Part shown: positions 1-64,000 of the stretch, in pieces | How the letters are laid out: every line of letters starts with the position of its first letter | Numbering within the stretch: the first letter of the stretch is position 1 | NCBI GenBank assembly: GCA_951813575.1 | Contig: OX638375.1 | Location: forward strand, 4,008,752 to 4,072,751 | Direction of reading: 5' to 3' | Source of the DNA: Candidatus Binatia bacterium | GTDB lineage: Bacteria > Desulfobacterota > Binatia > UBA9968 > JAJDTQ01 | Length of the DNA: 64,000 nt | Made by a program: the position numbers and the translations under genes | Notes under the pieces: model-generated | Told to the model about the DNA's origin: nothing | The model's input: only the letters and a program-made list of their open reading frames with translations | Databases searched by the model: none

Positions 1-1
1 G

Positions 2-691
2 ATCGTGGTGGAAGGGGAGATCATCCCGGGCGACACCCGTCCCGAGGGCCCCTTCGGCGAATGGACCGGCTACTACGCCAGTGCCCGCCGGGCCGAGCCG
101 GTGGTGCAACTGAAGGCCTTCTACCACCGGGACGATCCGATCCTCACCAGCGCGCCGCCGTTCCGTCCCACCATCCACGGCATGTACCGCTCCATGCTGC
201 GTTCGGCGATGATCTGGAACGGCGTGGAGAGGGGCGGGGTGCCGGACGTCGTCGGCGTATACGTGCCGCCGCCGGCCCAGCGCTTCATGATCGTGGTCTC
301 CATCCGCCAGCGCTATCCCGGCCACGCCAAGCAGGCGGCGCTCATGGCCGCCCAGTGCCACGCCGGCGCCTACCTTGGCCGCTACGTGGTGGTGGTGGAC
401 GACGACGTGGACATCACCAACCTGAACGAGGTGGTGTGGGCCATGTGCACCCGCTCCAATCCCGAGGAATCCATCGACATCATCCGCCGTACCTGGAGCG
501 GGCCGCTGGACCCCATCATCCCCCGCGACAAGAAGGGCCTCAACTCCCGCGCCATCATCGACGCCACCCGGCCCTTCGAGTGGAAGGACCAGTTCCCGGC
601 GGTGAGCCAGATCGACAAGGAGACCCACGACACAGTGGCCGGCAGGTGGAAGGACGAGCTGGACCGGGTGGTGCGGGGGCACCGGCAATAA
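2..691 (+). CDS. UbiD family decarboxylase, C-terminal part (5' end outside window)
   Basis: Carboxy-terminal half of a UbiD-type (de)carboxylase. Members use prenylated FMN to decarboxylate aromatic or alpha,beta-unsaturated acids. The frame is open from the window edge, so the start lies upstream; about 229 residues are present where full-length members have about 450-500. Family hallmarks seen are the segment EGPFGEWTGYY near the visible start, the strand VVVVDDDVDITN with the following VVWAMCTRSNP, and the closing run DATRPFEWKDQFP. The DDDVD acidic patch is typical of the C-terminal UbiD domain. The substrate cannot be read from this fragment. A GST gene follows 52 bases downstream on the same strand. 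The UbiX-type prenyltransferase that makes the cofactor is not in this window. Confidence 0.88.
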   Translation: MVVEGEIIPGDTRPEGPFGEWTGYYASARRAEPVVQLKAFYHRDDPILTSAPPFRPTIHGMYRSMLRSAMIWNGVERGGVPDVVGVYVPPPAQRFMIVVSIRQRYPGHAKQAALMAAQCHAGAYLGRYVVVVDDDVDITNLNEVVWAMCTRSNPEESIDIIRRTWSGPLDPIIPRDKKGLNSRAIIDATRPFEWKDQFPAVSQIDKETHDTVAGRWKDELDRVVRGHRQ

Positions 692-743
692 GACCACGGA
701 CTGGCGTGGGGGCCGCTCCGCGTCCGCCGGGAAGGAACATGAC

Positions 744-1355
744 ATGAGCGATGCCATCAGGCTGTACGAATTCGCGACCTCGCCCAACTGCCAGCGGGTG
801 AAGGTGGTGCTGGAAGAGAAGGGGCTGGCCTACGAGACGGTTCCCGTGGACCTGCGCAAGAAGGAGCAGAAGGATCCGGAGTACCTCGCCATGAACCCCC
901 ACGGCAAGGTGCCGGTGCTGGTGGACGGCGACACCGTGCTCTACGAGTCGTGCATCATCAACGAGTACCTGGAAGAGAGATACCCGAATCCGTCGTTGCT
1001 GCCCGCCGACCCCTCGGCGCGCGCCCGGATACGCATCCTCATCGACTACGGCATCACCCACACCAACGACAGCCATCAGGCCATCCGCGCGGAGATGATG
1101 AAGCCCGAGGGCGAGCGCGACGCCGACGCCCTGGCCGCGGCCAAGGCCCGGTTTCTCGAAGAGCTGCAACCGCTGGAGCGCGAGCTCGAAGGCCGCGACT
1201 ACATGGCGGGAGACTTCTCGCTGCTCGACGCCGCCCACCTGCCTCGGATCATGCGCCACGTCCAGTGGGGCGTTCTGCCGGACCCGAGCCTGCCGCGCCT
1301 CGATGCTTGGTACCAGCGCATGACCGCGCGTCCGTCTGTCCGTGCCCTTGGCTGA
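744..1355 (+). CDS. Glutathione S-transferase family protein
   Basis: A 203-residue cytosolic GST. The thioredoxin-like N-terminal domain (about residues 4-80) carries the start of the fold LYEFATSPNCQRVKVV, the cis-proline loop GKVPVLVDG and the glutathione-contacting YESCIINEYL. An all-helical C-terminal domain follows, with the conserved N-capping segment FSLLDAAHLPRI. SPNC at the first helix suggests Ser or Cys rather than Tyr activation. The ATG is preceded by AAGGA at about 8 bases. The 3' end overlaps the next gene by 14 bases, which suggests co-transcription and possible translational coupling. The physiological substrate is unknown. Confidence 0.88.
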   Translation: MSDAIRLYEFATSPNCQRVKVVLEEKGLAYETVPVDLRKKEQKDPEYLAMNPHGKVPVLVDGDTVLYESCIINEYLEERYPNPSLLPADPSARARIRILIDYGITHTNDSHQAIRAEMMKPEGERDADALAAAKARFLEELQPLERELEGRDYMAGDFSLLDAAHLPRIMRHVQWGVLPDPSLPRLDAWYQRMTARPSVRALG

Positions 1356-2484
1356 TTCCCCACGGATCGTCCTCCTCGGCATCGGCCACACAAACGCCCA
1401 TGTCCTGGACATGTGGCGGCGTGAGCCCATCCCGGGCGCCCGCCTCGTGTGCGTGTCGAGTTTCGCCGCCGCCACCTATTCCGGCATGCTGCCCGGCACC
1501 CTTTCGGGCCAGTACCCGCCCGGCAAGCTGGAGATCGACCTGCGGAGCCTCGCCCACGCGGCCAGGGCCGAGCTGGTGGTGGAGCCGGCCCTGAGCGTGG
1601 ACATGGAGAGCCGGACCGTGCGTTTCGAGAAGCATGAGCCGGTCCCGTTCGACGTCCTCTCGGTGGGCGCCGGCTCGGTGCCCAACCGCGCCGGCATCGA
1701 CGTGTCCGCCGGCGCCTGGGTCCCGATCAAGCCCATGCAGACCTTCCTGATGCGCCTCTACGAGCGCCTGCAGGAGCTGAGCCGGCGGGGTCGCGAGGAA
1801 CTACGGGTACTGGTCATCGGCGGCGGGGTGGGCGGCATGGAGATCAGCCTGTGCCTGCCCGCTTACCTGCGCCGTGTACTGGGTGAGACAAGCCACGCCA
1901 TCGCCATCGTGGACGCAGGGGAACGCATCGGCGGCGGTTTGGCGCCGCCGGCCTTGCGCAGGGCCGAGGCGTTGCTGGCGGTCAGGGGAGTCGAGGTGAT
2001 CACGGGTAACCGGATCACCCGCATCGAGGATCGGGAAGCCGTCTGCGCGGACGGTCGCCGCATCGCCGCGGACCTCGTGGTGCTGGCCGCCGGCGCCGCT
2101 CCGCCTCCTTTGGTGGAGAACATGACCCTGCCGAAGGACCTCAGGGGCTTCCTGCTCACCCGCGATACGCTCCAGTCCACCGGTTCGACCGAGGTTTTCG
2201 CTGTAGGCGACAGCGGCACCCTGGCGGGCGCCGCTGTGCCCAAGGCAGGCGTGTACGCCGTCCGCCAGGGCCCGGTCCTGTGGCGGAACATCGGCGCCCT
2301 GGTGCGCGGCGAGTCGCTGTCTTCCTACGAGCCGCAGCACGACTTCCTGCGCCTCCTCAACACCGGCGACGGCAAGGCGTTGATGGACTACAAGGGATGG
2401 TCCGCCCACGCCCGCTGGTGCTGGCGCCTCAAGGACTACCTGGACAGCCGCTTCATGGCGCGGTTCCGGGTCACCCGCGGCTGA
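1342..2484 (+). CDS. FAD-dependent pyridine nucleotide-disulfide oxidoreductase (SelD-associated type)
   Basis: A 380-residue flavoprotein resembling NDH-2-like reductases, in particular the family also found fused N-terminally to selenophosphate synthetase. The first Rossmann strand is IVLLGIGHTNAHVL, followed by the family-typical YSGMLPGTLSGQY. A second nucleotide-binding motif, VLVIGGGVGGMEISL, sits near residue 155. The FAD-closing strand EVFAVGDSGTL is near residue 288. No CxxC redox pair is visible, so thiol chemistry is not supported. The start is a GTG inside the end of the upstream GST gene, without a clear Shine-Dalgarno; translational coupling is likely. No selD gene is present in the window. 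Confidence 0.8.
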   Translation: MPLADSPRIVLLGIGHTNAHVLDMWRREPIPGARLVCVSSFAAATYSGMLPGTLSGQYPPGKLEIDLRSLAHAARAELVVEPALSVDMESRTVRFEKHEPVPFDVLSVGAGSVPNRAGIDVSAGAWVPIKPMQTFLMRLYERLQELSRRGREELRVLVIGGGVGGMEISLCLPAYLRRVLGETSHAIAIVDAGERIGGGLAPPALRRAEALLAVRGVEVITGNRITRIEDREAVCADGRRIAADLVVLAAGAAPPPLVENMTLPKDLRGFLLTRDTLQSTGSTEVFAVGDSGTLAGAAVPKAGVYAVRQGPVLWRNIGALVRGESLSSYEPQHDFLRLLNTGDGKALMDYKGWSAHARWCWRLKDYLDSRFMARFRVTRG

Positions 2485-2921
2485 ACGGGCTCGCCCATCG
2501 TTCCGGACAGGCAAAGTATAGCGGAGCCCGTTCCGTAAGCCCCTGACGTGCCAGTGGACACGAGGCAGCATGAGTCGTCGCAATGGGCCGTTACGTGCTC
2601 CCGACGCTCGCAGTAGGCTGCGATCGTTGATTGAGCGGCCATCCTTCGACTGAGGCTCGGCAATACGCCCGCGCAAGGTCTACTTTAGCCTCCACGCGTC
2701 AGTTGATTGCATTCACGCTGGGGAGACGATATTAGTTGGTCGGAACGGACCGAACTGGTGGATGAGGAGAAGTGGAACTCAGCGAAGGAGAAAAACAGCC
2801 CTCTGAACCGTTGAAGTCGAAGCCTTTATGCGCCAGGGTCTCGGGATATAGCGGAGACCGGCGTGACATCTTCGTTCTCCAGTTCCTTTCTGGGTTTCTG
2901 TTGAACCGTTTTCATCCTGCT
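2485..2921. other. Gene-free junction at the left edge of the accessory island
   Basis: No convincing gene is seen here. Immediately after the reductase stop codon an inverted repeat, gaacgggctc (2483-2492) and gagcccgttc (2524-2533), could form a weak hairpin with a 31-base loop. It lacks a T-run, so a terminator role is uncertain. Base composition drops visibly in GC to the right of about 2,690, where the island starts. A short plus-strand open frame in 2772-3095 overlaps the IS remnant and shows no coding features. Confidence 0.5.
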
Positions 2922-3047
2922 CTATTCCTTACGCACGCGGTAAAGAGTCACTTCGCTGACCCCGATTTCTCGAATCGTATCCGAAATAGCCAGCCCGCGG
3001 GTCCGCAGAACATCACCTTGCCTGAACTTCGCGACGCACTCCTGCGG
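2922..3047 (-). pseudogene. IS3-family transposase OrfA remnant
   Basis: Read on the minus strand, these 42 codons include VAKFRQGDVL, then TIREIGVSEVTLYRVRKE and a stop. This matches the helix-turn-helix region of IS3-group OrfA proteins, whose usual wording is VAKLRQ(V/A)DVL...AIRxIGVTExTYYRWR. The frame is closed upstream by a stop at 3048-3050, and the IS3 OrfA coiled coil, OrfB and inverted repeats are all missing. It is therefore a decayed scar. It sits directly before the first gene of the accessory island and may mark the path by which the island arrived. Confidence 0.72.
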
Positions 3048-3114
3048 CTAGTAGTTCCCTTTACCATCCTGGTCTTCCTCCCAACCGTATCCTGATTCAG
3101 GAGGGATCTGTGGC

Positions 3115-5454
3115 ATGACCGACGAATATCTAGGCCCCGTCGTCTCCGGCGATGAGATCACATCCGAGCTCAGACGACGGAAAAGCAAAGATGTGTATAA
3201 GTCTGTCTCGGCTTCGTCGAAGAAGCTCATCGCCGAAAAGGTGAAGCTGGAAGAAGCTGACGGCTGGCGGACGGTCCGAAAGAACGCGAAGTCAACACGT
3301 ATGGCCAAGTCGAAGCCCGCGGACGAGCAACTCGAGGACGAAGTCTGGAGCATCCTAGCCCAGATGGGTTTCAAGGAAATGAGCAAAGGGCGCCAGTTCA
3401 CTATCGCCGTTGAAGATGGCCTGCCGTCCCGCCAGATCGATGTGTTCGCCAAGGACGACGAGACCGTCATTGTCGTCGAGTGCACGCGGCGCGACACGCC
3501 GGGCAAGAAGAGCATGACGCAGCTGATTGAGAAGATTGGGGCAATCCGCGATAACCTGCTCAAGTCCATCCGCAAGGCCTACGGCCAGCAGGCCAAGTTC
3601 AAAGTAAAATATGTCATCGCCACCAGAAACATCTCGTGGGCGGATGTGGACCTTGCCAAGTGCAAGGCAGCGCAGATTGCGGTGATCACGGACGGCGAGC
3701 TCGCGTACTATTCGGCGCTTGTGCAGTACCTCAAGCACGCGGCACGCTACCAGTTTTTGGGCCATATGTTTGGCGGCCAAAAGATTGACGGTCTAGCCAG
3801 AAAAGTCGTAGCGACTCGCGGCAAGATGGGCGGCGACAAATTCTACACTTTTCTCATCCGCCCCGATGACCTCTTGAAGATCGCCTATGTCGGCCACAAG
3901 GCCAGCCGAGACATCGATAATTTGGAAACTTACCAGCGTATGCTCCAGCCGCGCCGGCTGCAGAAGATTGCAGAGTACATCAATGGCGGCGGCAAATTTC
4001 CAACGAATATCGTCGTCAACCTGAAGACCGGCAAGAAGACCGAATTGCGGTTCGATGTGATGGGGAATGACGGCGAGGAGACCTTGGGTACACTTCATCT
4101 ACCCCTGAACTATGCGTCGGCATGGATCATCGATGGCCAGCATAGGCTCTACGCCTACGCCTACACCAATGCACGTGGGAAAGAGGGTTTCAAGCAGGAC
4201 TCGACGGTCTTGCCTGTACTCGCTTATGAGAACCTCCCTGCCGACAAGGAGATGAACCTCTTCATCGATATCAACAGCAAGCAGGTCAAGGTGAGCACAA
4301 GCCTGTTGGTTGAGCTCTACGCAGACCTGCATTGGTGTTCATCCGACCCTGAAGAAGCGTTCCAGGCCCTCCTCTCTCGTATCGCTTCCCGTCTTAACAG
4401 CGAGAGGACCTCACCGCTTCACGACCGCATGGTCCTCACCGGAAAGAAAAAGACACAGTATCGGTGCCTGACACAGACTTCGATCCGAGACGGTCTCGAC
4501 GTTGCCAAGCTATTGGGAACGGTTAGCAAAGGCGCAATTGTGCCGGGGCCGCTGTCCACGGGCAACGCGGATGACTATGACGTGAACCTCAAGAAAGGTC
4601 TATCCGTGCTTTCGGAGTGCTTCCGGATGTTCTCGACCGAGTTAACGAGCCACTGGAAGCTTGGCGATGGTCCGGGAGGCTATCTGTGCACGAATAACGG
4701 CATCCGGGCGCTGTTTCATGTTATCAAAGACATTGCTGACCATATCCGGCAAAAGGACGCTACGGATCTTTATCTGTTCAATGCCGATGAGACGTTCTCC
4801 AAAATAATGCCTTATCTTCAGGTGCTGATCGACTATTTCAAGAGTCCCGCTGGCCAAGAAATTCAATCTTTCCGGCGCATCGGCTCGTCCCTGACTGCCG
4901 TTCGGCGCCAAGCTTATGGCATGGAGGTCCAGATCCAGAAACAAGTTCCTAATTTCAGCCCACCAGGGTTGCGGGAGTACCTCGAGTCCCGGGACGAGGC
5001 GGGCACCGATGAGGCCCTTACGAAGGTACTCCGAATTCAGAAGAGAATATTTGACTATGTCATTGGCGTTTTGAAAACAAACTATGGAACGCAAGAAAAA
5101 GCTTGGTGGGTCCAGGGAGTACCGTCAAAAATTCGCGTAGATTGCACTAGCAGGTGGGAGGAAAAGAACCGTGAAGGTGAGGAGGAGGGTCAACTTTACC
5201 TCCAGAACTACATCGACATCTGTATTCATAATTGGGACTTGGTGAAAGACGTAATGTCGCTTGGTGTCAGTGACAAAGAAAACAAAAAGCAAAATACGAA
5301 GTGGATTCGCGACCTCAACGATATACGCAACAAAGTCGCCCATCCTGAGCAAGGCGTATTGACCGCGGACCAAGTCGCGCTAGTTGGAGACATTTACGAC
5401 AAGGTGGAGGAGTATTTCCCTGAGGATCGGTCGCCGGAGGTGGCCGTTGCGTAG
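3115..5454 (+). CDS. Nuclease-like / DGQHR-domain / HEPN protein, first gene of candidate defence operon
   Basis: A 779-residue multidomain protein. Residues about 68-200 look like a restriction-endonuclease fold, with RQIDVFA (D109) followed by VIVVECTRR (E122). The usual lysine of the ExK motif is replaced (E-C-T), so catalytic ability is uncertain. Residues about 240-560 form a DGQHR domain, with IIDGQHRLYAY (D340-R344); this motif is known from DndB and related proteins of DNA-modification systems. The C-terminus resembles a Swt1-type HEPN helical domain with R738NKVAH743, matching the HEPN Rx4H signature. AGGAGGG lies 9 bases before the ATG. A radical SAM gene follows after 105 bases and a GHKL ATPase gene after that. 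The three domains suggest sensing or modification control coupled to an RNase-like effector; this is inference. Confidence 0.78.
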   Translation: MTDEYLGPVVSGDEITSELRRRKSKDVYKSVSASSKKLIAEKVKLEEADGWRTVRKNAKSTRMAKSKPADEQLEDEVWSILAQMGFKEMSKGRQFTIAVEDGLPSRQIDVFAKDDETVIVVECTRRDTPGKKSMTQLIEKIGAIRDNLLKSIRKAYGQQAKFKVKYVIATRNISWADVDLAKCKAAQIAVITDGELAYYSALVQYLKHAARYQFLGHMFGGQKIDGLARKVVATRGKMGGDKFYTFLIRPDDLLKIAYVGHKASRDIDNLETYQRMLQPRRLQKIAEYINGGGKFPTNIVVNLKTGKKTELRFDVMGNDGEETLGTLHLPLNYASAWIIDGQHRLYAYAYTNARGKEGFKQDSTVLPVLAYENLPADKEMNLFIDINSKQVKVSTSLLVELYADLHWCSSDPEEAFQALLSRIASRLNSERTSPLHDRMVLTGKKKTQYRCLTQTSIRDGLDVAKLLGTVSKGAIVPGPLSTGNADDYDVNLKKGLSVLSECFRMFSTELTSHWKLGDGPGGYLCTNNGIRALFHVIKDIADHIRQKDATDLYLFNADETFSKIMPYLQVLIDYFKSPAGQEIQSFRRIGSSLTAVRRQAYGMEVQIQKQVPNFSPPGLREYLESRDEAGTDEALTKVLRIQKRIFDYVIGVLKTNYGTQEKAWWVQGVPSKIRVDCTSRWEEKNREGEEEGQLYLQNYIDICIHNWDLVKDVMSLGVSDKENKKQNTKWIRDLNDIRNKVAHPEQGVLTADQVALVGDIYDKVEEYFPEDRSPEVAVA

Positions 5455-5559
5455 CCTGCGCCACCCCGCTTCGGGAAAGGGTGGCAGGGTCCAGCAGAGG
5501 CTGGTTCCACAAGCCCCAGCTCTCTAGTTGGGTGTAAAGGACTCGAATCGAGGCAGGGT

Positions 5560-7188
5560 ATGGCCAACAAGAATATTCTTCTCGTCGAACCCGGCTACCG
5601 GAACAAATACCCACCGCTTGGGCTGATGAAGATTGCCCAGTATCACGGCCCGAGCGGCAAGAAGGACAATGTTCGCTTTGTTAAGGGTGAGGATCCCTCC
5701 GCCCGAGACACGGCTTGGGACCGAGTCTATATCACCACCTTGTTCTCCTTCGAGTGGGAGCGTACTGCGCGCAGCATCGACTATGCGCTTCACTTGGTCG
5801 GCGGCCAGGCGCATCGCGTCTTTGTCGGCGGGATTGCCGCTTCACTGATGCATGAAAAATATGTGGCCGCGCCACAGTGGCGCGGCGTGCGTTTCATCCA
5901 GGGGTTGTTAGGCGACGCGCCGGCTATTTCGCTTCGTCTCGACCCGTTCGAAGAAGAGCTTTACGCGGATGATGTAAGCGGCAAGCCGATTGAGGATCTA
6001 GTACCTGATTACAGCATTCTGGAGCAAATCGGCTACGAGTACCCTGTATCAGATGCCTACTTCACCTACGCCTCACGCGGTTGCGTCAGAAAGTGTGCGT
6101 TCTGCGGTGTACCGAAGCTTGAAGGTGGTCAAAGGGACACAAACTCGCTGAGCGAGGTCATTGAGGGGGTCAGTCGTCTTTACGGCGAGAAGCGCGACCT
6201 GATCCTGATGGATAACAACGTCGTCGCTTCCGCCAACTTCAAGGACATCGTCGCGGAGATCATTGATCTTGGTTTTGAACGAGGGGCGACACTCAAGCGT
6301 GGACGCTACGAGCTTCAGCGCCGGGTGGACTTCAACCAGGGTGTCGATGCCCGAATTCTCTGCAAGAATTCGATGTACTTGCAGCAACTGTCACGCATTG
6401 CGCTGAAGCCATTGCGGATTGCTTTCGACCATCTTGGGGTCAAGAAGCCGTATGTGCAGGCGATCCGCTTTGCAGCCGAGGCGGGAATTACAGGGCTATC
6501 GAACTATATGCTCTATAACTTTCATGATAGCCCGAGCGATCTCTTTGAACGGATGCGTCTCAATGTGACACTGAACGAGGAACTTGGGATTCGGATTTTC
6601 TCTTTCCCGATGCGCTATCAGCCGGTGACCCGACCGGATAGAGGCCATGTGGGTGGGAACTGGAATTCCTATTATCTTCGGTCGATGCAGGTCATCCTCC
6701 AGGCGACCCACGGGATTGTTAGCGGGGCGCCAGAGTTCTTCAGGAAAGCGTTCGGTGACACTTACGAGGAATTCGAGGGGATTCTGTTCCGGCCACACCA
6801 CTTCATCTTCAACCGGGACTGGTATGAGCAGTTTGATGGTCGTTCGGAATTCGAGTCTTTCCAGGCCGCGATGGGCGCGCTGTCGGCCGATGAGCGCACC
6901 GATCTCCTCGAATATCTGTGCAGTCGCGATAGAAGTGACTATGCGCGCGACCTAAGTATGCTTACCGGTCGCAGGTTACGGGAGGCCGTACGATATTTCG
7001 TGCCGATGTCCAAGGCTGATGAGGCACGGATCTGGGAGGTACAAAAGCGTCGGCGGGCCGCGGACGTTAATGCCTATCTGGTGCCGGAGGATGAGCTCGT
7101 GGAAGATGCGGCGCTGACGGACCAGGATGTACAACCGGGTACAAGGGCAGGGCAAGAACTGAAGCACACAACGCAAGTCTATGCGTAG
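5560..7188 (+). CDS. Radical SAM protein with N-terminal cobalamin-binding-like region
   Basis: A 542-residue enzyme. The iron-sulfur cluster motif is C175-VRK-C179-AF-C182, the CxxxCxxC of radical SAM proteins. The N-terminal region (NILLVEPGYRNKYPPLGLMK) resembles the start of B12-binding domains that precede many radical SAM cores. However, the DxHxxG motif that ligates cobalamin is not evident, so B12 use is uncertain. Residues about 165-420 make the partial TIM barrel, and the remaining 120 residues are unassigned. The target (DNA, RNA, protein or small molecule) cannot be read. It lies between the DGQHR/HEPN gene and the GHKL ATPase gene and overlaps the latter by 8 bases. It is not a viperin by motif order. 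Confidence 0.82.
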   Translation: MANKNILLVEPGYRNKYPPLGLMKIAQYHGPSGKKDNVRFVKGEDPSARDTAWDRVYITTLFSFEWERTARSIDYALHLVGGQAHRVFVGGIAASLMHEKYVAAPQWRGVRFIQGLLGDAPAISLRLDPFEEELYADDVSGKPIEDLVPDYSILEQIGYEYPVSDAYFTYASRGCVRKCAFCGVPKLEGGQRDTNSLSEVIEGVSRLYGEKRDLILMDNNVVASANFKDIVAEIIDLGFERGATLKRGRYELQRRVDFNQGVDARILCKNSMYLQQLSRIALKPLRIAFDHLGVKKPYVQAIRFAAEAGITGLSNYMLYNFHDSPSDLFERMRLNVTLNEELGIRIFSFPMRYQPVTRPDRGHVGGNWNSYYLRSMQVILQATHGIVSGAPEFFRKAFGDTYEEFEGILFRPHHFIFNRDWYEQFDGRSEFESFQAAMGALSADERTDLLEYLCSRDRSDYARDLSMLTGRRLREAVRYFVPMSKADEARIWEVQKRRRAADVNAYLVPEDELVEDAALTDQDVQPGTRAGQELKHTTQVYA

Positions 7189-8758
7189 GAACGGTGGGGG
7201 GGTTGAAGGGATGATCGAGGCTAAAAGGGCCGACGATGAGGGGCTTGTAGAGCCTGAGATTATCGTAGGCAAGGAGGTACTGGAGCTCTTGAGTAGCTCC
7301 ATGTATGTCAACCCGCTCTCGATCTTCCGGGAGTATGTGCAAAACGCCGCCGACGCCATCGATGATGCTGTGGCGTCGGGCCTATTGCGTTCCATCAGTG
7401 ACGGGCGGATCGAGATCAATCTCGATCATATCGACCGTCGGGTCGTGATCCGCGACAATGGAATGGGTCTGTCAAATAAGGACTTCTCCGCGCGTATGCT
7501 ATCCATTGGCGCGAGCGAGAAACGAGGTACGGATGCGCGGGGTTTCCGCGGTGTGGGCCGCCTTTCGGGGCTGGGCTATGTGCAACAGCTCCTGTTCCGC
7601 TCCAGGACCAAGGGAGATACAAAGGTCATGGAAGCGATGTGGGACGGACGCTTGGTCAAGCGGATGCTAGCGACAACCGACAGCGATACCGACCTGCGAA
7701 CGATTGTGAGAGAGGCCGTTACATTGAAGCGGCTCGATCCGGAGGACTATCCTGCTCATTTCTTTGAGGTGGAGCTCGTCAAGCCGCGCCGGATTGCCAA
7801 CGACCGGCTCTTGAATGAACTGGAGATCGAATCCTTCATCGGTCAGGTTTGTCCGTGCCCGTTCTCGCCCGAGTTTTCGTTCGGACGCGAGATAGTGGCG
7901 CTCCTCGAGTCTCACGGACGGGCAGGTGACTCCTATAAGATCCACATTAATGGCGCGGAAGCGCCGGTTTATCGGCCCCATCGCGATGAGGTTGTGTATT
8001 CGGACACCAAGAAAGCGGCGCTGCGCAGTCTTAAGTCATTCGAGATCGAGAACATCGATGCTGATCTTGCCGCCGTAGGGTGGCTCGTCCACCATGATTA
8101 TCAAGGCACGATCCCGGTCTCCCAGGGTGTTCGCGGTCTCCGCGCTCGTGTAGGCAATATCCAGGTCGGCCATGATCGTCTTTTTGTTGAGATATTTCCT
8201 GAGGAGCGTTTCTGTTCTTGGGCGATTGGCGAGGTTCACGTCCTAGATGCGCGGGTCGCGCCGAACGGACGACGGGATGAGTTCGAAGTCAGCGCACACT
8301 TGGACAACCTCATTGCCCATTTGCGCCCCGTGGGGGCTGAGATCGCGCGTGAATGCCGCGTCTCCTCTCAACAGCGAAACCGTCTCAAAACATTCGAGCT
8401 TGGCGCTGACAAGGTTTATGAGAAGCTAGACGTGATCAAGCAAGGTGCCGTCTCGGAGCGCTACGCGAAGTCCATCAGAGCCGAGATCGGTACTCTGCTG
8501 TCCGAAATGAGAAAGGCAGCGGATTTTGATCTATTCGAGGACGACCACCGTGGCGCGCTCAGGGGTCGTCTTGCCTCTATCGAAGAGGCAGTCGATGCTC
8601 ACACGACGAAGGTTGATGGCGACATCCTCGAAAGGCTTCCTGCACGCAAAAGGGCGACCTACAAAGAAGTCTTTGACCTCGTTTACGAGTGCTCTGTGAA
8701 CCAAGTGGCTGCCAAGAGCCTAATTGATCGAATGCTCAATCGACTCTCCCGGTTCTAG
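7181..8758 (+). CDS. GHKL (Hsp90-like) ATPase, third gene of candidate defence operon
   Basis: A 525-residue ATPase of the Hsp90/MutL/histidine-kinase fold. The N box is EYVQNAADAID (about residues 51-61), the G1 box is RDNGMGLS (about 91-98), and the glycine lid is GFRGVGRLSGLGY (about 121-133). This is the arrangement of Hsp90-like rather than sensor-kinase proteins, and no HisKA or receiver domain is present. The C-terminal 150 residues are probably helical (AEIGTLLSEMRKAADFDLF). Two starts are possible: ATG 7181, which overlaps the radical SAM gene, or ATG 7211 just after GAAGGG; I give the longer form. Stop codons of this gene and the convergent NYN gene overlap in a single CTAG. It may act as an ATP-driven switch or clamp for the system. 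Confidence 0.83.
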   Translation: MRRNGGGVEGMIEAKRADDEGLVEPEIIVGKEVLELLSSSMYVNPLSIFREYVQNAADAIDDAVASGLLRSISDGRIEINLDHIDRRVVIRDNGMGLSNKDFSARMLSIGASEKRGTDARGFRGVGRLSGLGYVQQLLFRSRTKGDTKVMEAMWDGRLVKRMLATTDSDTDLRTIVREAVTLKRLDPEDYPAHFFEVELVKPRRIANDRLLNELEIESFIGQVCPCPFSPEFSFGREIVALLESHGRAGDSYKIHINGAEAPVYRPHRDEVVYSDTKKAALRSLKSFEIENIDADLAAVGWLVHHDYQGTIPVSQGVRGLRARVGNIQVGHDRLFVEIFPEERFCSWAIGEVHVLDARVAPNGRRDEFEVSAHLDNLIAHLRPVGAEIARECRVSSQQRNRLKTFELGADKVYEKLDVIKQGAVSERYAKSIRAEIGTLLSEMRKAADFDLFEDDHRGALRGRLASIEEAVDAHTTKVDGDILERLPARKRATYKEVFDLVYECSVNQVAAKSLIDRMLNRLSRF

Positions 8759-9330
8759 TTGGAATCGGAGCGGGTTGTTCTGGTGATCATGGCATGGTCG
8801 ACTTCGACGCGTTCGTCCACAATCTGATACAGGTCACGGCTCGGCGAGCTGCGTCCCTTCAGCGGGCCATGCCAGAGGGTTACGACGACTCCTTCAGGCT
8901 TGACGGCCTCGACAGCGGGGATCGTGTCGCTGTCGCCCGTCAGAAGCGCCATCCGGTCGACCCGCTGTTTGACTGCAAGCAGGGCCATGTCGACCCCCAA
9001 CATCATGTCGACTCGCTTCTGCTGGAATATCGGTTGGCCAGTGTCGGTCAGGCCTAGGAAGTTCAGGTGCCCGAGACGCACCTGAAATCGCGGAATGTGG
9101 CTCAAGGCGTCGATGAAGCGTCTCTTCGATGCATAGCGCCGCTGCTCGACGGTTGTTGGCGGGTTCGACTGATAGGGCATGCAGTGATAGTAGTATGCCC
9201 GAAGTAGGGTATCGGACGCCGTCATCTCCCCCACAAGCTGGCCTATGTCAACCCGTGTCTGTGGGTAGTCGTGTTGAAGCACCTTGTCCAGATATCCGCC
9301 GTCAATGTAGATCGCGCACGTGCCCATGCT
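8755..9330 (-). CDS. NYN-domain (LabA/PIN-like) ribonuclease candidate
   Basis: About 191 residues with the NYN fold of PIN-like nucleases. Conserved acidic positions are in AIYIDGGYLD (D9), KRVDMMLGVDMALLA (D107 and D113) and LLTGDSDTIPAVE (D132 and D134). Together these would form the metal-binding pocket used for RNA cleavage. I chose the ATG at 9330 because AGGA lies 6 bases upstream and because the fold starts at once with AIYIDGGY. An in-frame ATG at 9423 would add 31 residues that do not look conserved. The gene is convergent with the GHKL ATPase gene (4-base stop overlap), so transcription from either side can interfere. Its role with the upstream trio is unproven but plausible as an effector nuclease. 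Confidence 0.8.
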   Translation of the reverse strand, partial: SMGTCAIYIDGGYLDKVLQHDYPQTRVDIGQLVGEMTASDTLLRAYYYHCMPYQSNPPTTVEQRRYASKRRFIDALSHIPRFQVRLGHLNFLGLTDTGQPIFQQKRVDMMLGVDMALLAVKQRVDRMALLTGDSDTIPAVEAVKPEGVVVTLWHGPLKGRSSPSRDLYQIVDERVEVDHAMITRTTRSDSN

Positions 9331-9583
9331 CAGTCCTGCCTCAGCAACGAAAACGGGGCTACGTCCAACGCAGCCCCGTTCATAAAGATCCTCGCGTGCC
9401 TGTGGGACGCGAGGGGACATCAATCTCTAATATCGTACCGGGAGGTCGCCTTGGTGTCAATAGCCTATGCATGATGCGTGCCCCCGGATGTGAGGGTCGG
9501 CCAGCGCTCCTGGTACAGCGATGTAAGGGGAGTGTGGCCGGAACAAGACGGGTGCTTGTGCCCGACGACATGGAGAACGCGGA

Positions 9584-10564
9584 ATGGGACTCGCTGCGAA
9601 AGGCTATGAGTATAAGCTCCACGAATGTGATGTAGAGGACAGGGACGTCCTCAAGCGTTTCCGGCAACGACGGAGACAATGGTTCGAATGGTTCCAGGGA
9701 GACAAGTACCACAGCATTCAGTGGCAGATACATCAGATGATGTGGGACGATGCGGTTCACAATGCCCTGAACGAAGCGCGACGTTTTGCCAAACCCTCAG
9801 CCGCCACAAACGGCGTCCTTGGCGACTTCATAGACCGGGCCTATCTCTCGGGCCAAGTCTTGAGCATCTGTAGGATTGCGGAGAGGCCGGCTCGGAAAGA
9901 GAGCGACAGCGTCATATCCCTGCCGACGTTGCTGGAAGACGTAACGAAAAACCGGTGTCTAATCACCCGAGAAGTCTTTGTGTCGTTTGATGGCCTGCCA
10001 TACGACTACGAAGCCGTCAGGCAGAGACATGTGGGTAGAATGCGGCCCGGTCAAGTCTACTGGCCTCCCAAGAAAGGACCGGAGGCCTTCGGTGTGTCCG
10101 AACGACGGCATCAATTCTTCGACAGTCTCTCGAGGGTTTCTGACGGGAACCGGTGCAGAAGCGATCTCGTTGCCGAGACGATCTTGGAGGGCCTCGACGC
10201 GCGGCTCAGGGAGACAGAACCGATCCTTGAAAAGATCCGTACCATGCGAAACAAGTCAATAGGTCATGCCGCAGATGAAACCTCCCGTCCGGACGACATC
10301 GAGAAGATCTGCGAGTTCAGTCGCGCCGAAATTGTCCGCGCACATCGCGCCATCATCCACACCGCAAACGCCGTTGGCGAGATCTTTGGAACGACGGTTG
10401 GCAACCCTATCCCCATTCCCCAATTCGACGTGTTCAACAGCCTGGAGATGCCGTTCATCCACAGTGCGGACATGGAGACGGTTCGGAATGTCTGGGACGA
10501 GCACATCCGGAACACCGAACGCGAGAATCGGTTTCGGTCCTCGGTTTCGGGGGCCTCGGCATGA
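9584..10564 (+). CDS. AbiU2-like HEPN-domain protein
   Basis: A 326-residue protein that I place with HEPN_AbiU2-type proteins. The first half contains the helix-rich WQIHQMMWDDAVHNALNEARR and GQVLSICRIAER. The second half holds M221RNKSIGHAADE, an R-N-x4-H motif like the HEPN RNase signature (R222 to H228). AbiU was described as an abortive-infection protein in Lactococcus, and HEPN domains are common toxins and effectors in defence islands. The ATG has GGAG 8 bases upstream. No antitoxin partner is directly adjacent: the neighbours are the NYN gene (divergent) and a chromosomal GST (convergent). It is the last gene of the lower-GC island. Confidence 0.62.
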   Translation: MGLAAKGYEYKLHECDVEDRDVLKRFRQRRRQWFEWFQGDKYHSIQWQIHQMMWDDAVHNALNEARRFAKPSAATNGVLGDFIDRAYLSGQVLSICRIAERPARKESDSVISLPTLLEDVTKNRCLITREVFVSFDGLPYDYEAVRQRHVGRMRPGQVYWPPKKGPEAFGVSERRHQFFDSLSRVSDGNRCRSDLVAETILEGLDARLRETEPILEKIRTMRNKSIGHAADETSRPDDIEKICEFSRAEIVRAHRAIIHTANAVGEIFGTTVGNPIPIPQFDVFNSLEMPFIHSADMETVRNVWDEHIRNTERENRFRSSVSGASA

Positions 10565-10611
10565 CTCGCCGCCAGCCCTGAGCCCTCCGGTGCTCCACAG
10601 GTCGCGTGCCG

Positions 10612-11298
10612 CTACCGCCGCTCGTACTGCTTCGCCCCGTACATGATCTCCCGCGCCTTGTCGTCCATGGGGGTGAGGGGCACGTCGGCCATGACCTGGA
10701 GGCCGCGTTGGACGCCGGGGCGGGCGGTGACGGCTTCGAACCAGCGCCTGACGTGGGGGAAGTCGTTCAGGTCCTGGCCCTGCTTCTCGTGACCCTGGAG
10801 CCAGGGGTAGCAGGCGATGTCCGCGATGGAGTACTCGCCGGCCAGGTACTCGTGGTCCGCCAGGCGTCTGTCCATGACGCCGTAGAGGCGCCCGGCCTCG
10901 TTGGTGTAGCGCCGCACCCCGTACTCGTTGTCCGGGGCCTGCCCGCGGAAATGGTTGGCCTGTCCCAGCATCGGTCCGATGCCGCCCATCTGGAACATGA
11001 GCCATTGGATCACCGCGTAGCGGCGCGCCACGTCGGCGGGCATGAGCTTGCCGGTCTTCTCGGCCAGGTACATGAGGATGGCGCCCGACTCGAACACCGC
11101 GTAGGGCTTCCCGTCCGGCCCGTCCCGGTCGACGATGGCCGGGATCTTGTTGTTGGGGCTGATCTTCAAAAAGTCGGGCTCGAACTGGTCGCCCTTGCGG
11201 ATGTCGATGGGGTGGATTTGGTATTCGAGGCCGAGCTCCTCCAGCACGATGTGCAGCTTGCGGCCGTTGCTGGTGCGCCAGGAGTATGCGTCGATCAT
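10612..11298 (-). CDS. yfcG: YfcG-type glutathione S-transferase / disulfide oxidoreductase
   Basis: A 228-residue Nu-class GST close in wording to E. coli YfcG. Family features are the start MIDAYSWRTSNGRKLHIVLEE, the loop ISPNNKIPAIVD, FESGAILMYLAEKTG, MGGIGPMLGQANHF and YSIADIACYPW. YfcG binds glutathione and has disulfide-bond reductase activity using a Thr/Asn pair rather than Tyr/Ser/Cys; TSNG at residues 9-12 agrees. The gene lies on the minus strand, 7 bases from the end of pspC, so it could be read through from the psp operon. It marks the return to core-like, GC-rich sequence after the island. Confidence 0.88.
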   Translation of the reverse strand: MIDAYSWRTSNGRKLHIVLEELGLEYQIHPIDIRKGDQFEPDFLKISPNNKIPAIVDRDGPDGKPYAVFESGAILMYLAEKTGKLMPADVARRYAVIQWLMFQMGGIGPMLGQANHFRGQAPDNEYGVRRYTNEAGRLYGVMDRRLADHEYLAGEYSIADIACYPWLQGHEKQGQDLNDFPHVRRWFEAVTARPGVQRGLQVMADVPLTPMDDKAREIMYGAKQYERR

Positions 11299-11305
11299 GG
11301 TGACA

Positions 11306-11698
11306 CTAGTCCCTTTCTCCGGTCCGCAGCCTTCGCTCCCAATCGTACTCGCGGTTGGTGACCCTGTTCTCCATTCGCTGGATGCGACGGTCGAGTTGAT
11401 CGAAGGTGCGGTGCAGGCGATTCAGTGAAATGGTACGCGAGTGCGCGTAGCTGTTGTAGAAGTCCTGTTCTCCTTCTGTTTTCAGGGGCAGCACGGGCTC
11501 CGGCTTGAGGATCAGGGCAGCCAGCAGATAGAGGCCGGCAAACGGCCAGAAACCCGTGCTGATCAACAGGACGACGGCGATCACGCGGACCCACAACACC
11601 CGCACGTCCAGGTGTTCCGCGAGGCCGCGGCACACGCCCAGGATCACGCCGCGGCGCGAGCGATAGATGCGGCCAATCCTTGAATAGCCTCGAATCAT
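11306..11698 (-). CDS. pspC: Phage shock protein C (PspC domain)
   Basis: A 130-residue inner-membrane protein. The PspC domain spans residues about 8-68: YRSRRGVILGVCRGLAEHLD, then VRVLWVRVIAVVLL and a membrane helix through FWPFAGLYLLAALILKP. The C-terminal half is cytoplasmic and charged (FDQLDRRIQRMENRV), probably coiled coil. With PspB it senses envelope stress and recruits PspA in the E. coli model. Its ATG overlaps the end of pspB by 4 bases, so the genes are translationally coupled in the order pspA-pspB-pspC. Confidence 0.92.
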   Translation of the reverse strand: MIRGYSRIGRIYRSRRGVILGVCRGLAEHLDVRVLWVRVIAVVLLISTGFWPFAGLYLLAALILKPEPVLPLKTEGEQDFYNSYAHSRTISLNRLHRTFDQLDRRIQRMENRVTNREYDWERRLRTGERD

Positions 11699-11928
11699 CG
11701 GTTTCTATCCTTTCTGTCGTGTAGAATGGTCTCCAGGGATTCCACGCGGTCTTCCAGCCGGCTCAGCCCCTGGTAGAGCTCTTGCATCAGCTGGGCCTCA
11801 TCGGCGCCGGCCCCGTCGCCGCGCAACGATTTGATCGCCCACACTACCATGACGATCAATGCCGCGCCCAGGATCAACAGCATCCCGAGCACGCCCAGCA
11901 CGAGTCCCATGATGCTTTCCGGCGTCAT
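11695..11928 (-). CDS. pspB: Phage shock protein B
   Basis: A 77-residue protein with one N-terminal membrane helix (about residues 5-33, MGLVLGVLGMLLILGAAL) and an acidic helical cytoplasmic tail. The tail includes LYQGLSRLEDRVESLETIL, the PspB coiled-coil signature. It is in the expected operon position between pspA (45 bases upstream) and pspC (overlapping). In enterobacteria PspB and PspC form the membrane sensor that releases PspF by binding PspA. The residue count is close to E. coli PspB (74 aa). Confidence 0.9.
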   Translation of the reverse strand: MTPESIMGLVLGVLGMLLILGAALIVMVVWAIKSLRGDGAGADEAQLMQELYQGLSRLEDRVESLETILHDRKDRNR

Positions 11929-11973
11929 CCTCGCTCACTCATGCGCATCGACCGCACCTACCGCCGGCGCGTC

Positions 11974-12642
11974 TCAGGTCTCGGATCCCCGCGCGGCATC
12001 CTTGAGCGCCCGCAGTTCGGCTTCGATCTCTTCGTCCTGTCCCAGGCGGGCAAACTCTTCATCGAGGTCCGGCTTCCGCGCGAAGTTGACCAGTTCGGCC
12101 TCGGCCTCCATGCGCTCGATACGGTTCTCGAACTGCTCGAAACGCAGCATCGTGTCCGCGCTGCCCATCTTGCGGATCCCGCTCTGGGCGCGCTTCCGCT
12201 CGTGCGCCTGAATGTGGCGCTGCACCAGGATGCGTTGCTTTTCCTTCGCTTTCGCCAGCTTGTCTTCCAACTGGGCCATGTCCGACTGGTACTGTTCAAT
12301 GATGGCGGCGCACTGGACCGCCTCGCTCTCGAGAGTCTCCGAGCGTTCCCGATAGCGCCGCTTCTCCATCAGCGCCTCCCGCGCCAGGTCTTCGCGTCCC
12401 TTGTCCACGGCGAGTCTGGCCTTGTCGGCCCACTGGTCGTGGCGCCGCCGCGCTTCGTCGAGCTCGCGTTCGACCTTCTTGCGCGTCGCCATCGCCTGGG
12501 CGCAAGCCACCTTGATCTCGACCAGCGTGTCCTCCATCTCCTGTATCATCAGCCGGATGAGCTTTTCCGGATCCTCGGCCTTGTCCAGCATCGAGTTGAT
12601 GTTCGAGCTGATGATGTCGCTCAAGCGTGTGAAGATTCCCAT
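11974..12642 (-). CDS. pspA: Phage shock protein A
   Basis: A 222-residue PspA/IM30 protein, matching the E. coli length. It starts with the amphipathic helix MGIFTRLSDIISSNINSML and continues with the family motif DPEKLIRLMIQEMEDTL, then long coiled coils to the C-terminus (EIEAELRALKD). PspA forms membrane-bound oligomers that preserve the proton gradient, and it inhibits PspF in unstressed cells. GGGAGGAAC lies 5-6 bases before the ATG. A -24/-12 promoter (12702-12718) precedes it, and the activator gene pspF is divergent. Confidence 0.95.
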   Translation of the reverse strand: MGIFTRLSDIISSNINSMLDKAEDPEKLIRLMIQEMEDTLVEIKVACAQAMATRKKVERELDEARRRHDQWADKARLAVDKGREDLAREALMEKRRYRERSETLESEAVQCAAIIEQYQSDMAQLEDKLAKAKEKQRILVQRHIQAHERKRAQSGIRKMGSADTMLRFEQFENRIERMEAEAELVNFARKPDLDEEFARLGQDEEIEAELRALKDAARGSET

Positions 12643-12701
12643 TTGAGTTCCTCCCTCGGGAATTCGCGGATAACGTGTCCGTGCCGCTGTGTCCTGGAGA
12701 G

Positions 12702-12718
12702 AGCATAAACAGTGCCAA
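12702..12718 (-). promoter_or_regulatory. Sigma-54 promoter of pspABC
   Basis: On the minus strand the site reads TTGGCACTGTTTATGCT. The GG of the -24 element and the GC of the -12 element are separated by 10 bases, as sigma-54 requires. It departs from consensus at the first T of TTGC (ATGC). Transcription would begin near 12690, about 48 bases before the pspA ATG. A divergent PspF-type activator gene and a candidate upstream activating site support the call. Confidence 0.8.
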
Positions 12719-12788
12719 CTGTTGCCGCATTTCCAAGGCCCTGTTTTCGTTGAGGTTTGTTGTCTCGGAGCGATACCAGATGTTCGCT

Positions 12789-12833
12789 AAAAATACCTAT
12801 AATTAGTGAAGAAAATTAAACTATGGTATTTTT
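12789..12833. promoter_or_regulatory. Candidate PspF upstream activating site (inverted repeat)
   Basis: AAAAATACC (12789-12797) and GGTATTTTT (12825-12833) are perfect 9-base inverted arms in a strikingly AT-rich stretch. Their centre is about 120 bases upstream of the predicted pspA start site, the distance at which PspF binds in E. coli. The arms also flank the pspF -10 box, so bound PspF could repress its own gene. Assignment to PspF is inference from position. Confidence 0.5.
12798..12803 (+). promoter_or_regulatory. pspF -10 box (sigma-70 type)
   Basis: A perfect TATAAT lies 50 bases before the pspF ATG, between the two arms of the inverted repeat. No good -35 hexamer is found at 16-18 bases (accaga at 17), so basal activity should be low. 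A short leader with CAGGAGGACTC before the ATG gives strong translation initiation. Confidence 0.45.
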
Positions 12834-12852
12834 CGCCTAACCAGGAGGACTC

Positions 12853-13866
12853 ATGCCCGAATCCTACACGGAACCGCTGGGACAGTCCAATGCCTTTCTG
12901 GACTTTCAGGAAACGCTGTCCCGTGCCGCCAAGGTCGATCGTCCGATCCTGTTGATCGGTGAACGCGGCACCGGCAAGGAACTGGCGGCGGCCAAGCTCC
13001 ACTATCTGTCGCAACGTTGGCAGGGTCCGCTCGTTGCCCTGAACTGCGCGGCGCTGGCGCCGACGCTGCTGGAGTCGGAACTGTTCGGCCACGAGGAGGG
13101 CGCTTTCACCGGCGCGCATCAACGGCGCACCGGACGGTTCGAGGCAGCGACGGACGGGACCCTCTTCCTGGATGAAATTGCCCAGATCCCCACGGAGGTC
13201 CAGGAGAAGATCCTCCGGGTCGTGGAGTATGGCAGTTTTGAGAGGGTGGGGTCTTCCCGTCCGGTCCAGGTCGACACGAGAATCATCGGCGCGACCAATG
13301 CGGACCTGCCCTCGCTGGCCCGCCAGGGCCGTTTCAAGCGCGACCTGCTCGACAGGTTGTCGTTCGATGTGCTGTTCGTTCCACCCTTGCGGGCTCGCGG
13401 AGAGGACATCCTGTTGCTGGCGAATCACTTTGCCGCGCGCATGGCGCACGAATTGGGTTGGGAGTCTCTTCCCCGGTTCAGTCTCCGCGTGGTGGCGCAA
13501 ATGGAAGGCTACCCCTGGCCCGGCAACGTTCGCGAGCTCAGGAACGTGGTGGAGCGCGCGGTGTATCGATCCGACGCGCCCAGCATTGACGAGCTCGTCT
13601 TCGACCCTTTCGTCCCGCCTTTCGGTGGGGGCACGAGCGCCGGAATCGAGACTCCGGACCCGTCCCCTCCGGCCGGTGCTCCCGACCGGCCGGACGCGTC
13701 CCTTGAGGACGCGGTCAGAGATCTGGAGGTGGGAATGATTCGCGAGAGCCTCGCGGAGGCGAGGTACAACCAGCGCCTGGCGGCAACGGCACTCGGTTTG
13801 ACCTATCACCAGTTCCGCGGCCGGTTGCGAAAGTACCGGGAGGAGTTGGCCGCCGGGGAAGACTGA
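12853..13866 (+). CDS. pspF: PspF-type sigma-54 enhancer-binding activator
   Basis: A 337-residue AAA+ activator with no N-terminal receiver domain, as in PspF. Motifs are Walker A GERGTGKE, the sigma-54-contacting GAFTGA loop within GHEEGAFTGAHQRRTG, Walker B GTLFLDEIAQIP, and the sensor/arginine-finger region FKRDLLDRLSFDVLFVPPLR. A Fis-type helix-turn-helix (LAATALGLTYHQFRGRLRKY) closes the protein. A Pro-rich linker sits at about residues 260-285. It opens the closed complex at the divergent pspA promoter and is held inactive by PspA in the known model. AGGAGG precedes the ATG; GC content falls only in the shared promoter region. Confidence 0.93.
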   Translation: MPESYTEPLGQSNAFLDFQETLSRAAKVDRPILLIGERGTGKELAAAKLHYLSQRWQGPLVALNCAALAPTLLESELFGHEEGAFTGAHQRRTGRFEAATDGTLFLDEIAQIPTEVQEKILRVVEYGSFERVGSSRPVQVDTRIIGATNADLPSLARQGRFKRDLLDRLSFDVLFVPPLRARGEDILLLANHFAARMAHELGWESLPRFSLRVVAQMEGYPWPGNVRELRNVVERAVYRSDAPSIDELVFDPFVPPFGGGTSAGIETPDPSPPAGAPDRPDASLEDAVRDLEVGMIRESLAEARYNQRLAATALGLTYHQFRGRLRKYREELAAGED

Positions 13867-13923
13867 AGGGCCGGCCGCGCGAGGACTGCCCGGCCGTTCA
13901 TGAGCCGTGGAAGCCGACCGCCC

Positions 13924-15219
13924 TCAGGCATCCGCGTGGCGGAAACGCGGCATCAGCGGTCCTCCGGGCGGGCGGATGCCCAGACAGGCCGCCGCGCCAA
14001 GGAACGCCATGACGAAGCAGGCCAGGAACATGCCGGCGTAGGACCCGGTGGCGTCATGCACCACGCCCCCCAGAAGAGCGCCCAGGGCCCCGCCGGTGTG
14101 ATGGACCCAGAGGATGGCGCCGGTGATCAGGCCGATGTTCCGGACGCCGAAATAGTCGCCGGTCATGGCCGCGGCCAGCGGCGCGGTCGCCATGAGCGTG
14201 AAACCCATCAACAGGGCGGACGTGAAGATTGCCGGCTCGGAGGACGAGGCCATCAGCAACCCGAAACAGGCGATGCGCAGGACGAACATGAAGGACAGGG
14301 GAAGGCCGTGGCCGGCTTTCTCCGTGACCGCCGGGAAGGCGAGCACGCCCACCAGGGCCAACAGTCCGGACAGGCCCTGGATGTTCGAGGCGTGCTGGGT
14401 GGTGAGGCCGGCATCGGTGGCGAAGGGGACGAACTGGGTGACGAAGAAGAAGTCCTGGAAACCGCAGAGACCGTACGACACCGCCACGAAGAGGAAGCTC
14501 CGGGAGAGGAAGGCTTCTCTGGGCGCATAGTCCGGGGCAGGGGAGCTGCGCCATGCCGGGACGGGCCTGCCGCCGATCTCGTACGGCGAGAGTCCCATTT
14601 CCGAGGGTTCCTTCTTCATCAGGGTCAGCGCCACCGGGATCACCACCGCGGACACCAGGATGCCAAGGCCCGCCCACGAGGCGCGCCATCCGAAGCGTTC
14701 GAGAGAGTACGCCAGCGCCGGGAGGAAGGCGAAGTGTCCGAACGCCGTGCCGGTGACGGCGATGCCGCCGATGAGGCCGCGGAGACTCCTGAACCACCGG
14801 GAGACGGTGGAGGAGACCACGCCGATGGTGATGCCCGATACCCCGATGGCAGTGATGACGCCGTAGTAGAGGTAAAGCTCGGGGATCGAGTCGGTGCGGG
14901 AGGTCAGGAACAGGCCGGCGGAAGCCGCCAGCGCCGAGATCGAGAACAGCCGCCGGGGACCGTAGCGGTCCAGCAGCCGCCCGGCCATCATTTGGCTGAA
15001 GCCGAACACCAGCATGTTCAGGGTGTAGGCGAACGTGATGGCGCCCCGGTTCCAGCCGAACTCTCCCGCCAGCGGCTTCACCAGGACGCCGAAGGAGAAG
15101 CGCACGCCGCCGTCCACCACCAGAATGAGGAAGCCTCCCAGGAGGATGATCCAGCCGTAGAAGAAGGGGCTCGCGGGGGGTGAGGCGGCCGGGGCCCGCC
15201 GGGGTCCGGTGTCCTGCAC
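13924..15219 (-). CDS. MFS transporter, oxalate/formate-antiporter-like
   Basis: A 12-helix major facilitator (about 431 residues from the GTG at 15219). It opens with SPFFYGWIILLGGFLILVV, the wording common in OFA-family (oxalate:formate antiporter-like) carriers. The MFS loop motif is GRLLDRYGPRRL between helices 2 and 3. The last helices run through SYAGMFLACFVMAFLGAAA. The frame continues open upstream into the MOSC gene. I place the start at GTG 15219, which lies 8 bases past the MOSC stop and leaves a typical short N-terminus. Substrate unknown, probably a carboxylate. Convergent with pspF, separated by 57 bases. Confidence 0.8.
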   Translation of the reverse strand: MQDTGPRRAPAASPPASPFFYGWIILLGGFLILVVDGGVRFSFGVLVKPLAGEFGWNRGAITFAYTLNMLVFGFSQMMAGRLLDRYGPRRLFSISALAASAGLFLTSRTDSIPELYLYYGVITAIGVSGITIGVVSSTVSRWFRSLRGLIGGIAVTGTAFGHFAFLPALAYSLERFGWRASWAGLGILVSAVVIPVALTLMKKEPSEMGLSPYEIGGRPVPAWRSSPAPDYAPREAFLSRSFLFVAVSYGLCGFQDFFFVTQFVPFATDAGLTTQHASNIQGLSGLLALVGVLAFPAVTEKAGHGLPLSFMFVLRIACFGLLMASSSEPAIFTSALLMGFTLMATAPLAAAMTGDYFGVRNIGLITGAILWVHHTGGALGALLGGVVHDATGSYAGMFLACFVMAFLGAAACLGIRPPGGPLMPRFRHADA

Positions 15220-15227
15220 GGGCGTGA

Positions 15228-15680
15228 TCAGAGCACGGCGATTTCGTCGCCGGGCCGGATGAAGCCGCCCTGTACGACCATTGCGCAGATGCCGCTCTTG
15301 CCGGCGAGGGCCCGGGTCATGCCCGGCTCGGTGATGGACTGGATGTAGGCGCACGGCGGGCGCGGCCGATCGAACGCCAGCACCGCGTCTCCCACGCGAA
15401 AGGCATGTCCCACGAGGTCGTCGAGACGGACGCCGCGGGTGACGATGTTGCGCCGGTGTTCGCCGTTGAGCACCTGAGGGCCCGAGTCGGCGGCGATGGC
15501 CTCGAGTTCTTCGGCTTCGATGAGGGTCACCTGACACTCGTCCCAGCCGCTGTAGTAGCCGGTCCGCTCGCAGTAGCGGTCGCCCTTGAGCCCCATGCTG
15601 GCCAGGGCTTCCGCCTCCTCGACCTTGCGCATGCGGGCGCTGCCTTCGCTGGTGATATAGATTTCGTGGACCGTACCCAT
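15228..15680 (-). CDS. MOSC domain-containing protein
   Basis: A 150-residue stand-alone MOSC domain. These domains occur in molybdenum cofactor sulfurases and in YiiM/mARC-like proteins, and handle sulfur or Moco-linked substrates. Seen here are GLKGDRYCERTGYYSG near the N-terminus, QVTLIEAEELEAI, the conserved RRNIVTRGVRLDDLVG, and the cysteine segment FDRPRPPCAYIQ, where the family has its conserved Cys. The ATG (15680) is preceded by GGGAGC. The downstream MFS gene follows within 8 bases and is probably co-transcribed. A molybdenum hydroxylase operon is present elsewhere in the window (51.6-55.4 kb). Confidence 0.85.
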   Translation of the reverse strand: MGTVHEIYITSEGSARMRKVEEAEALASMGLKGDRYCERTGYYSGWDECQVTLIEAEELEAIAADSGPQVLNGEHRRNIVTRGVRLDDLVGHAFRVGDAVLAFDRPRPPCAYIQSITEPGMTRALAGKSGICAMVVQGGFIRPGDEIAVL

Positions 15681-15939
15681 GGTGCTCCCGGCAGGGGCGG
15701 CGCGGGCCGCCGGTCTGCGCGGCGTGTCAACGCCGTTTCGCAAACAAGCAAGTTTCCTGGATTTACAAGGACTTCGCGGCTTTCCGGAGAGTATATTCGG
15801 CGCGTTGCCGCCGGTCAACGCACCGTCGCCGGCGCAGCCGGGTGTGGCCGGCTTCGGCAGACCGGACCGGCATGTTAACATCTCTTCCCATGACGATTCG
15901 TCGCATGCGGATCGCCGGTCGGGAGCCGGGAAGTGGAGC

Positions 15940-16449
15940 TTCCTTATCGATACCCGCGATGTTCTTGTGCTGGGCCTTCCTGCGGGCAGCGACAGGATCG
16001 ATCCCGCCGGCCGGGACGAGACCGTGAGGGCGTCGGTTCGATGGGTGGCCACCGCGCGTCTGGGGCTGGAGCACCGGGAAGGTCCGGTGACGGTGTTCAT
16101 CAACGGGGGCGTCGCCATGGCGCGGATCATCAACTCCTTGACCGATGTCGATTTCAATCTCCCCCGGAACATACCGCCGCACGTAGACCCGGACGATTCG
16201 TTCTACCACAATGCAACCAGAGTCGGCTGGGTCCTCGGGGTCGGTATCGAGACCCCGGAGTGGGACTCCTGGAGGTGGCGGCTGGACGGTTCGTATCTGG
16301 GTTTCGGCCGGACCACGCGCTATGCGAACCGCTCCGGAAACAATCCGTGCGGACCCGGGGGGCCACGAGCGGCCTGTCCTTACAAGGTCGAGAACCACAT
16401 CATCGTCGTCAGGCTGGCTCTCGTCCGGCGGTTCGACCCGTGGCCGTGA
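15940..16449 (+). pseudogene. Outer-membrane beta-barrel protein fragment, 5' end missing
   Basis: An open plus-strand frame whose second half alternates hydrophobic and polar residues like barrel strands: TVFINGGVAMARI, GWVLGVGIETPEW, RWRLDGSYLGFG. It ends in NHIIVVRLALVRRFDPWP with aromatic and hydrophobic residues near the C-terminus, as barrel proteins do. No signal peptide, clear start codon or ribosome site is found upstream; the frame runs back over the MOSC promoter to 15679 with non-conserved sequence. I therefore read it as the truncated end of a small OmpA/Opa-like barrel, 30-40% short. A start I missed, or a wholly non-coding frame, remains possible. Confidence 0.4.
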
Positions 16450-16499
16450 CGGCAACCGGGTAGGGGGCAGGGACCCTCGGCCCGCGAGGAGTGAGTGGC

Positions 16500-17153
16500 A
16501 TGCCCGGTAGCGTTCTCCTGGTGATCCACATAGCCGCCGGCTCGGCGGCGTTGGCGGCGGCGGCCGTCGCGCTCGTCACCGCAAAGGGCCGGGTGCATCA
16601 CATAAGGGCGGGCCGGATCTATGCCGCGGCCATGACGGTAGTGTGCGTAACCGCGCTGCCGCTGGCCGTGCTCGGTTCCGACGTCGTACTGCTGCTGGTG
16701 GCCGTGTTCAGCTTCTATCTCGTGTTCGCGGGGTGGCGCTTCGCCCGGAACGCGAGCGGTCGCCCGGGAGCAGTGGACCGGGCGGCCGCGGCCGTCATGG
16801 GGCTTGCCGGGCTGGGCATGTGGGGCTACGCGGCGACGCTTTGTCTGCGCGGCGACTCGCAGTGGGTCACCATGGCCGTGTTCGGTTTCATCGCGCTGGC
16901 GTTGTGCGCCGTCGACGTTCGGTTTCACCGAGCCCAGCGCCGTTCCGGGCGGCAGCGCATCGCCCGTCATCTCACCAACATGCTGGCGGGGACCATCGCC
17001 ACCGTCACCGCCGTGGTGGTGGTCAACGTCGATACGGAACCGGCATGGCTGGCGTGGATCGTGCCTACGATCCTCATCACTCCTGTGATCGTCTGGTGGA
17101 ACAGGCGGGTGCAGCGGGGCGCCGACTCGCTTCAGGGCTTCATGCGGGAATGA
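16500..17153 (+). CDS. DUF2306-like integral membrane protein
   Basis: A 217-residue protein with six to seven predicted membrane helices: LLVIHIAAGSAALAAAAVAL, VVCVTALPLAV, VVLLLVAVFSFYLVFAGW, MGLAGLGMWGYAAT, VFGFIALALCAVDV, MLAGTIATVTAVVV and WLAWIVPTILITPVIVW. The pattern HIxAGxxAL, then a short loop with VHHIRAGRIYAAAM, is typical of DUF2306-like proteins of unknown function. The ATG at 16500 has GAGGAG 8 bases upstream; an in-frame GTG at 16491 is too close to that site to be the start. It stands alone between the barrel fragment and the mannose enzyme gene. Confidence 0.72.
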   Translation: MPGSVLLVIHIAAGSAALAAAAVALVTAKGRVHHIRAGRIYAAAMTVVCVTALPLAVLGSDVVLLLVAVFSFYLVFAGWRFARNASGRPGAVDRAAAAVMGLAGLGMWGYAATLCLRGDSQWVTMAVFGFIALALCAVDVRFHRAQRRSGRQRIARHLTNMLAGTIATVTAVVVVNVDTEPAWLAWIVPTILITPVIVWWNRRVQRGADSLQGFMRE

Positions 17154-17262
17154 CGCCGGTGGCGCTGCCGGCCGGGACTCCCGTGACGAGGCTGTTTGCC
17201 GGCGCCCGGTCTCTGTTATAGTCGGGCAGTCTCGCTTTGGACCTTGACGCGAGTTTGACGCG

Positions 17263-18720
17263 ATGAGTCATGTCCTTTTCCCCGTTATTCTCTCGGGCGG
17301 CGCCGGAACCCGGCTCTGGCCCCTGTCCCGGGAGCTTTATCCCAAGCCGTTCATCCGGCTGCTGGAGGAGCACACGCTGCTCCAGGCCACCGCCCGCCGC
17401 CTCGCCGCGCTCGACGAGATGCGGGCGCCCATCGTGGCCTGCAACGAAGCCCATCGCTTCCTGGTGGTTGAACAGCTCCGGGCCGTCGACGTCGCCCCGT
17501 CGGCCGTGCTGCTGGAGCCGGTGGGGCGGAATACGGCGCCGGCCATCGCCGCGGTGGCGCTGGAAGCCCTCGCCCTCGACGATGGTGGAGACCCCATCCT
17601 CCTGGTGCTCCCCGCGGATCACGTCATCCGGGACGAGAGCCGGTTTGCCGGCGCGGTGCGGTCCGCCGTCCGGGAGGCAGCCTCCGGGCATCTTGTGACT
17701 TTCGGGGTGACACCCGCCCATGCGGCCACGGGCTACGGATACATCAAGGCCGCCGGCCCCGCCGGCGTGAGCGATGACGGCCGCCGGGTCGAACGGTTCG
17801 TCGAAAAGCCGGATGCCGCGGCGGCCGCGGGGTACCTCGAGGAGGGCGGCTATTACTGGAACAGCGGCATGTTCGTGTTTTCGGCCTCGGGGTACCTGCG
17901 GGAGCTTGGCGCGCACGCACCGGCCGTCCGCGACGCCGTCACACAAGCCCACCGGAACGCGGCGGAAGACATGGGCTTCCTCAGGCTGGAGGCGGAATCG
18001 TTCGCCCGATCCCCGGCGGTTTCGGTGGACTACGCGGTCATGGAGCACACCTCGGCCGCGGTGATGGTGCCGCTGGAAGCTGGCTGGTCCGACGTCGGCT
18101 CATGGGCGGCGCTGGCCGATCTCGGCGAAAAGGACGAGGCGGACAACGTCGCCCGGGGCGACACGCTCCTTGAAGGGGTCCGCAACACCTACGTCGATGC
18201 AGGGGACCGGCTGGTGGCCGCCGTGGGTGTGTCGGATCTCGTGATCGTGGACACGGCCGATGCGCTGCTGGTGACGAGCAAGGACGCGGTTCAGGACCTG
18301 GGGGAAGTGGTGGCAAGGCTCGGATCGGCGGGCCGGGGGGAGCACCGGGTCCATCGCAAGGTCCATCGTCCCTGGGGGATGTTCCATGACCTGCACAGCG
18401 GCGACGGCTTCAAGGTCAAGCACATCGTCGTGAATCCCGGCCAGGCCCTGTCGCTGCAGTCGCACCGGCATCGCGCCGAGCACTGGGTCGTCCTGAGTGG
18501 CACCGCGCGGGTGACGCGTGGCGACGACACGTTCATGCTGTCGGAGAGTCAAACCACCTACATTCCCCTTGGAGCGATACACCGTTTGGCGAACCCGGGC
18601 ACGGTGCCGCTGGAGGTGGTGGAAGTGCAAACCGGCGGTTACCTGGAAGAGGACGACATCGTCCGCTACGAGGATGCGTACGGCCGCGTGGGCTCGGTGG
18701 ATACAGAGCCGGAGGGCTAG
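17263..18720 (+). CDS. manC: Mannose-1-phosphate guanylyltransferase / mannose-6-phosphate isomerase
   Basis: A 485-residue bifunctional type II PMI/GMP enzyme. It makes mannose-6-P from fructose-6-P and then GDP-mannose for exopolysaccharide or lipopolysaccharide. The pyrophosphorylase domain starts with FPVILSGGAGTRLWPLSRELYPKPF, carrying the GTP-binding GGxGTRLWPLS and the YPKPF loop. FVEKP (near residue 183) and YYWNSGMFVF are also typical. The C-terminal cupin isomerase domain has HRPWGMF, FKVKHIVVNPGQALSLQSH and HRHRAEHWVVLSGTA. Length matches AlgA/ManC. The adjacent, convergent GtrA-fused glycosyltransferase could use polyprenyl-sugar donors derived from the same pool. Confidence 0.95.
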   Translation: MSHVLFPVILSGGAGTRLWPLSRELYPKPFIRLLEEHTLLQATARRLAALDEMRAPIVACNEAHRFLVVEQLRAVDVAPSAVLLEPVGRNTAPAIAAVALEALALDDGGDPILLVLPADHVIRDESRFAGAVRSAVREAASGHLVTFGVTPAHAATGYGYIKAAGPAGVSDDGRRVERFVEKPDAAAAAGYLEEGGYYWNSGMFVFSASGYLRELGAHAPAVRDAVTQAHRNAAEDMGFLRLEAESFARSPAVSVDYAVMEHTSAAVMVPLEAGWSDVGSWAALADLGEKDEADNVARGDTLLEGVRNTYVDAGDRLVAAVGVSDLVIVDTADALLVTSKDAVQDLGEVVARLGSAGRGEHRVHRKVHRPWGMFHDLHSGDGFKVKHIVVNPGQALSLQSHRHRAEHWVVLSGTARVTRGDDTFMLSESQTTYIPLGAIHRLANPGTVPLEVVEVQTGGYLEEDDIVRYEDAYGRVGSVDTEPEG

Positions 18721-18755
18721 TCCGCATCGCTCCGGCCGCCGGGCCGGGGACCGGC

Positions 18756-19883
18756 TCAGCGCCCGGGCTCGGGGCGCCCCTTGTAGACGTACAGGTCGGC
18801 GGCCAGGAAGTTGACCAGGCTGCCCAGGCCGACGCCCAGGAAGAACGCCAGCAGCCGGTGACGGTCGAACGGCTCCACGTAGCTCGTCAGCAGCGCGTAG
18901 CTGCCTACGTTCACCCCCAGTCCGACCGTGCTGCTCGCCATGAACCTCGCCAACTGCCCCAGGTGCGGCTGCCGTGCCCGCTCGCTGAAGGTCAGGCCCC
19001 GGTTGAGGGCCCAGTTCCAGCCCGCCGCGGGCCAGAAGGACAGGAACCGCGCCAGCCGGTGCTCCACGCCCGCCCACTGAAGGCCGAGATAGCAGGCAAG
19101 GTCCACCGCCAGTCCGCTGGCCCCCACCGCACTGAAGAAGGGGACACGCGCCATGCTGCCGAACTTGTAGTTGTACAGCCGTGAGAGGTGGCGCAGGAAC
19201 CGTACCTGCTGCCGCCAGTTCATCTTGCTCAGACCCACGCTCCGGTCGCGGAACTCGATGGGTACCTCCCGCACCCGCAGCCGTCCACGCACGACCAGGT
19301 CCAGGGCGATCTTGTACCCCATGGGCCGCACGGTGGGGAGATCGGGCAGCGCGCTGCGGCGGGTGGCGAAGAAACCCGACATGGGGTCGGCGTATCCGAC
19401 CAGAGGCCGAGCCAGCCAGGTCGCCAGCCGCGAGTTCAGCACGCGGTAGAGACCCCAGGAGCGGTCGACCATGCCGCCCGGCGCATAGCGGCTGCCGATG
19501 ACCATGTCGCAGCCCTCGTCCAGCGCCGCCAGCAGGTCGACGATGCTCTCGGGAGGATGCGACAGGTCCGCATCCATCACCACCAGGCGGTCGAAGCGGC
19601 ACTGCCGGATGCCCTCGATGACGGCCAGGGACAGGTCCCGTGGCGGCTCCCGGCGTACCACCATGCGCACCGGCAGGCGCCGGGCGAGCTCTGTGACCAC
19701 GGCCTCGCTGCCGTCGCCGGAGTCGTCGTCCACCAGCAACAGCTCCCACTCGATGCCCGTGCCGGACAGGGCCGCGTCGATGCGTTCGGCCAACGGTGCA
19801 ATGTTGGCCGCCTCGCGGAAGGTCGGCACGATGATGGAGAGCGTGGAGCCGGCGTTCTCCGGGTCATTGGGTGTGTTCCGCAT
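18756..19883 (-). CDS. Family 2 glycosyltransferase (DPM1-like) fused to GtrA membrane domain
   Basis: 375 residues from the ATG at 19883. The N-terminal GT2 domain (about 15-235) has LSIIVPTFREAANI, the WELLLVDDDSGDG nucleotide site and the metal-binding DADLSHPPE. This arrangement is typical of dolichol/undecaprenyl-phosphate mannosyl- or glucosyltransferases. The C-terminal GtrA-like domain (about 245-370) has four membrane helices, including FFSAVGASGLAVDLACYL, FWPAAGWNWALNRGLTF, FMASSTVGLGVNVGSYAL and LLAFFLGVGLGSLVNFLAADLY; GtrA proteins are thought to flip polyprenyl-linked sugars. It is convergent with manC. It probably makes a lipid-linked sugar for envelope glycosylation. An upstream in-frame extension to 20021 overlaps alkA and is not conserved-looking. 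Confidence 0.87.
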   Translation of the reverse strand: MRNTPNDPENAGSTLSIIVPTFREAANIAPLAERIDAALSGTGIEWELLLVDDDSGDGSEAVVTELARRLPVRMVVRREPPRDLSLAVIEGIRQCRFDRLVVMDADLSHPPESIVDLLAALDEGCDMVIGSRYAPGGMVDRSWGLYRVLNSRLATWLARPLVGYADPMSGFFATRRSALPDLPTVRPMGYKIALDLVVRGRLRVREVPIEFRDRSVGLSKMNWRQQVRFLRHLSRLYNYKFGSMARVPFFSAVGASGLAVDLACYLGLQWAGVEHRLARFLSFWPAAGWNWALNRGLTFSERARQPHLGQLARFMASSTVGLGVNVGSYALLTSYVEPFDRHRLLAFFLGVGLGSLVNFLAADLYVYKGRPEPGR

Positions 19884-19917
19884 GGTTTCGTCCGGGCGCA
19901 CAGGGTACCATTCCACG

Positions 19918-20856
19918 CTATTCGGCGACAGTGCCCGGAGTGCTCGCACCGCGGCGCACCGCCAGCTCGGCGTAGCAATACGCCAGGGCCAGGGCGCGGT
20001 AGGGCCGCCAGCGTTCGGCAAAGGCGCGCATCTCGTCCTCGGTGGCCTTGCCGGTCTTGCCCAGGAGCCCCTGGGCGACGTACTTGACCACGCCCAGGTC
20101 GCCGGCGGGGAAAGTGTCCGGCCGCCCCAGTCCGCGCATCAGCGCGATTTCGGCGGACCAGCGGCCGATGCCCTTGATGGCGGTCAGGCGTTCGACGACC
20201 TGTTCATCGGACAACGCGGCCAACCCGCGGAGCGTGGGGTCGGAGGCGAAGGCCTCGCCGAGGCGGATCAGCGTGGCGGCCTTGGCGTTGCTCAGGCGGA
20301 AGCCACGCATGGCTTCCATGGTCTGTGCGGCGAACCGGCGCGGCTCGGGAAACGCGTGGTAGGTGCGCCCCTGCCGTCGCCAGCTGCGGCCAAAGCTCTC
20401 CACCAGCGCCTGCTTGATGGAGTACGCAAACGTCAGGTTGACCTGCTGGGAAAGGACGGCGGTGACCAGGGCCTCGAACAGCGTCGGGCTGGCGGTGACG
20501 CGCAGTCCGCGGAACCGGCTGACCATGGGCGCCAGCATCCCGTCCTTGCGCGCCATGCGGTAGAACGGTCGGAGATCGAGGTCCGTGCACAGGATGTGGC
20601 GGAGTTGCGTCTCGAACCCGGCATGCTCGAGCGGAGCCCTCGACGGACTGTCCAGGACCACGGTCAGCCGCGGCCTGGCCACCGTGCCGACGTTGGTCAC
20701 CACGGCCAACGCGAGCTGGCGGCCGGCCGCCAGCAGGCGCCGGTATTGACCGTCCTCCACGAGGTCGACGTTTTCGCCGGCAAAGCGCATGAAGCGCGCC
20801 ACGGTGAAGTCGAACGAATACGGCGGTCGCGGGATGATTTCGAAGGAGTGGGTCAT
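19918..20856 (-). CDS. DNA-3-methyladenine glycosylase II (AlkA-like)
   Basis: A 312-residue base-excision repair enzyme. The helix-hairpin-helix/GPD core is clear: VVERLTAIKGIGRWSAEIALMRGLGRPDTFPAGDLGV. KGIGRWSAE is the HhH and D (PAGDLG) is the catalytic aspartate that attacks the damaged nucleotide. VLSQQVNLTFAYSIKQAL, the conserved DNA-contacting helix, is near residue 145. The N-terminal 110 residues match the AlkA beta domain. The ATG at 20856 was chosen because upstream residues are low-complexity and overlap the RES gene. A second 3-methyladenine glycosylase, Tag, occurs at 35.7 kb, giving constitutive and broad-range repair types together. Confidence 0.9.
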   Translation of the reverse strand: MTHSFEIIPRPPYSFDFTVARFMRFAGENVDLVEDGQYRRLLAAGRQLALAVVTNVGTVARPRLTVVLDSPSRAPLEHAGFETQLRHILCTDLDLRPFYRMARKDGMLAPMVSRFRGLRVTASPTLFEALVTAVLSQQVNLTFAYSIKQALVESFGRSWRRQGRTYHAFPEPRRFAAQTMEAMRGFRLSNAKAATLIRLGEAFASDPTLRGLAALSDEQVVERLTAIKGIGRWSAEIALMRGLGRPDTFPAGDLGVVKYVAQGLLGKTGKATEDEMRAFAERWRPYRALALAYCYAELAVRRGASTPGTVAE

Positions 20857-20926
20857 GAAGCGTCTTCGGAGGCGGTCATCCTCATGAGCGTTCCCGGGTT
20901 TGTTCCCGGATCGGCAGTCACGGTAC

Positions 20927-21430
20927 TCAACCTCGCGACAGGCGGCCTTCGTCGTCGATGAGGATGACACGGTTTGGCCGGTCCTTGCCCCAACTCCAGA
21001 ACACGAGGTTGAATTCGTCGGCACCGGTTCCGGCAGCGAAGCTTCTGACGAGCATTCCGACATACCCGGCGGCAATCAACCGGTCAGCCAAGGCGTGCAA
21101 CGAGGGGATTGCTCCGTCGAGCATCTCTGCTTCCCAGGAAGGACAATCAAGTTCCGAATCGTTCACGTCGAGCGCTGAGCGCTCCGTATCGTCGCGCGTG
21201 TCGAATACGGGCTCTGAATCGACGTCGTACGCGCAGAGCGTTATGGGCTGCATGGTCCGGCCCAACGGCTGCGCTTCTCGTAAGGCGGTTAACGGCGTGA
21301 GAGAGGTGTAGAGCGCTGGCACTCCGCGGCGATTGAAACGACCTCCGTGGCGCCTGGCCCCCTCGCCGGACACGGGCGTCCAGGACCACTGAGGATTGTG
21401 CGCCCGGTACACCACTCCTCGGAAACGCAT
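20927..21430 (-). CDS. RES-domain toxin
   Basis: A 167-residue RES-domain protein. RES toxins degrade NAD+ or ADP-ribosylate metabolic enzymes, stalling growth. The Arg is in VVYRAHNP, the GGRFNRRGVPALYTSL segment is family-typical, and Glu sits in LTALREAQP; Arg-Tyr-Glu are the expected active-site residues. The C-terminal stretch DEFNLVFWSWG closes the fold. The gene lies 14 bases downstream of the Xre/ParS-type antitoxin on the same strand, the usual antitoxin-first order. Confidence 0.88.
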   Translation of the reverse strand: MRFRGVVYRAHNPQWSWTPVSGEGARRHGGRFNRRGVPALYTSLTPLTALREAQPLGRTMQPITLCAYDVDSEPVFDTRDDTERSALDVNDSELDCPSWEAEMLDGAIPSLHALADRLIAAGYVGMLVRSFAAGTGADEFNLVFWSWGKDRPNRVILIDDEGRLSRG

Positions 21431-21444
21431 CGCGGAGCACGGAA

Positions 21445-21777
21445 TCAGGCGTATCCGCCCGCCATGACCCGGTCGAGATAGGCGTGCACCTGATCCGCCT
21501 TGCCTTGACGCAGCAAGAGATCGGGAGTGGCGCCGCCGAAACCCGGCAGCGGCTCGGAGCGGAACCAGGCATAGGCCGCGAGGGTCGTGCCGGTCTCGGC
21601 CTCTACACGGTTCAGAATCTCCAGCATCTGGCGCAGACGAACCTGGGTTTTTCGCGCCCGGACCCGTGAAGCACGCGAGAAGACGTCTTTCCCGAGGCCC
21701 AGTGTGCCGGCGATCTCGGACTTGGTCGTACGGAGCGCCGACGCGATGAGCACCGGCGAGAATATCTGATCCTTCAC
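21445..21777 (-). CDS. Xre/MbcA/ParS-type antitoxin
   Basis: The antitoxin partner of the RES toxin. An N-terminal helix-turn-helix (LRTTKSEIAGTLGLGKDVF) binds DNA. The C-terminal toxin-binding domain reads SEPLPGFGGATPDLLLRQGK then VHAYLDRVMAGGYA, whose final residues plug the RES active site in known structures. Two starts compete. ATG 21795 (116 aa) has no Shine-Dalgarno and falls inside the inverted repeat. GTG 21777 (110 aa) has AGGA 4 bases upstream and fits the predicted promoter better, so I give GTG. Confidence 0.86.
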   Translation of the reverse strand: MKDQIFSPVLIASALRTTKSEIAGTLGLGKDVFSRASRVRARKTQVRLRQMLEILNRVEAETGTTLAAYAWFRSEPLPGFGGATPDLLLRQGKADQVHAYLDRVMAGGYA

Positions 21778-21794
21778 GAATTCCTGGATAAGCA

Positions 21795-21850
21795 TGGCAA
21801 AACCACGTTCTTTGCCACTTATTTTAGCGTGATTAAGTGTGTGTTTACAA
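21795..21850 (-). promoter_or_regulatory. Promoter and autoregulatory operator of the RES/Xre operon
   Basis: On the minus strand a -35-like TTGTAA (21845-21850) and a -10 TAAAAT (21821-21826) are 18 bases apart, putting the start site near 21814. A perfect 7-base inverted repeat, TGGCAAA (21795-21801) and TTTGCCA (21811-21817), with a 9-base spacer covers that start site. It is a natural operator for the HTH antitoxin. Confidence 0.6.
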
Positions 21851-21876
21851 TGCCACCACGGGTAGTGAGATGACTC

Positions 21877-22752
21877 TTACGGCCTCCCCGGATCCTCGTA
21901 GTAGTGCTGGTAGTACCAGTCCGCGATTTCTCCGCCGGTGGCCAGCCACACGCCGTCGTGGGAGCAGATGTATTCCAGCGCGAGGTCGAGGTACTTGATG
22001 CGGAGGGGGACGCCGATGATGAAGGGGTGCAGGGGGATGCACAAGACCGTGCCGCTGCGTTCGCCGTCCCGGTAGAGCACGTCGAACTGGTCGCAGACCT
22101 GCTGCAGATACTCCCCGGGGGTGTAGTTGGAGCGCAGGAAGAAGTTGATGTCGTTGAGGCCCTGCTCGTAGGGCACGACGATCAGGCGGCCGGTCTTGAC
22201 CCGCATGGCCACGGGCTGGTCGTCGAAGCCCCAGTCGCAGAGGTAGTCGAAGCCCGCCGCCGCCAGGTGGTCGGGGGTGTCGAAGGTTTCGGCCAACGCG
22301 GGTCCGAGCCAACCCCGCGGCGCCTTGCCGGTGCCCGCGGCGATCTCGTCGCGTACCTGCCGTATGACGGAGAACTCGTCGCCGGCGGGATAGGCGGTCA
22401 GGGGAAGGTTGTTGGTGACGCCGTGGCCCAGCCACTCCCAGTCCCGCTTCATGCCTTCCTCGATGATCTCCCGGTGGTGGATGCAACACTCGGAGTTCAA
22501 CTGGGCGCTGGCGCGGATGCCGTACTTGTCCAGCACCTCCATCATCCTGAAGACGCCCACCCGCGCGCCGTAGTCGCGCTGGGAGTAGCTGCGCACGTCC
22601 GGGACCTGGGACATGCCGAAGTTGGGGATGGGCTGGTCGATGTGGAAGTACTCGATGTTGGGGCTCACCCAAACGGCGATCCTGGCATCGTCGGGCCATC
22701 TGAGCGCGGGCCGTGCGGTGATCGGCTGGTAGTTGTAGCGGCGGTTCTCCAT
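21877..22752 (-). CDS. Polysaccharide deacetylase family protein (copy 1)
   Basis: A 291-residue member of the NodB-fold hydrolases, of the allantoinase/PuuE-like branch. Seen are RIAVWVSPNIEYFHID at the start, a central ECCIHHREIIEEGMKRDWEWLGHGVTNN (the strand where NodB proteins have their metal-binding His), GWLGPALAETFDTPDHLAAAGFDYLCDW, and IPLHPFIIGVP followed by ICSHDGVWLATGGEIADWYY. It is cytosolic (no signal peptide). The start ATG 22752 has AGGA 6 bases upstream. A paralogue with the same landmarks lies at 27155-28033 on the same strand. Between them are nitronate monooxygenase, HyuB fusion and enoyl-CoA hydratase genes, suggesting amide or ring-opening chemistry rather than polysaccharide work. 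Confidence 0.85.
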   Translation of the reverse strand: MENRRYNYQPITARPALRWPDDARIAVWVSPNIEYFHIDQPIPNFGMSQVPDVRSYSQRDYGARVGVFRMMEVLDKYGIRASAQLNSECCIHHREIIEEGMKRDWEWLGHGVTNNLPLTAYPAGDEFSVIRQVRDEIAAGTGKAPRGWLGPALAETFDTPDHLAAAGFDYLCDWGFDDQPVAMRVKTGRLIVVPYEQGLNDINFFLRSNYTPGEYLQQVCDQFDVLYRDGERSGTVLCIPLHPFIIGVPLRIKYLDLALEYICSHDGVWLATGGEIADWYYQHYYEDPGRP

Positions 22753-22918
22753 GTCACATCCTCGCATGCCGTTCGGCAGTTGATCCAGTTTTGTTGGAAG
22801 ACGCTCCTACCACGGCGGGTTGCGACTGTCCACGAGTCCGGTTCCCCACAGCCATTGGCAATGCACTCCCGTTCGGGTTAGAGGATTGGGGACGTCAAGA
22901 CACCTACCGGAGTGCGGC

Positions 22919-24049
22919 ATGGCCAAACTGAAGACTGCTTTGTGCGACATGCTCGGCATCGAGCACCCAATCATCCAGGCGGGCATGGGCTGGGACAGCC
23001 GAGGCTCCACGACCCCGCCCAGGCTGGTGGCGGCGGTGTCCGACGCCGGCGGCCTGGGGGTCATCGGCGGAAGCCCGCTCCAGCCGGAGTTCATCCGGGA
23101 GCGCATCCGCGCCACCCGAGAGCTGACGGACCGGCCCTTCGGCGTGGACATTACGCTGCCGCGGCTGGCGCAGACGCCCTACGCCGACGTCGGCAACGTC
23201 CGGGAATTCCTGGAGCACACCCATCCCGATCACGTGAGCTTCGTGCGCGACGCCATCGAGGAGTTCGGGCTGGAGACCCAGGGTCCGGACCCGTGGTCCA
23301 AGGTCAAGACCCCGGACATGGTGCAGCGCCAGTTGGACGTGATCCTGGAAGAGGGGGTCAGGGTGCTGGCGGTGGGGCTCGGCGATACCGCCCAGGTGGT
23401 GCCCCTGGCCCATGAGCGGGGGATGAAGGTGCTGGCCCTGTGCGGCAACGTGAAGCAGGCGGTGGGGCACGCGGCCAACGGCGTGGACGTGGTCATCGCC
23501 CAGGGCTACGAGGCCGGCGGCCACACCGGAAGGATCGCCAACTTCCCGCTGATACCGCAGGTGGTGGACGCGGTGAAGCCCACACCCGTGGTGGTGGCTG
23601 GCGGCATCGCCGACGGCCGGGGCCTGGCGGCGGCGCTGAGCCTCGGCGCCGTGGGGGTATGGTGCGGCACGGTCTTCCTGGCCAGCGCGGAGAGCGAGAT
23701 CCACGCCGACTACAAGACCCAGCTCATCCAGGGCCGCACCGAGGACTTCGTGCTCGACCGCTTTCCCAGCGGCAAGCCCAGCCGCCACTACCGCAGCCCG
23801 GTGATCCGCAAGTGGGAGGAATCGGGCCTGCAGCCGCTGGAGATGCCGTTCCAGGGGGTGCTCAACGACCAGTTCCGGGTGGCCGCGGAGAGCGGCAGCC
23901 GGGTGGACGTCATGAGCGTCCCGGGCGGACAGATCGCCGGGCTGCTGGGCGAGAACGACGTGCGGCCCGCGGCCGAGATCGTTGAGGGCATGGTCGCCCA
24001 GGCGGTGGAGGTGCTGAAGGCGGCGGCTTCGCTCGCCGCGGCTGATTGA
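22919..24049 (+). CDS. Nitronate monooxygenase family protein
   Basis: A 376-residue FMN-dependent TIM barrel of the nitronate monooxygenase/2-nitropropane dioxygenase family. It opens with CDMLGIEHPIIQAGMGW, carries SDAGGLGVIGG, and has the conserved catalytic-loop segment AQGYEAGGHTGR, with the His that deprotonates substrate. The phosphate-binding PVVVAGGIADGRGLAAALSLGAVGVWCGTVFL is near residue 235-270. NMOs oxidise alkyl nitronates; many homologues have other enone-reducing roles. GGAG lies 6 bases before the ATG. The HyuB fusion gene follows after 29 bases and is likely co-transcribed. Confidence 0.88.
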   Translation: MAKLKTALCDMLGIEHPIIQAGMGWDSRGSTTPPRLVAAVSDAGGLGVIGGSPLQPEFIRERIRATRELTDRPFGVDITLPRLAQTPYADVGNVREFLEHTHPDHVSFVRDAIEEFGLETQGPDPWSKVKTPDMVQRQLDVILEEGVRVLAVGLGDTAQVVPLAHERGMKVLALCGNVKQAVGHAANGVDVVIAQGYEAGGHTGRIANFPLIPQVVDAVKPTPVVVAGGIADGRGLAAALSLGAVGVWCGTVFLASAESEIHADYKTQLIQGRTEDFVLDRFPSGKPSRHYRSPVIRKWEESGLQPLEMPFQGVLNDQFRVAAESGSRVDVMSVPGGQIAGLLGENDVRPAAEIVEGMVAQAVEVLKAAASLAAAD

Positions 24050-24078
24050 AGGCAACCAACGCAAGGCGAGGACAGGTC

Positions 24079-26301
24079 ATGGTTATCGATCCCGTCAGGT
24101 ATGAAGTCTTTCTGCACCGGCTTTGGGCCATCGGCGAGGAAGGGCGCCAGACCCTCCAGCGGGTCACGGCCTCGCCCATCGTGGCCCAGGGCGGCGAGGT
24201 CATGAGCTCCTTCTACGATACCGAGGGCAAGATGGTGCTGGCCTGCTCGGGCCACCTGCGGTTCGCCGGCGCCACCTCCGACGCCATCAAGTACCTCATC
24301 GAGTGGTACGGCAAGTCGCCGGGCTTCTTCGACGGCGACCAGATCTTCTTCAACGACCCCTACGTGGCGGGCTCCCACACCTACGACATGATGGTCATCA
24401 AGCCCATCTTCCACCAGGGCGAGCTCATCGCCTGGACCGCCACCAGCACCCACACCGCCGATACCGGCGGGCTGCTCCGGGGGGCCGCTTCCGAGATCTT
24501 CCACGAGGGAATCCGCATCCTCGGCGTCAAGGTGGTGGAGAAGGGCGAGTTCCGCGAGGACATCTTCAGGACCCTCACCGAGCAGTGCCGCGACCCGCAG
24601 TACGTGGGCCTGGACGTGAAGGCCATGATCGCCGGCAACAACGTGTGCGGCAAGCGCTACCTGGAGTTGGTGGAGAAGTTCGGCCCGGAGTTCCTCGATG
24701 CCGCGGGTCAGAAAACCATCGCCGACTCGGAGGAGATGGCGCGGGCCAAACTCCGCTCCCTGCCCGACGGCCAGTGGGTGTCGCGCCTCTACAGCACGGC
24801 CCTCAACAAGCAGACCAACACGGCCATGCCCATCCAGATCGTGTGCACCGCCACCAAGGAAGGAGAACACCTCAAGCTGGACTTCGCCGGCAGCAGCCCG
24901 CAGATGGCCAACGACGCCAACTCCACGCTTCCCAGCACCTTCGCCCACGTGGGCGTGGCCCTCACCAACACGCTGTTCTGGGACGTGCCCTGGAGCGACG
25001 GCAAGCTGGCGCCGGTGGAGGTATCCGTGCCCGAGGGCACGGTGCTCAACTGCGTGTTCCCGGCCGCGTGCGGCTTCGCGCCCTGGGTCGGCGAGAAGCT
25101 CGTGGCCGCGGTGGTGGAGTGCATGTCCAAGATACTCTATGCCGCCGGCCGGCCGCAGGACGTCAACGCGAGCTGGAACAGCATGTGGACCGCCGGCGGG
25201 CCGGGGTACTTCCCCGGCGGCACCAACCGCGAGGGCATCCGCACCGCCCAGGGCATCTACGACATCCACGGCGGCGGCCTGGGCGCCGCGCCGCACCGGG
25301 ACGGGGTCAACACCGGCGGCCACATGAACATCCCGTCCGGCGGCATCAGCGACGTGGAGCGCATCGAAATGCAGTACCCGCTGCTCTACTTCACCCGCAA
25401 CCACAACATGGACGGGCCGGGCGCGGGCAAGTACCGCGGCGGCCTCGGCAGCTTCCGCCTCACCATGGTGTACGGCTCCCGGGACTTCACCAACGACTAC
25501 AAACCCTACGGCGGCATCCCCCAGAAGGCCTTCGGCCTGTTCGGCGGCTATCCGGTGGGCAGCGGCGCGATCCGCGCCATCTTCAACCCGGCGGAGGACG
25601 TGTGGGAGCGCATGAAGGCCGGCGACTATCCGACGCATCCCGCGCAGGTGGCGGCGGAGGGCTGGGGCGAGGCGCATATCCCGGAGGGCACGCCGGAACG
25701 GCTGTCGGTGCCGGAGTTCAGCCTGATGTCGGACTTCACCGCCTGCGGCGGCGGTTTCGGCGATCCCCTGGAACGAGAGCCGGAACGGGTGGCCCGGGAT
25801 GTGCGCATCCGCGCCGTGTCCAGGGAGACCGCGGAACGCATCTACGGCGTCGTCCTTGACGGCGAGGCTCTGTCCGTGGACGCCTCCGGCACCGAGGAAA
25901 GGCGCCGGCAGATACGCGCCGCCCGCCTCTCCGACGGCACGCTGCTGGCCCCGCCCCGGCTCGGCAACGGCGGCCGTGACTGGCAGCCGTCCCTCCGCTT
26001 CCACGAGTACCTGGAAATCGTCTCGGACGCGTCCGGCGAACGGGCGGTCCGCTGCATCGCCTGCGGCTACCTGTTCTGCCGCCCGGACGAGAACTACAAG
26101 AAGCACAGCGTCCGGCTGTTGGTGGACCCGGAGGAGCTTTCGGGCACCAGGCTTCCGTCCGACGAGGACTACCTCGGCCGCTTCCACATGTACGCGTGTC
26201 CCGGATGCGCCACCCTGCTCCAGGTCGACGTCTACTGCCCGGCCCTGGGCGGCGAGGAAGACCTCATGGATATCCGGGTCGCCGGCAACGGGGAGGGCTG
26301 A
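24079..26301 (+). CDS. Hydantoinase B/oxoprolinase protein fused to an acetone-carboxylase-gamma-like zinc domain
   Basis: A 740-residue two-part protein. Residues about 1-575 are a HyuB/AcxB-type domain: GGEVMSSFYDTEGKMVLA, DQIFFNDPYVAGSHTYDMMV, STHTADTGG, then GGFGDPLEREPERVARD at its end. Residues about 610-740 form a small domain with two cysteine pairs, CIACG and CPGC, plus HEYLEIV, like the zinc-binding gamma subunit of acetone/acetophenone carboxylases. In those complexes a HyuA-like subunit performs the ATP step, but no HyuA gene is found in this window. The ATG at 24079 has GAGGAC 7 bases upstream. The reaction is uncertain: ATP-dependent carboxylation or amide hydrolysis are the family options. 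Confidence 0.84.
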   Translation: MVIDPVRYEVFLHRLWAIGEEGRQTLQRVTASPIVAQGGEVMSSFYDTEGKMVLACSGHLRFAGATSDAIKYLIEWYGKSPGFFDGDQIFFNDPYVAGSHTYDMMVIKPIFHQGELIAWTATSTHTADTGGLLRGAASEIFHEGIRILGVKVVEKGEFREDIFRTLTEQCRDPQYVGLDVKAMIAGNNVCGKRYLELVEKFGPEFLDAAGQKTIADSEEMARAKLRSLPDGQWVSRLYSTALNKQTNTAMPIQIVCTATKEGEHLKLDFAGSSPQMANDANSTLPSTFAHVGVALTNTLFWDVPWSDGKLAPVEVSVPEGTVLNCVFPAACGFAPWVGEKLVAAVVECMSKILYAAGRPQDVNASWNSMWTAGGPGYFPGGTNREGIRTAQGIYDIHGGGLGAAPHRDGVNTGGHMNIPSGGISDVERIEMQYPLLYFTRNHNMDGPGAGKYRGGLGSFRLTMVYGSRDFTNDYKPYGGIPQKAFGLFGGYPVGSGAIRAIFNPAEDVWERMKAGDYPTHPAQVAAEGWGEAHIPEGTPERLSVPEFSLMSDFTACGGGFGDPLEREPERVARDVRIRAVSRETAERIYGVVLDGEALSVDASGTEERRRQIRAARLSDGTLLAPPRLGNGGRDWQPSLRFHEYLEIVSDASGERAVRCIACGYLFCRPDENYKKHSVRLLVDPEELSGTRLPSDEDYLGRFHMYACPGCATLLQVDVYCPALGGEEDLMDIRVAGNGEG

Positions 26302-26319
26302 ATCCGGCCTCACGCCGGG

Positions 26320-27132
26320 TCAGGTATCGGAGCGCCGGTAGCCGGTATTGGTGCCGCCGCTCTGGGACCGGAGATACTCCTCCACGTCCGAGAACGAATC
26401 CATCATCAACTGCTGGCGCGCGGCCACGAGCTGGTCTGTGCGCAGGGCCTGGGACAGGGGGAGGTCCTTGCCCACCTGCACCGCGATCTTGGCGCAGGCC
26501 AGGGCCGCCGGGTGGCGCGTGCCGATCTCCCCAGCGAGTTGGAGGGTCACTTCCTCGACCTCGGCCTCTGGCACCGACGCCGATACCAGCCCGAAACGGT
26601 CCGCCTCGGCGCCGGAGAAATTCCGACCGCTGAAATGCATCAGGGCCGCCTTCTTCGCGGTTATCCCGGTGTGATAGAGGGAGCTCAAGGCCATCTGCCC
26701 GAAGCTGCCGCGCAGGATCTCGGGCATGCCGATCTTGGCGGTATCCGCCGCGATGGCGATGTCGTGGGCGGTCATGAGCGCCATGCCGCCGCCCAGGCAG
26801 TGGCCGTGCACCTGGGCGATGGTGACCTTGGGGTAGTTCCGAAAGCTCTCGTAGAACATGAGGTTTGGGTGGGAACGGTCCCAATCCCGCGGCGGTTCCG
26901 CATGGATGGCCCGGAGGTCGTGCAGGTCCGCGCCGGCGCAGTAGCAGGGTCCGTTCCCCCGAGTGATGACGACGCGGACCTCGGGGTCCGCGCGGACCGT
27001 CTCGAGGGCGTCGAGAATCTCGCCGGTTAGCACCCGGTTGAGGGCGTTGCGCTTCTCGGGCCGGTTGAAGTTGAGCCGCACCACGCCGTCGGCCGGCCGT
27101 TCCAGCACCAGCGTCGACCACTCCTTTGCCAT
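26320..27132 (-). CDS. Enoyl-CoA hydratase/isomerase family protein
   Basis: A 270-residue crotonase-fold protein. Landmarks are the N-terminal LNFNRPEKRNALN, the oxyanion segment CYCAGADLHDL, the second oxyanion loop HGHCLGGGMALMTAHDIAIA and GMPEILRGSFGQMALSSL. At the catalytic Glu positions of enoyl-CoA hydratase, PEILRGS supplies one candidate Glu while the other is not obvious. It could therefore be a hydratase, isomerase or other crotonase. It is convergent with the HyuB fusion, and 22 bases separate it from the second deacetylase gene downstream of which it lies; these two probably share a transcript. Confidence 0.87.
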   Translation of the reverse strand: MAKEWSTLVLERPADGVVRLNFNRPEKRNALNRVLTGEILDALETVRADPEVRVVITRGNGPCYCAGADLHDLRAIHAEPPRDWDRSHPNLMFYESFRNYPKVTIAQVHGHCLGGGMALMTAHDIAIAADTAKIGMPEILRGSFGQMALSSLYHTGITAKKAALMHFSGRNFSGAEADRFGLVSASVPEAEVEEVTLQLAGEIGTRHPAALACAKIAVQVGKDLPLSQALRTDQLVAARQQLMMDSFSDVEEYLRSQSGGTNTGYRRSDT

Positions 27133-27154
27133 TCCCTTAACCTCCCGGTTGCGT

Positions 27155-28033
27155 CTAGTCGTCCGGTTTCTCCGGAGCCTTGTAGTAGCGCTGGTAGTAC
27201 CAGTCGGCGATGTCGCCGGCCGTAGTCTTCCAGACGCCGTCGTGGGAGCAGATGTAGTCGAGGGCCCGGTCCAGGGCGCCGATGCGAAAGGGCATGGCGG
27301 TCACGTACGGGTGTAGCGGGATGCACATCACTCGTCCGCCGTCGGCCCCCTCCCGGTACAGGGTGTCGAACTGGTCGCAGACGATCCGGTAGTAGTCCGC
27401 CGGCGTGTGGTTGGCGTGGACGAACATGGAGATGTCGTTGATCCCCTGCTGGTAAGGCACCGTGATCATCCGCCCGGCCTCCACCCGCATGGTCACCGGC
27501 TGGTCGTCGTGGCCCCAGTCGCACACGTACTCGAACCCCTCCGCGGCCAGGAAGTCCGGCGTGTCGTAGGTCTCCGAGAGCCCCGGTCCCAGCCAGCCCT
27601 TGGGCGCCTTGCCGGTGGCGTGGGCGATGATGTCGCGCACCTTGCGTATCACCTTGCGCTGCTTCTTGGCGCCGTAGCTGTTCATCCGGGTGTTGTTGTT
27701 CATGCCGTGGCCCAGCCACTCCCACGACCGCTTGTTGCCCTCCTCGATGATGGCCGGGTGCTGGTTGCACACCTCGGCGTTGAGCAGCACGCTGGCGCGC
27801 ATGTCGTAGCGGTCGAACACCTCCATCATGCGGAAAATACCCACCCGGGAGCCGTAGTCCCGGAGCGTGTAGGACTGCACGTCCGGCAACGGCTCCGGGA
27901 CCCTCGGCAGGGCCTTGTCGATGTGAAAGCACTCGATGTTGGGGCCCAGCCAGAGCGCCACCCGCGCTCCGCCCGGCCACTCCAGCCGCGGCCGGTGGAT
28001 GATCGGACTGTAGTCGTAGCGTGTGCTGAACAT
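27155..28033 (-). CDS. Polysaccharide deacetylase family protein (copy 2)
   Basis: A 292-residue paralogue of the protein at 21877-22752, with matching landmarks: RVALWLGPNIECFHID, RDYGSRVGIFRMMEV, SWEWLGHGMNNN, GWLGPGLSETYDTPDFLAAEG, IPLHPYVTAMP and ICSHDGVWKTTAGDIADWYY. The start ATG 28033 has GGAGG 8 bases upstream, so nine upstream in-frame codons are not needed. The pair differ in middle segments, pointing to an old duplication rather than a recent copy. It is the first gene of a transcript that probably continues into the enoyl-CoA hydratase. Confidence 0.85.
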   Translation of the reverse strand: MFSTRYDYSPIIHRPRLEWPGGARVALWLGPNIECFHIDKALPRVPEPLPDVQSYTLRDYGSRVGIFRMMEVFDRYDMRASVLLNAEVCNQHPAIIEEGNKRSWEWLGHGMNNNTRMNSYGAKKQRKVIRKVRDIIAHATGKAPKGWLGPGLSETYDTPDFLAAEGFEYVCDWGHDDQPVTMRVEAGRMITVPYQQGINDISMFVHANHTPADYYRIVCDQFDTLYREGADGGRVMCIPLHPYVTAMPFRIGALDRALDYICSHDGVWKTTAGDIADWYYQRYYKAPEKPDD

Positions 28034-28148
28034 GGGCGTCGCCTCCGTAACGGGTTCCACGGTTGTCCGTTTGTTGGTCTACCAGATACCACCGCGGGTG
28101 GCGAGGGAACGAGGGTTCCCGCTCGTTGCCCTTGCGGAACGTCGGAAC

Positions 28149-28176
28149 TTGATTCCGGTGACTGTCACGATATGAT
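28149..28176 (+). promoter_or_regulatory. Promoter with spacer palindrome before the DUF5678/retropepsin operon
   Basis: TTGATT (28149-28154) and TATGAT (28171-28176) are 16 bases apart, a good sigma-70-like promoter. The spacer holds GTGACTGTCAC (28158-28168), an 11-base palindrome well placed for a repressor. A further small hairpin, TCAGCC-aac-GGCTGA (28194-28208), lies in the leader just before the ribosome site AAGGGGAG. Confidence 0.5.
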
Positions 28177-28225
28177 GTAAGAACCTTGGGCCTTCAGCCA
28201 ACGGCTGAGCAAGGGGAGAACGACT

Positions 28226-28507
28226 ATGACCAAGAAGTCCAGTGTCAGTGTCCACGAAGATCTGGTCGACGATCCCGCCATCCTTGAAAAGCTCCGGGCT
28301 TTTGGTGTCCGAGTGGACCGCATGGAATCACAGATGGAGCAGCTGACAAGGAATCACCCGGATCATTGGGTTGCCCTGTATACCGGAGACTTCGTGCTTG
28401 CGGAATCCCTGGACGATCTCCTCAAGACGTTGGAAGGTCAAGGGGTACCCACCTCCGAGACCGTCATTCGGTTCCTCGATTCGAATCCGAAAAACATTAT
28501 CCTTTGA
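28226..28507 (+). CDS. DUF5678 domain-containing protein
   Basis: A 93-residue acidic protein. Its second half, HPDHWVALYTGDFVLAES followed by DDLLKTLEGQGVPTSETVIRF, matches the DUF5678 wording (a short alpha/beta domain of unknown function). The N-terminal 35 residues are probably helical. It overlaps or nearly overlaps the following retropepsin-like gene, an arrangement I know to recur in bacteria. It has its own promoter and leader hairpin. Function unknown; a substrate- or partner-like role for the adjacent protease is a guess. Confidence 0.7.
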   Translation: MTKKSSVSVHEDLVDDPAILEKLRAFGVRVDRMESQMEQLTRNHPDHWVALYTGDFVLAESLDDLLKTLEGQGVPTSETVIRFLDSNPKNIIL

Positions 28508-28512
28508 CATCC

Positions 28513-28920
28513 GTGATCCGGGGACAATTCGACCATCGGGGACGACCCTACGTTCAGGGTTGGCTCATCTTGCCTCGCCTGAACATTCAAGGAGAGGTTG
28601 AGTTTCTCATTGATACCGGGGCGGATTCGACGATCATTCATCCTTCGGACGGACTGAAGCTTGGACTGCCGTTTGGCGAGTTGCACAGCGAGATTGTCTC
28701 GGTCGGGATTGGGGGCGATCATCCCTATTTCCTGGAAGATGCTGTGATCCTCTTCAAGGACGACGCACTCCTGCGGGAATATCGTTGCGAGATCTTGATC
28801 GGCAAGCCCTCCAACAACCTCAACAGGTTGCCGTCACTTCTCGGCAGGTCGCTGCTGAATCGTTGGCGCATGGTGTACGATCCGACCGGAGATCGGCTCG
28901 AGATGTCTCACCGCGGCTGA
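28513..28920 (+). CDS. Retropepsin-like aspartic protease
   Basis: About 135 residues with a single retroviral-type aspartic protease motif FLIDTGADSTIIH (D-T-G-A) and the second hydrophobic-glycine element SLLGRSLLNRW, as in dimeric retropepsins. A homodimer would supply the two catalytic aspartates. Start choice: GTG 28513, or TTG 28504, which overlaps the DUF5678 stop (ttGA); neither has a strong separate ribosome site, so translational coupling to the upstream gene is likely. Together with DUF5678 it forms a compact two-gene unit. Confidence 0.75.
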   Translation: MIRGQFDHRGRPYVQGWLILPRLNIQGEVEFLIDTGADSTIIHPSDGLKLGLPFGELHSEIVSVGIGGDHPYFLEDAVILFKDDALLREYRCEILIGKPSNNLNRLPSLLGRSLLNRWRMVYDPTGDRLEMSHRG

Positions 28921-28998
28921 TTCGATGAGAGTCGTCACTTCGGACACAGTCGCTTGGACGAATCCGCCGGTAGCATCGGAGCCACTAAAGGACAGGAA

Positions 28999-29842
28999 AT
29001 GCACTTTGTCGACTTAAAACGGCGATTTCACGAACTGACGGACGCGGAACAGGAGGATACCGAGCTTCTTGTTGCCCTGAGTGCGTATGAGTTCGGTCCC
29101 GCTATCGGTTGGCCGGAGCTGTTGGAACACGCTCGGGTCATTGTTTTGGCGGAAGCAGGAGCCGGGAAAACGAGGGAGATGGAAGAGCAGGCAAAACACC
29201 TCGAAAAAGAAGGACGTTTTGCCTTCTTCGTGCCACTGGAGGACCTTGATCGGGAATCTATTGCTAACGTTCTCTCGCCACTCGACGAAAAGAGGCTCGA
29301 AGCATGGAAAGCGGACGGCAGAGCGCTGTCGTGGTTTTTTCTCGACGCGGTGGATGAGTTGAAACTGACTGGTGGCAAGCTCGACCGAGCGCTACGTCGC
29401 TTCTCCACGGCGATTGACGGGCACAACCACCGTTGCCTTGCGACTGGAAGGGCAAGCCAATGGCGCTTACTTCGTGACGCGCGAAGAAGAGGTTGCTGAC
29501 CAAAAGCATACGGACATAAGGCTCTCATGCGTTGGACGCGATCAACGGGCGGTGGTTGAAGTGAAGATTGCCGACAAATGGACCTTGCAGCAACTTGGTC
29601 ATGCCCTCCAGAACCAATTAGAGGGCCAGTATTTGCGCCACTCCAAATGCAAGGCTGGCTGTTTGTTGCTGACGTACCACGGCCGAAAGAACTATTGGAT
29701 ACGACCCGACAGTAAGAAACGCCTCCAATTCGCCGAGGTTGTTGAGTACCTCAAAGAAAAGGTGCGAATTCTTGCGAATATGCCTGACGTCCGTGTGACC
29801 GCAGTCGGGCTTGACCTCACTGCCCCCGACTCAAGGCCGTAA
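28999..29842 (+). pseudogene. STAND/NACHT-like P-loop NTPase with internal deletion and frame change
   Basis: The remains of a much larger protein. The first frame (28999-29499) has Walker A LAEAGAGKT, Walker B SWFFLDAVDEL and a sensor-like CLATGRASQWR, the front of a STAND-type NTPase. It then runs into unrelated residues and a stop. From about 29465 a different frame continues to 29842 with REEEVADQKHTDIRL and RAVVEVKIADKW, an acid...E-V-K pattern like PD-(D/E)xK nucleases, then a helical tail. The middle of the parent gene is therefore missing and the ends are out of frame. Large NTPases with such ends occur in defence islands. AAAGGA lies 6 bases before ATG 28999. Confidence 0.68.
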
Positions 29843-29982
29843 GGCTCTCCATCTACTATTCCCTTTCTTCTGCCGTGTAATGTACACTCGGCAGCGGAGT
29901 GGCAGCCGTGTCTTGCGCATGGAAACCGTCTACAGTCTAGTGAATGGCGTGTAGCCTTCGTGACACGAACGGAGCGACAGCG

Positions 29983-31413
29983 GTGAAGCGGTTTTTTTGG
30001 ATCCTTGCCCTGATCCTGGTCTTGGTGGGCGCCGGGGGCGCGGGCCTGTTATGGTACGATCCGGCGCTGGTGGAGAGCAACGTCGGCTCGGTCCGAGGGG
30101 GGCTGTCCTCGCTGACCAGCAAGCTCCTTCCCGCCGAAGAGAAGGAAGTGTTTCCCTTCCGTCTCGCCAAGGTCGAGACCGGCGCGATCTTCTCCCGCAT
30201 CACCACCACCGGGACCGTGAACCCGGTCTCTTCCGTGACGGTCTCGACCCAGGTGTCCGGCACCATCAAGGATCTTCCCGTCGACGTGCCCATGAGGGTG
30301 AAGCAGGGGGACCTTATCGCGCGGCTGGACCAGGACCTGTTCCGGGCCCAGGTGCTTCAGGCCGAGGCCAAGGTGGCGAAGGCCAGGGCCAATCTCGCCA
30401 AGGAGCGCGCCGGCGTCAAGATGCTGAACTCCCGCGTGGCGGCCAGCATCGAGGGTACCCGGGCGGCATTGCAGAACCTGGAGGAGAAGCACCGGCGCAA
30501 CAAGGATCTCGTCGGCCGCAACCTCATTTCACGGGACCAGTACGAATCCATCAGGGCGGAATACGAGCGCGCCGGAGCCCGTTTTCGCGAGGAGTCCGCC
30601 CGGGTCGATGAGGTGAAGGTCAAGCAGGCGGCCATTGCGGGCTTCCGCGCGGACGTCCAGCAGGCGGAGGCCGAGCTGGAGATGGCGCGGGTGCGGTTCA
30701 ACCGCAGCGTCATACGCGCGCCCATCTCGGGCGTGGTGATCCAGAAGACCGTGGAGGCGGGCCAGACCGTGGCCGCCAGCCTGTCGTCGCCGCCGCTGGT
30801 GAAGATCGCCGAGCTGGAGGAGATGAAGGTCTCGGCCTTCGTCGACGAAGCGGACATCGGCAAAGTCAGGGTCGATCAGGCGGTGGAGTTCCAGGTGGAC
30901 TCGTACCCTGGGCGGACCTTCAAGGGCAAGGTGGTGCGCATCTTCCCCTCGCCGCTCATCAAGGACAACGTCGTCACCTACGATACGGAGATCCGGGTGC
31001 CCAACGCGGATCTGGCCCTCAAGCCCGGCATGACCGCCAACGTCACCATCATTCTTGCCAGGAGGCAGGACGTGCTCATCGTTCCCGGCGCTGCCCTGAG
31101 GGTGAGCGGCCGGGATATTCGCGCGCTCTACCCCGACCTGCCCAGGCGGGGAGGCGGGCGCCGGCGGGGCCGGCCCAGCGCCGAGCAGAGGCGCCGGTGG
31201 ATGCTGGAAGGCCGGGGGGGCGTGTGGGTCTACCAGGACGACAAGCCGGCCCGGAAGCGGATCCGTTTCGGCGCCACCGACGCCAGGAACATGGAGATCG
31301 TGTCGGGTCTCGAGGCGGGCGACCAGGTCATCGTGGGGATCCGCTCCGAGGCCATGAAACGCGCCACCAACACCACGTCTAGGGTACGCTCGCGGATCCT
31401 CGGAGGACTGTGA
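29983..31413 (+). CDS. macA: Efflux RND/MacA-type periplasmic adaptor subunit
   Basis: A 476-residue membrane-fusion protein. An N-terminal anchor, FFWILALILVLVGAGGAGLLWY, is followed by the lipoyl half-motif GTVNPVSSVTVSTQVSGTI with GDLIARLDQDLF. A long alpha hairpin with coiled coil (about 95-200) comes next, then the returning lipoyl half IRAPISGVVIQKTVEAGQTV and a beta-barrel domain. The C-terminal membrane-proximal region has an Arg/Gly-rich insertion (RRGGGRRRGRPSAEQRRR) not usual in E. coli MacA. The GTG at 29983 has GGAG 7 bases upstream. macB follows after 4 bases. No TolC gene is in the window. Confidence 0.88.
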   Translation: MKRFFWILALILVLVGAGGAGLLWYDPALVESNVGSVRGGLSSLTSKLLPAEEKEVFPFRLAKVETGAIFSRITTTGTVNPVSSVTVSTQVSGTIKDLPVDVPMRVKQGDLIARLDQDLFRAQVLQAEAKVAKARANLAKERAGVKMLNSRVAASIEGTRAALQNLEEKHRRNKDLVGRNLISRDQYESIRAEYERAGARFREESARVDEVKVKQAAIAGFRADVQQAEAELEMARVRFNRSVIRAPISGVVIQKTVEAGQTVAASLSSPPLVKIAELEEMKVSAFVDEADIGKVRVDQAVEFQVDSYPGRTFKGKVVRIFPSPLIKDNVVTYDTEIRVPNADLALKPGMTANVTIILARRQDVLIVPGAALRVSGRDIRALYPDLPRRGGGRRRGRPSAEQRRRWMLEGRGGVWVYQDDKPARKRIRFGATDARNMEIVSGLEAGDQVIVGIRSEAMKRATNTTSRVRSRILGGL

Positions 31414-31417
31414 CGCC

Positions 31418-33506
31418 GTGGACCGTCCACCCGTCATCGAAGTGGAGGACGTCACCAAGGTCTACGATCTTGGCGAGCAGAAAGTGGAAGCGCTCAAGGG
31501 CGTCTCGCTCACGGTCTTCGAGGGCGAGATCGTGTCGCTCATGGGGCCTTCCGGTTCCGGCAAGTCCACCCTCATGAACCTGCTGGGGTTTCTGGACCGG
31601 CCGACCTCGGGCTGCTATCGCTTGAACGGTACGGACGTGGGCGAGCTCTCGTCCGACGAGATGGCGTGGGTCCGCAACCACGACATCGGTTTCGTCTTTC
31701 AGAACTACAACCTGCTGGCCCGCACCACGTCCCTCGAGAACGCCGAGCTGCCGGCCCTCTACAACGGAACATCGTCGTCGGCGGGGCGCCGCAAGGCGCG
31801 GGAGATGCTGGCGCTGGTGGGCCTCAGCGAGCGGGAAGCGCACCGGCCCACCCAGTTGTCCGGCGGCCAGCAGCAGCGGGTGGCCATCGCCCGGGCGCTG
31901 CTCAACGATCCCCGCCTCATCCTGGCCGACGAACCCACCGGCAACCTCGACACCCGCACCGGCGCGGAAATCATCGATCTCTTCAAGACGCTCAACCGGG
32001 AGAAGGGCATCACCATCGTCTTCGTTACCCATGATCCCGAGGTGGCCTCCCACGGGCAGCGCATCATTCACTTCAAGGATGGTCTCGTGGAACGGGAGGA
32101 GGCCGGGGGAAGGACCGCGTCAGCCATCTCCGCGTCCTCTCCGGAGGACGGCGCCGGCGCCTCGGGCGAGGGGGCATCGGGCGGCGGCGTCAACGACGAC
32201 GGCAACAACGGCAACGGCGTCTCCAACGGCAACGGTCACGGCGGCGACAACGGCAACGGCGGCGGAGGCCCCCGCCGCCGGGGCCTGGGTGCCGGCATCC
32301 GGGCCAACGTCCGCATTGCGCTGCGGGCGATAAGGGTGAACAAGCTCCGGTCCGCGTTGACCATGCTGGGGGTCATCATCGGCGTCGGCGCGGTGATCGC
32401 CATGGTGGCCATCGGCGAGGGGGCCAAGGCCAGGGTCGCCAAGCAGATGGAGCGTCTCGGTAGCAACCGCGTGTCGGTCTATGCCGGAACGGTGACCCGC
32501 GGCGGCCGTCGTGTGCGGGGCGCGCGGATCACGACGCTCACCGCGGCGGACGCCAGGGCCATCCTCGCGGAGGTGCCGGGAGTGGTCCGGGTCGCGCCCC
32601 ATGTCCGGGGCTCTGCCCAGGTGGTTTACGGCAACAAGAACTGGCATCCGCCCTTCACCGGCACCACCCCGGACTACCTCCGTATCATGAACTGGCGTCG
32701 ACTCGGGGTCCAACTTCACCGAAGACGACATGCTCCTGAACCGTAAGGTGGCCCTGATCGGGAAGACCGTGGGCAAGGAGCTCTTCGGCGACGACTATCC
32801 GATAGGGCAGACCATAAGGGGCAAGCACATCCCCTTCGAGGTGGTGGGCGTGCTCAAGGAGCGGGGGACCTCCTCGTGGGCCGGCGACCTCGACGACATC
32901 GTCATCGTCCCGCTGCAAACGGCGCAGCGGAAGCTTCTGGGGATTCGTTACGTGCGCGGCATCGAGGTCAGCGCCGAGAGCCAGCAGGCCACGTCCGACG
33001 TGCAGGACGGCATCGCCGCTCTGTTGAGGGTGCGCCACAAGATCACCGGCACCAAGCTGGACGACTTCCGGGTCCGCAACCGCACCGACATCCTCGAGGC
33101 GGCCAACGAGGCCGCCAGCACCCTGGGCTACCTCCTGGCCGGCATCGCCGGGGTGGCGCTCATCGTCGGCGGCATCGGCATCATGAACATCATGCTGGTG
33201 TCGGTGACCGAGCGCACCCGGGAGATCGGCGTGCGGCTGGCCATCGGAGCGAGGCGCCGTGACATCCGCCGCCAGTTCCTCACCGAGGCCATGGTCCTGA
33301 GCCTCCTGGGGGGCGCCGTGGGCATCCTCGCCGGCGCCGCCGCGTCCTTGGGGCTCTCCTACATGGGCGGCTGGCAGATCGTCATCTCCCCCGGCGCGAT
33401 CCTGCTGGCCTTCGCCTTCGCCGCCGCCATCGGCGTCTTCTTCGGCTTCCAGCCCGCCAACCGCGCCGCGGGGCTCAATCCCATCGAAGCATTGCGCTAC
33501 GAGTAG
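31418..33506 (+). pseudogene. macB: MacB-type ABC exporter, split by a frameshift
   Basis: ATPase plus permease of a MacAB-like exporter. The ATPase domain (31418 to about 32100) has Walker A GPSGSGKST, LSGGQQQRVAIARALL, DEPTGNL and the H-loop VTHDPEVA. A Gly/Asn-rich linker of about 50 residues leads into the first membrane helix (SALTMLGVIIGVGAVIAMV). Near 32690-32700 the frame changes by +1: the first frame ends 16 codons later at 32746, and the other continues GSNFTEDDMLLNRKVALIG to the end, with the last three helices and the closing GLNPIEALRYE. The two halves meet without loss of recognisable MacB sequence, so one extra base (or two lost) explains it. A sequencing error or a programmed shift are alternatives. 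Confidence 0.85.
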
Positions 33507-33526
33507 GGAACCGGTTTCGTCCCCGC

Positions 33527-33736
33527 CTAGTGTCGTGTCCCACGTAAATGTTGACAAATCTGCTGGTCTTTTTCGTCGTCGGCTGCGTTGGTCACCCCGG
33601 GCCCCGGGTCAGGCCCGGGGCAAGCTTGACCCGGGGTCTTCCTCGCGTGGTAACCGCCACTGCTCGTCATCGCGCCTTGCCGACAACGAAAAATCCTGCG
33701 CATCTTTGTCAACATTTACGTGGGACACGACACTAG
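33527..33736. mobile_element. 210-bp MITE with 32-bp perfect terminal inverted repeats
   Basis: Left end 33527-33558 and right end 33705-33736 are perfect inverted copies starting ctagtgtcgtgtcccacg. No transposase is encoded between them, so the element depends on one elsewhere. The outermost CTAG (or TA) on both sides could be the duplicated target; TA would suit an IS630/Tc1-type transposase. The interior holds a REP-like palindrome family member (gtcaccccgggcc... and gcttgacccgggg), seemingly captured by or inserted into the element. It lies 20 bases after macB. Confidence 0.88.
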
Positions 33737-33754
33737 CGCACGGGCGGGTTTGGG

Positions 33755-34241
33755 TCATTCACGTTTCCAATCGCAGGCTGCCTTGACCGTCAACCAGCGA
33801 TCCGGCAGTGCTCCCACGGTATAGGGGCAACTCCCCTTGATGCCCGCGTATTTGCCGGTTCCGCCCAGGATCTCCAGGACGCCATCGCCGCCACCGGACG
33901 GGTTGAATTCCCTGCGCCGCGTCTGGCCAAACCACGTGTCGCCTCCGGCATCCGTCATGTTGCAGTAGCCGGTGAGGTTCGCGCCGTCCGCGTCGGTCCG
34001 CACGAACGCAACGCACGAAACGCGACCGATCGCGCCGGCCTCCCAGGGGACGGCGGAACTCTCGAGGATGAAGCCGCCGCCCTCGAGCGGCCCCGCGCTG
34101 GCCCGTGTGGCTTTCAAGGTGCGCGTAGTCGCTCAGGAGCACGAAACCGGCGCTGAACGTTCCCGCGTCCTGCGCCAGCGCCGGTACGGCGACCAGCCAC
34201 GGGGCGACGGCAAGATAGAAGACAAGCAGGGTAGCACGCAT
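33755..34241 (-). pseudogene. Small secreted protein gene with a frameshift
   Basis: The minus strand begins with a clear signal peptide, MRATLLVFYLAVAPWLVAVP then ALA-QDAG, and the mature start GTFSAGFVLLSDYAHL. At about 34115 the reading continues in another frame, LKATRASAGPLEGGGFILESS, through GANLTGYCNMTDAGGDTWFG and LEILGGTGKYAGIKGSCPY to the end, with three cysteines. The overlap around DYAHL is seamless, so a single-base change is the probable cause. The mature part resembles small periplasmic proteins of unknown function with a GTGKYAGIxGxCxY signature. Expression of an intact product requires correction of the frame. Confidence 0.65.
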
Positions 34242-34345
34242 CTCTCGCTCCTTTCATTCCGACTCGCGTTGCGTGTCACCACAGCGCCGACCGCAACGAC
34301 CGGCCGGAGGCCATCTCTGATTTCCGTGAGACTGTCCGGTCGCCC

Positions 34346-35074
34346 CTACGCGGGCGCCTTGAACGAGTGGGCGGTGCGGAAGGCTTCCGTGGCCTGCATC
34401 CGCGCCCACCACGCGCCCACCGCCGGCCGCGCGTTCCAGTCCACCAGCCGTTCCAGCTTGTTGGACTCGAACCGCTCGATGAAAGGGGCGATGGAGCAGT
34501 CCGCCAGGGACATCCGGTCGCCGGTGAGCCAGGGCCGGTCCGCCAGGGCCTCCTCCACGTCGTCCAGGATCTCGCCCAGCCGGGCCTCGGCGTAGGCCAT
34601 CTGGTCCTCGGAGATGCCGTTCCTGAGCCGGTCTCTCAGCAGCGCCCGTTTCGGCTCGGTGGGCTGCTGCATGACCGCAGCCTCGCGCTCTTCCTCGGAC
34701 AGGTGCTCGTAGCGCTTCATGCGGCCCTGCTTGATGAAGGAGATGACGTTGACGTTGCGGTGCAGCTCGTGCTCGAACCGGTCCATCCAGACGCGCATCC
34801 GCGCGCGCTCGTAGGGATCTTCGGGCCGCATCGGCACCTCGGGCCAGACGTCGTCCAGGTACTCCAGGATGAAGTTGGACTCGAGGACGATGCGGCCGTC
34901 GTGCACCAGGGTGGGCACCACGCCGTTGGGGTTCAACTCGACGTACCAGGGCTCGAGGTTCTCGAACTTCGCCAGGTTGACGTAGACGCTCTCCCAGTCG
35001 AGCTGCTTCGCCGCCAGGGCGATACGTACGCGGCGCGAGCAGGTGGAGCTCCACCAGTGGTAGAGTTTCAGCAT
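34346..35074 (-). CDS. Glutathione S-transferase family protein
   Basis: A 242-residue GST. The thioredoxin-like domain has YHWWSSTCSRRVRIALAAK, with S-T-C-S where Ser or Cys GSTs bind glutathione. ELNPNGVVPTLVHDG (cis-Pro) and VLESNFILEYLDDVWP follow. The helical domain closes with DRMSLADCSIAPFIERFE. The ATG at 35074 has GGAGG 8 bases upstream; a longer open frame upstream is not supported. It is the third GST in the window and unlike the other two in its first-helix motif. It stands alone between the frameshifted secreted protein gene and a divergent VOC protein gene. Confidence 0.87.
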   Translation of the reverse strand: MLKLYHWWSSTCSRRVRIALAAKQLDWESVYVNLAKFENLEPWYVELNPNGVVPTLVHDGRIVLESNFILEYLDDVWPEVPMRPEDPYERARMRVWMDRFEHELHRNVNVISFIKQGRMKRYEHLSEEEREAAVMQQPTEPKRALLRDRLRNGISEDQMAYAEARLGEILDDVEEALADRPWLTGDRMSLADCSIAPFIERFESNKLERLVDWNARPAVGAWWARMQATEAFRTAHSFKAPA

Positions 35075-35225
35075 TGAGATACCTCCAGGTACAGGTTGGC
35101 GGCCCGAATGAAGACCAGTCCGAAAATAGCCGTCTCGCCGGGAAATTGCCATCCGTGAGAGGTTTGACAGTGGCCCGCGAGCCTGCGTAGATTTCCATAC
35201 ATTTCTATTGGAGGAGGAGTTGCTG

Positions 35226-35621
35226 ATGGATGCAGTCCGGCACGGCACTTTCAGTTGGTGTGAGCTTCTGACCACCGATGTGGAGGCCGCCAAGACCTTC
35301 TATTCCGAGCTTTTCGGATGGACCATGGAGCCCGTGATCAACCAGGCCAACGAGGGCTTGCAATACAATCTCGTGAAGGTGGATGGGACGGAGATCGGCG
35401 GAATCATGGCGATACCGCCGTTCGCCCCGGCGACGGGTCCGTGCTGGGGAGCCTACGTGACCGTGGACGATGTGGACGCGGCGGCCGCCAAGGTGCGTGA
35501 GCTTGGCGGCGACGTTATCGTGCCCTTGACCGACATCCCGGAAGTGGGGCGCTTCTGCGTCATCAAGGACCCCCAGGGTGCGGTGATCTCCATGATCACC
35601 TATCTCGAAACGCACTCGTAG
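35226..35621 (+). CDS. VOC family (glyoxalase-fold) protein
   Basis: A 131-residue single-domain VOC protein with two beta-alpha-beta-beta-beta modules. It starts with FSWCELLTTDVEAAKTFYSELFGW and has GGIMAIPPFAPATGPCWGAYVTVDDVDAA in the middle and FCVIKDPQGAVISMI at the end. The pattern matches the group of hydroxylase-associated VOC proteins such as CFP30-like. Metal ligands are only partly evident. GGAGGAG lies 6 bases before the ATG. Enzymatic role unknown; these proteins often bind small metabolites. Confidence 0.82.
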   Translation: MDAVRHGTFSWCELLTTDVEAAKTFYSELFGWTMEPVINQANEGLQYNLVKVDGTEIGGIMAIPPFAPATGPCWGAYVTVDDVDAAAAKVRELGGDVIVPLTDIPEVGRFCVIKDPQGAVISMITYLETHS

Positions 35622-35661
35622 GGAGAATCGAGTTGTCGGCCCCCCAGTCAGGCGGTTCCGG

Positions 35662-36267
35662 GTGACTCCCGGTTCCGGGAATTTGCCGGACGACCGGCTC
35701 GTGCGCTGCAGCTGGGCCACGACCGAGCTGTCCACGGCCTATCACGACGCGGAATGGGGGGTTCCGTGCCACGACGACCGGACGCTCTTCGAGTTCCTGA
35801 TCCTCGAGGGGGCGCAGGCGGGGCTGAGCTGGGAAATCATCCTCAGGAAGCGGGATGGCTACCGCCGGGCCTTCAGCGGCTTCGACGCTGACGTCGTGGC
35901 CCGCTATGATGAACGGAAACGGCGCGAGTTGCTGGAGGACGCGGGCCTGGTCCGGAACCGCCTCAAGATCGCCGCGGCGGTGGCCAACGCTCAGGCTTTT
36001 CTGCGGGTCCGGGAGGAGTATGGGACGTTCGACCGCTACATCTGGCGGTTCGTCGGCGGACATCCCAGGGTCAATGGCTGGCGCTCCCATGAGGATGTCC
36101 CGGCGCGAACGCCGGAGTCGGAAGCGATGAGCCGCGACCTTGTCCGCCGCGGGTTCCGGTTCGTCGGGCCGACCATATGCTATGCTTTCATGCAGGCGGT
36201 GGGGATGGTGAACGATCACCTGGTCCCGTGTTTCAGGCACCGGGCCGTCGTTCACGCAAGCGCCTGA
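35662..36267 (+). CDS. tag: DNA-3-methyladenine glycosylase I
   Basis: A 201-residue Tag-type enzyme that excises 3-methyladenine. The diagnostic run YHDAEWGVPCHDDRTLFEFL is near the start (Glu and Trp of the base pocket), followed by EGAQAGLSWEIILRKRDGYR. Zinc-ligand candidates are Cys/His in RCSWATTEL and the C-terminal VNDHLVPCFRH. The family-typical GFRFVGPTICYAFMQAVGMVNDH is intact. The start is uncertain: GTG 35662, or GTG 35701, which puts VRCSW first, like the usual M-x-RCxW start. No good ribosome site is seen for either. Confidence 0.9.
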   Translation: MTPGSGNLPDDRLVRCSWATTELSTAYHDAEWGVPCHDDRTLFEFLILEGAQAGLSWEIILRKRDGYRRAFSGFDADVVARYDERKRRELLEDAGLVRNRLKIAAAVANAQAFLRVREEYGTFDRYIWRFVGGHPRVNGWRSHEDVPARTPESEAMSRDLVRRGFRFVGPTICYAFMQAVGMVNDHLVPCFRHRAVVHASA

Positions 36268-36297
36268 TGCACGGACGGAACGAGGGAGGGAAACGCA

Positions 36298-36681
36298 ATG
36301 TCGGAACGTTTTGCTCGTGGCGCCTCGCGTTACGCCTACACGCTCATGCGAATCGTCGTCGGACTCGCGTTTGCGCAGCACGGCGCGCAGAAACTGTTCG
36401 GTGTGCTCGGCGGCGGCGGTTCGGTGGAAATGCTCTCGCTCATGGGCCTGGCGGGCGCCATCGAGCTCGTGGGCGGCCTGCTGGTGGCGGTAGGGCTCCT
36501 GACCCGCCTCGCGGCATTCATTTGCAGCGGCCAGATGGCCGCGGCCTACTTCATGGCTCACGCGGGGCGGAGTTTCTGGCCCATCGAGAACGGCGGCGAG
36601 CTGGCCGTGCTCTTCTGTTTCGTGTTCCTGTACATCGCGTCCCGGGGCGGCGGACCGCTCAGCCTCGGCGGCTCCGGCTAG
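36298..36681 (+). CDS. DoxX family membrane protein
   Basis: A 127-residue protein with four membrane helices. DoxX features are RIVVGLAFAQHGAQKLFG, then GLAGAIELVGGLLVAVGLLTR, AAFICSGQMAAAYFMAH, and the closing ELAVLFCFVFLYIAS with a Gly-rich tail. DoxX-type proteins are small quinone- or redox-linked membrane components in some organisms; most, like this one, are unassigned. It sits between tag and apaH on the same strand with short gaps, so they may be one transcript. Confidence 0.87.
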   Translation: MSERFARGASRYAYTLMRIVVGLAFAQHGAQKLFGVLGGGGSVEMLSLMGLAGAIELVGGLLVAVGLLTRLAAFICSGQMAAAYFMAHAGRSFWPIENGGELAVLFCFVFLYIASRGGGPLSLGGSG

Positions 36682-36688
36682 CGGATTT

Positions 36689-37498
36689 ATGGCCACCTAC
36701 GCCATCGGCGACGTGCAGGGCTGTTACGAGCCCCTGCGGCGGCTGTTGGACCTCGTCGCGTTCGATCCGGCCGCCGACCGCCTCTGGTTTGCGGGCGACC
36801 TCGTGAACCGCGGCCCGGACTCCCTCTCGGTGCTGCGTTTCGTCAAGGGACTCGGCGCGGTGGCGGTTCTCGGCAACCACGACCTTCACCTCATCTGCCG
36901 GGCCGAGGGCATCTCCGCGCCCAAGCGCCGGGATACCCTGGACGAGGTCCTGGCCGCCGCCGACCGCGACGAGATCATCGACTGGCTACGGCGTCTTCCG
37001 CTGATCCATCGCGAGGACGGATACGTCCTGTCCCACGCCGGCCTGTTGCCCCAGTGGACCACGGGCAAGGCCATGGATCTGGCGCGCGAAGTGGAATCAC
37101 GGATGCGAGCCGCCGACTACGGGAAGCTTCTGCGGCGGCAGATGGCGCACTCCGTCGAAGTGTGGTCCGACGACCTCGCCGGACCGGAGAGGTGGAGCGG
37201 CATCATCGGCGTGTTCACCCGGCTCCGGTGCTGCACGGCCGACGGCCGCATGGCGCTGTCGTTCTCCGGGGCGCCGGCGGACGCTCCGGAAGGGTACGGC
37301 CCCTGGTTCACCTGGCACCGTGCGAACCCGGGAGAGACGGTCCTGTACGGACACTGGGCGACTCTGGGGTTCCACCGCGAGAACGGCACGGTGTGCCTGG
37401 ACAGCGGCTGCGTGTGGGGCGGGTCGCTGACCGCGCTGAGACTGGATGATGGGCGGGTCTTTGAGGTGCCCGGCGGCTTGCCACGCGTGCACCGATAG
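36689..37498 (+). CDS. apaH: Symmetrical bis(5'-nucleosyl)-tetraphosphatase
   Basis: A 269-residue metallophosphatase that splits Ap4A into two ADP and also decaps Np4-capped RNA in E. coli. The metal-binding set is complete: YAIGDVQGCYEPL, WFAGDLVNRGPDS, VLGNHDLHLI and LSHAGLLPQW, plus a late YGHWATLGF. Length matches E. coli ApaH (280 aa). It starts 7 bases after the doxX stop. Convergent with queG; a 7-base GC stem inside the queG 3' end (37538-37557) might help end transcription, though it has no T-run. Confidence 0.93.
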   Translation: MATYAIGDVQGCYEPLRRLLDLVAFDPAADRLWFAGDLVNRGPDSLSVLRFVKGLGAVAVLGNHDLHLICRAEGISAPKRRDTLDEVLAAADRDEIIDWLRRLPLIHREDGYVLSHAGLLPQWTTGKAMDLAREVESRMRAADYGKLLRRQMAHSVEVWSDDLAGPERWSGIIGVFTRLRCCTADGRMALSFSGAPADAPEGYGPWFTWHRANPGETVLYGHWATLGFHRENGTVCLDSGCVWGGSLTALRLDDGRVFEVPGGLPRVHR

Positions 37499-37528
37499 GT
37501 TTGGCGCCGAGGGTTCCCAACCCGCCCG

Positions 37529-38623
37529 CTACGTCGTCCCCGCGCCTTCACGCGGGGGCTCCGACTGCCTGCGACGCTGCTGTTCCAGCGCCCACGCCAC
37601 GTGTTCCCTGACGAGCGCTGATGGGTCGTCGCTGCGCTCCTGCAATCCCTGGACGACCCGGGGATCGTAGGGCGCGTTGCCCAAGGCCACCGCCACGTTC
37701 CGCAGCCAGCAGGCATAGCCGATGCGGCGGATCGCGCTCCCGCTCATGATGCGCAGGAAGTCGGCCTCGCTCCAGCGAAAGACCTCCAGCAACGCCGGCG
37801 CGTCCAGGCCGTGCCGGGCCCCGAAACCGGCCTCGGCCGTGAAACGCGCGTAGCGGTTCCACGGGCACACGAGCTGGCAGTCGTCGCAGCCGTAGATGCG
37901 GTTTCCCATGAGCGGCCGCAGCTCCACCGGGATGGAGCCGCGCAGCTCGATGGTGAGGTAGGAGATGCAGCGGCGGGCATCCAGCCGGTAGGGGCCGGTG
38001 ATGGCTCCGGTGGGGCAGATGTCGATGCAGGCTGAGCAGGTGCCGCAGCGGTCCTCGCCGGCGCGGTCCACGGGCAGTCCGAGGTCGGTGTAGATCTCGC
38101 CCAGGAAGAACCACGAGCCGGCGCCGGTGTTGATGAGGTTGGTGTGCTTGCCGATCCAGCCCAGGCCGGCGTTGCGCGCCAGCGGCTTTTCCAAGACCGG
38201 TGCGCTGTCCGTGAACACCCGGTAGCCGAAGGGGCCCGCGAAGTCGGCGATCCGGTCCGCCAGGGCCTGGAGCCGCTTTCGCAGGAGCCGGTGGTAGTCC
38301 CGTCCCAGCGCGTAGCGGGAGACGTAGCCGAGGCGGGAGTCGTCGAGCACCTGCCATGGGTCCGCTCCCGGCTCCGGGAGGTAGTCCATGCGGGCGGAGA
38401 TCACCCGGACCGTCCCCGGCACCAATTCGGCCGGGCGTGCGCGCCGTGAGCCGTGACGCGCCATGTAGCCCATCTCGCCGTGCCGCCCCTCGGCGAGCCA
38501 GCGCTCCAGCAGCGCCTCGTCGTCGGGCATCTCCACGCCGGCGATGCCCACCTGCTGGAACCCCAACTCCCGCCCCCACGCCTTGATGCGTTCGGCCAGG
38601 CGGTGGAGTTCGGCCTCGGTCAT
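37529..38623 (-). CDS. queG: Epoxyqueuosine reductase
   Basis: A 364-residue iron-sulfur enzyme for the last step of queuosine synthesis in tRNA, reducing epoxyqueuosine with cobalamin. Two 4Fe-4S clusters come from CGTCSACIDICPTGAI and GCDDCQLVCPWNRYA. The N-terminal cobalamin-binding part has GFQQVGIAGVEMP and PVLEKPLARNAGLGWIGKHTNLI. C-terminal helices follow (HEAT-like, RNVAVALGNAPYDPRVVQGL). The ATG at 38623 has AGGA 6 bases upstream; a GTG one codon earlier is less likely. The other queuosine genes are not in the window. Confidence 0.94.
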   Translation of the reverse strand: MTEAELHRLAERIKAWGRELGFQQVGIAGVEMPDDEALLERWLAEGRHGEMGYMARHGSRRARPAELVPGTVRVISARMDYLPEPGADPWQVLDDSRLGYVSRYALGRDYHRLLRKRLQALADRIADFAGPFGYRVFTDSAPVLEKPLARNAGLGWIGKHTNLINTGAGSWFFLGEIYTDLGLPVDRAGEDRCGTCSACIDICPTGAITGPYRLDARRCISYLTIELRGSIPVELRPLMGNRIYGCDDCQLVCPWNRYARFTAEAGFGARHGLDAPALLEVFRWSEADFLRIMSGSAIRRIGYACWLRNVAVALGNAPYDPRVVQGLQERSDDPSALVREHVAWALEQQRRRQSEPPREGAGTT

Positions 38624-38632
38624 CACGCGTCC

Positions 38633-39721
38633 TTATGATGCCGGCGAGTAGCCTCTGGCGAACCAGGGTTCCAGGTCCGCGGAGAACCACTCGCCCGGCA
38701 GCTCGCGGCCCACGCCCTTCTCCCGCGCCTTGTCCAGCATCGCCTTGCCCACGGCGGCGAACTGGATCGCCATGCCGGAGTTGTTCTTGTAGTAGACGAT
38801 GTCGGCGGGGTCTTGCCGGCCGGGCGCGGTCTGGTTCACCACCTCCCCCAGCTCCGCCACCTTCTCCCAGGAGGTCTCGCCGGCGTCGATGGGGTCCAGC
38901 AGTTCCTTCTGACGGTTGGCGTGGACGCTCTCGCGGCCGTTGACCACGATGAGGTCGCTGCGGCGGAAGGTCTCCCGGTCCACCTCGTGGCGCTGGAACA
39001 CCACGTCGCTGTTGACGATGGAGACCACCGTCTGGCCCGGCTCCAGGTCCTTGCCGTCGAACACCGGAGCCGACGAGCTGGTGGCGCAGCAGATCACGTC
39101 GGAGCCCCTCACCACGTCGCCCGGATCGGCCGCCGCGGTGACCGGGATCCCCAACTCGTCACCGAAACGCGCGCAGAACTCCTCCCGGTGCGCGCGCGAA
39201 GGGCTGTACACCTTCATGCGCTGCAGGGGCAGGGCCGCCGCCAGCGCCCGGGCGTGCAACTCCGCCTGATGGCCGGTGCCGAAGAGGCCGGCGACGCGGG
39301 AGTCCGGCCGGGCCAGCAGCCGGACCGCGGCGCCGCTGGTGGCGCCCACCCGCAGCGGCGATATGGTGCCGTCCACGATGATGCCCAGAAGCTCGGCGGT
39401 CTCCAGGCTGTAGAGCAGGAACTGACCCCAGTAGCGCCGGGTGGGGTGCTTGAACTCCACCCGTTTCGTCTCGTCGTCCTTCTCTTCCGCGAGCCGGGAA
39501 TTCAGCCGCACCGCCGCCACCCCGTACTTGGCCAGCGCTCCGGCGTGGATATTGGCGAAATACTTCGCGTCCGGGTCGGGTGTCGGACAGGAGTAGCGCA
39601 GCCGGGGCGGGTTCACCCCGCTCCCCCGCCCGAACTCCCGGAACACGTCCTCCATGAGGTCGATGCACTCACCCATGGTGAGCAGGTCCTTGCCTTCCTC
39701 TTCGTTGATGATCATCACCAT
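38633..39721 (-). CDS. Ornithine cyclodeaminase / mu-crystallin family protein
   Basis: A 362-residue NAD(P)-binding protein. Family features are the N-terminal ECIDLMEDVFREFGRG, the Arg/Lys substrate region (KYGVAAVRLNSRL), TSGAAVRLLARPDSRVAGLFGTGHQAELHARAL with the GTGxQ dinucleotide motif, and DVICCATSSSAPVFDG. These enzymes include ornithine cyclodeaminase, ketimine reductases and N-alkyl amino acid dehydrogenases; the substrate is not decided here. GGAGGAG lies upstream of the ATG. It is adjacent to queG on the same strand with a 9-base gap. Confidence 0.85.
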   Translation of the reverse strand: MVMIINEEEGKDLLTMGECIDLMEDVFREFGRGSGVNPPRLRYSCPTPDPDAKYFANIHAGALAKYGVAAVRLNSRLAEEKDDETKRVEFKHPTRRYWGQFLLYSLETAELLGIIVDGTISPLRVGATSGAAVRLLARPDSRVAGLFGTGHQAELHARALAAALPLQRMKVYSPSRAHREEFCARFGDELGIPVTAAADPGDVVRGSDVICCATSSSAPVFDGKDLEPGQTVVSIVNSDVVFQRHEVDRETFRRSDLIVVNGRESVHANRQKELLDPIDAGETSWEKVAELGEVVNQTAPGRQDPADIVYYKNNSGMAIQFAAVGKAMLDKAREKGVGRELPGEWFSADLEPWFARGYSPAS

Positions 39722-39906
39722 GCGATTCGCTCCTCCAAGCTTTGCCGACCGTCAACCCCGACGAATACGCGCTTGCCGACTCCTTGAACCCGTCACGAAT
39801 CTACCGGAAACGGACACCCGGGTCCATTTGCCCGAAACCGTTACCGCTGGACCGGCCACCTCCCTGTCACCCCGCGCCTTGCCGGTGCCCCCGTACCCAT
39901 CTCTGC

Positions 39907-40064
39907 GTCACTCCGGGCTTGACCCGCGCGTCACCCCGGGCTTGACCCGGGGTCCAGAGGCGGGGTGGGGCCCAGCAACCGACAAGGGACCGCGGACAGG
40001 AAGCGGCGGTGGAAGCGAGCGGCCGCGTTTCGACGCCTGGACCCCGGGTCAAGCCCGGGGTGAC
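39907..40064. repeat. Paired REP palindromes (locus A) with a head duplication
   Basis: Two copies of a 28-bp palindromic unit occur in opposite orientation: 39930-39957 (gtcaccccgggcttgacccg...) and 40037-40064 (ctggaccccgggtcaagccc...). Together they can fold into a long stem, as REPINs do. A third, partial copy at 39907-39929 repeats the head of the first with a 23-bp period. The whole gap 39722-40136 carries no gene. Units with the same core occur at 51.3 and 62.5 kb. Confidence 0.85.
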
Positions 40065-40163
40065 GAGTACTGAGTGCGGGGTTTGATGTGCCGACGGCGG
40101 GTGGAGTAGAAAGACCGTGCGAGGCCGCCGGCAGCCATGGGCTGCACGGCCGGAGATCGACTC

Positions 40164-41762
40164 ATGCCGGACCAGCGCAAGACTTTGCGGGACGCCGTCT
40201 CGCGCTACATGCCGCTCAAGACCGCGGCGGACTTCTGCGACGACAATGCCGCCCGCGTCGGCGAGAAGGAGGCGCTGGTGGACGGCCGGCGGCGCCTCAC
40301 CTGGGCGCAGATGGCCGAGCTTTCCGACGCCCTCGCGCTGGCGTTGCTGGATCTGGGGTTGGAGCGGGACGGCCGCGTGCTGATCCAGATGCCCAACTCC
40401 GCGGAGCTCTTCCTGGCGCGGCTGGCATGCGAAAAGGCGGGCCTGCGACTCGTGACCGTGGCCCCGAGCCTGCGACGGGCGGAGCTCGAGCCCATCATCC
40501 GCTTCACCCGTCCCGAGGTCGCCATCCTGCCCGCCGAATACCGCGGGTTCCGGCACCTGGAGCTGCTGGAGCAGGTCCGCGTCCCCGATCTGCGCCACGT
40601 GCTGGCGGCGTGGGAGGAGGTGCCGGCCGGCTGCCTTTCAGTGGAGGAGATCTTCTCGCGCCCGGTTCCGGCGGAACGCCGCCGGCGCCTGTCCGCCACC
40701 CGCTACGGGGTCGAGGACGTCTGCCAGCTCGCCACCACCAGCGGTTCCACCGGCGTGCCCAAGTGCGCGGCCGTGCCCCTCTACACCCGGCTTCTCACCG
40801 CATGGATGCACCTGCAGCGATTCCAGGTAGGGGAGGACGACACCCTGTGCGCGGTCACCGCCATCATCTCCGGAGTTGCGGACGGGCTGGTCTACAACGG
40901 GGTCTGTCAAGCAGGCGCGCGGGTGGTGCTCGTGGACCGCTTCGACCCGCGGCTTACCTGCGAGACCGTGACCCGGGAGCGGGCGAACGTCCTGCCCCTG
41001 GTCCCCACCATGATTTCTCGGCTTCTGGCTCTCGAGGATCTCGACGACCATGACCTGAGCTCGCTGCGCATCGTCGTGAGCCACGGCTCGTCCCTTCCGC
41101 ACGACGTGGGTCACGCCGCGGAAGCCCGCCTGGGGTGCCGCATCATGCAGGGCTACGGCAGCGTGGACTGCGGCGGCCTGTGCGCCACCTCATGGGACGA
41201 CCGGCCCGAAGTCCGCATCGGTGCCGTGGGGCGCCCCCTGGAGGGCAACGAGATACGCATCATGGACGGCGATGGCCATGAGCTCCCCCGGGGCGAGACG
41301 GGCCGGCTGTGGGTCCGTGGGTTGCCCTCCGACGCGCGTTTCCTCGACAACCCCGAGCTCAACGCGCGCCGGCGCGCCGACGGCTTCCTGGACCTGCAGG
41401 AATGGGGTCGGATGGACGAGCAGGGCAACATCTACCTCATGGGCCGGGACCAGGATCTCATCATCCGCGGCGGCCAGAACATCTTTCCGCCGGACCTGGA
41501 GAACCTGCTGGTGCGCCACCCCAAGGTGCGGGAAGCGGCGGTGGTGGGCTACGCCGACCCGGAGATGGGCGAGCGCATCGCCGCCTGCGTGGTGCCGGAG
41601 GACGGCGCCTCGTTGACGTTGGAAGAGGTGACGGAGTTCCTGCGGGACCAGGGACTGGCCCCGTTCAAGCGGCCCGACCGTCTGGAGGTGATGGACGGGT
41701 TCCCCAAGGTGGCGTCAGGGGACAAGGTAGACAAGCGGGCGCTCAGGGGGAGTCTGACGTAG
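40164..41762 (+). CDS. AMP-binding acyl/aryl-CoA ligase
   Basis: A 532-residue ANL-superfamily ligase: it makes an acyl-AMP from a carboxylic acid and ATP, then a thioester. The P-loop is TTSGSTGVPK. The A5 region is MQGYGSVDCGGLC, A7 is GRLWVRGLPS then GFLDLQEWGRMDEQGNIYLMGR, A8 is DLIIRGGQNIFPPDLENLL, and A10 is GFPKVASGDKVDKRALR with its catalytic Lys. The IIRGGQNI and the overall wording resemble 2,3-dihydroxybenzoate-AMP ligases and cyclohexanecarboxylate-CoA ligases. The ATG at 40164 has GGAG 8 bases upstream. Convergent with the ferredoxin gene; stops overlap by about 20 bases. Confidence 0.87.
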   Translation: MPDQRKTLRDAVSRYMPLKTAADFCDDNAARVGEKEALVDGRRRLTWAQMAELSDALALALLDLGLERDGRVLIQMPNSAELFLARLACEKAGLRLVTVAPSLRRAELEPIIRFTRPEVAILPAEYRGFRHLELLEQVRVPDLRHVLAAWEEVPAGCLSVEEIFSRPVPAERRRRLSATRYGVEDVCQLATTSGSTGVPKCAAVPLYTRLLTAWMHLQRFQVGEDDTLCAVTAIISGVADGLVYNGVCQAGARVVLVDRFDPRLTCETVTRERANVLPLVPTMISRLLALEDLDDHDLSSLRIVVSHGSSLPHDVGHAAEARLGCRIMQGYGSVDCGGLCATSWDDRPEVRIGAVGRPLEGNEIRIMDGDGHELPRGETGRLWVRGLPSDARFLDNPELNARRRADGFLDLQEWGRMDEQGNIYLMGRDQDLIIRGGQNIFPPDLENLLVRHPKVREAAVVGYADPEMGERIAACVVPEDGASLTLEEVTEFLRDQGLAPFKRPDRLEVMDGFPKVASGDKVDKRALRGSLT

Positions 41763-41958
41763 AGGCCGGGTCGTTGATGTGCACGCGGACGGCGCCGTAG
41801 GCGCAGTCCCACTGGCACACGAAGCATCCCTGGCAGTCGGCGGGATAGGCCATGAAGGCCTTCTGATCCGCATCCAGCCGCAGGACGTCGGTGGGGCAGG
41901 TCTCGACGCAGACGCCGCAGCCGGTGCAGGCGTTCCCGTTCACCTCAACGAGCGGCAC
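41743..41958 (-). CDS. 2[4Fe-4S] ferredoxin-type protein
   Basis: A 71-residue ferredoxin with two cluster motifs, CTGCGVCVETCP and CQGCFVCQWDC. The second lacks the usual Pro after its last Cys (CAYGAV). It overlaps the end of the flavoprotein gene by 14 bases, so the two are coupled. The pair copies the layout of flavoprotein alpha plus ferredoxin beta subunits in adenylylsulfate-reductase-like and fumarate-reductase-like complexes. It probably passes electrons to or from the FAD of its partner. Confidence 0.9.
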   Translation of the reverse strand: MPLVEVNGNACTGCGVCVETCPTDVLRLDADQKAFMAYPADCQGCFVCQWDCAYGAVRVHINDPASTSDSP

Positions 41959-43675
41959 GGTCGGCCTCCTGGTTGCGGAATACGAGATGCAGGTTTTGCG
42001 TCGGCCGCACGGGATGGGGGTCGTGCCATGACTCGGGCATCGGCTCGTCCCAGAGCCTGAGCGCGCCGTTCTCCTGCTTCACCACAACCATCTTGATCCA
42101 GTTCACGTTGTCGATGATCGGGTAGTCCTCGCGGATGAACGCGACGCGGCTCTCGGTCCGGTGCCGGTAGGCGCGCAGCGTCGCCTCCAGCACCTGCACG
42201 TACTGGGCGAGGCCCCATACCTTGGCCAGCTCATGGGGGTTTTGCGCCGTGAGCCGGGACACTTCGTGCTCCCGGATGTCGCGGAGCTCGCCGAGGGCGG
42301 CGTCGAGGCGGTCGGCGTGGAGCACCAGCCCGACCTTCTCCATCAGCAGCTCGCCGAGGCGGCGATGCACCGGCTCGAACTCGCCGCCGTCCCGGCGCTG
42401 GAGCGGCTCGAGGATCTCTGCCGTCACGCGCTCGACCTGCTCCGCCGGCGGTTGCGGCCGCTCCGCCGACCCCACGGCCGCCCCGACGGCCCGGCCGGTC
42501 CAGTCGCCGGTGACGGAGCAGAAGGGCAGGTTGCCGCCCGGGAGATAGGTCATGTCGGTGCAGGTGCCGGCGGCGTAGAGCCCCGGCACGGTGGTCTCGC
42601 CCCGTTCGGTGACCCGGGCGCCGGCGCCGAAGATGCCGCTGGTGCCGGCCACCTGGAAGGTGTAGGGAACCGGCTTCTCGGTGAGGTCGCCCACCATGGC
42701 TTCCTGGTTGTTGACGACGATGGGGATCACCCGCCGGATGAGCTGCATCCGCTCCGGCGATACCTCCCGCAGGTCCATGGAAGGCACCTGCCCCTTTTCC
42801 TTTTGGTGCGCGATGGCGAAGTAGAGCAGCGCCCGTTGGGTCATCTCCATGCGCTTGGGGTCGTAGTCCTCCAGGAAGCGCCGGCCGTCCTTGTCCACCC
42901 ACTTGGCCCCCGACGGCATCAGCGACTCCAGACCGGGAGCGGAAAGCGCGTTGTCGGGGTTCAGGTTGATGCCGCCCAACTCCAGCCGGGACAGTTCCGC
43001 GCCGGCCCGCATCATCATGGCGATGCCGTCGCCGGAGAGGTCGATAGGCATGTAGCCCAGCGTGCTTCCGGGCCAGGGGTAGGGGAACTTGTAGGGGCCG
43101 GTGCACACCACCGTGGCCTTGGCCGTGATCTCGTGGATCTCGCCGGTGCGGGTGTGGAAGCCGCACGCGCCGACCACCCGCCCGCTCGTGGGCAACTGGC
43201 CGTCGGAGGTCAGAAGCTCGGTCAGGGCCACCCGGTTCAGCACCTCGACGCCGCTTCCCACGACGCCGGCGCGCACCGCCATCATCATTTGCGGGCCGCC
43301 CTCGGCCATCCAAACGCCGTTGGCGAAGGAGCGCCCCGGAGCGCCCATGCGGACGATCTTGCGGCCTTCCTTGACCCAGTTCACACCCCACCGGTCCATG
43401 AGCAGCACGTGCTCGTGCATGACCGGGAGCGACTTGGCGACCAGAGGCTGGTTCACCAACGGTCCGCCGAAGGCCCGCATCCACGCGTCCTTGTCGTCGC
43501 CCGGCATGTAGGCGGGATAGACCCCGGAAGCCAGCGCGCTGCAGCCGCTTCGGCCGAAGTAGGAACGGTCCACCAGCAACACCCGCGCCCCCGCCTCCCG
43601 CGCCCGGTAGGCCGCGAAGGCCCCGGCGATGCCCCCGCCGATGACCAGCACATCCGTTTCCAGCCGAACCGCCAT
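41945..43675 (-). CDS. FAD-dependent oxidoreductase (fumarate/adenylylsulfate reductase flavoprotein family)
   Basis: A 576-residue flavoprotein. The FAD motif is DVLVIGGGIAGAFAAYRARE near residue 9, followed by a GRSGCSALASG segment. VPGLYAAGTCTD with GGNLPFCSVTGDWTGRA supplies the second FAD-contact region near residue 390. The C-terminal helical region has EHEVSRLTAQNPHELAKVWGL, typical of the SdhA/AprA group. Most of the reductase-type catalytic Arg/His residues cannot be placed with confidence. It is coupled to a ferredoxin gene rather than an SdhB-type subunit, which favours an AprA-like, soluble two-subunit enzyme. True substrate unknown; no sulfate-reduction genes are nearby. Confidence 0.83.
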   Translation of the reverse strand: MAVRLETDVLVIGGGIAGAFAAYRAREAGARVLLVDRSYFGRSGCSALASGVYPAYMPGDDKDAWMRAFGGPLVNQPLVAKSLPVMHEHVLLMDRWGVNWVKEGRKIVRMGAPGRSFANGVWMAEGGPQMMMAVRAGVVGSGVEVLNRVALTELLTSDGQLPTSGRVVGACGFHTRTGEIHEITAKATVVCTGPYKFPYPWPGSTLGYMPIDLSGDGIAMMMRAGAELSRLELGGINLNPDNALSAPGLESLMPSGAKWVDKDGRRFLEDYDPKRMEMTQRALLYFAIAHQKEKGQVPSMDLREVSPERMQLIRRVIPIVVNNQEAMVGDLTEKPVPYTFQVAGTSGIFGAGARVTERGETTVPGLYAAGTCTDMTYLPGGNLPFCSVTGDWTGRAVGAAVGSAERPQPPAEQVERVTAEILEPLQRRDGGEFEPVHRRLGELLMEKVGLVLHADRLDAALGELRDIREHEVSRLTAQNPHELAKVWGLAQYVQVLEATLRAYRHRTESRVAFIREDYPIIDNVNWIKMVVVKQENGALRLWDEPMPESWHDPHPVRPTQNLHLVFRNQEADRAAR

Positions 43676-43846
43676 CGGGCGATCTTAGACAGGGGAGGGT
43701 GATTGTTCAAGCTTGGCTGATCGACATGGCCAATCGGCTTCCCGTAGTCGTCGGATAGCAACCACATTTAGTTGCGTTCTTGGGATAAGGCATGTAGTCT
43801 TATTTGGTGGAAGTGAGTCGAAAGTGTCGAGAGAGGGATAGCGGCG

Positions 43847-44101
43847 GTGGCGCGGAAGGACAAACTGATCCGTCGTCTCCGCGCCCGACCGCGGGATTTC
43901 GAAAGGGACGAGTTGCCCCGTCTTCTGGAAGGCGTCGGTTATGAGGAGGTTCGCTCCGGAAGGACAGGTGGGTCGCGTCGGCGTTTTGTTCACCCGACTG
44001 CGCCTGTCGTGAACCTGCACCGGCCACACCCCGGTAACGTCGTGAAGATCTACGTCATCGACGAGATCTTGCGATTGCTGGACGACGAGGAGCTCATATG
44101 A
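43847..44101 (+). CDS. hicA: HicA-type mRNA interferase toxin
   Basis: An 84-residue HicA-like protein with a double-stranded-RNA-binding fold. It has the N-terminal helix KLIRRLRARPRDF, then ELPRLLEGVGYEEVRSGRTGGSRRRFVHP, where HicA has its G-S-H/R signature, and ends PGNVVKIYVIDEILRLL. The His of the usual GSH triad is not present at the same place: GGSRRRF is found instead, with H in VHP. The start is GTG. It overlaps the antitoxin gene by 4 bases (ATGA). Toxin-first order is normal for HicAB. Confidence 0.85.
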   Translation: MARKDKLIRRLRARPRDFERDELPRLLEGVGYEEVRSGRTGGSRRRFVHPTAPVVNLHRPHPGNVVKIYVIDEILRLLDDEELI

Positions 44102-44442
44102 ATAACATGCTGGAGTACCGCGGATATCTGGGTTCGATCCTCTACAGTGAGGAGGACGAAACTTTTCACGGTCGCCTGGAGTTCATCCGGGACCTCGTGA
44201 CCTATGAGGGCAGGAACGCGAAGAGCCTCAAACGCGCGTTCTGCGACGCCGTCGATGACTATCTCAGGCTCTGCGAGGAACAGGGACGTAAGCCTGACGT
44301 GCCGCTCAAGGGCAGCTTCAACGTGCGGCCTGGGAGGGAGCTTCATCGTCGCGCGATGCTCTACGCGTACCGGAAAGGTATGACCCTCAACGCTGTGGTG
44401 ACGGACGCCTTGCGGCGGATGCTGGACGCGCCCGCATCATGA
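44098..44442 (+). CDS. hicB: HicB-type antitoxin
   Basis: A 114-residue antitoxin. The N-terminal degraded-RNaseH-fold half has YRGYLGSILYSEEDETFHGRL and the family run DLVTYEGRNAKSLKRAFCDAVDDYL. The C-terminal part is a ribbon-helix-helix DNA-binding region: FNVRPGRELHRRAMLYAYRK, then LNAVVTDALRRML. This form pairs with HicA and represses the operon. It starts inside the last codons of hicA. Confidence 0.9.
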   Translation: MNNMLEYRGYLGSILYSEEDETFHGRLEFIRDLVTYEGRNAKSLKRAFCDAVDDYLRLCEEQGRKPDVPLKGSFNVRPGRELHRRAMLYAYRKGMTLNAVVTDALRRMLDAPAS

Positions 44443-44574
44443 GAAGCTGGATTCAGAAGAGATGTCATGAAGTACGAGGGACCGATGTCGGCGGACGCGC
44501 AAGTTGGTACGGACGGAACAGGCTTCGCCGAGACATATTTCAAAGCAGGCCCTGATGAGAAAGGGAAGGTTGCC

Positions 44575-45537
44575 ATGAGCACGATAGTGGGAAGCGGCTC
44601 GTTCCGTTACGAGGTTCGGGAAGGGTGGGCGCAACTGCCGGACGGCATGACCTTCAAGGAGGTGGCCGGGGTGGGGGTGGACAAGGACGACAACGTCTAC
44701 TGCTTCACCCGGGGCGAGCACCCGGTGATCGTGTTCGACAAGGACGGGCGGTTCCTGCGGACCTGGGGCGAGGGTGTGTTCGCCCGTGCCCACGGCGTCA
44801 CCATGGGGCAGGACGACACCATCTTCCTTACCGATGACGGCGATCACACGGTGCGCAAGTGCACGCTGGACGGCAAGGTGCTGATGACCCTCGGCGTTCC
44901 GGGCAAGGCGGCGGAGTTCCAGAAGGGTGATCCCTTCAATCGCTGCACCCACGTGGCCTTTTCGCCGCAGGGCGAGATCTACGTGTCGGACGGCTACGGC
45001 AACTCGCGGGTGCACAAGTACTCGCCAGACGGCAAGCTGCTGTTTTCCTGGGGCGAGCCCGGCACCGACCCGGGCCAGTTCAACCTGGTCCACAACATCT
45101 GCACCGATGGCGACGGCTGGGTCTACGTGGCCGACCGGGAGAACCACCGCATCCAGGTGTTCGACGGCAAGGGCCGCTTCGAGACCCAGTGGTGCGACAA
45201 CCTGCACCGTCCCTGCGCGCTCTACATGGAGAACCTGGACGATGGCGCCGACGCCATCTGCTACATTGGCGAGCTGGGCCCCGGCACGTCCCAGAACGGC
45301 GCCTATCCCAACATCGGCCACCGCATCGTCATCCGCGACGCCCAGGGCATCGAGCTTGCGCGTTTCGGCGATCCGGTCATGGGCGAGGGGCCGGGCCAGT
45401 TCATCGCCCCCCACGGCATCTGCCTGGATTCCAACCGGAACATCTACGTGGCCGAGGTGTCCTGGACCATCATGGGCCGGCGGCTGGAGCCGCCGCGGGA
45501 GATGCGCAGCCTGCAGAAGCTGGTGAAGCTGGACTGA
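44575..45537 (+). CDS. NHL-repeat / six-bladed beta-propeller protein
   Basis: A 320-residue protein built of repeated blades, each with the NHL-like pattern of D-x-G-x-(V/I)-Y-V-(A/S)-D followed by R-V/I-x-(K/V). Examples are GVGVDKDDNVYCFTRGEHPV, FSPQGEIYVSDGYGNSRVHK, TDGDGWVYVADRENHRIQVF and GICLDSNRNIYVAEVSW. It resembles the 6-bladed propellers of peptidylamidoglycolate-lyase-like proteins. No signal peptide is seen from the ATG at 44575 (GGAAGG upstream); an in-frame extension to 44467 adds nothing conserved. Function unknown, possibly a lactonase-type hydrolase or a protein-binding platform. It follows hicB by 133 bases. Confidence 0.8.
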   Translation: MSTIVGSGSFRYEVREGWAQLPDGMTFKEVAGVGVDKDDNVYCFTRGEHPVIVFDKDGRFLRTWGEGVFARAHGVTMGQDDTIFLTDDGDHTVRKCTLDGKVLMTLGVPGKAAEFQKGDPFNRCTHVAFSPQGEIYVSDGYGNSRVHKYSPDGKLLFSWGEPGTDPGQFNLVHNICTDGDGWVYVADRENHRIQVFDGKGRFETQWCDNLHRPCALYMENLDDGADAICYIGELGPGTSQNGAYPNIGHRIVIRDAQGIELARFGDPVMGEGPGQFIAPHGICLDSNRNIYVAEVSWTIMGRRLEPPREMRSLQKLVKLD

Positions 45538-45550
45538 CGGTCAACGTCCG

Positions 45551-46789
45551 CTACGGCTCGGGCAGCGTGGCTTCCCGGGGTCCCTCGTCCTCGTGCGTGA
45601 CCGAGGGCAGGACCCAGGGGATGGCCAGCCCTACCACCAGCGCGCCGGCGCCGCCGACGAGGTACGGCGCGTTGGCGCCGAAGTGGTCGAGGATCCAGCC
45701 GGCGGCGGTGTTGGAGGCGATGCCGCCGAGCCCGAGTCCCACCATGGCCACCAGGCCCTGGGCGGTGGACCGGAGCCGCCCGGGGGCGACACGGTCCACG
45801 TACAGCGGCCCGCCCATCATCAGGCCTGTCACCATCACCCCGTGGAGCATCTGCACGGGATAGATCCAGTAGGGGTTGGCGGTGAGTCCGCATACCGTCC
45901 AGCGCACGCCGCCGGCCAGCACCCCCGCGGCCAGCAGTCCACGGGCGCCGATGCGCTTGAGCCCCATGCCGGTGCAAAGGATCAGGGGGATCTCGACCAC
46001 CAGCATGAGGATCCACATGTTCTGGACCGTCTCCAGGGTTCCGCCCTGGGCGCGTACGTAGACCGGCAGGAGTCCCATGGGGCCGGTCACGAAGAGGTAG
46101 GCGCTGAAGGCGAAGAACAACATGCGGCGCATGGGGCCTCGGCGGAGCAGGACGCGCCATTCGCCTCGTACCGCCCGCTGGGACACGAGGCCTTCCCGGG
46201 GGAGGGCGAGGGCCAGGGCCGACGCCACCAGCACGACGGCGGCGGTGCCCAGGAACATGACCCCAAGGCCCGGCTCCGACGGGCCGCCCGCCACCGGGCT
46301 CAGTCCCCGCCATAGCTGCACCCGGTCCAGGGCCAGCGGAAAGATCAGCACCGAGACCAGGAAACCGACGGTGCCCCACGAACGGGCGAAACCGTAGGCG
46401 TGGGGCCCGGAAAAGCGAAACGCCGCCAGTGCCACGGACACCGAGAGGGGGATCACCGGGGTCGAGAAGAACGCCAGGAAGACGGCGGCCAGGAGAATCG
46501 GCGCGAACCCCGGTGCCATCCCCAACAGCACGAACCCCGCGGCGGCCACCATGGAGAGGAAGGCCACCAGCGGGCCGCGGGCGCCGGTGCGGTCCGCCAC
46601 CTGCCCCCAGAACGGCTGTGCGACGATGCCCACCAGCGGCATGACGGAGAGCACCAGCCCGAGCTGGGTCCCGCTCAGGCCGGCGTTCTCCTTGAGGTAC
46701 AGGCTGTAGTAGGGGAAGAAGATGCCCAGCGCCCCGAAGAACGTGAACCAGAACACGGAGATGGACAAGCCGGCGCGCCCGAAGCTCAT
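45551..46789 (-). CDS. MFS transporter, phenylpropionate/nucleoside-permease-like (HcaT/LacY branch)
   Basis: A 412-residue 12-helix carrier. The start SVFWFTFFGALGIFFPYYSLYLKENAGLSG is the pattern of the MFS_1-like HcaT group, followed by the loop GQVADRTGARGPLVAF. The later half has MLFFAFSAYLFVTGPMG, LLAAGVLAGGVRWTVCGL and LVAMVGLGLGGIASNTAAGWILDHFGAN. The C-terminus is short. Substrate not decidable. It is convergent with the propeller gene (13 bases between stops). Confidence 0.82.
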   Translation of the reverse strand: MSFGRAGLSISVFWFTFFGALGIFFPYYSLYLKENAGLSGTQLGLVLSVMPLVGIVAQPFWGQVADRTGARGPLVAFLSMVAAAGFVLLGMAPGFAPILLAAVFLAFFSTPVIPLSVSVALAAFRFSGPHAYGFARSWGTVGFLVSVLIFPLALDRVQLWRGLSPVAGGPSEPGLGVMFLGTAAVVLVASALALALPREGLVSQRAVRGEWRVLLRRGPMRRMLFFAFSAYLFVTGPMGLLPVYVRAQGGTLETVQNMWILMLVVEIPLILCTGMGLKRIGARGLLAAGVLAGGVRWTVCGLTANPYWIYPVQMLHGVMVTGLMMGGPLYVDRVAPGRLRSTAQGLVAMVGLGLGGIASNTAAGWILDHFGANAPYLVGGAGALVVGLAIPWVLPSVTHEDEGPREATLPEP

Positions 46790-46916
46790 GGGATGGAGTC
46801 TAGCGGTTCACCACCGCATTTGTGAGCGACAACGGGAGCCGGGCTCGGAGAAGGAATGAAACTTGACCGGTTTTGCTATAGAGTATGGTCCAGAAACCTG
46901 TTCACGGGAGGGTGAC

Positions 46917-47306
46917 ATGGCACGACTCAAGCACATAGCGATAAGGACCCGCGACGTGGCCAAGACGGTGGCGTTCTACAAGGAGGCGTTCGACCTCCAG
47001 GAGGTGGGTAAGGGCCGGAGCGGCGTCTACCTGTCCGACGGCCACATCAATATGGCGATCCTGAACCTGAGGACGCCGACGTCGCCCGCGGGCGTGGACC
47101 ATTTCGGTTTCCAGGTGGACAACCTCGAGAAGGCGGTGGAGCGGGTCACCGGGCTGGGCGGCGGGCAGCTTACGGACATGGCGCGGATCAACCCCTCGGA
47201 CCCGTCCCACCCCCAGTCCTATTTCGAGGTCAAGGTCACCGGCCCGGACGAGCAGGAGATCGACGTCTCCGACACCGGATGGGTCGGGGCGCCCCGTCAG
47301 GACTAG
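46917..47306 (+). CDS. VOC family (glyoxalase-fold) protein
   Basis: A 129-residue VOC protein, starting LKHIAIRTRDVAKTVAFYKEAFDLQEVG. The middle runs VYLSDGHINMAILNLRTPTSPAGVDHFGFQVDNLEKA, with H/E metal-ligand candidates (H6 in LKHIAI, H in VDHFGF). The end is YFEVKVTGPDEQEIDVSDTGW. GGGAGGGTGAC precedes the ATG at 46917. It differs in sequence from the VOC protein at 35.2 kb. Only 11 bases separate it from mazG, on the same strand. Confidence 0.85.
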   Translation: MARLKHIAIRTRDVAKTVAFYKEAFDLQEVGKGRSGVYLSDGHINMAILNLRTPTSPAGVDHFGFQVDNLEKAVERVTGLGGGQLTDMARINPSDPSHPQSYFEVKVTGPDEQEIDVSDTGWVGAPRQD

Positions 47307-47317
47307 ACGGATCTCAC

Positions 47318-48145
47318 GTGGACGACGGCAACCGGAAGAGCACCGGCGAGCTGTTCGAGGAGCTCGTCGCGGTGATGGCCCGTCTGCGGGGCGAGGGCGG
47401 GTGCCCGTGGGACCGGGAGCAGACCCACGCGTCGCTCAAGCGGTACGCCCTGGAGGAGACCTATGAGCTCCTGGAGGCCATCGACGAGAACGACGACTCC
47501 GCCATTCAGGACGAGCTCGGCGATGTCCTGCTGCAGGTGCTGTTCCACGCCCAGATGGCCGGCGAGGAGCAACGGTTCGCCATCGGGGAGGTGATGAGCG
47601 GCCTGCGGGACAAGCTGGTGCGGCGCCACCCGCACGTCTTCGGCGACGAGCGGGCCGCGGACTCGGGCGCGGTGCTGCGGAACTGGGAGAAGGTCAAGGC
47701 GCTGGAGAAGTCCTCGGACGGCGCCCAGGGGCATTCGCTCTTCACTTCCGTGCCCCGGGCCATGCCTGCGCTGGCCCGGGCCCAGCGCGTCGGCGACAAG
47801 GCCGCCGGAGTCGGGTTCGACTGGCCGGACGTGGAGCCCGTGTGGCGCAAGGTCGAGGAAGAGCTCGAGGAGCTGAGGGAGGCCGCCGGGACAGGCGAGG
47901 CGCAGCATCGCGTGGAGGCCGAGCTCGGGGACCTGCTGTTCTCGGTGGTCAATCTCAGCCGGTTCCTGAACGTGCAGGCGGAAGAGGCGCTGGCGGGCAC
48001 CATCGAGCGTTTCCACGGGCGCTTCGCCCACATCGAAAGGGAGCTCGCGGCCCGGGGCAAGACCGTGAGCGAGGCGTCCTTCGAGGAGATGGATGCGTTG
48101 TGGGAGCAGGCCAAGACTCTCGGAGAAGGGGAGAAGGCAAGGTAA
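47318..48145 (+). CDS. mazG: Nucleoside triphosphate pyrophosphohydrolase MazG
   Basis: A 275-residue two-domain MazG that hydrolyses NTPs to NMP and PPi, cleaning the pool. Domain 1 has GCPWDREQTHASLKRYALEETYELLEAI and then IQDELGDVLLQVLFHAQMA (the EExxE...ExxD metal site). Domain 2 repeats it in EEELEELREAAG and VEAELGDLLFSVVNLSRFL. The start is a GTG (47318) with a weak ribosome site, 11 bases after the VOC gene, so coupling is likely. Length matches E. coli MazG (263 aa). Convergent with the LysE gene. Confidence 0.93.
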   Translation: MDDGNRKSTGELFEELVAVMARLRGEGGCPWDREQTHASLKRYALEETYELLEAIDENDDSAIQDELGDVLLQVLFHAQMAGEEQRFAIGEVMSGLRDKLVRRHPHVFGDERAADSGAVLRNWEKVKALEKSSDGAQGHSLFTSVPRAMPALARAQRVGDKAAGVGFDWPDVEPVWRKVEEELEELREAAGTGEAQHRVEAELGDLLFSVVNLSRFLNVQAEEALAGTIERFHGRFAHIERELAARGKTVSEASFEEMDALWEQAKTLGEGEKAR

Positions 48146-48162
48146 GCCGCGCGGTCGCGGTG

Positions 48163-48777
48163 CTACAGGTGGTCGCTGAAAACGGCCCAGACGAGGAAGG
48201 CGCCGGCACCGATCAGCAGCATGCCCGAGAAGACGTGGACGTAAGGCTCCGTGCGGGCCGGCAGGTAGCGCCTGCCCCGGCTCACGAGATACACCACCAG
48301 GAAGTTCATGGTGCCGGCCCCGAGCCAGAAACCGGCGGGAAACGACAGCGCGCCCTTCAGGCCTTGGGCCTCGAAGCCCTCGCGCACGAACGCGAAACCC
48401 ACCGTTCCCCAGAAGATGTAGGCGTAGGGATTCATGAGTTGGGTCAGGACGCTCTTGAGGAAGGGGGGCAGCCTTCGCGTGTCGCGGTGGCCGGCCACGG
48501 GCGCCGGCCCGGCGCGGAGGGACTGGAGTCCGAGCCAGAACAGGAAGGCGCCGCCGGCAAGGCCGATGACCACGGCGCCGGCGCCGGACGGAACGGCGGA
48601 CTGGAGCACCATCACCAGCGGCAGCATGACGCAGGCGTCCACGCACATGGGCGCCAGCGCCGTCTGCGCGCCCGGCCACGCGCCCCTGCGAAGCGTCTCG
48701 GTGGTGATGAGCGCCAGGATGGGGCCCGGCATGGAGGCGACGGAGAAGCCCATCGCATACGCCAGCAGCAGGCTCAT
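48163..48777 (-). CDS. LysE/RhtB family exporter
   Basis: A 204-residue membrane protein with six helices. The start AYAMGFSVASMPGPILALITTETLRRG carries the family signature P-G-P at helix 1. The rest includes VVIGLAGGAFLFWLGLQSLRAG, LKSVLTQLMNPYAYIFWGTVG (LTQLMNPYA, the conserved helix-4 motif) and HVFSGMLLIGAGAFLVWAV. LysE-type carriers export amino acids or related compounds. The ATG at 48777 is preferred over upstream in-frame codons that reach the cupin promoter. Divergent from the cupin gene by 104 bases. Confidence 0.87.
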   Translation of the reverse strand: MSLLLAYAMGFSVASMPGPILALITTETLRRGAWPGAQTALAPMCVDACVMLPLVMVLQSAVPSGAGAVVIGLAGGAFLFWLGLQSLRAGPAPVAGHRDTRRLPPFLKSVLTQLMNPYAYIFWGTVGFAFVREGFEAQGLKGALSFPAGFWLGAGTMNFLVVYLVSRGRRYLPARTEPYVHVFSGMLLIGAGAFLVWAVFSDHL

Positions 48778-48881
48778 GGCGAGAGCGTAGCAACGCGACA
48801 CCCCGAACGGAACCAGGCCCTCGTGGGGGACCGGGCCGCCGCCGCGAATCGTTGAAAAAAGACCGTCAGGGAGGACCACCG

Positions 48882-49400
48882 ATGAGCCACAAGCATATCG
48901 TTCACGTTTCCGACGTCCCCGAGGAGCCCATCACGGCTCCGGAGGGCACGTCTTTCGGCGGTACACGGCAGCGGGTCGGCCTGGCCGTGGGCGCACAAAA
49001 GCTGGGCTATGGGCTCTTTTCCGTTCCCCCGGGCAAGACCGCGTTCCCGATTCACGTCCATACCCTCAACGAGGAGCTGATCTACATCCTGGAGGGCGAG
49101 GGGACGCTGCGTTTCGGCGACGAGGACGTGCCGGTGCGGTCCGGGATGTTCATCGCCTGCCCGGGCGGAGTGGAGATGACCCACCAGCTCGTCAACACGT
49201 CCGAGGCGGACCTGCGCTACCTGTGCGTGAGCACCATGCAGTACCCCGACATCGTCCACTACCCCGACTCCGGCAAGGTGGGGGTTTACGCCGGCCCGGG
49301 GGCGGGGGGCGGGAAACCGTTCCGCGGCATCTACAAGAAGGGGACCGAGGTGCCGTATTACCAGGACGAGACCGGCCCCGGAGGGAAAGAACGGTCGTGA
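48882..49400 (+). CDS. Cupin domain protein
   Basis: A 172-residue single-cupin protein. Motif 1 is PIHVHTLNEELIYILEGEG (H, H, E metal ligands) and motif 2 is PGGVEMTHQLVN (H). Between them runs TLRFGDEDVPVRSGMFIACP. The last 50 residues are extended and Gly-rich (VYAGPGAGGGKPFRG). The family spans dioxygenases, isomerases and storage proteins; the activity is not decided. AGGGAGGACC precedes the ATG. The stop overlaps the next start (GTGA), so it is coupled to the hydroxyacid dehydrogenase. Confidence 0.83.
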   Translation: MSHKHIVHVSDVPEEPITAPEGTSFGGTRQRVGLAVGAQKLGYGLFSVPPGKTAFPIHVHTLNEELIYILEGEGTLRFGDEDVPVRSGMFIACPGGVEMTHQLVNTSEADLRYLCVSTMQYPDIVHYPDSGKVGVYAGPGAGGGKPFRGIYKKGTEVPYYQDETGPGGKERS

Positions 49401-50365
49401 GCGAGTTCCGCACGGCGTTTCTGGATGCGGCGACCTTCGGGGTCATTTCGCTGGACCGGTTCGAGCAAGCCGGCGGGTGCGAGGTGCACGAGCTCACGGA
49501 CGCCGACGAGTTGCCCGCGCGGATCGAGGGCTGCCGGTGCGCGGTGATCAACAAGTTCGTCCTCGACCGGCCGCGGCTGGAGCATCCCTCGGCGGCGAAG
49601 CTGGAATTGATCGCCGTCGGCGCTACCGGCACGGACAACGTCGACATCGCTTGCGCCAGGGAACGCGGAATCGCCGTGTGCAACGTCCCGGGCTACGCCA
49701 CCTCGGCGGTGGCCCAGTACACCCTGGCGCTGATCCTGGAGCTGGCCACCCAGGCGGCCCGGTATGCCCAGGGGACACGCATGGGCCACTGGCAGGAGAG
49801 CACCATCTTCACCCGCCACGACTACCCGAGCTTCGAGCTCCAGGGGCGGGTGCTGGGCATCGTCGGTTACGGCAACATCGGGCGCAAGGTGGCGGAGATG
49901 GCCCGGGTCTTCGGGCTGAAGGTGATCGTGGCTGGCCGGGTGGGGGAGGACCGGACGCAGCCGGACCGGATGCCGGTGGAGGAATTGCTGCGGCAGGCCG
50001 ACTTCGTGAGCCTGCATTGTCCGCTGACGCCTCTCACCGAAGGCTTCATCAACCCGCACACTCTGTCCCTGATGAAACCTACCGCCTACCTGGTCAACAC
50101 CGCACGCGGCGGGCTGGTGGAGGAGGCGGCCTTGATCGAGGCGCTGGAACAGGACTGGATCGCGGGTGCGGCCCTGGACGTCATCTCCCAGGAACCGCCG
50201 GACGAGGGCCACCCGATGATGGAGGCGGCGGCCCGGCTGGACAACCTCCTGATAACGCCTCACTGCGCCTGGGCCGCCCGCGAGACCCGTCAGCGGCTGA
50301 TGGACGAGGTGTTCGAGAACATCCAGGCATTCCGGCGCGGTGAGCCGCGGAACCGGGTGGACTGA
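49397..50365 (+). CDS. D-2-hydroxyacid dehydrogenase (NAD-dependent)
   Basis: A 322-residue enzyme of the D-isomer-specific 2-hydroxyacid dehydrogenase family (glycerate/lactate/formate dehydrogenase-like). The NAD motif is VLGIVGYGNIGRKVAEMARVFGLKV. Substrate residues are in VNTARGGLVEEAALIEAL (Arg of NTARGG) and Glu in DVISQEPPDEGHPM. The catalytic His is in ITPHCAWAA. The start is GTG 49397, overlapping the cupin stop. With the cupin it might form a small hydroxyacid or sugar-acid route. Confidence 0.9.
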   Translation: MSEFRTAFLDAATFGVISLDRFEQAGGCEVHELTDADELPARIEGCRCAVINKFVLDRPRLEHPSAAKLELIAVGATGTDNVDIACARERGIAVCNVPGYATSAVAQYTLALILELATQAARYAQGTRMGHWQESTIFTRHDYPSFELQGRVLGIVGYGNIGRKVAEMARVFGLKVIVAGRVGEDRTQPDRMPVEELLRQADFVSLHCPLTPLTEGFINPHTLSLMKPTAYLVNTARGGLVEEAALIEALEQDWIAGAALDVISQEPPDEGHPMMEAAARLDNLLITPHCAWAARETRQRLMDEVFENIQAFRRGEPRNRVD

Positions 50366-50371
50366 CTAGCG

Positions 50372-51235
50372 TTACCGTGCCGTGATGAAGGCCACGCCGC
50401 CCAGCAGCGACAGCGCCCCGAGGACGATTGGGACCGTGACCTTCTCGAGGTCGCGCAGGAAGATCGCGCTCAAGACAAGCGAAAAGAGCGGGGTGGTGTT
50501 GAGTAGCGGGATCATCACCGACACGTCGCCGAGGTTCAGCGAGGTGAAGACCAGTAGCTGGGAGATGGCGGAAACGAAGGCCGTGGGCCCGAAGTAGGGG
50601 AGGCTCTCCCGGCTCGGTATGACCACCGAGAACTGCCGCTTGATCAAGAGGTAGATTACGAAGATGGTGAGGGAGGTGCCGGTGGTCACCGCGCCGGCTA
50701 CGAACGGATTAGGCAGAATCAGCAGGCCGACCTTGCGGAAGTTTTGCGAGACCCCCGCCAGGAATGCGGCCAGGAGCGGAAAGACCGCGTCCAGCAAACG
50801 CCAGTCCCCCCTGTCGTTGCCCTTCCGATAGAGCACCAGCCATCCTCCGGCCACGATCAGCAGAGCCCCCAGATAGACCGGGACCGTCGGCCGTTCGTGG
50901 AGGAACATGACCGCGATGGCCACGGAGAAGAGCGGCCCGGTGCCGCGCAGCGGCATGGCCCGGGCGACTCCCAGACGGTCGATGCCGATGTAGAGGAAAA
51001 TGCGCGCCAGCAGCGGTTGGAGCGTGCCGCTGGTCATGAAGTAGAAGGAGGCGGTGGTACGGACGATGGACAGCGGGTAGTTCAACAGCACGTAGGACCA
51101 CGTCAGGATGGTGGTCACGACGTAGCTCAGAAAGGCGGCGCTGAGAACGCTCGACGTGCGCGCGCCCTTGCGAACCAGGATCGAGTCCACGGCCCAGCCC
51201 ATGGCGGAGAGAAACGGAACGATTTCGGGGCGCAT
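50372..51235 (-). CDS. EamA/DMT superfamily permease
   Basis: A 287-residue, ten-helix drug/metabolite transporter. The two EamA repeats are about residues 5-140 and 155-287. The first ends FSVAIAVMFLHERPTVPVYLGALLIVAGGWLVL, and the second has FTSLNLGDVSVMIPLLNTTPLFSLVLSAIFLRD then VLGALSLLGGVAFI. The EamA pattern of Pro and Glu in P-L-F-S...F-L-x-E/D is retained in both. Substrate unknown. It is convergent with the hydroxyacid dehydrogenase (6 bases apart). Confidence 0.85.
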   Translation of the reverse strand: MRPEIVPFLSAMGWAVDSILVRKGARTSSVLSAAFLSYVVTTILTWSYVLLNYPLSIVRTTASFYFMTSGTLQPLLARIFLYIGIDRLGVARAMPLRGTGPLFSVAIAVMFLHERPTVPVYLGALLIVAGGWLVLYRKGNDRGDWRLLDAVFPLLAAFLAGVSQNFRKVGLLILPNPFVAGAVTTGTSLTIFVIYLLIKRQFSVVIPSRESLPYFGPTAFVSAISQLLVFTSLNLGDVSVMIPLLNTTPLFSLVLSAIFLRDLEKVTVPIVLGALSLLGGVAFITAR

Positions 51236-51316
51236 GCACCCTTCCGTCTAGCCGATACGGAGGGTGGAGGCAAACGAGGCCGGTCGGGAGGGGCGGGCCC
51301 CGCCTCACGCCCACAT

Positions 51317-51437
51317 CTGGATCCCGGGTCAAGCCCGGGATGACGGGGAGGTGGACCGGGATGACCGGGAGGTGGACCGGGATGACCGGCGTGTACCGTA
51401 TCCCCCAACGTCATCCCGGGCTTGACCCGGGATCCAG
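51317..51437. repeat. Paired REP palindromes (locus B) with a 21-bp tandem array between
   Basis: REP units at 51317-51344 (ctggatcccgggtcaagccc...) and 51410-51437 (gtcatcccgggcttgacccg...) are in opposite orientation. Directly on the tail of the left unit a 21-bp repeat, gatgaccgggaggtggac plus 3 bases, starts at 51339, occurs twice in full (51339-51359 and 51360-51380) and begins a third time at 51381. The gap 51236-51613 is otherwise gene-free. Confidence 0.83.
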
Positions 51438-51613
51438 AAGCGATGGAACCGGGAGAAGCACGGTGGCCGCCCCCATGCCAGGGAGCGCCAGGGCCGATCT
51501 TGCGGGCCAATGGCGGATCTCCCGAGCGGCGCTTGACGGCTGTCACCGGGACCGTTACGGTAGCCTGCTGTACTTGGACCTGTCAGCCCGCGATTCCTCC
51601 AAAGCATCCCGTC

Positions 51614-52501
51614 ATGAAACCGCCACCGTTCCGTTACCACACGCCCCGGTTTTTGCCCGAAGCGCTGGATCTCCTGCGGGAATCGCCTGGAGACGCGCGG
51701 GTGCTCGCCGGAGGGCAGAGCCTCGTTCCGCTGCTCAATCTGCGGCTGGCCTATCCGGACGTCCTGGTGGATCTCAACCAGGTGGAGGGCCTCTCCTATA
51801 TCCGCGACGACGGGGACCGGCTTCGCATCGGCGCCATGACCCGGCAACGGGAGGCCGAGTTTTCGGAGCTCCTGGGGGAGCGTTGCCCGCTCCTCATAGA
51901 GGCGCTGGCGCAGGTGGGGCATCCGGCCATCCGCAACCGCGGCACCATCGGCGGCAGCCTGGCCCACGCCGATCCCGTGGCCGAGCTGCCCTGCGTCATG
52001 ACGGCTCTCGACGCCGAGTTGGTGGCCACCGGCCCGGACGGCGAACGGGTCATCGCGGCCGGTGAGTTCTTCCTGGCGCCCTACGAGACCGCGCTTTCGC
52101 CCGGGGAAATCCTGGTGGAGGTGAGGGTTCCTTCGACTCCCGCGGTTCCGGCCGCGAGCTTCGTGGAGTTCAGCCGCCGTCACGGCGATTTCGCCCTGGC
52201 GGAAGCCGCGGCGGTGCTGGAGGGCGACGGGACGCTGACCGGCGCGCGGGTGGTGGCGGCGGGCCCGGCGTGGACGCCGTCCCGGCTGGAGCCGGTAGAG
52301 CGACTCATGGCCGCCTCCGGGGTGGGCAGGACGGACAGCGCGGCGCAACGCGATCTGGTGGAAGAGACGGGCCGGGCGGCCGAGGCTGCGGTGGCCGGAC
52401 TGGCGGTCCACGCGGACGCCACGGCCTACCAGCAACGGCTCGCCGCGGTGCTGGTGAAGCGCGCGGTGTTGCAGGCGCTGGAGCGATGGAGTCGCAATTG
52501 A
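51614..52501 (+). CDS. FAD-binding (medium) subunit of a molybdenum hydroxylase
   Basis: A 295-residue CoxM/XdhB-type subunit. The FAD-binding domain has RVLAGGQSLVPLLNLRLA (the AGGQSL turn) and IRNRGTIGGSLAHADPVAELP (the TIGGxxxxxxPxxD/E motif). It ends in the CoxM C-terminal domain, LAEAAAVLEGDGTLTGARVVAAG. FAD here passes electrons from the iron-sulfur subunit to an acceptor. It is the first gene of an M-S-L operon, overlapping the S subunit by 16 bases. The ribosome site before ATG 51614 is weak. Confidence 0.9.
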   Translation: MKPPPFRYHTPRFLPEALDLLRESPGDARVLAGGQSLVPLLNLRLAYPDVLVDLNQVEGLSYIRDDGDRLRIGAMTRQREAEFSELLGERCPLLIEALAQVGHPAIRNRGTIGGSLAHADPVAELPCVMTALDAELVATGPDGERVIAAGEFFLAPYETALSPGEILVEVRVPSTPAVPAASFVEFSRRHGDFALAEAAAVLEGDGTLTGARVVAAGPAWTPSRLEPVERLMAASGVGRTDSAAQRDLVEETGRAAEAAVAGLAVHADATAYQQRLAAVLVKRAVLQALERWSRN

Positions 52502-52986
52502 CGGATGCAGCGACGGACAGGCGCGCCATCTCCGTGACGGTCAACGGAGCGCGTTGCGAGGCGGAAGTGGACGTGCGCAAGACCCTGGCCGACTTCCTGC
52601 GGGAGGACGGGGGCTTCACCGGCGTCCACGTGGGCTGCGAGCACGGCGTGTGCGGCGCCTGCTCCGTGCTGATGGACGGCGAGGTGATCCGGTCGTGCAT
52701 CCTCTTCGCGGTGCAGGCGGACGGTCACGAAATCGTCACCGTTGAGGGGCTCGGCAGCGGCGACGAGATCAGTCCGCTCCAGCAGGCCTTCGTGGACCAC
52801 CACGCGCTCCAGTGCGGCTTCTGCACCCCGGGCATGCTGCTGGCCGCGGTGGACCTGCTGAAGCGTACACCCGACCCCACCGAGGCCCAGGTGCGCGAGG
52901 CCCTGTCCGGCAATCTCTGCATGTGCACCGGTTATGCCGGCATCATCCGGGCGGTGCGCGCGGCCGCGCCGCGCATGAAAGGCTGA
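52486..52986 (+). CDS. 2Fe-2S (small) subunit of a molybdenum hydroxylase
   Basis: A 166-residue subunit with two [2Fe-2S] clusters. The plant-type cluster uses CEHGVCGACSVLMDG and an earlier Cys; the second, helical cluster domain uses CGFCTPGMLLA and CMCTGYAGIIRAV. This is the CoxS/XdhC arrangement. It overlaps the M subunit and is followed 9 bases later by the large subunit. It shuttles electrons from the molybdenum site to FAD. Confidence 0.93.
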   Translation: MESQLTDAATDRRAISVTVNGARCEAEVDVRKTLADFLREDGGFTGVHVGCEHGVCGACSVLMDGEVIRSCILFAVQADGHEIVTVEGLGSGDEISPLQQAFVDHHALQCGFCTPGMLLAAVDLLKRTPDPTEAQVREALSGNLCMCTGYAGIIRAVRAAAPRMKG

Positions 52987-52995
52987 CCGTTTCCC

Positions 52996-55398
52996 ATGGA
53001 AGCATCCTCCACGCAATGGAAGGGCCGGGCGGTTCCGCTCCGCGAGGACCTCAGATTCTCCACCGGCCGGGGCACCTACATCGACGACATGAAGTTCCCG
53101 GACACGCTGCACGTCGCGCTGCTGCGGAGCGTCCATGCCCACGCCCGCATCCGGGAGGTGGATATCACCGAAGCGTTGACGATGCCCGGCGTGGTGTGCG
53201 GCCTCACCGGCGAGGACGCGGCGCGCATGAGCGAGCCGCTCCGCTCCCTCATCCCCATTCCCGTCCAACTCGACGCCTACTGCCTGGCCTACGGCAAGGT
53301 CACCCACGTGGGCGAGCCGGTGGCCGCCATCCTGGCCGCCAGCCGTTACCTGGCGGAAGACGCGCTGGAGAAGATCCGCGTGGAGTACGAGCCGCTGCCC
53401 GCGGCGGTGGACCCCGAGGCGGCCATGGAGCCGGACGCGCCGCTCCTGTTCGAGTCCATGGGCACCAACGTCATGTGGCAGGATCGCTTCGACTACGGCG
53501 ATGTGGACGAAGCCTTCGGCCGCGCCGCGCGGGTGTTGAAGAAGCGCTTCTACATCCAGCGGTACTCCTCCACCGCACTCGAGACCTTCGGCTGCACCGC
53601 GGTCTACGACGACCGCCGGGAACAGCTCACCATCTGGTCCAACGACCAGCGGCCCGGCCAGGCCATGCCCATCGTCGCCCACAGCCTGGGCCTCACCCAC
53701 TCCCAGATCCGCTTCGTCACGCCGGACGTAGGCGGCGGCTTCGGCAACAAGCGTAAGGCCCACTACCTGATCATCGCCGCGCTCCTGTCCAGGCTGAGCG
53801 GCGGCAAACCGGTGCACTACCTGGAGGACCGCCGCGAGAACCTCATGGCGCTGATCCACGCCTGCAACGGGGTCATGGACCTGGAGGCGGCGCTGGACGG
53901 GGACGGCCACATCCTCGGCCTGAAGGTGCGGGACATCGCCGACGAGGGCGCCAACGTCCTGAACCCCACCGTCCACTCGATCCTGAAGCTCGGCAACCTG
54001 ACCAACTGTTACCGCATTCCGGTGGTGCGCTACGAAGTCAACTCGGTGATGACCAACAAGTGCCCGTCGGGCGCCAACCGGGGGATCGGCAAGCCGTTCA
54101 TGTGCCTGGCGATGGAGCGGATGATGGACTATCTGGCCGGACAGCTCGGCATGGACGCCATCGAGTTGCGGCGCCGGAACCTGGTGCCGCCCGAGGCCAT
54201 GCCCTACACCGGCCCCAGCGGCGCGCTGATCGACAGCGGCGACTTCGCCGGCACCCTGGACAAGCTGCTGCCGCTCATCGACTACCAGGACTTCCTCCGG
54301 GAGCAGCGGGAGGCCCGGCTCCAGGGACGGTATCTCGGCATCGGCATCGCCATCGGCCTGGAGCCCAGCACCTCCAACGCGTCGGCCTACATGCTGTCGT
54401 CGGGGCGGCGGAGCGCGTCGGGTGCGGCCGAGGCGGCCATGGTGCGGGTGGAGCACGACGGCAGCATCCTGGTGCTGCTGGGCGACGTGGGCAGCGGCCA
54501 GGGGCACGAGACCGCGGCGGCGCAGATCGTCGCCGACGAGCTGGGCGTCGCCATGGACGGCGTCCGGGTGTCGCCGTTCTTCGACTCCTCGGTGACGCCC
54601 TGGCTCTACGCCACCGGCAACTACTCCAACAAGTTCGCCGGCACCGACGTGGGCGCCATCCTGGGCGCCGCGCGCAAGGTGCGCGACAAGCTGCTGGAGC
54701 TGGCGGCGCACCTGCTGCAGGAGCCCGTGTCGGACCTGGAGTTGGCCGAGGGCTGCGTGCGCGCCCGGAACCGCCACGAGCACCGCAAGACCCTGGCCGA
54801 GCTGGCTTTCGTGGCCTACCGCGATCTCCTGTCGCTCCCGCCCGACATGGAGCCCGGCCTGGAGGGCCGGTTCTACTACAAGCCCGACATCGCCAACGTG
54901 CCCGACGAGAACCGCCGGGTGCGGAACCAGCTTTTCGCCAGCAACGCCGCCCACGGGGTCATCGTGGAGGTGGATCCCGACACCGGCGGCGTCACCATCC
55001 GCAAGTACGGCGTGGTGCACGACTGCGGCACCGTGCTGAACCCGTCCATCGTGGAAGGGCTGGTGCAGGGGGCCACCGCCCACGGCATCGGCGCGGCGCT
55101 GTTCGAGGAGTTCGACTACGACGCGGAGGGAAACCTCAAGGCCACCACCTTCGTGGACTACCTGAAGCCCACCGCGGTGGAGATCCCCGACGTGCGCATG
55201 GACCACTTGGTGACGCCGTCGCCGTATACGCCTCTGGGGATGAAAGGGGTGGGGGAGGGCGGCGCCATTCCCGCGCCCGCGGCCATCTGCAACGCGGTGG
55301 AGAACGCGCTGGCGCCGCTGGGCTGCACCTTCGACCACCTCCCGCTCACGCCCGAACGGGTGTGGACGGAAATCGAAAAGGCCCGCGCCTCAAAGTGA
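52996..55398 (+). CDS. Molybdopterin-binding (large) subunit of a xanthine/CO dehydrogenase-family hydroxylase
   Basis: An 800-residue catalytic subunit holding the Mo-pterin (MCD) cofactor. Seen are the pterin-contacting DVGGGFGNKRKAHYL, the loop CPSGANRGIGKPF, GSGQGHETAAAQI, and the catalytic Glu in GMKGVGEGGAIPAP close to the C-terminus. The loop at CPSGANRGIG does not read AYRCSFR, the signature of form I aerobic CO dehydrogenase. It is therefore a form II or other hydroxylase (aldehydes, purines, heterocycles), not a proven CO oxidiser. It ends within the stem of a terminator hairpin. Confidence 0.9.
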   Translation: MEASSTQWKGRAVPLREDLRFSTGRGTYIDDMKFPDTLHVALLRSVHAHARIREVDITEALTMPGVVCGLTGEDAARMSEPLRSLIPIPVQLDAYCLAYGKVTHVGEPVAAILAASRYLAEDALEKIRVEYEPLPAAVDPEAAMEPDAPLLFESMGTNVMWQDRFDYGDVDEAFGRAARVLKKRFYIQRYSSTALETFGCTAVYDDRREQLTIWSNDQRPGQAMPIVAHSLGLTHSQIRFVTPDVGGGFGNKRKAHYLIIAALLSRLSGGKPVHYLEDRRENLMALIHACNGVMDLEAALDGDGHILGLKVRDIADEGANVLNPTVHSILKLGNLTNCYRIPVVRYEVNSVMTNKCPSGANRGIGKPFMCLAMERMMDYLAGQLGMDAIELRRRNLVPPEAMPYTGPSGALIDSGDFAGTLDKLLPLIDYQDFLREQREARLQGRYLGIGIAIGLEPSTSNASAYMLSSGRRSASGAAEAAMVRVEHDGSILVLLGDVGSGQGHETAAAQIVADELGVAMDGVRVSPFFDSSVTPWLYATGNYSNKFAGTDVGAILGAARKVRDKLLELAAHLLQEPVSDLELAEGCVRARNRHEHRKTLAELAFVAYRDLLSLPPDMEPGLEGRFYYKPDIANVPDENRRVRNQLFASNAAHGVIVEVDPDTGGVTIRKYGVVHDCGTVLNPSIVEGLVQGATAHGIGAALFEEFDYDAEGNLKATTFVDYLKPTAVEIPDVRMDHLVTPSPYTPLGMKGVGEGGAIPAPAAICNAVENALAPLGCTFDHLPLTPERVWTEIEKARASK

Positions 55399-55410
55399 AG
55401 CGCGGGCCTT
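55378..55410. terminator. Bidirectional terminator hairpin after the molybdenum hydroxylase operon
   Basis: AAGGCCCGCGC (55378-55388) and GCGCGGGCCTT (55400-55410) form a perfect 11-bp stem with an 11-base loop. The stop codon of the large subunit (55396-55398) lies in the loop. A weak T-tract (cggcttttcc) follows further right. It separates the operon from the convergent binding-protein gene and can serve both sides. Confidence 0.6.
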
Positions 55411-55438
55411 CGTCATCGGCTTTTCCGTACCGGCCCGC

Positions 55439-56350
55439 CTAGACCGTGACGTTGCACACCAGCTCGGTGTAGTCCGCGTCCTCCGGAATCAGGTCCCAGG
55501 TCAGCATCCACTTGTACTGGCGCTGGAACTCCTCCTCGGTGTAGGGCTCCGGGTCGACGTAGCGCAGCCGCGGCAGGTAGAAGTCGTCCGGGGTGAGCTC
55601 GTTGGCGTAGTGCTCGGGGATCTCGGCCAGCATGTGCTTGATGTACTTCCTGGGGTTCTTGTTGATGTAGGTGACCGACTTCTTGATGGCCCGCAGCATG
55701 CGCTTGAGCAGCTCGGGGTCCATGTCGGCGGGTCCGTTCTCGACCCCCAGGTAGTGGCCCTCGGTAATCATCTTGTAACCGCGCTTCTGGGCCAGCGAGA
55801 TCCACGGTTCCATGAGCGTGGCCGCGTCCACCTCGCCGTTCTCCAGCGCGATGAACCGTTCGTGCACGGTGCCGGCATGCACCACGTTCATCTCGTCCCG
55901 GGCGACGAAGCCCTCCAGCAGGGACAGGGTGTGGTAGTGCGAGCCCTGGTGGTACTGGACGCCGACGCTCTTGTTGGCGAGCTGCATGGGCGCGTTCACC
56001 GGCGAGTCGGGCAGCACGTAGATTCCCTGGCACACCACCGCCGGGCGCTTGGTCCAGATGGGGGCGCCGCGTTCGCTGTCGTAGGCCCGCCGCACCTGTC
56101 CCCAGGAGCAGGCCCGCATGATGTCCACCTTCTTCTGCTCGTACAGGAACTGGTAGTTGGTGGACTTGACCAGCGTGTGGTCGGTGCGGCGCGGATCGTC
56201 GTCCGCGAACTTGGTTTCGCGGACGCCGGGCAGGAAGATCTCGACCTCCATGCCTTCTTCCTCGAAAAGCCCTTCTTCCTGCGCCACGAACCAGTGAAGC
56301 CCGAGCACCGCCTCGGCGCTCTCCACGTTTATCTTGACCAGCTCAGCCAT
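55439..56350 (-). CDS. NMT1/SsuA-like substrate-binding-fold protein without signal peptide
   Basis: A 303-residue protein of the NMT1/Thi5/SsuA fold. It starts MAELVKINVESAEAVLGLHW with FVAQEEGLFEEEG, matching the first lobe of nitrate/sulfonate/taurine-binding proteins. It continues ANKSVGVQYHQGSHYHTLSL, FIALENGEVDAATLMEPWISLAQ and MDPELLKRMLRAI. No export signal is seen: the ATG at 56350, with AGGAGAG upstream, starts directly in the fold. It may therefore act in the cytosol, as Thi5-like pyrimidine synthases do, or use another start I cannot see. No ABC permease or ATPase is near. Confidence 0.75.
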   Translation of the reverse strand: MAELVKINVESAEAVLGLHWFVAQEEGLFEEEGMEVEIFLPGVRETKFADDDPRRTDHTLVKSTNYQFLYEQKKVDIMRACSWGQVRRAYDSERGAPIWTKRPAVVCQGIYVLPDSPVNAPMQLANKSVGVQYHQGSHYHTLSLLEGFVARDEMNVVHAGTVHERFIALENGEVDAATLMEPWISLAQKRGYKMITEGHYLGVENGPADMDPELLKRMLRAIKKSVTYINKNPRKYIKHMLAEIPEHYANELTPDDFYLPRLRYVDPEPYTEEEFQRQYKWMLTWDLIPEDADYTELVCNVTV

Positions 56351-56538
56351 GTCTTCGCTCTCCTTTTCGCCTGGAATGCGTGTCCGTCCGCGCCCGGTCC
56401 GCCTGGCGGCGTCCAAGGACGGCTCAGGACTAGTTTCTTACAATCCGGGCGACTAGGGGTCAAGGTCACGGCTCCGGTTCCCGCGGGGAAGCCGCCTTTC
56501 CCTCCCTCACGGTAATCTGGTACGGATGGCGGACGCCC

Positions 56539-57411
56539 ATGCTCATCGACGTCGCACTGCTGTTCGCCCTCGGCGCCTCCCTCGCCTACGCCTTCGCCGA
56601 CGTCACCGCGCGCTTCGGCCTGCACCGGGCCGACCCGGTGGTGGGCGCGATGATGGCGCTCACCGCCTCGGTGGTGATGTTCCTGGTGATCATTCCCGCG
56701 TCCGGCGCCGAGTTTCCGGCCTTCGGCGCCCACTATCTCTGGATGGCCGCGGGAGGGGTTTGCAACCCCGGCCTCTTCTTCGTGCTGTTCTTCATCGGCA
56801 TATCCAGGATCGGCGTCTCCCGGGCCGCCCCCATCAAGGGAAGCTCGGCCATCTTCGCCGCCTTGCTGGCCATGGTATTCCTCGGCGAGGAGCCCACCTG
56901 GTACAATCTCGGCGGCATCCTGCTGGTGGTGGGGGGCATCGGGGTGATCTCGTCCGGGGCAGGGGAGGGCCGCTGGAGCCGGGTGGACATGCTCTGGCCC
57001 CTGGGCGCGGCGGTGGTGGCCGCCATCGCCGCCCTTTGCTGGCGCACCGGTATCCAGGAGTTCCCGGACACGGTGGCGGGGACGGCGGTGGCGATCTTCT
57101 CGGCCCTGGTAGTGGTCGGGGCCTATACCCTGGCGGTGCGGAGGGACCGTATCCTGGAGAACGTGCGGGCGAGCTGGCAATTCTTCATCGTCGCCGGCGC
57201 CATCGAGGGCTTCGGCAAGTTCCTGTACGCCGGCGCCCTTCAACTCGGCGAGGTCTACCGGATGCTGCCGGTGATTCAGACCTCGCCGCTGTTCGTGGTG
57301 CTGTTGTCCTTGGTGGTGCTGCGGCGGGCGGAGCGGATCACCTGGCGGGTGCCGGCCGGCGCGGTGCTGACCGTGGGCGGGGCGATTCTGGTGAACGTGC
57401 GGTTCGGGTGA
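56539..57411 (+). CDS. EamA/DMT superfamily permease
   Basis: A 290-residue, ten-helix transporter, a second DMT carrier in the window. The first repeat runs from ALLFALGASLAYAFADVTAR to AALLAMVFLGEEPTWYNLGGILLVVGGIGVI, and the second to LPVIQTSPLFVVLLSLVVLRRAERITWRVPAGAVLTVGGAILV. It is similar in outline to, but distinct from, the permease at 50.4 kb. Substrate unknown. It is divergent from the binding-protein gene (about 190 bases between starts). Confidence 0.85.
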   Translation: MLIDVALLFALGASLAYAFADVTARFGLHRADPVVGAMMALTASVVMFLVIIPASGAEFPAFGAHYLWMAAGGVCNPGLFFVLFFIGISRIGVSRAAPIKGSSAIFAALLAMVFLGEEPTWYNLGGILLVVGGIGVISSGAGEGRWSRVDMLWPLGAAVVAAIAALCWRTGIQEFPDTVAGTAVAIFSALVVVGAYTLAVRRDRILENVRASWQFFIVAGAIEGFGKFLYAGALQLGEVYRMLPVIQTSPLFVVLLSLVVLRRAERITWRVPAGAVLTVGGAILVNVRFG

Positions 57412-57431
57412 GGAAGTTCTCGGTTTGCCGG

Positions 57432-58283
57432 TCAGAACGTGCGCGCCATCCACCGCACCTCGCCGATGATCTCGGCGTCATCAGGCCATGCGACGGCTTC
57501 CCGGTCCGGTCGATCGCTTGCCAGCAGCCACCCGTGGTCCTTGTCCCTGGCGGCGCGCTTGACCATGGGGCCCGGCGCGGTACGCAGCGCATAGATGCGT
57601 CCTGCCCGCCTCCTCCGCTGAGCCCGATTGACCAGCACCCAACAGTTCTCGGGCAGCGTGGGTTCCTTGGAGTCACCGTGGACCCTGAGGACCAGGCAGC
57701 GGGAGGGGTCCAATCCCTGCCGGCGAAGCCAGTCGCGTCCGAACCAGAGTGTCTCCGGGGCCGTGAGCGGATCGGTCGCCGCCACGTCATACCCGGCGTC
57801 GAACTCGCCGATCTGCACCGGACGGGCCGCGGAACGGTCCGCGGGCGTGTCCGTGTAAGAAACCGGTATCTCGGCGTCGCCGGCGGATTCACGCTTGCCC
57901 GCGCCGCGTTCACGCAGCAGCGCGGCCAGATCCTCGCGCAGGGCGCCCCGCAATGAACTCGCCTCGGTCCGCACGATGCGGACGATATCTTCCTCGAAGG
58001 AGGTCGTTTTCCCCTTCCCGCGAGAGTCGGCGCCGGCCCCCCTGCCGCGTTCTTCGAACAGCCGCGCCAATGGTACGCCGAGAAACTCCGCCAATTTCTG
58101 AAGGTGAGTGAGCTTCCACTCGTTCCTTCCGTTCAGCAGATTCGAGAAGTGGCTGGGTCGGATGCCGATGGCCGCCGCGATCTGGCTCTTCTTTGCCCGT
58201 CCGAGTGATTTCTCGTCGTCAATGAAATCTCTGATCTGGTTCCTGGGGTGACGCGGATCTGGCGGGACACTCTTCTTGCGCAT
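57432..58283 (-). CDS. XRE-family transcriptional repressor with S24 (LexA-like) peptidase domain
   Basis: A 283-residue regulator. The N-terminal helix-turn-helix is KSQIAAAIGIRPSHFSNLLNGRNEW (about residues 35-60). A variable linker rich in charged residues follows. The S24 self-cleavage domain has RVHGDSKEPTLPENCWVLVN, where the Ser of the Ser/Lys dyad normally sits in GDSMEP (Met is Lys here), and MVKRAARDKDHGWLLASDRP for the Lys. It resembles phage and damage-responsive repressors. The ATG at 58283 is chosen because upstream codons are not conserved. It is convergent with the DMT permease gene and lies downstream of ssb on the same strand. No prophage genes are adjacent. Confidence 0.84.
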   Translation of the reverse strand: MRKKSVPPDPRHPRNQIRDFIDDEKSLGRAKKSQIAAAIGIRPSHFSNLLNGRNEWKLTHLQKLAEFLGVPLARLFEERGRGAGADSRGKGKTTSFEEDIVRIVRTEASSLRGALREDLAALLRERGAGKRESAGDAEIPVSYTDTPADRSAARPVQIGEFDAGYDVAATDPLTAPETLWFGRDWLRRQGLDPSRCLVLRVHGDSKEPTLPENCWVLVNRAQRRRRAGRIYALRTAPGPMVKRAARDKDHGWLLASDRPDREAVAWPDDAEIIGEVRWMARTF

Positions 58284-58526
58284 TGCAGCCACCCAATAGG
58301 GCAAAAAATGTGCAAATGAGGTTTATCGCGGTGGTAGTGAAATATGGGCACTCCCATGCGCGTATATGTGAATTGCGGAGGCCGGATACAGCGCACCTCT
58401 TCAGGGCGGGCGACAAACTCATGACGGCTGGACGGTGGAGGAGTGTCGCCGGGGGCGAAAGTACCAGCGGGGAGACGGCCGAGCCTCGGTTGGGCCGGCG
58501 GGTTCGGGTGCCGGAGGGCGAGGGCC

Positions 58527-58952
58527 CTAGAACGGGATGTCGTCGTCGATGGGCGGCGACTGGAACGACGGCGCGGGGTCGCCGAAGCCTTGATCCTGCG
58601 TCTCCTGGGAAGCACGGGCGCCGCCGGCGCCGCCGAGGAAGTCGACCCGCTGGGCGACGATCTCGGTGGTGTAGCGGTCCTGGCCGTTCTGGTCGGTCCA
58701 CTTGCGGGTCTGGATCCGGCCCTGGACGCATACCTGTCGTCCCTTGGCCAGATACTGTCCGCAATTCTCAGCCTGCTTTCCCCATACGACGATGTTGTGC
58801 CACTCGGTGCGCTCCTGGCGGTTGCCGTCCTGGCCGACCCAGGACTCGTTGGTGGCGACGGAGAAGTTGGCTACCGCGCGGCCGCTCTGCGTGAAGCGGA
58901 CCTCCGGATCCTTGCCAAGGTTCCCTACGACGATTGCAATGTTCACTGCCAT
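58527..58952 (-). CDS. ssb: Single-stranded DNA-binding protein
   Basis: A 141-residue SSB. The OB fold opens with [22 protein letters not shown] and continues [27 protein letters not shown] and [13 protein letters not shown]. The C-terminal acidic tip DDDIPF is the canonical partner-binding end. A short Gly/Gln linker joins them. Length is near the E. coli protein (178 aa) but with a shorter linker. It has a plausible sigma-70 promoter 42 bases upstream and lies divergent from tctC. The neighbouring S24 repressor is 243 bases downstream. Confidence 0.95.
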
Positions 58953-58993
58953 GACGACCTCATCCCATTAGACGGCGTTTGCGTGGACCCTGG

Positions 58994-59022
58994 ACCTTAT
59001 CGCTTGCGCCGCCGGTAGTCAA
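58994..59022 (-). promoter_or_regulatory. Candidate ssb promoter
   Basis: On the minus strand TTGACT (59017-59022) and TAAGGT (58994-58999) are 17 bases apart, and the -10 lies 42 bases before the ssb ATG. The -35 is strong, the -10 weak. It is divergent from and adjacent to the tctC promoter candidate. Confidence 0.35.
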
Positions 59023-59038
59023 TATTTGCTTGCGACCC

Positions 59039-59067
59039 TTGACAAGCACGGGGGACACTCATAAAAG
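59039..59067 (+). promoter_or_regulatory. Candidate tctC promoter
   Basis: TTGACA (59039-59044, consensus) and TAAAAG (59062-59067) are 17 bases apart. Transcription would start about 105 bases before the tctC ATG, leaving an AT-rich leader (tgttttgttgccctctttcc) in which no riboswitch was recognised. Confidence 0.45.
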
Positions 59068-59180
59068 GTCATGTTTTGTTGCCCTCTTTCCCATATCGGC
59101 AACCAGTGACATTACTTTAGCGCCATACACCGATCGAAACCTGCAGCAAACGATTCCGACGAAATTACGGGAGGATTACC

Positions 59181-60164
59181 ATGCGCAATCTGCTGACCAG
59201 AATCCTGTTGGGCGCCGCCGTGCTCGGCTTGGCCGCGAGCCTGCCGCTGTCCCAGGCCCAGGCCGCCTTTCCCGACCGGAACATCACCATCATCGTGCCG
59301 TTCTCCCCCGGCGGCGGTTACGACGGAATCGCCCGCGCGGTTGCCCGGAGCATGAAGAAATACGTGCCCAAGGGCGTCAACATCATCGTCAAGAACGTCA
59401 CCGGCGCCGCCGGCCGTCGTGCCTCGGTGTTCATGTACCGGGCCAAGCCCGACGGCTACACCATCGCCCACTTCCAGGCCTCCGGGATGCTCGGAGACCA
59501 GATGCTGTCGGACACGCCCGTCGGCTTCGAGACCAGCAAGTTCACCTGGCTCGCCCGGGTGGGGGCGGACGCCTTCGGCCTTCACGTCTCGGCCAAGGGC
59601 CCCCACAAGTCCATTGAGGATCTGCAGAAGGCCAAGCGTGTGACTTGGGGGGTCGAAGGCATCGGCGTGGGACGCTGGATGGGCTCGTTTCTGGCCGCCA
59701 AGGCCTACGGCATCGATTTCCACGTGGTGGCCGGCTACCGCGGCACGGGCGAGTCGCTGCCGGCGCTCCTGCGCGGCGACTTCGACGTCTGGGCCCAGCC
59801 CATCGACCACAACTCCGTCATCTCCTATCTCGGGACGGATCTCCGGCCGGTGGCCCAGTTGGACAAGAAGCGCGCGGTCAACGCCCCCGACGTAAAGACA
59901 TCCTACGAGACGGGTCAAAACCTCTCCTTCAGCGACCTGCGCGCCTTCGGCGGCCCGCCGGGGATCCCCGCGGACCGAGCCCAGATACTCGAAGACCTCC
60001 TGCTCAAGGCCATGAGAGACGATCTCTACATCGCCTGGAAGAAGCAAGCCTCTGCCGTCCTGGTGGAGGGGCCGGGATCCAGCGTGGCCCAGGACCTCAA
60101 GTACTACGAGGACCTGTTCCGGGCGAATCTCGAGGAGATGAAAAAAGCCGCCAAGGCCAAGTAG
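59181..60164 (+). CDS. tctC: Bug/TctC-family periplasmic substrate-binding protein
   Basis: A 327-residue secreted binding protein for a tripartite tricarboxylate transporter. A signal peptide, MRNLLTRILLGAAVLGLAAS then LPLSQAQA, ends before AFPDRNITIIVPFSPGGGYD, the standard Bug opening (FPxRxITxxVPFxPGG). NIIVKNVTGAAGRRA is the second conserved loop. The rest is a two-lobed fold, DFDVWAQPIDHNS and so on to a Lys-rich end. It captures a carboxylate and passes it to TctA-TctB. GGGAGG precedes the ATG. It is the first gene of tctC-tctA-tctB. Confidence 0.92.
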   Translation: MRNLLTRILLGAAVLGLAASLPLSQAQAAFPDRNITIIVPFSPGGGYDGIARAVARSMKKYVPKGVNIIVKNVTGAAGRRASVFMYRAKPDGYTIAHFQASGMLGDQMLSDTPVGFETSKFTWLARVGADAFGLHVSAKGPHKSIEDLQKAKRVTWGVEGIGVGRWMGSFLAAKAYGIDFHVVAGYRGTGESLPALLRGDFDVWAQPIDHNSVISYLGTDLRPVAQLDKKRAVNAPDVKTSYETGQNLSFSDLRAFGGPPGIPADRAQILEDLLLKAMRDDLYIAWKKQASAVLVEGPGSSVAQDLKYYEDLFRANLEEMKKAAKAK

Positions 60165-60185
60165 GGCGCCAGAGGCCGTTCGGAA

Positions 60186-60222
60186 GCCGACGCGGCCGGG
60201 GTTCAACCCCGGCCGCGTCGGC
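60186..60222 (+). promoter_or_regulatory. Intercistronic stem-loop between tctC and tctA
   Basis: GCCGACGCGGCCGGGGTT and its complement form a 17-bp perfect stem with a tiny TCA loop. No T-run follows (gcttgtcgtg), so it should not end all transcription. Such GC stems between a binding protein and its permeases usually protect the 5' mRNA and lower downstream expression. Partial attenuation is possible. Confidence 0.6.
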
Positions 60223-60274
60223 GCTTGTCGTGAAACATCGCGAACCGTAAGGGCCACGTTCGAGGATCGAATAC

Positions 60275-61768
60275 ATGTGGGAACCTTTGATGCAAGCCAT
60301 GGGTATGCTCAGCGAGCCCATGAACCTGCTGGTGCTGGCCGTGGGCGCCGTGTCCGGCCTGATCCTGGGAGCGCTCCCGGGACTGTTCCTGGCCGGCCTG
60401 ACCATCGGCATGACATTTACCTTCGGGTGGGACGCCGAGACCGCCATGTTCCTCATGGCGGGCATGATGGGGGCGGCCACCGAAGGAGGGTCGGTTCCCG
60501 CGATCCTGTTGAACATTCCAGGTGAAGCGCCCAACGCCGCCACCTGCTTCGACGGCCACCCCATGGCCCGCCGGGGCGAGGCGGGCCGGGCGGTGGGCCT
60601 GGCCGCGGCCTCGTCCTTCCTGGGCGCCGTGGTGGGCATGTGCTTCCTGATGATCCTGATCCCCTTCGTGAAGATCATCGTGCTGTCCTTCGGCCCGCCC
60701 GAGTTCTTCATGCTGGTGGTGTTCGGCCTCCTCACCGTGGCCTACGCCGCCCGGGGCAATATGCTCAAGGGGCTCGTGTCCGCCGGCATCGGCGTGCTCC
60801 TGTCCCTCATTGGCTTCAGCCCCGTGCACGGCGTGCTCCGGTTCAACTTTGGCAGCGACAACTACCTGTGGGACGGAATCCCGCTGGTGCCTTTCTTCAT
60901 CGGGCTGTTCGCCATCGCCGAGCTGGTCAACCACGTGCTGCGGGGCGATACCATCGCCGAGGGCGGCCAACGTCTCAAGGTGGGGTTATTCGGAGCCTTC
61001 AGGGGATTCCTGGAGGTGTTCCACTACAAGACGACACTGGTGCGGAGCTCGGCTATCGGGATCCTCGCGGGCATCATTCCGGGCATCGGCGGGGTGCTGG
61101 CCAACTTCCTGTCCTACTCCATGGCCGTGCAGTTCTCCAAGAACCCGGAAAAGTTCGGCACCGGCACGGCCGAGGGCATCATCGCCTCCGAGGCCTCCAA
61201 CGACGCCAAGGACGGCGGCGCCCTGCTGCCCACCATCATCTTCGGCATTCCCGGCAGCGCCGGCATGGCCGTGCTCCTGGGCGCCTTCATCCTCCACGGG
61301 CTTCAGCCGGGGTTCTTCTTCGTTCGCGAGCACATGGACATCGTGTTCGTGCTGATCTTCGGTTTCGTGATCTCCAACTTCCTCGCCAGCCTCATGGCCG
61401 CGTTCGGCGCCGACATCCTCGCCCGGGTCACCACCCTGCGGGTGGGATACGTGGTCCCGGCCGCGTTCCTGCTGTCCGTCGGCGGAGCCTACGCCGCCCG
61501 GGAGAACGTCTGGGACATCGGCATCGCCATCGCCGCGGGCGTCATGGGTTTCGCGTTCAACCGGTTCGGTTTCTCGCTGGTCACGCTGGTCATCGGCTTT
61601 CTGCTGGGGGTTCGCGCCGAGCTGTCCTTCGTGCAGTCGCTGCAGATCTCCGCGGGGAGCTACGCCATCTTCTTCACGCGGCCCGTCACCATCGTGCTGA
61701 TGCTGCTGAGCATCCTGTTGCTGTGTCTGCCGTGGTTGACGAGCCGGAAAGCGAAGGCGTCGTCATGA
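60275..61768 (+). CDS. tctA: Tripartite tricarboxylate transporter large permease TctA
   Basis: A 497-residue membrane protein with about twelve helices. The TctA landmarks are GLILGALPGLFLAGLTIGMTF near the start (G-x-L-P-G), GAATEGGSVPAILLNIPGEAPNAAT with the conserved P-G-x-x-x-x-A-A-T turn, IIPGIGGVLANFLSYSMA, and ASNDAKDGGALLPTIIFGIPGSAGMAVLLGAFILHG. A second copy of the P-G-S-A-G motif is seen in that last segment, reflecting internal duplication. It carries the substrate delivered by TctC using an ion gradient. Stop and tctB start overlap (ATGA). Confidence 0.92.
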   Translation: MWEPLMQAMGMLSEPMNLLVLAVGAVSGLILGALPGLFLAGLTIGMTFTFGWDAETAMFLMAGMMGAATEGGSVPAILLNIPGEAPNAATCFDGHPMARRGEAGRAVGLAAASSFLGAVVGMCFLMILIPFVKIIVLSFGPPEFFMLVVFGLLTVAYAARGNMLKGLVSAGIGVLLSLIGFSPVHGVLRFNFGSDNYLWDGIPLVPFFIGLFAIAELVNHVLRGDTIAEGGQRLKVGLFGAFRGFLEVFHYKTTLVRSSAIGILAGIIPGIGGVLANFLSYSMAVQFSKNPEKFGTGTAEGIIASEASNDAKDGGALLPTIIFGIPGSAGMAVLLGAFILHGLQPGFFFVREHMDIVFVLIFGFVISNFLASLMAAFGADILARVTTLRVGYVVPAAFLLSVGGAYAARENVWDIGIAIAAGVMGFAFNRFGFSLVTLVIGFLLGVRAELSFVQSLQISAGSYAIFFTRPVTIVLMLLSILLLCLPWLTSRKAKASS

Positions 61769-62286
61769 AAGGGTCTACGCTCCTCGGTGTGATCCTGGTG
61801 TTCACGTCGCTGCTGTTCTTCGGGTGGTCGTTCTCGTACGGCGGCATGGCGGGCTTCGTGCCGCTGGTGCTGTCGTTCCCGACGGTGGCGCTGGCGATCC
61901 TGTGTCTGGCCGGCGAGCGCTATCCCCGCATCATGTCGGCCTTCGAGGTGAGCCTTGAAGACGTCCTCACCTCGGCCGCGGGAGCCGAAGGCAGCATCCC
62001 CGGTGAGGAAGTCCAGACAGGCCCCAAGGCCGGCGAGATGGGCCTCATCACCCGGATGTTCCTGTGGTTCTTCCTTTTCGGGCTGCTCGTCTTCATCACC
62101 GGGTTCTACATCTCCACCCTGGTGTTCGCCTTGGCATTCACGCGTTTGCAAGGCGGCATCGGTTGGCCCGGAGCGGTCTTCATCACCGCCCTGGCGCTGG
62201 GGTTCTTCTACTTCATCTTCGAGGAAACGCTGGCCGTGGACCTCTTCGCTGGCGTCATCTTCGGAGCCTTCATCCCGCCGCTGTAA
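61765..62286 (+). CDS. tctB: Tripartite tricarboxylate transporter small permease TctB
   Basis: A 173-residue protein with four membrane helices: LLGVILVFTSLLFFGWSF, FVPLVLSFPTVALAILCL, LITRMFLWFFLFGLLVFITGFY with ISTLVFALAF, and AVFITALALGFFYFIFEETLAV. An acidic loop of about 40 residues (EVSLEDVLTSAAGAEG and onward) separates helices 2 and 3. TctB pairs with TctA. Its ATG overlaps the tctA stop by 4 bases. The 3' end runs into the repeat-rich gap. Confidence 0.87.
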   Translation: MKGSTLLGVILVFTSLLFFGWSFSYGGMAGFVPLVLSFPTVALAILCLAGERYPRIMSAFEVSLEDVLTSAAGAEGSIPGEEVQTGPKAGEMGLITRMFLWFFLFGLLVFITGFYISTLVFALAFTRLQGGIGWPGAVFITALALGFFYFIFEETLAVDLFAGVIFGAFIPPL

Positions 62287-62367
62287 GGGCCGCGCCGCGT
62301 TCTGCTTCGGCCGGGCCAAGGGCCATAACCAAGACCGGGCCTCATCACGCGGGCCCCCACGCCGTCA

Positions 62368-62500
62368 TCACCCCGTGCCCTCCACCTCCGCCATCCGAAG
62401 CCCCCATTTCCGTCACCCCGTGCCCCCACCTCCATCACCCCGTGCCCCCACCTCCGTCATCCCGTGCCCCCACCTCCGTCATCCGGAGCCTCCACTTCCG
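62368..62500. repeat. 22-bp imperfect tandem array leading into a REP unit
   Basis: Six units follow in register: 62368-62391 (24 bp), 62392-62412, 62413-62434, 62435-62456, 62457-62478 and 62479-62500. The core is tcaccccgtgcccccacc. The next unit in phase is the REP palindrome itself (tcaccccgggcttgaccc from 62501), so the array ends exactly where the palindrome begins. Confidence 0.85.
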
Positions 62501-62622
62501 TCACCCCGGGCTTGACCCGGGGTCCAGGCATTGAACCGCTGCCCGCCGTATCATCGCCGTATCCCGTTGATGGGACCACTCCCCTCCCGCCTTTCTGGAC
62601 CCCGGGTCAAGCCCGGGGTGAC
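62500..62622. repeat. Paired REP palindromes (locus C)
   Basis: Units at 62500-62527 (gtcaccccgggcttgacccg...) and 62595-62622 (ctggaccccgggtcaagccc...) are opposed and nearly identical to the pair at locus A. The 67 bases between them are unique. Both arms feed directly into tandem arrays on their outer sides. Confidence 0.87.
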
Positions 62623-62764
62623 GCAGAGGCGGCCGGGGGTGACGCAGAGGCGGCCGGGGGTGACGCAGAGGCGGCCGGGGGTGACGCAGAGGCGGCCGGG
62701 GGTGACGCAGAGGCGGCCGGGGGTGACGCAGAGGCGGCCGGGGGTGACGCAGAGGCGGCCGGGG
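62618..62764. repeat. Seven perfect 21-bp tandem repeats
   Basis: Seven head-to-tail copies of a 21-bp unit with core gacgcagaggcggccggg start at 62618, 62639, 62660, 62681, 62702, 62723 and 62744. They are uninterrupted and identical, so the array is young or actively homogenised. The first copy overlaps the last five bases of the REP unit (ggtga). Being a multiple of three, it reads Gly-Asp-Ala-Glu-Ala-Ala-Gly in one frame, but no gene is supported. Confidence 0.95.
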
Positions 62765-62840
62765 ATGATGGGAGGGTGGGGCCGCGGGGTCGAGCGTGAA
62801 AGGACGGAGATGATGATTCCGTTTGACGGACGTAGCGACC

Positions 62841-63941
62841 CTACAACGCGACCCAGCGCTGTTCCGTGGATGATTCCAGGGCCGCGTCTAGCACGCGCTG
62901 GGCGGCGAGGCCGTCGGCGAAGCTGGGTGAGGCGGGGGTGCCGTTGCGGATGGCTTCCACGAAGTCGCGGGTGAGCCTGCCGAAGATGAACTCCCCTTGA
63001 GCGCGCTGCGGGTCCGAGGCGTCGAGCCCTTGGGTGTAACGTTCCGGGACCTCCAGGGGCTCTGGTGAACGGGTGTCGTCGCGGGCGCCCCACAGTTGGC
63101 CGCGAATCCAGCCTTCCACGTTGCGGTCGAAGGTGAACCGCAGCATCCCGGCGTCGCCATAGATCTCCAGGTTCTGGTAGTTGCTCTTCCGCGCCACCGC
63201 GCTCAGGCGGACGCACGCCGAGGCGCCGCCGGCGAGCCGCGCCATGAGCGTGAAGTTGTCGTCCACCGTCACCAGCCGGGCCACACCGCCCTCGTCCAGC
63301 CGCTCCGGTATGAAGGTGTCGGCATGCCCCCAGAGGCTCTCGAACTCGCCGACGAGCCAGCGGAGCCGGTCCACCACGTGCACGCCGATGTCGCCGAGAA
63401 CGCCGAAGCCGGCCAGCTCCCGTTGGTGGCGCCAGTAGTGGGTCTGGCCCGGCGCCGCGCGGTTCTCGCTGAACCAGCGGCTCTCCACGTGGAGCACCCG
63501 CCCGCCCACGTAGCCGCCGTCCATGAGCTCCTTCATGTAGGCCAGCGCCGGGATGTGGCGGTGGTTGAACGCGGTCATGTGCACGCGCCCGGCCGCGCCG
63601 GCCTGGTCCAGCATGCCTTGGGCCTCGGCCGCGTTCATGGCCAGGGGTTTCTCGCACAGCACATGGAGGCCCTTCGCGAATGCCGCCGAGACCATCTCCG
63701 CATGGAGGTGCGGCGGCGCAACGATGCTCACGGCGTCGAGCCCTGGGTGGGCCAGTAGCGCGCGGTAGTCCGTGTACACGTGGGGCACGCCGAACTTTCC
63801 GGCCGTCTCCTCCGCCTTTTCCTTCGTCCGTTGGCAGAACGCCACCACCTCCGCTGCCTCGGTGGCGCCGTAGCCCTGCAGGTGCTGGATGCCGAAACCG
63901 CCGCCGATAACGCCGACTCGCACAGGTTGGCCCGTTGTCAT
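62841..63941 (-). CDS. Gfo/Idh/MocA family oxidoreductase
   Basis: A 366-residue NAD(P)-dependent oxidoreductase. The Rossmann motif is RVGVIGGGFGIQHLQGY near residue 8. The conserved C-E-K-P-L is in GLHVLCEKPLAMNAAEA (K contacts substrate and nicotinamide), and the N-H-R-H of FNHRHIPALAYMKELMDGG lies in the substrate region, with GVLGDIGVHVVDRLRWL (G-x-x-x-D-x-G-x-H-xx-D) further on. These act on sugars, inositols or biliverdin-like compounds; the substrate is undecided. The gene's start, at 63941, lies 59 bases inside the window's right edge, so its upstream partner is not visible. Confidence 0.9.
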   Translation of the reverse strand: MTTGQPVRVGVIGGGFGIQHLQGYGATEAAEVVAFCQRTKEKAEETAGKFGVPHVYTDYRALLAHPGLDAVSIVAPPHLHAEMVSAAFAKGLHVLCEKPLAMNAAEAQGMLDQAGAAGRVHMTAFNHRHIPALAYMKELMDGGYVGGRVLHVESRWFSENRAAPGQTHYWRHQRELAGFGVLGDIGVHVVDRLRWLVGEFESLWGHADTFIPERLDEGGVARLVTVDDNFTLMARLAGGASACVRLSAVARKSNYQNLEIYGDAGMLRFTFDRNVEGWIRGQLWGARDDTRSPEPLEVPERYTQGLDASDPQRAQGEFIFGRLTRDFVEAIRNGTPASPSFADGLAAQRVLDAALESSTEQRWVAL

Positions 63942-64000
63942 GATTCCTCCTGTTGTCCCATGTGACGCGCTTGGCTCACGGTTCAGGTCCTTATGGGAGT

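Follow-up and report, generated by a model that had tools for sequence, protein, structure and literature searches.

To our knowledge, biotin-free ketone carboxylases are few and are known as complexes of fixed partners. Section 7 of Weidenweber et al. (PMC5214803) gives the gene orders hydAB, acxABC and apcABCD(E) for the superfamily and states that the gamma subunit is absent from hydantoinases. In the alpha subunit of Xanthobacter acetone carboxylase (XaAC), the metal ligands are the gating Glu89, His150, Asp153 and His175, as set out in the relevant part of PMC5543143. Acetophenone carboxylase (Apc) and the caprolactamase subunit CapB have Asp at the first, gating ligand position, according to the corresponding part of PMC8453981. 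No description of a HyuB–gamma fusion, of HyuB without HyuA or of HyuA sharing was found in the open-licence PMC literature.

The locus described here lies in a 64-kb window (the whole stretch of DNA that was analysed) of a Candidatus Binatia genome. Its central gene joins the counterparts of two of these subunits in one chain:

24079–26301, plus strand: fused HyuB–gamma (carboxylase beta–gamma) gene, from the ATG at 24079 to the stop at 26301, 740 aa
24088–25767, plus strand: HyuB part, residues 4–563 (PF02538, Hydantoinase_B, E 2.1e-103; VIA-align with 5l9w_A and 5svb_A)
24196–24198, plus strand: codon of Glu40, aligned with the gating ligand Glu89 of XaAC alpha
24376–24453, plus strand: H100, D103 and H125, aligned with H150, D153 and H175 of XaAC alpha
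25999–26283, plus strand: gamma-like zinc-ribbon domain, about residues 641–735 (PF08882, profile search, Foldseek)
26053–26208, plus strand: Cys659, Cys662, Cys707 and Cys710, predicted zinc ligands, invariant in 52 of 52 alignment rows

An alternative TTG start is possible 33 bp 5' of the ATG. The sequence-only reading had proposed HyuB fused to an acetone-carboxylase-gamma-like zinc domain, and the fusion is confirmed, the two parts being subunits of a probable ketone-carboxylating enzyme. The single-sequence Pfam match to Acetone_carb_G (residues 643–721) is weak at 24.5 bits versus a cut-off of 21, yet a profile of the C-terminal domains of nine family members matches acetone carboxylase gamma (5m45_C, E 1.7e-9) and the small Apc subunit (5l9w_C, E 2.6e-7), which makes the gamma assignment firm. 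The C-terminal piece, whose possible unrelatedness to gamma had been raised against the proposal, is thus a gamma relative. An AlphaFold2 model of the 740-aa protein based on 52 aligned sequences has a pTM of 0.90 and a mean pLDDT of 86, and Foldseek finds the acetone carboxylase alpha and gamma chains (5m45_A, E 1.4e-45; 5m45_C, E 3.1e-5) and both Apc counterparts within this one model. VIA-align gives Z 29.6 over 616 residues with 5l9w_A and Z 27.8 over 614 with 5svb_A. Scores fall below the curated cut-offs of the NCBIfam Apc equivalog ApcD (NF042976; 222.6 bits versus 1500) and of the CapB model (179.9 versus 1000). A chance fusion or frame artefact was rejected in view of purifying selection (see below), orthologues and the fold model.

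Compared with acetone carboxylase (AcxABC; 5svb, 5svc, 5m45), the window protein has the same HyuB fold (Z ~27–28, 26–27% identity), a Glu-His-Asp-His metal site including the Glu gate, and a gamma zinc domain with four Cys; it differs in that beta and gamma form one chain with no adjacent HyuA, the acxABC order and a separate gamma gene being absent, and in that the N-terminal extension of XaAC alpha is missing (residue 4 aligns with XaAC alpha 53). The acetophenone carboxylase core (ApcABCD of Aromatoleum; 5l9w) is the best full-chain structural match and has a CxxC...CxxC gamma, but Apc has two ATPase subunits, a separate gamma and Asp65 at the gate. Caprolactamase CapAB and the ATP-dependent hydantoinases have the two-part HyuA/HyuB mechanism and the metal ligands in common with the window protein, but have no gamma, and Asp instead of Glu40 at the gate. 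Fused HyuB–gamma with an adjacent HyuA is found in cultured Halorientalis and Rhodococcus; these Halorientalis and Rhodococcus plasmid fusions have the identical domain order and a similar length, but their identity is ~28–31% over the alignment and their HyuA lies directly upstream. Haloterrigena has a split version of the fusion.

The metal tetrad was examined in a family alignment of 52 rows (52 of 53 references; L104, frame-broken at its end, was left out), in which E40, D103 and H125 are present in 52 of 52 rows and H100 in 51. Among the 20 HyuBs of the genome, Glu occupies the gate position in five, exactly those of the fused-module family, and Asp in the other 15 of 15. By these residues the acceptor site is intact, and of acetone-carboxylase type at the gate. 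The exchange of Glu for Asp concerns a single residue and may not predict carboxylation. Two HyuBs of the genome have an altered tetrad, with Gln at the H100 position and Asn at the D103 position (L120, genome 2235636–2237381; L122, genome 1100531–1102258). The four predicted zinc ligands correspond to Cys22, Cys25, Cys75 and Cys78 of Apc, as given in the passage of PMC5214803 on these cysteines. The window protein has one further conserved cysteine, C667; Gly takes its place in 11 of the 52 rows and also in L029_08 from the same genome, which makes a role as zinc ligand improbable.

The neighbours of the fused gene are as follows:

21877–22752, minus strand: second PuuE-like protein (placed in BLAST cluster c13 together with the 27155–28033 protein; clustering only)
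22949–24049, plus strand: NMO/FabK-type FMN protein (PF03060, E 8e-59), 29 bp 5' of the fused gene
26320–27132, minus strand: crotonase-superfamily protein, convergent with the fused gene (PF00378, E 3e-44)
27155–28033, minus strand: PuuE-like deacetylase-fold protein (3cl6_A, E 6e-26; TIGR03212, 124 bits versus a cut-off of 425)

The nitronate monooxygenase, deacetylase-fold and crotonase neighbours named by the sequence-only reading are therefore present, the second PuuE-like protein by clustering; a Pfam search gave no match for it. The NMO/FabK-type gene is probably co-transcribed with the fused gene; its product is found beside the fused gene in two orthologous loci and is 91–95% conserved, and the crotonase gene is retained at both. 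Deducing a substrate from these neighbours was tried and rejected, as the NMO, crotonase and PuuE-like genes point to no single pathway. The CoA-transferase and thiolase genes found near other family members are absent from the window locus. The claim that no HyuA lies near also held: none was detected in the 64-kb window (tblastn with 19 HyuA proteins, E 1e-20). A HyuA just beyond the window edge was likewise rejected, since the nearest is ~67 kb from the fused gene (genome 4101976–4104075) and near its own HyuB.

The fusion is not unique to the window locus, as was at one point considered: the fused family is broad and widespread in Binatia, Chloroflexota and Actinomycetota, under the database label 'hydantoinase B/oxoprolinase family protein'. 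Relatives from named records are 94% and 88% identical (Deltaproteobacteria bacterium APA_bin_73; an uncultured Candidatus Binatia bacterium). Pfam gamma matches number 94 across 97 related genomes, and 61 of them fall within open frames of 560 aa or more, the pattern that a fusion would give. Thus the earlier view of beta and gamma as normally separate subunits is right in recognising a fusion here, but such fusions are common in the order.

A scan of named genomes gave 65 loci, and after removal of matches shorter than 1900 bases or below 50% identity 60 rows remained, including the window and its own genome's loci L029–L032. In a tree of 59 family rows and two outgroup rows (L094_10001, 337 aa, being left out), 31 rows are paired, with HyuA within 2.6 kb, 14 are orphan, and 14 are unclear because of too little flank or a HyuA at 4–6 kb. 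The window lineage joins a second orphan lineage (support 100/93), and the sister group of the two is a clade with all 16 of its rows paired (100/95). The window gene is an orphan paralogue of the fused family. At least eight changes of the paired label are required on the tree, suggesting repeated losses (or gains) of an adjacent HyuA. The objection foreseen to the idea of a missing partner, that relatives would carry a HyuA next to the gene, holds for the paired homologues of ~56–64% identity and not for strict orthologues: in L050 the 10 kb to each side contain no HyuA, and the short flanks of L049 (2.3 and 1.8 kb) contain none either. L067 and L094 each have a single HyuA flanked by two fused modules on the same strand, the first L094 module being interrupted.

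Within 8 kb of the 31 paired rows, genes for CoA-transferase III (14 rows), thiolase (14), citrate-synthase-like proteins (12) and DUF35-type OB proteins (11) recur, and 24 rows have one or more of the CoA-transferase III, thiolase and citrate-synthase-like genes; behind the Rhodococcus fused module come genes for a CoA transferase and an enoyl-CoA hydratase. This CoA-gene neighbourhood fits ketone carboxylation, CoA activation and cleavage, in that presumed order.

The genome contains 15 HyuA, 20 HyuB and seven Pfam gamma domains, six of the latter in long HyuB frames. No HyuA is without a nearby HyuB; the widest spacing within a pair is 2.1 kb (3256729/3260603). Of the five spare HyuBs, 1760117 is a tandem copy, and the other four are fused modules (the window gene, 1220433, 2134980 and 4115351). 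The fused-module family thus numbers five HyuBs, four of them without a HyuA partner; the fifth module (3493454) lies directly behind HyuA 3491269–3493377, the only cognate HyuA of the family in the genome, and is 61% identical to the window protein. The sequence-only reading had suggested a distant HyuA or a new reaction: the genome search supplies one cognate candidate among the 15, which we infer to act in trans, and nothing found argues for a new reaction. The same genome also has a classic three-part HyuA–HyuB–gamma locus (L117, 3895207–3899982), with the gamma-like domain in a 269-aa ORF, and two tandem HyuA–HyuB pairs (L118, 3955986–3964396), the second followed by an 83-aa gamma-like ORF that was found by a custom profile and missed by the Pfam search.

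The one-to-many pattern recurs in other genomes. With cognate HyuA defined by at least 64% identity (range 64–100%; the next HyuA class is at most 45%), the family occurs in 28 of 35 genomes of the order (G000–G034), and a cognate HyuA in 25 of these, always exactly one. Fourteen of the 25 have at least two module rows, with up to five fused modules per genome; row counts include contig fragments, and copy numbers in fragmented MAGs may be too high. The three genomes with the family and no cognate HyuA (G006, 76% complete; G014, 93%; G028, 80%) agree with the 2.7 expected from incompleteness. Among genomes at least 95% complete, the cognate HyuA is present in 12 of 12 with the family and 0 of 5 without it; this association is partly automatic, because a paired operon supplies both genes in most genomes, and orphan presence alone offers few contrasts at that completeness. 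Outside Binatia, one HyuA accompanies three modules in a SAR202 genome and two modules in G098. In G104, a Chloroflexota MAG, two modules occur and no HyuA exceeds 45% identity; these modules and that of G014, all without cognate HyuA, count against sharing.

Orphan modules remain constrained. The window gene is under purifying selection (dN 0.030 and dS 0.243 versus its 94% orthologue, L049), with dN/dS of ~0.12 and ~0.17 versus its two orthologues; the corresponding values for the paired copy versus its own two orthologues are ~0.05 and ~0.10. The dS versus L049 is uneven, rising from 0.13 in the first 560 codons to 0.65 in the last 100, perhaps from recombination or gene conversion. The window protein retains 170 of 174 sites invariant across 28 paired rows, the exceptions being C41V, M352I, Y379P and G483K (in this comparison, 4 of 52 rows lacked a paired/orphan label: two orphan, one paired and one unknown). 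The predicted HyuA-contact helices, model helices 5–29 and 173–201, were mapped by correspondence with the CapA-contact helices of CapB. The ratio of identity to paired rows in these helices to that in the rest of HyuB is 1.20 (SD 0.08) for 11 orphans and 1.13 (SD 0.04) for 29 paired copies, all 52 rows being labelled; as far as the modelled helices represent the contact, there is no sign of relaxation in orphans, and their conservation may have other causes.

The one-to-many counts, the tree, the kept invariant sites, the unrelaxed contact helices, the Glu gate and the CoA-gene neighbours together point to sharing in trans. The best reading is that the orphans are interchangeable carboxylase modules that would borrow one HyuA; we infer the trans use, the ketone carboxylation, the substrate and the later steps. 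With a probability of about 0.6, the window module is part of a ketone carboxylase whose HyuA-type ATPase comes from another locus, most likely that of the single cognate HyuA, 3491269–3493377. The one-chain module would provide the acceptor-site HyuB and the structural zinc gamma of a biotin-free, ATP-dependent enzyme. By analogy with acetone carboxylase, HyuA would phosphorylate the ketone enol(ate) and bicarbonate, a tunnel would lead the intermediates to the metal site E40/H100/D103/H125, and the C–C bond would form there. The resulting beta-keto acid might next be turned into a CoA ester, which would be cleaved. A wider form of this reading has about an even chance of being right: one HyuA would serve up to five fused modules in a combinatorial system, each module being set in a separate catabolic cluster that has a monooxygenase or CoA enzymes of its own, a state reached several times independently by losing HyuA adjacency.

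We know of no earlier one-to-many subunit-sharing system in the hydantoinase/ketone carboxylase superfamily. In mycobacterial and actinobacterial acyl-CoA carboxylases, the AccA3 alpha subunit is common to several AccD; there too one activating subunit meets several acceptor modules, but these are biotin enzymes made of unrelated proteins. What makes the present case notable is the one-to-many pattern more than the fusion.

An orphan module might instead work without any HyuA: its metal site would take a substrate activated by other means, such as the neighbouring FMN enzyme, and have decarboxylase, hydrolase or lyase activity. The lack of a HyuA near the gene in the window or within 10 kb on each side in L050, the conserved neighbours (NMO and crotonase), and the age of the orphan clades, maintained under purifying selection, agree with this, as do the window lineage's C41V and Y379P at sites invariant in paired copies. 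It is nevertheless unlikely, given the conserved HyuA-contact helices and Glu gate and the cognate HyuA in 25 of 28 family genomes; moreover, we know of no HyuA-free member of the superfamily.

Pairing with a non-cognate HyuA of the genome (the 42–44% identical class), such as those near genome 4102000–4110000, is similarly improbable. Several other HyuAs are available, and another orphan module has a HyuA/HyuB pair 5.5 kb away, but each such HyuA is already near its own Asp-gate HyuB, and G003 and G007, of the same genus, have many such HyuAs but neither cognate HyuA nor family module.

A role of the module with its HyuA as an ATP-dependent lactamase or hydantoinase, with cyclic amides as substrates, is very doubtful: PuuE-like (allantoinase-like) genes flank both sides, and HyuA/HyuB enzymes include hydantoinases and caprolactamase in the account given in part of PMC8453981, but gamma is stated to be absent from hydantoinase complexes in the cited section of PMC5214803, the remaining 15 HyuBs of the genome all carry Asp at the position of the fused family's Glu, and CoA-transferase and thiolase genes accompany the wider family.

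Should the preferred reading hold, with one ATPase activating several carboxylase modules, annotation that requires an adjacent HyuA would miss many enzymes, and Binatia and some Chloroflexota would hold an expandable toolkit for carboxylating inert ketones. An engineering principle would also be suggested, in which the module is swapped while the ATPase stays constant.

Elsewhere in the window, at 31442–33506, a MacB-like exporter is encoded as two overlapping ORFs, the first with the ATPase and half of the core domain and the second with the FtsX part. The exporter cluster of the related genome G001 has a single 677-aa ORF (L034_02), so the window copy looks frame-broken or mis-assembled.

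Follow-up and report, generated by a model that had tools for sequence, protein, structure and literature searches.

The 64-kb window, meaning the whole stretch of DNA analysed here, contains near position 62 kb a convergent intergenic space between a gene for a tripartite tricarboxylate transporter subunit, which ends at 62286, and an oxidoreductase gene on the minus strand (62841–63941). The names of both flanking genes are our reading of their translations. This space holds two inverted copies of CGTCACCCCGGGCTTGACCCGGGGTCCAG, at 62499–62527 (+) and 62595–62623 (−), each of which is joined by a tandem array. Two further REP pairs with tag-side arrays, at 39905–39949 and 51335–51389, occur in the same window. 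The features are as follows:

62366–62498, plus strand: left array of six imperfect 22-bp units (CGTCACCCCGTGCCCCCACCTC-like) whose phase continues into the left REP's CGTC tag
62499–62527, plus strand: left CGTC-REP, CGTC-ACCCCGGG-CTTGA-CCCGGGGT-CCAG (family definition, PMC3733652)
62528–62594, no strand: 67-bp spacer of the head-to-head REP pair
62595–62623, minus strand: right CGTC-REP, the exact inverted copy of the left REP
62611–62768, minus strand: right array of about 7.5 units of 21 bp, 98% identical, overlapping the tag and stem arm at 62611–62623
39905–39949, plus strand: two 23-bp units (truncated REP) beside the tag of the CGTC-REP at 39929–39957, whose partner REP is at 40037–40065 (−)
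51335–51389, minus strand: array of 2.6 units of 21 bp on the tag side of the CGTC-REP at 51317–51345 (−), lying between tag-facing REPs, the second of which is at 51409–51437 (+)

Both arrays of the 62 kb region are recovered by TRF, which places the left one at 62368–62508 (period 22 × 6.4, 79%; score 203 as a 44-mer) and the right one at 62611–62768 (period 21 × 7.5, 98%, score 302), compared with a top score of 62 in 20 first-order shuffles of the 64-kb window. These results confirm the two arrays proposed in an initial annotation of this DNA, including the six left units of 22 bp that run in phase into the REP head; one more decayed unit lies immediately 5′ of them. That annotation had described a single REP palindrome, with the right array starting at its tail and overlapping it by five bases. 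Instead, there are two inverted REPs separated by the 67-bp spacer, which fold into a single long hairpin; both arrays begin at CGTC tag ends, and the overlap on the right is about 12 bases (62611–62623). The right array, thought to consist of seven perfect units, does carry six exact copies of GGGGGTGACGCAGAGGCGGCC (62635–62740), but its first copy uses the REP's own GGGGTGACG and its last is partial. The gtcacccc core was correctly recognized as common to both arrays, and corresponds to the CGTC tag plus the 5′ stem arm.

These palindromes have the properties of CGTC-type REPs, which are described in the passages available from Di Nocera et al. 2013 (PMC3733652) as having a CGTC tag, an 8-bp stem, a loop of 4–5 nt, a CCA tail and a mostly head-to-head arrangement, and to which those passages assign no transposase. 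The elements studied here have CGTC (or TGTC) at the 5′ foot, a stem of 8–9 bp, a loop of 4–5 nt and a CCA tail, as in ACCCCGGG-CTTGA-CCCGGGGT-CCA and ATTCCCGC-GAAA-GCGGGAAT-CCA. They are present in many copies that are mostly head-to-head, with 50 such pairs among 176 sampled REPs.

The genome under study (G000) is closed and measures 4.21 Mb. It was sampled evenly by using 60 stretches of 20 kb plus the window, to which 20 more stretches picked for holding REPs or arrays were added, giving coverage of about 1.6 Mb of the 4.2 Mb. REP detection required perfect stems, and thus decayed REPs were missed. In the even sample, 52 of 123 TRF arrays start at the tag edge of a CGTC-REP, whereas 2,000 random placements yield a mean of 0.70 and a maximum of 6, and none of the 123 lies at the opposite (CCAG) edge. 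Most of these tag-edge arrays (38 of 52) have a period of 18–23, and most of the remainder fall near multiples of it (38–45, 58–66). A TRF-independent measure gives the same picture: 90 of 176 distinct REPs, a set that takes in the chosen stretches as well, have their own 9-nt head repeated 18–24 bp beyond the tag, most often at 21, and additional peaks follow at 40–42, 60–64 and so on; only 1 of the 176 has such a copy on the tail side. In the even sample alone, 43 of 82 REPs have an own-head neighbour at 17–25 bp. Furthermore, a three-head pattern with 19–22-bp spacing matches 127 times in G000 and not once in a reversed control.

The observation made in the window is one case of a genome-wide rule. 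Other REP-edge arrays of similar unit, which the initial annotation suggested looking for, do occur elsewhere in the genome, and random distances between arrays and REPs, which would have spoken against it, fail widely as a description of the data. Its proposal that arrays are seeded at palindrome ends holds for REP edges; however, because the CGTC-tag end is used and the CCAG end never is, palindrome ends in general are not supported.

When aligned at the local period, units match their REP with an identity of about 1 at positions 0–8, about 0.8 at positions 9–10 and 0.56–0.60 at positions 11–12, falling to background from position 13; the values at positions 0–8 are partly fixed by how copies were selected, but the drop at 12–13 is not. 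This drop coincides with the stem/loop boundary, and thus the usual unit consists of CGTC, the 5′ stem arm and a linker of 6–10 bases (about 9, C-rich). Most units end at this boundary, so the whole REP, which is the repeat unit in tandem REP/REPIN clusters, is not the unit here. Separate tandem arrays of 34–44 bp that do have a whole REP in the unit were seen at L131:1385-1717, L142:6893-7090 and G000:C1 2038473 and 2085326.

The linker is identical along one array and different between arrays. Variants private to a REP recur in the units that adjoin it: ATTCC beside ATTCC REPs, TGTC beside TGTC REPs and CGTCTCCCC beside CGTCTCCCC REPs, with CGTCACCCAGG as another example. In 9 of 82 arrays the linker, scored as at least 7 of 9 bases, also recurs in the DNA that directly borders the outermost unit (2.6% expected by chance, p = 0.0003), as is predicted by local duplication of flank plus head. 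The remaining 73 of 82 have no linker at this position, and a C-rich tendency at −9 to −5 is common to REPs with and without arrays, so some of the linker may be a piece of the mobile element and not unique flank. Resemblance to the REP is higher in proximal than in distal units (p = 3.5e-6), and this gradient persists when the first and last units are left out (p = 0.002). Homogenisation could produce such polarity as an end effect.

The two breakpoints that define a unit both vary far more than its length does. The period has an SD of 1.24 compared with 5.0 expected for independent breakpoints, a low value to which the search range of 16–25 bp contributes, although a wider scan is nearly empty at 9–17 and 25–33. 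Inner and outer breakpoints are strongly correlated (r = −0.94). The inner breakpoints form a main cluster at 9–14 (79 REPs) and a second group at 20–22 (11 REPs), and units with the deeper inner breakpoint are still 19–23 long. Hairpin length was considered as the ruler and rejected. The mean period in G000 is 20.3 for loop-4 REPs and 21.2 for loop-5 REPs (p = 0.008), a weak fit that hints at hairpin geometry, but the related genome G007 does not follow, as its loop-4 REPs carry units of 21–22 bp.

Arrays are also independent of the way in which REPs are paired. Pairs whose tags face each other have the array between the REPs in 10 of 12 cases, such as 51317–51437 in the window, and arrays are carried by 29 of 72 partnerless REPs and 59 of 101 paired REPs. 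Both tag-facing pairs and partnerless REPs therefore have their arrays on the tag side, which rejects a reading of arrays as a feature of the base of a long paired hairpin. Array gain at one end of a pair is independent of the other end (17 pairs with arrays at both ends, 15 and 9 at one, 9 at neither). Array presence is likewise unrelated to the direction of the replication fork under three assumed origins (p 0.39–1.0). As a separate observation, the one or two bases just outside both tags of head-to-head pairs agree above chance (p ~0.02 in G000, 0.003–0.01 in G007), a pattern resembling an outward extension of the inverted repeat.

A related three-head pattern is found in other members of the genus, with 86 matches in G007, 17 in G004, 6 in G005, 1 each in G002 and G008, and none in G001, G003 and G006; most of these assemblies are fragmented and may have lost arrays, so the counts are lower bounds. 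The 23 arrays in stretches of G007 chosen for REPs or arrays have a mode of 21–22 bp, and none is on the tail side. Exact copies of one REP family number 322–603 in G004, G005 and G007. Arrays are not simply proportional to REPs, since G005 and G007 have similar copy numbers (508 and 603) but 6 and 86 three-unit matches, respectively. A comparison of arrays at the same site in relatives was precluded because the intergenic region differs in content between them and cannot be aligned.

Beyond the genus, the three-head pattern with slightly looser spacing has no match in 296 genomes of the phylum, and four alphaproteobacterial replicons (7.2 Mb) with the same REPs contain no head pair at array spacing. 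Among 2.9 million viral contigs, nine stretches match. In two of these (L273 and L274) the units run into a CGTC-REP, and the near-identical L276 and L279 have head arrays near CGTC heads; similarity searches yielded no clear host for these contigs. The viral matches and the array-free alphaproteobacterial REPs together indicate that the array habit is not unique to the genus, yet is not a general property of CGTC-REPs.

Our leading explanation, held tentatively and at a little under even confidence, is that CGTC-REPs of this genus act as hot spots at which a segment of about 21 bp (two helical turns) spanning the tag-side edge is duplicated in tandem, with later expansion by slippage. The main rival is plain replication slippage or template switching at the REP hairpin, wherein the polymerase slips by about one hairpin length, duplicates some 21 bp and slips again to expand the array, with no dedicated factor. 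This process would require no new biology to place arrays beside palindromes, and it is consistent with a hairpin of 20–21 nt that is near unit size, with the shorter period of loop-4 REPs in G000 and with an inner breakpoint at the loop. It explains this loop-side breakpoint but not one-sidedness. Slippage predicts tail-side arrays too, and equal use of both hairpin sides is a feature of simple slippage minisatellites, whereas the counts are 52 tag-side and 0 tail-side by TRF, and 1 of 176 by own-head copies. There is also no leading- or lagging-strand effect, the 21–22-bp units of loop-4 REPs in G007 do not fit, and the same REPs have produced no head pairs at array spacing in the 7.2 Mb of alphaproteobacterial replicons. 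Hairpin slippage in the form given by the initial annotation thus leaves the asymmetry, the absent fork bias and the constant unit length unexplained, and we regard plain slippage as an unlikely account.

Selection for spaced binding sites is improbable. In that case a putative protein would recognise CGTCAYYCC, and two-turn arrays would be retained because they are functional, as with iterons or operator arrays. The near-constant spacing of two helical turns and the conserved core of 9–12 nt with a free linker are what such selection would favour. However, linkers that are the same within an array and different between arrays are a mark of duplication rather than of site assembly. The spacing also wobbles from 18 to 24, copy number ranges from 1 to 15 and about half of the REPs have no array.

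Another possibility, to which we assign a very low probability, is that ready-made cassettes of REP plus array were copied to many loci, such that each array would have brought its edge position along instead of acquiring it in place. Some repeats do recur: the CCACTATAT linker is found at several loci near 2.03–2.06 Mb, and related C-rich linkers of the ...AATA/GATA type occur across G007. There is also a 23-bp CTTGACCCGGA unit (a REP cut after CCCGG, plus A) at seven G000:C1 loci (875180, 1881553, 2312289, 2602659, 2789975, 2857583 and 3318312), with one variant at G000:C1 4048680, which is the array at 39905–39949 in the window. Most linkers in G000 are nevertheless unique to one array, the left array of a pair is usually unlike the right one, having an array at one end does not predict having one at the other (17/15/9/9), and private variants are found in both a REP and its adjoining array.

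The initial annotation also looked to a RAYT gene and to REP-associated nuclease activity. One RAYT-like gene is indeed present, the only Y1_Tnp gene in G000 (L031:805-1812; G000:C1 about 2278669-2279676), encoding a 335-aa protein with Y1_Tnp and a DnaA_C-like end. The protein resembles the subclass 2.1/TIRYT group, for which the available sections of PMC6006769 give no known REP association; a search of solved structures with it gave no match. An active RAYT has an HUH motif and a catalytic Tyr. The G000 protein retains HUH, but Tyr115 (E. coli RayT numbering, aligned) is His, as it is in G002 and G006. With this substitution and this protein type, nuclease action by the RAYT-like protein is unlikely today, and we do not name it as the agent. 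The gene is single-copy in 8 of 9 genus members (L031, L300-L306) and is at the same locus in most, one aligning by its downstream flank only. CGTC-REPs flank it in 5 of these 8, which is not surprising given how dense REPs are in those genomes. Just before its start codon is a conserved GGGTCARACCTTGAACT-like stretch, mostly with a further G ahead, that in several genomes agrees with GGGGWSAS, the TIRYT repeat consensus; the reversed ACCCC-type CGTC-REP head (GGGGTGAC) fits this consensus too. A scenario in which this RAYT/TIRYT-like Y1 transposase makes the duplications by cutting at the CGTC tag is the least probable of the rivals and is rejected for the present-day protein: although it is the sole Y1_Tnp of the genome, has REPs beside it and is related to enzymes described in the accessible text of PMC8266576 as cleaving single-stranded DNA beside tagged hairpins, its catalytic Tyr is lost in the very genome richest in array matches, and gene presence does not track arrays, as G003 and G006 carry the gene with no matches.

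Tandem duplication at the tag-side edge of the REP would be in keeping with what is established: the position of the arrays, their tag side, their near-constant length, the REP-private sequence of their units and their independence from replication direction and pair orientation. We infer a putative tag-reading factor, nicks and an order of events as follows. The factor would read the CGTC tag plus hairpin and open or nick the DNA. A stretch of about 21 bp, usually the stem arm, CGTC and about 9 bp outside, would then be copied twice, for instance through gap filling after staggered nicks or displacement, such that new units arise beside the REP. From two units on, ordinary slippage or unequal exchange would expand and homogenise the array while its far end decays. 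Such arrays may be functionless in themselves. It is somewhat unlikely, in our estimate, that a dedicated lineage-specific activity reads the tag and repeatedly duplicates a fixed 21 bp or so beside it, which would be a tandem-duplication system of measured length not described before. The one-sided arrays of near-fixed unit length carried by about half of the REPs sampled are the footprint of whatever process handles the tag, and differences in array content between species offer something on which to test that process. The dozens of natural repeat loci can also be used to study how bacterial minisatellites start.

The open-licence literature searched, as far as its accessible text extends, yielded no account of tag-side REP arrays of about 21 bp. 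The nearest relatives are the CGTC-tagged REPs of Di Nocera et al. (PMC3733652), which have the same tag, stem, loop, tail and pairing, and whose dRS3-like ATTCCCGC family is also present in G000; in the passages available from that paper, grouped elements are rare except in Neisseriae and Wolbachia, and tag-side half-unit arrays are not mentioned. Pseudomonas REPINs and tandem REP clusters (Bertels and Rainey 2011, PMC3116915) likewise involve paired inverted REPs. According to the portions available of that paper, the clusters may include flanking DNA, and a second, cluster-forming process was proposed. There, however, whole REPs or REPINs repeat every 70–180 bp, whereas here the tag plus one stem arm repeats every 21 bp or so on one side.

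GTAG REPtrons with their TnpA_REP (RAYT) also have a tetranucleotide tag beside a hairpin, which in that system directs single-strand cleavage. Their tag differs, and the Y1 protein found here, which has lost the catalytic Tyr, falls in another subclass. CRISPR spacer acquisition is a polarised duplication of fixed length at one end of an array. The likeness to REP-edge arrays is one of analogy only, because these arrays have no spacers and no fixed repeat, and the linker is duplicated along with the head.
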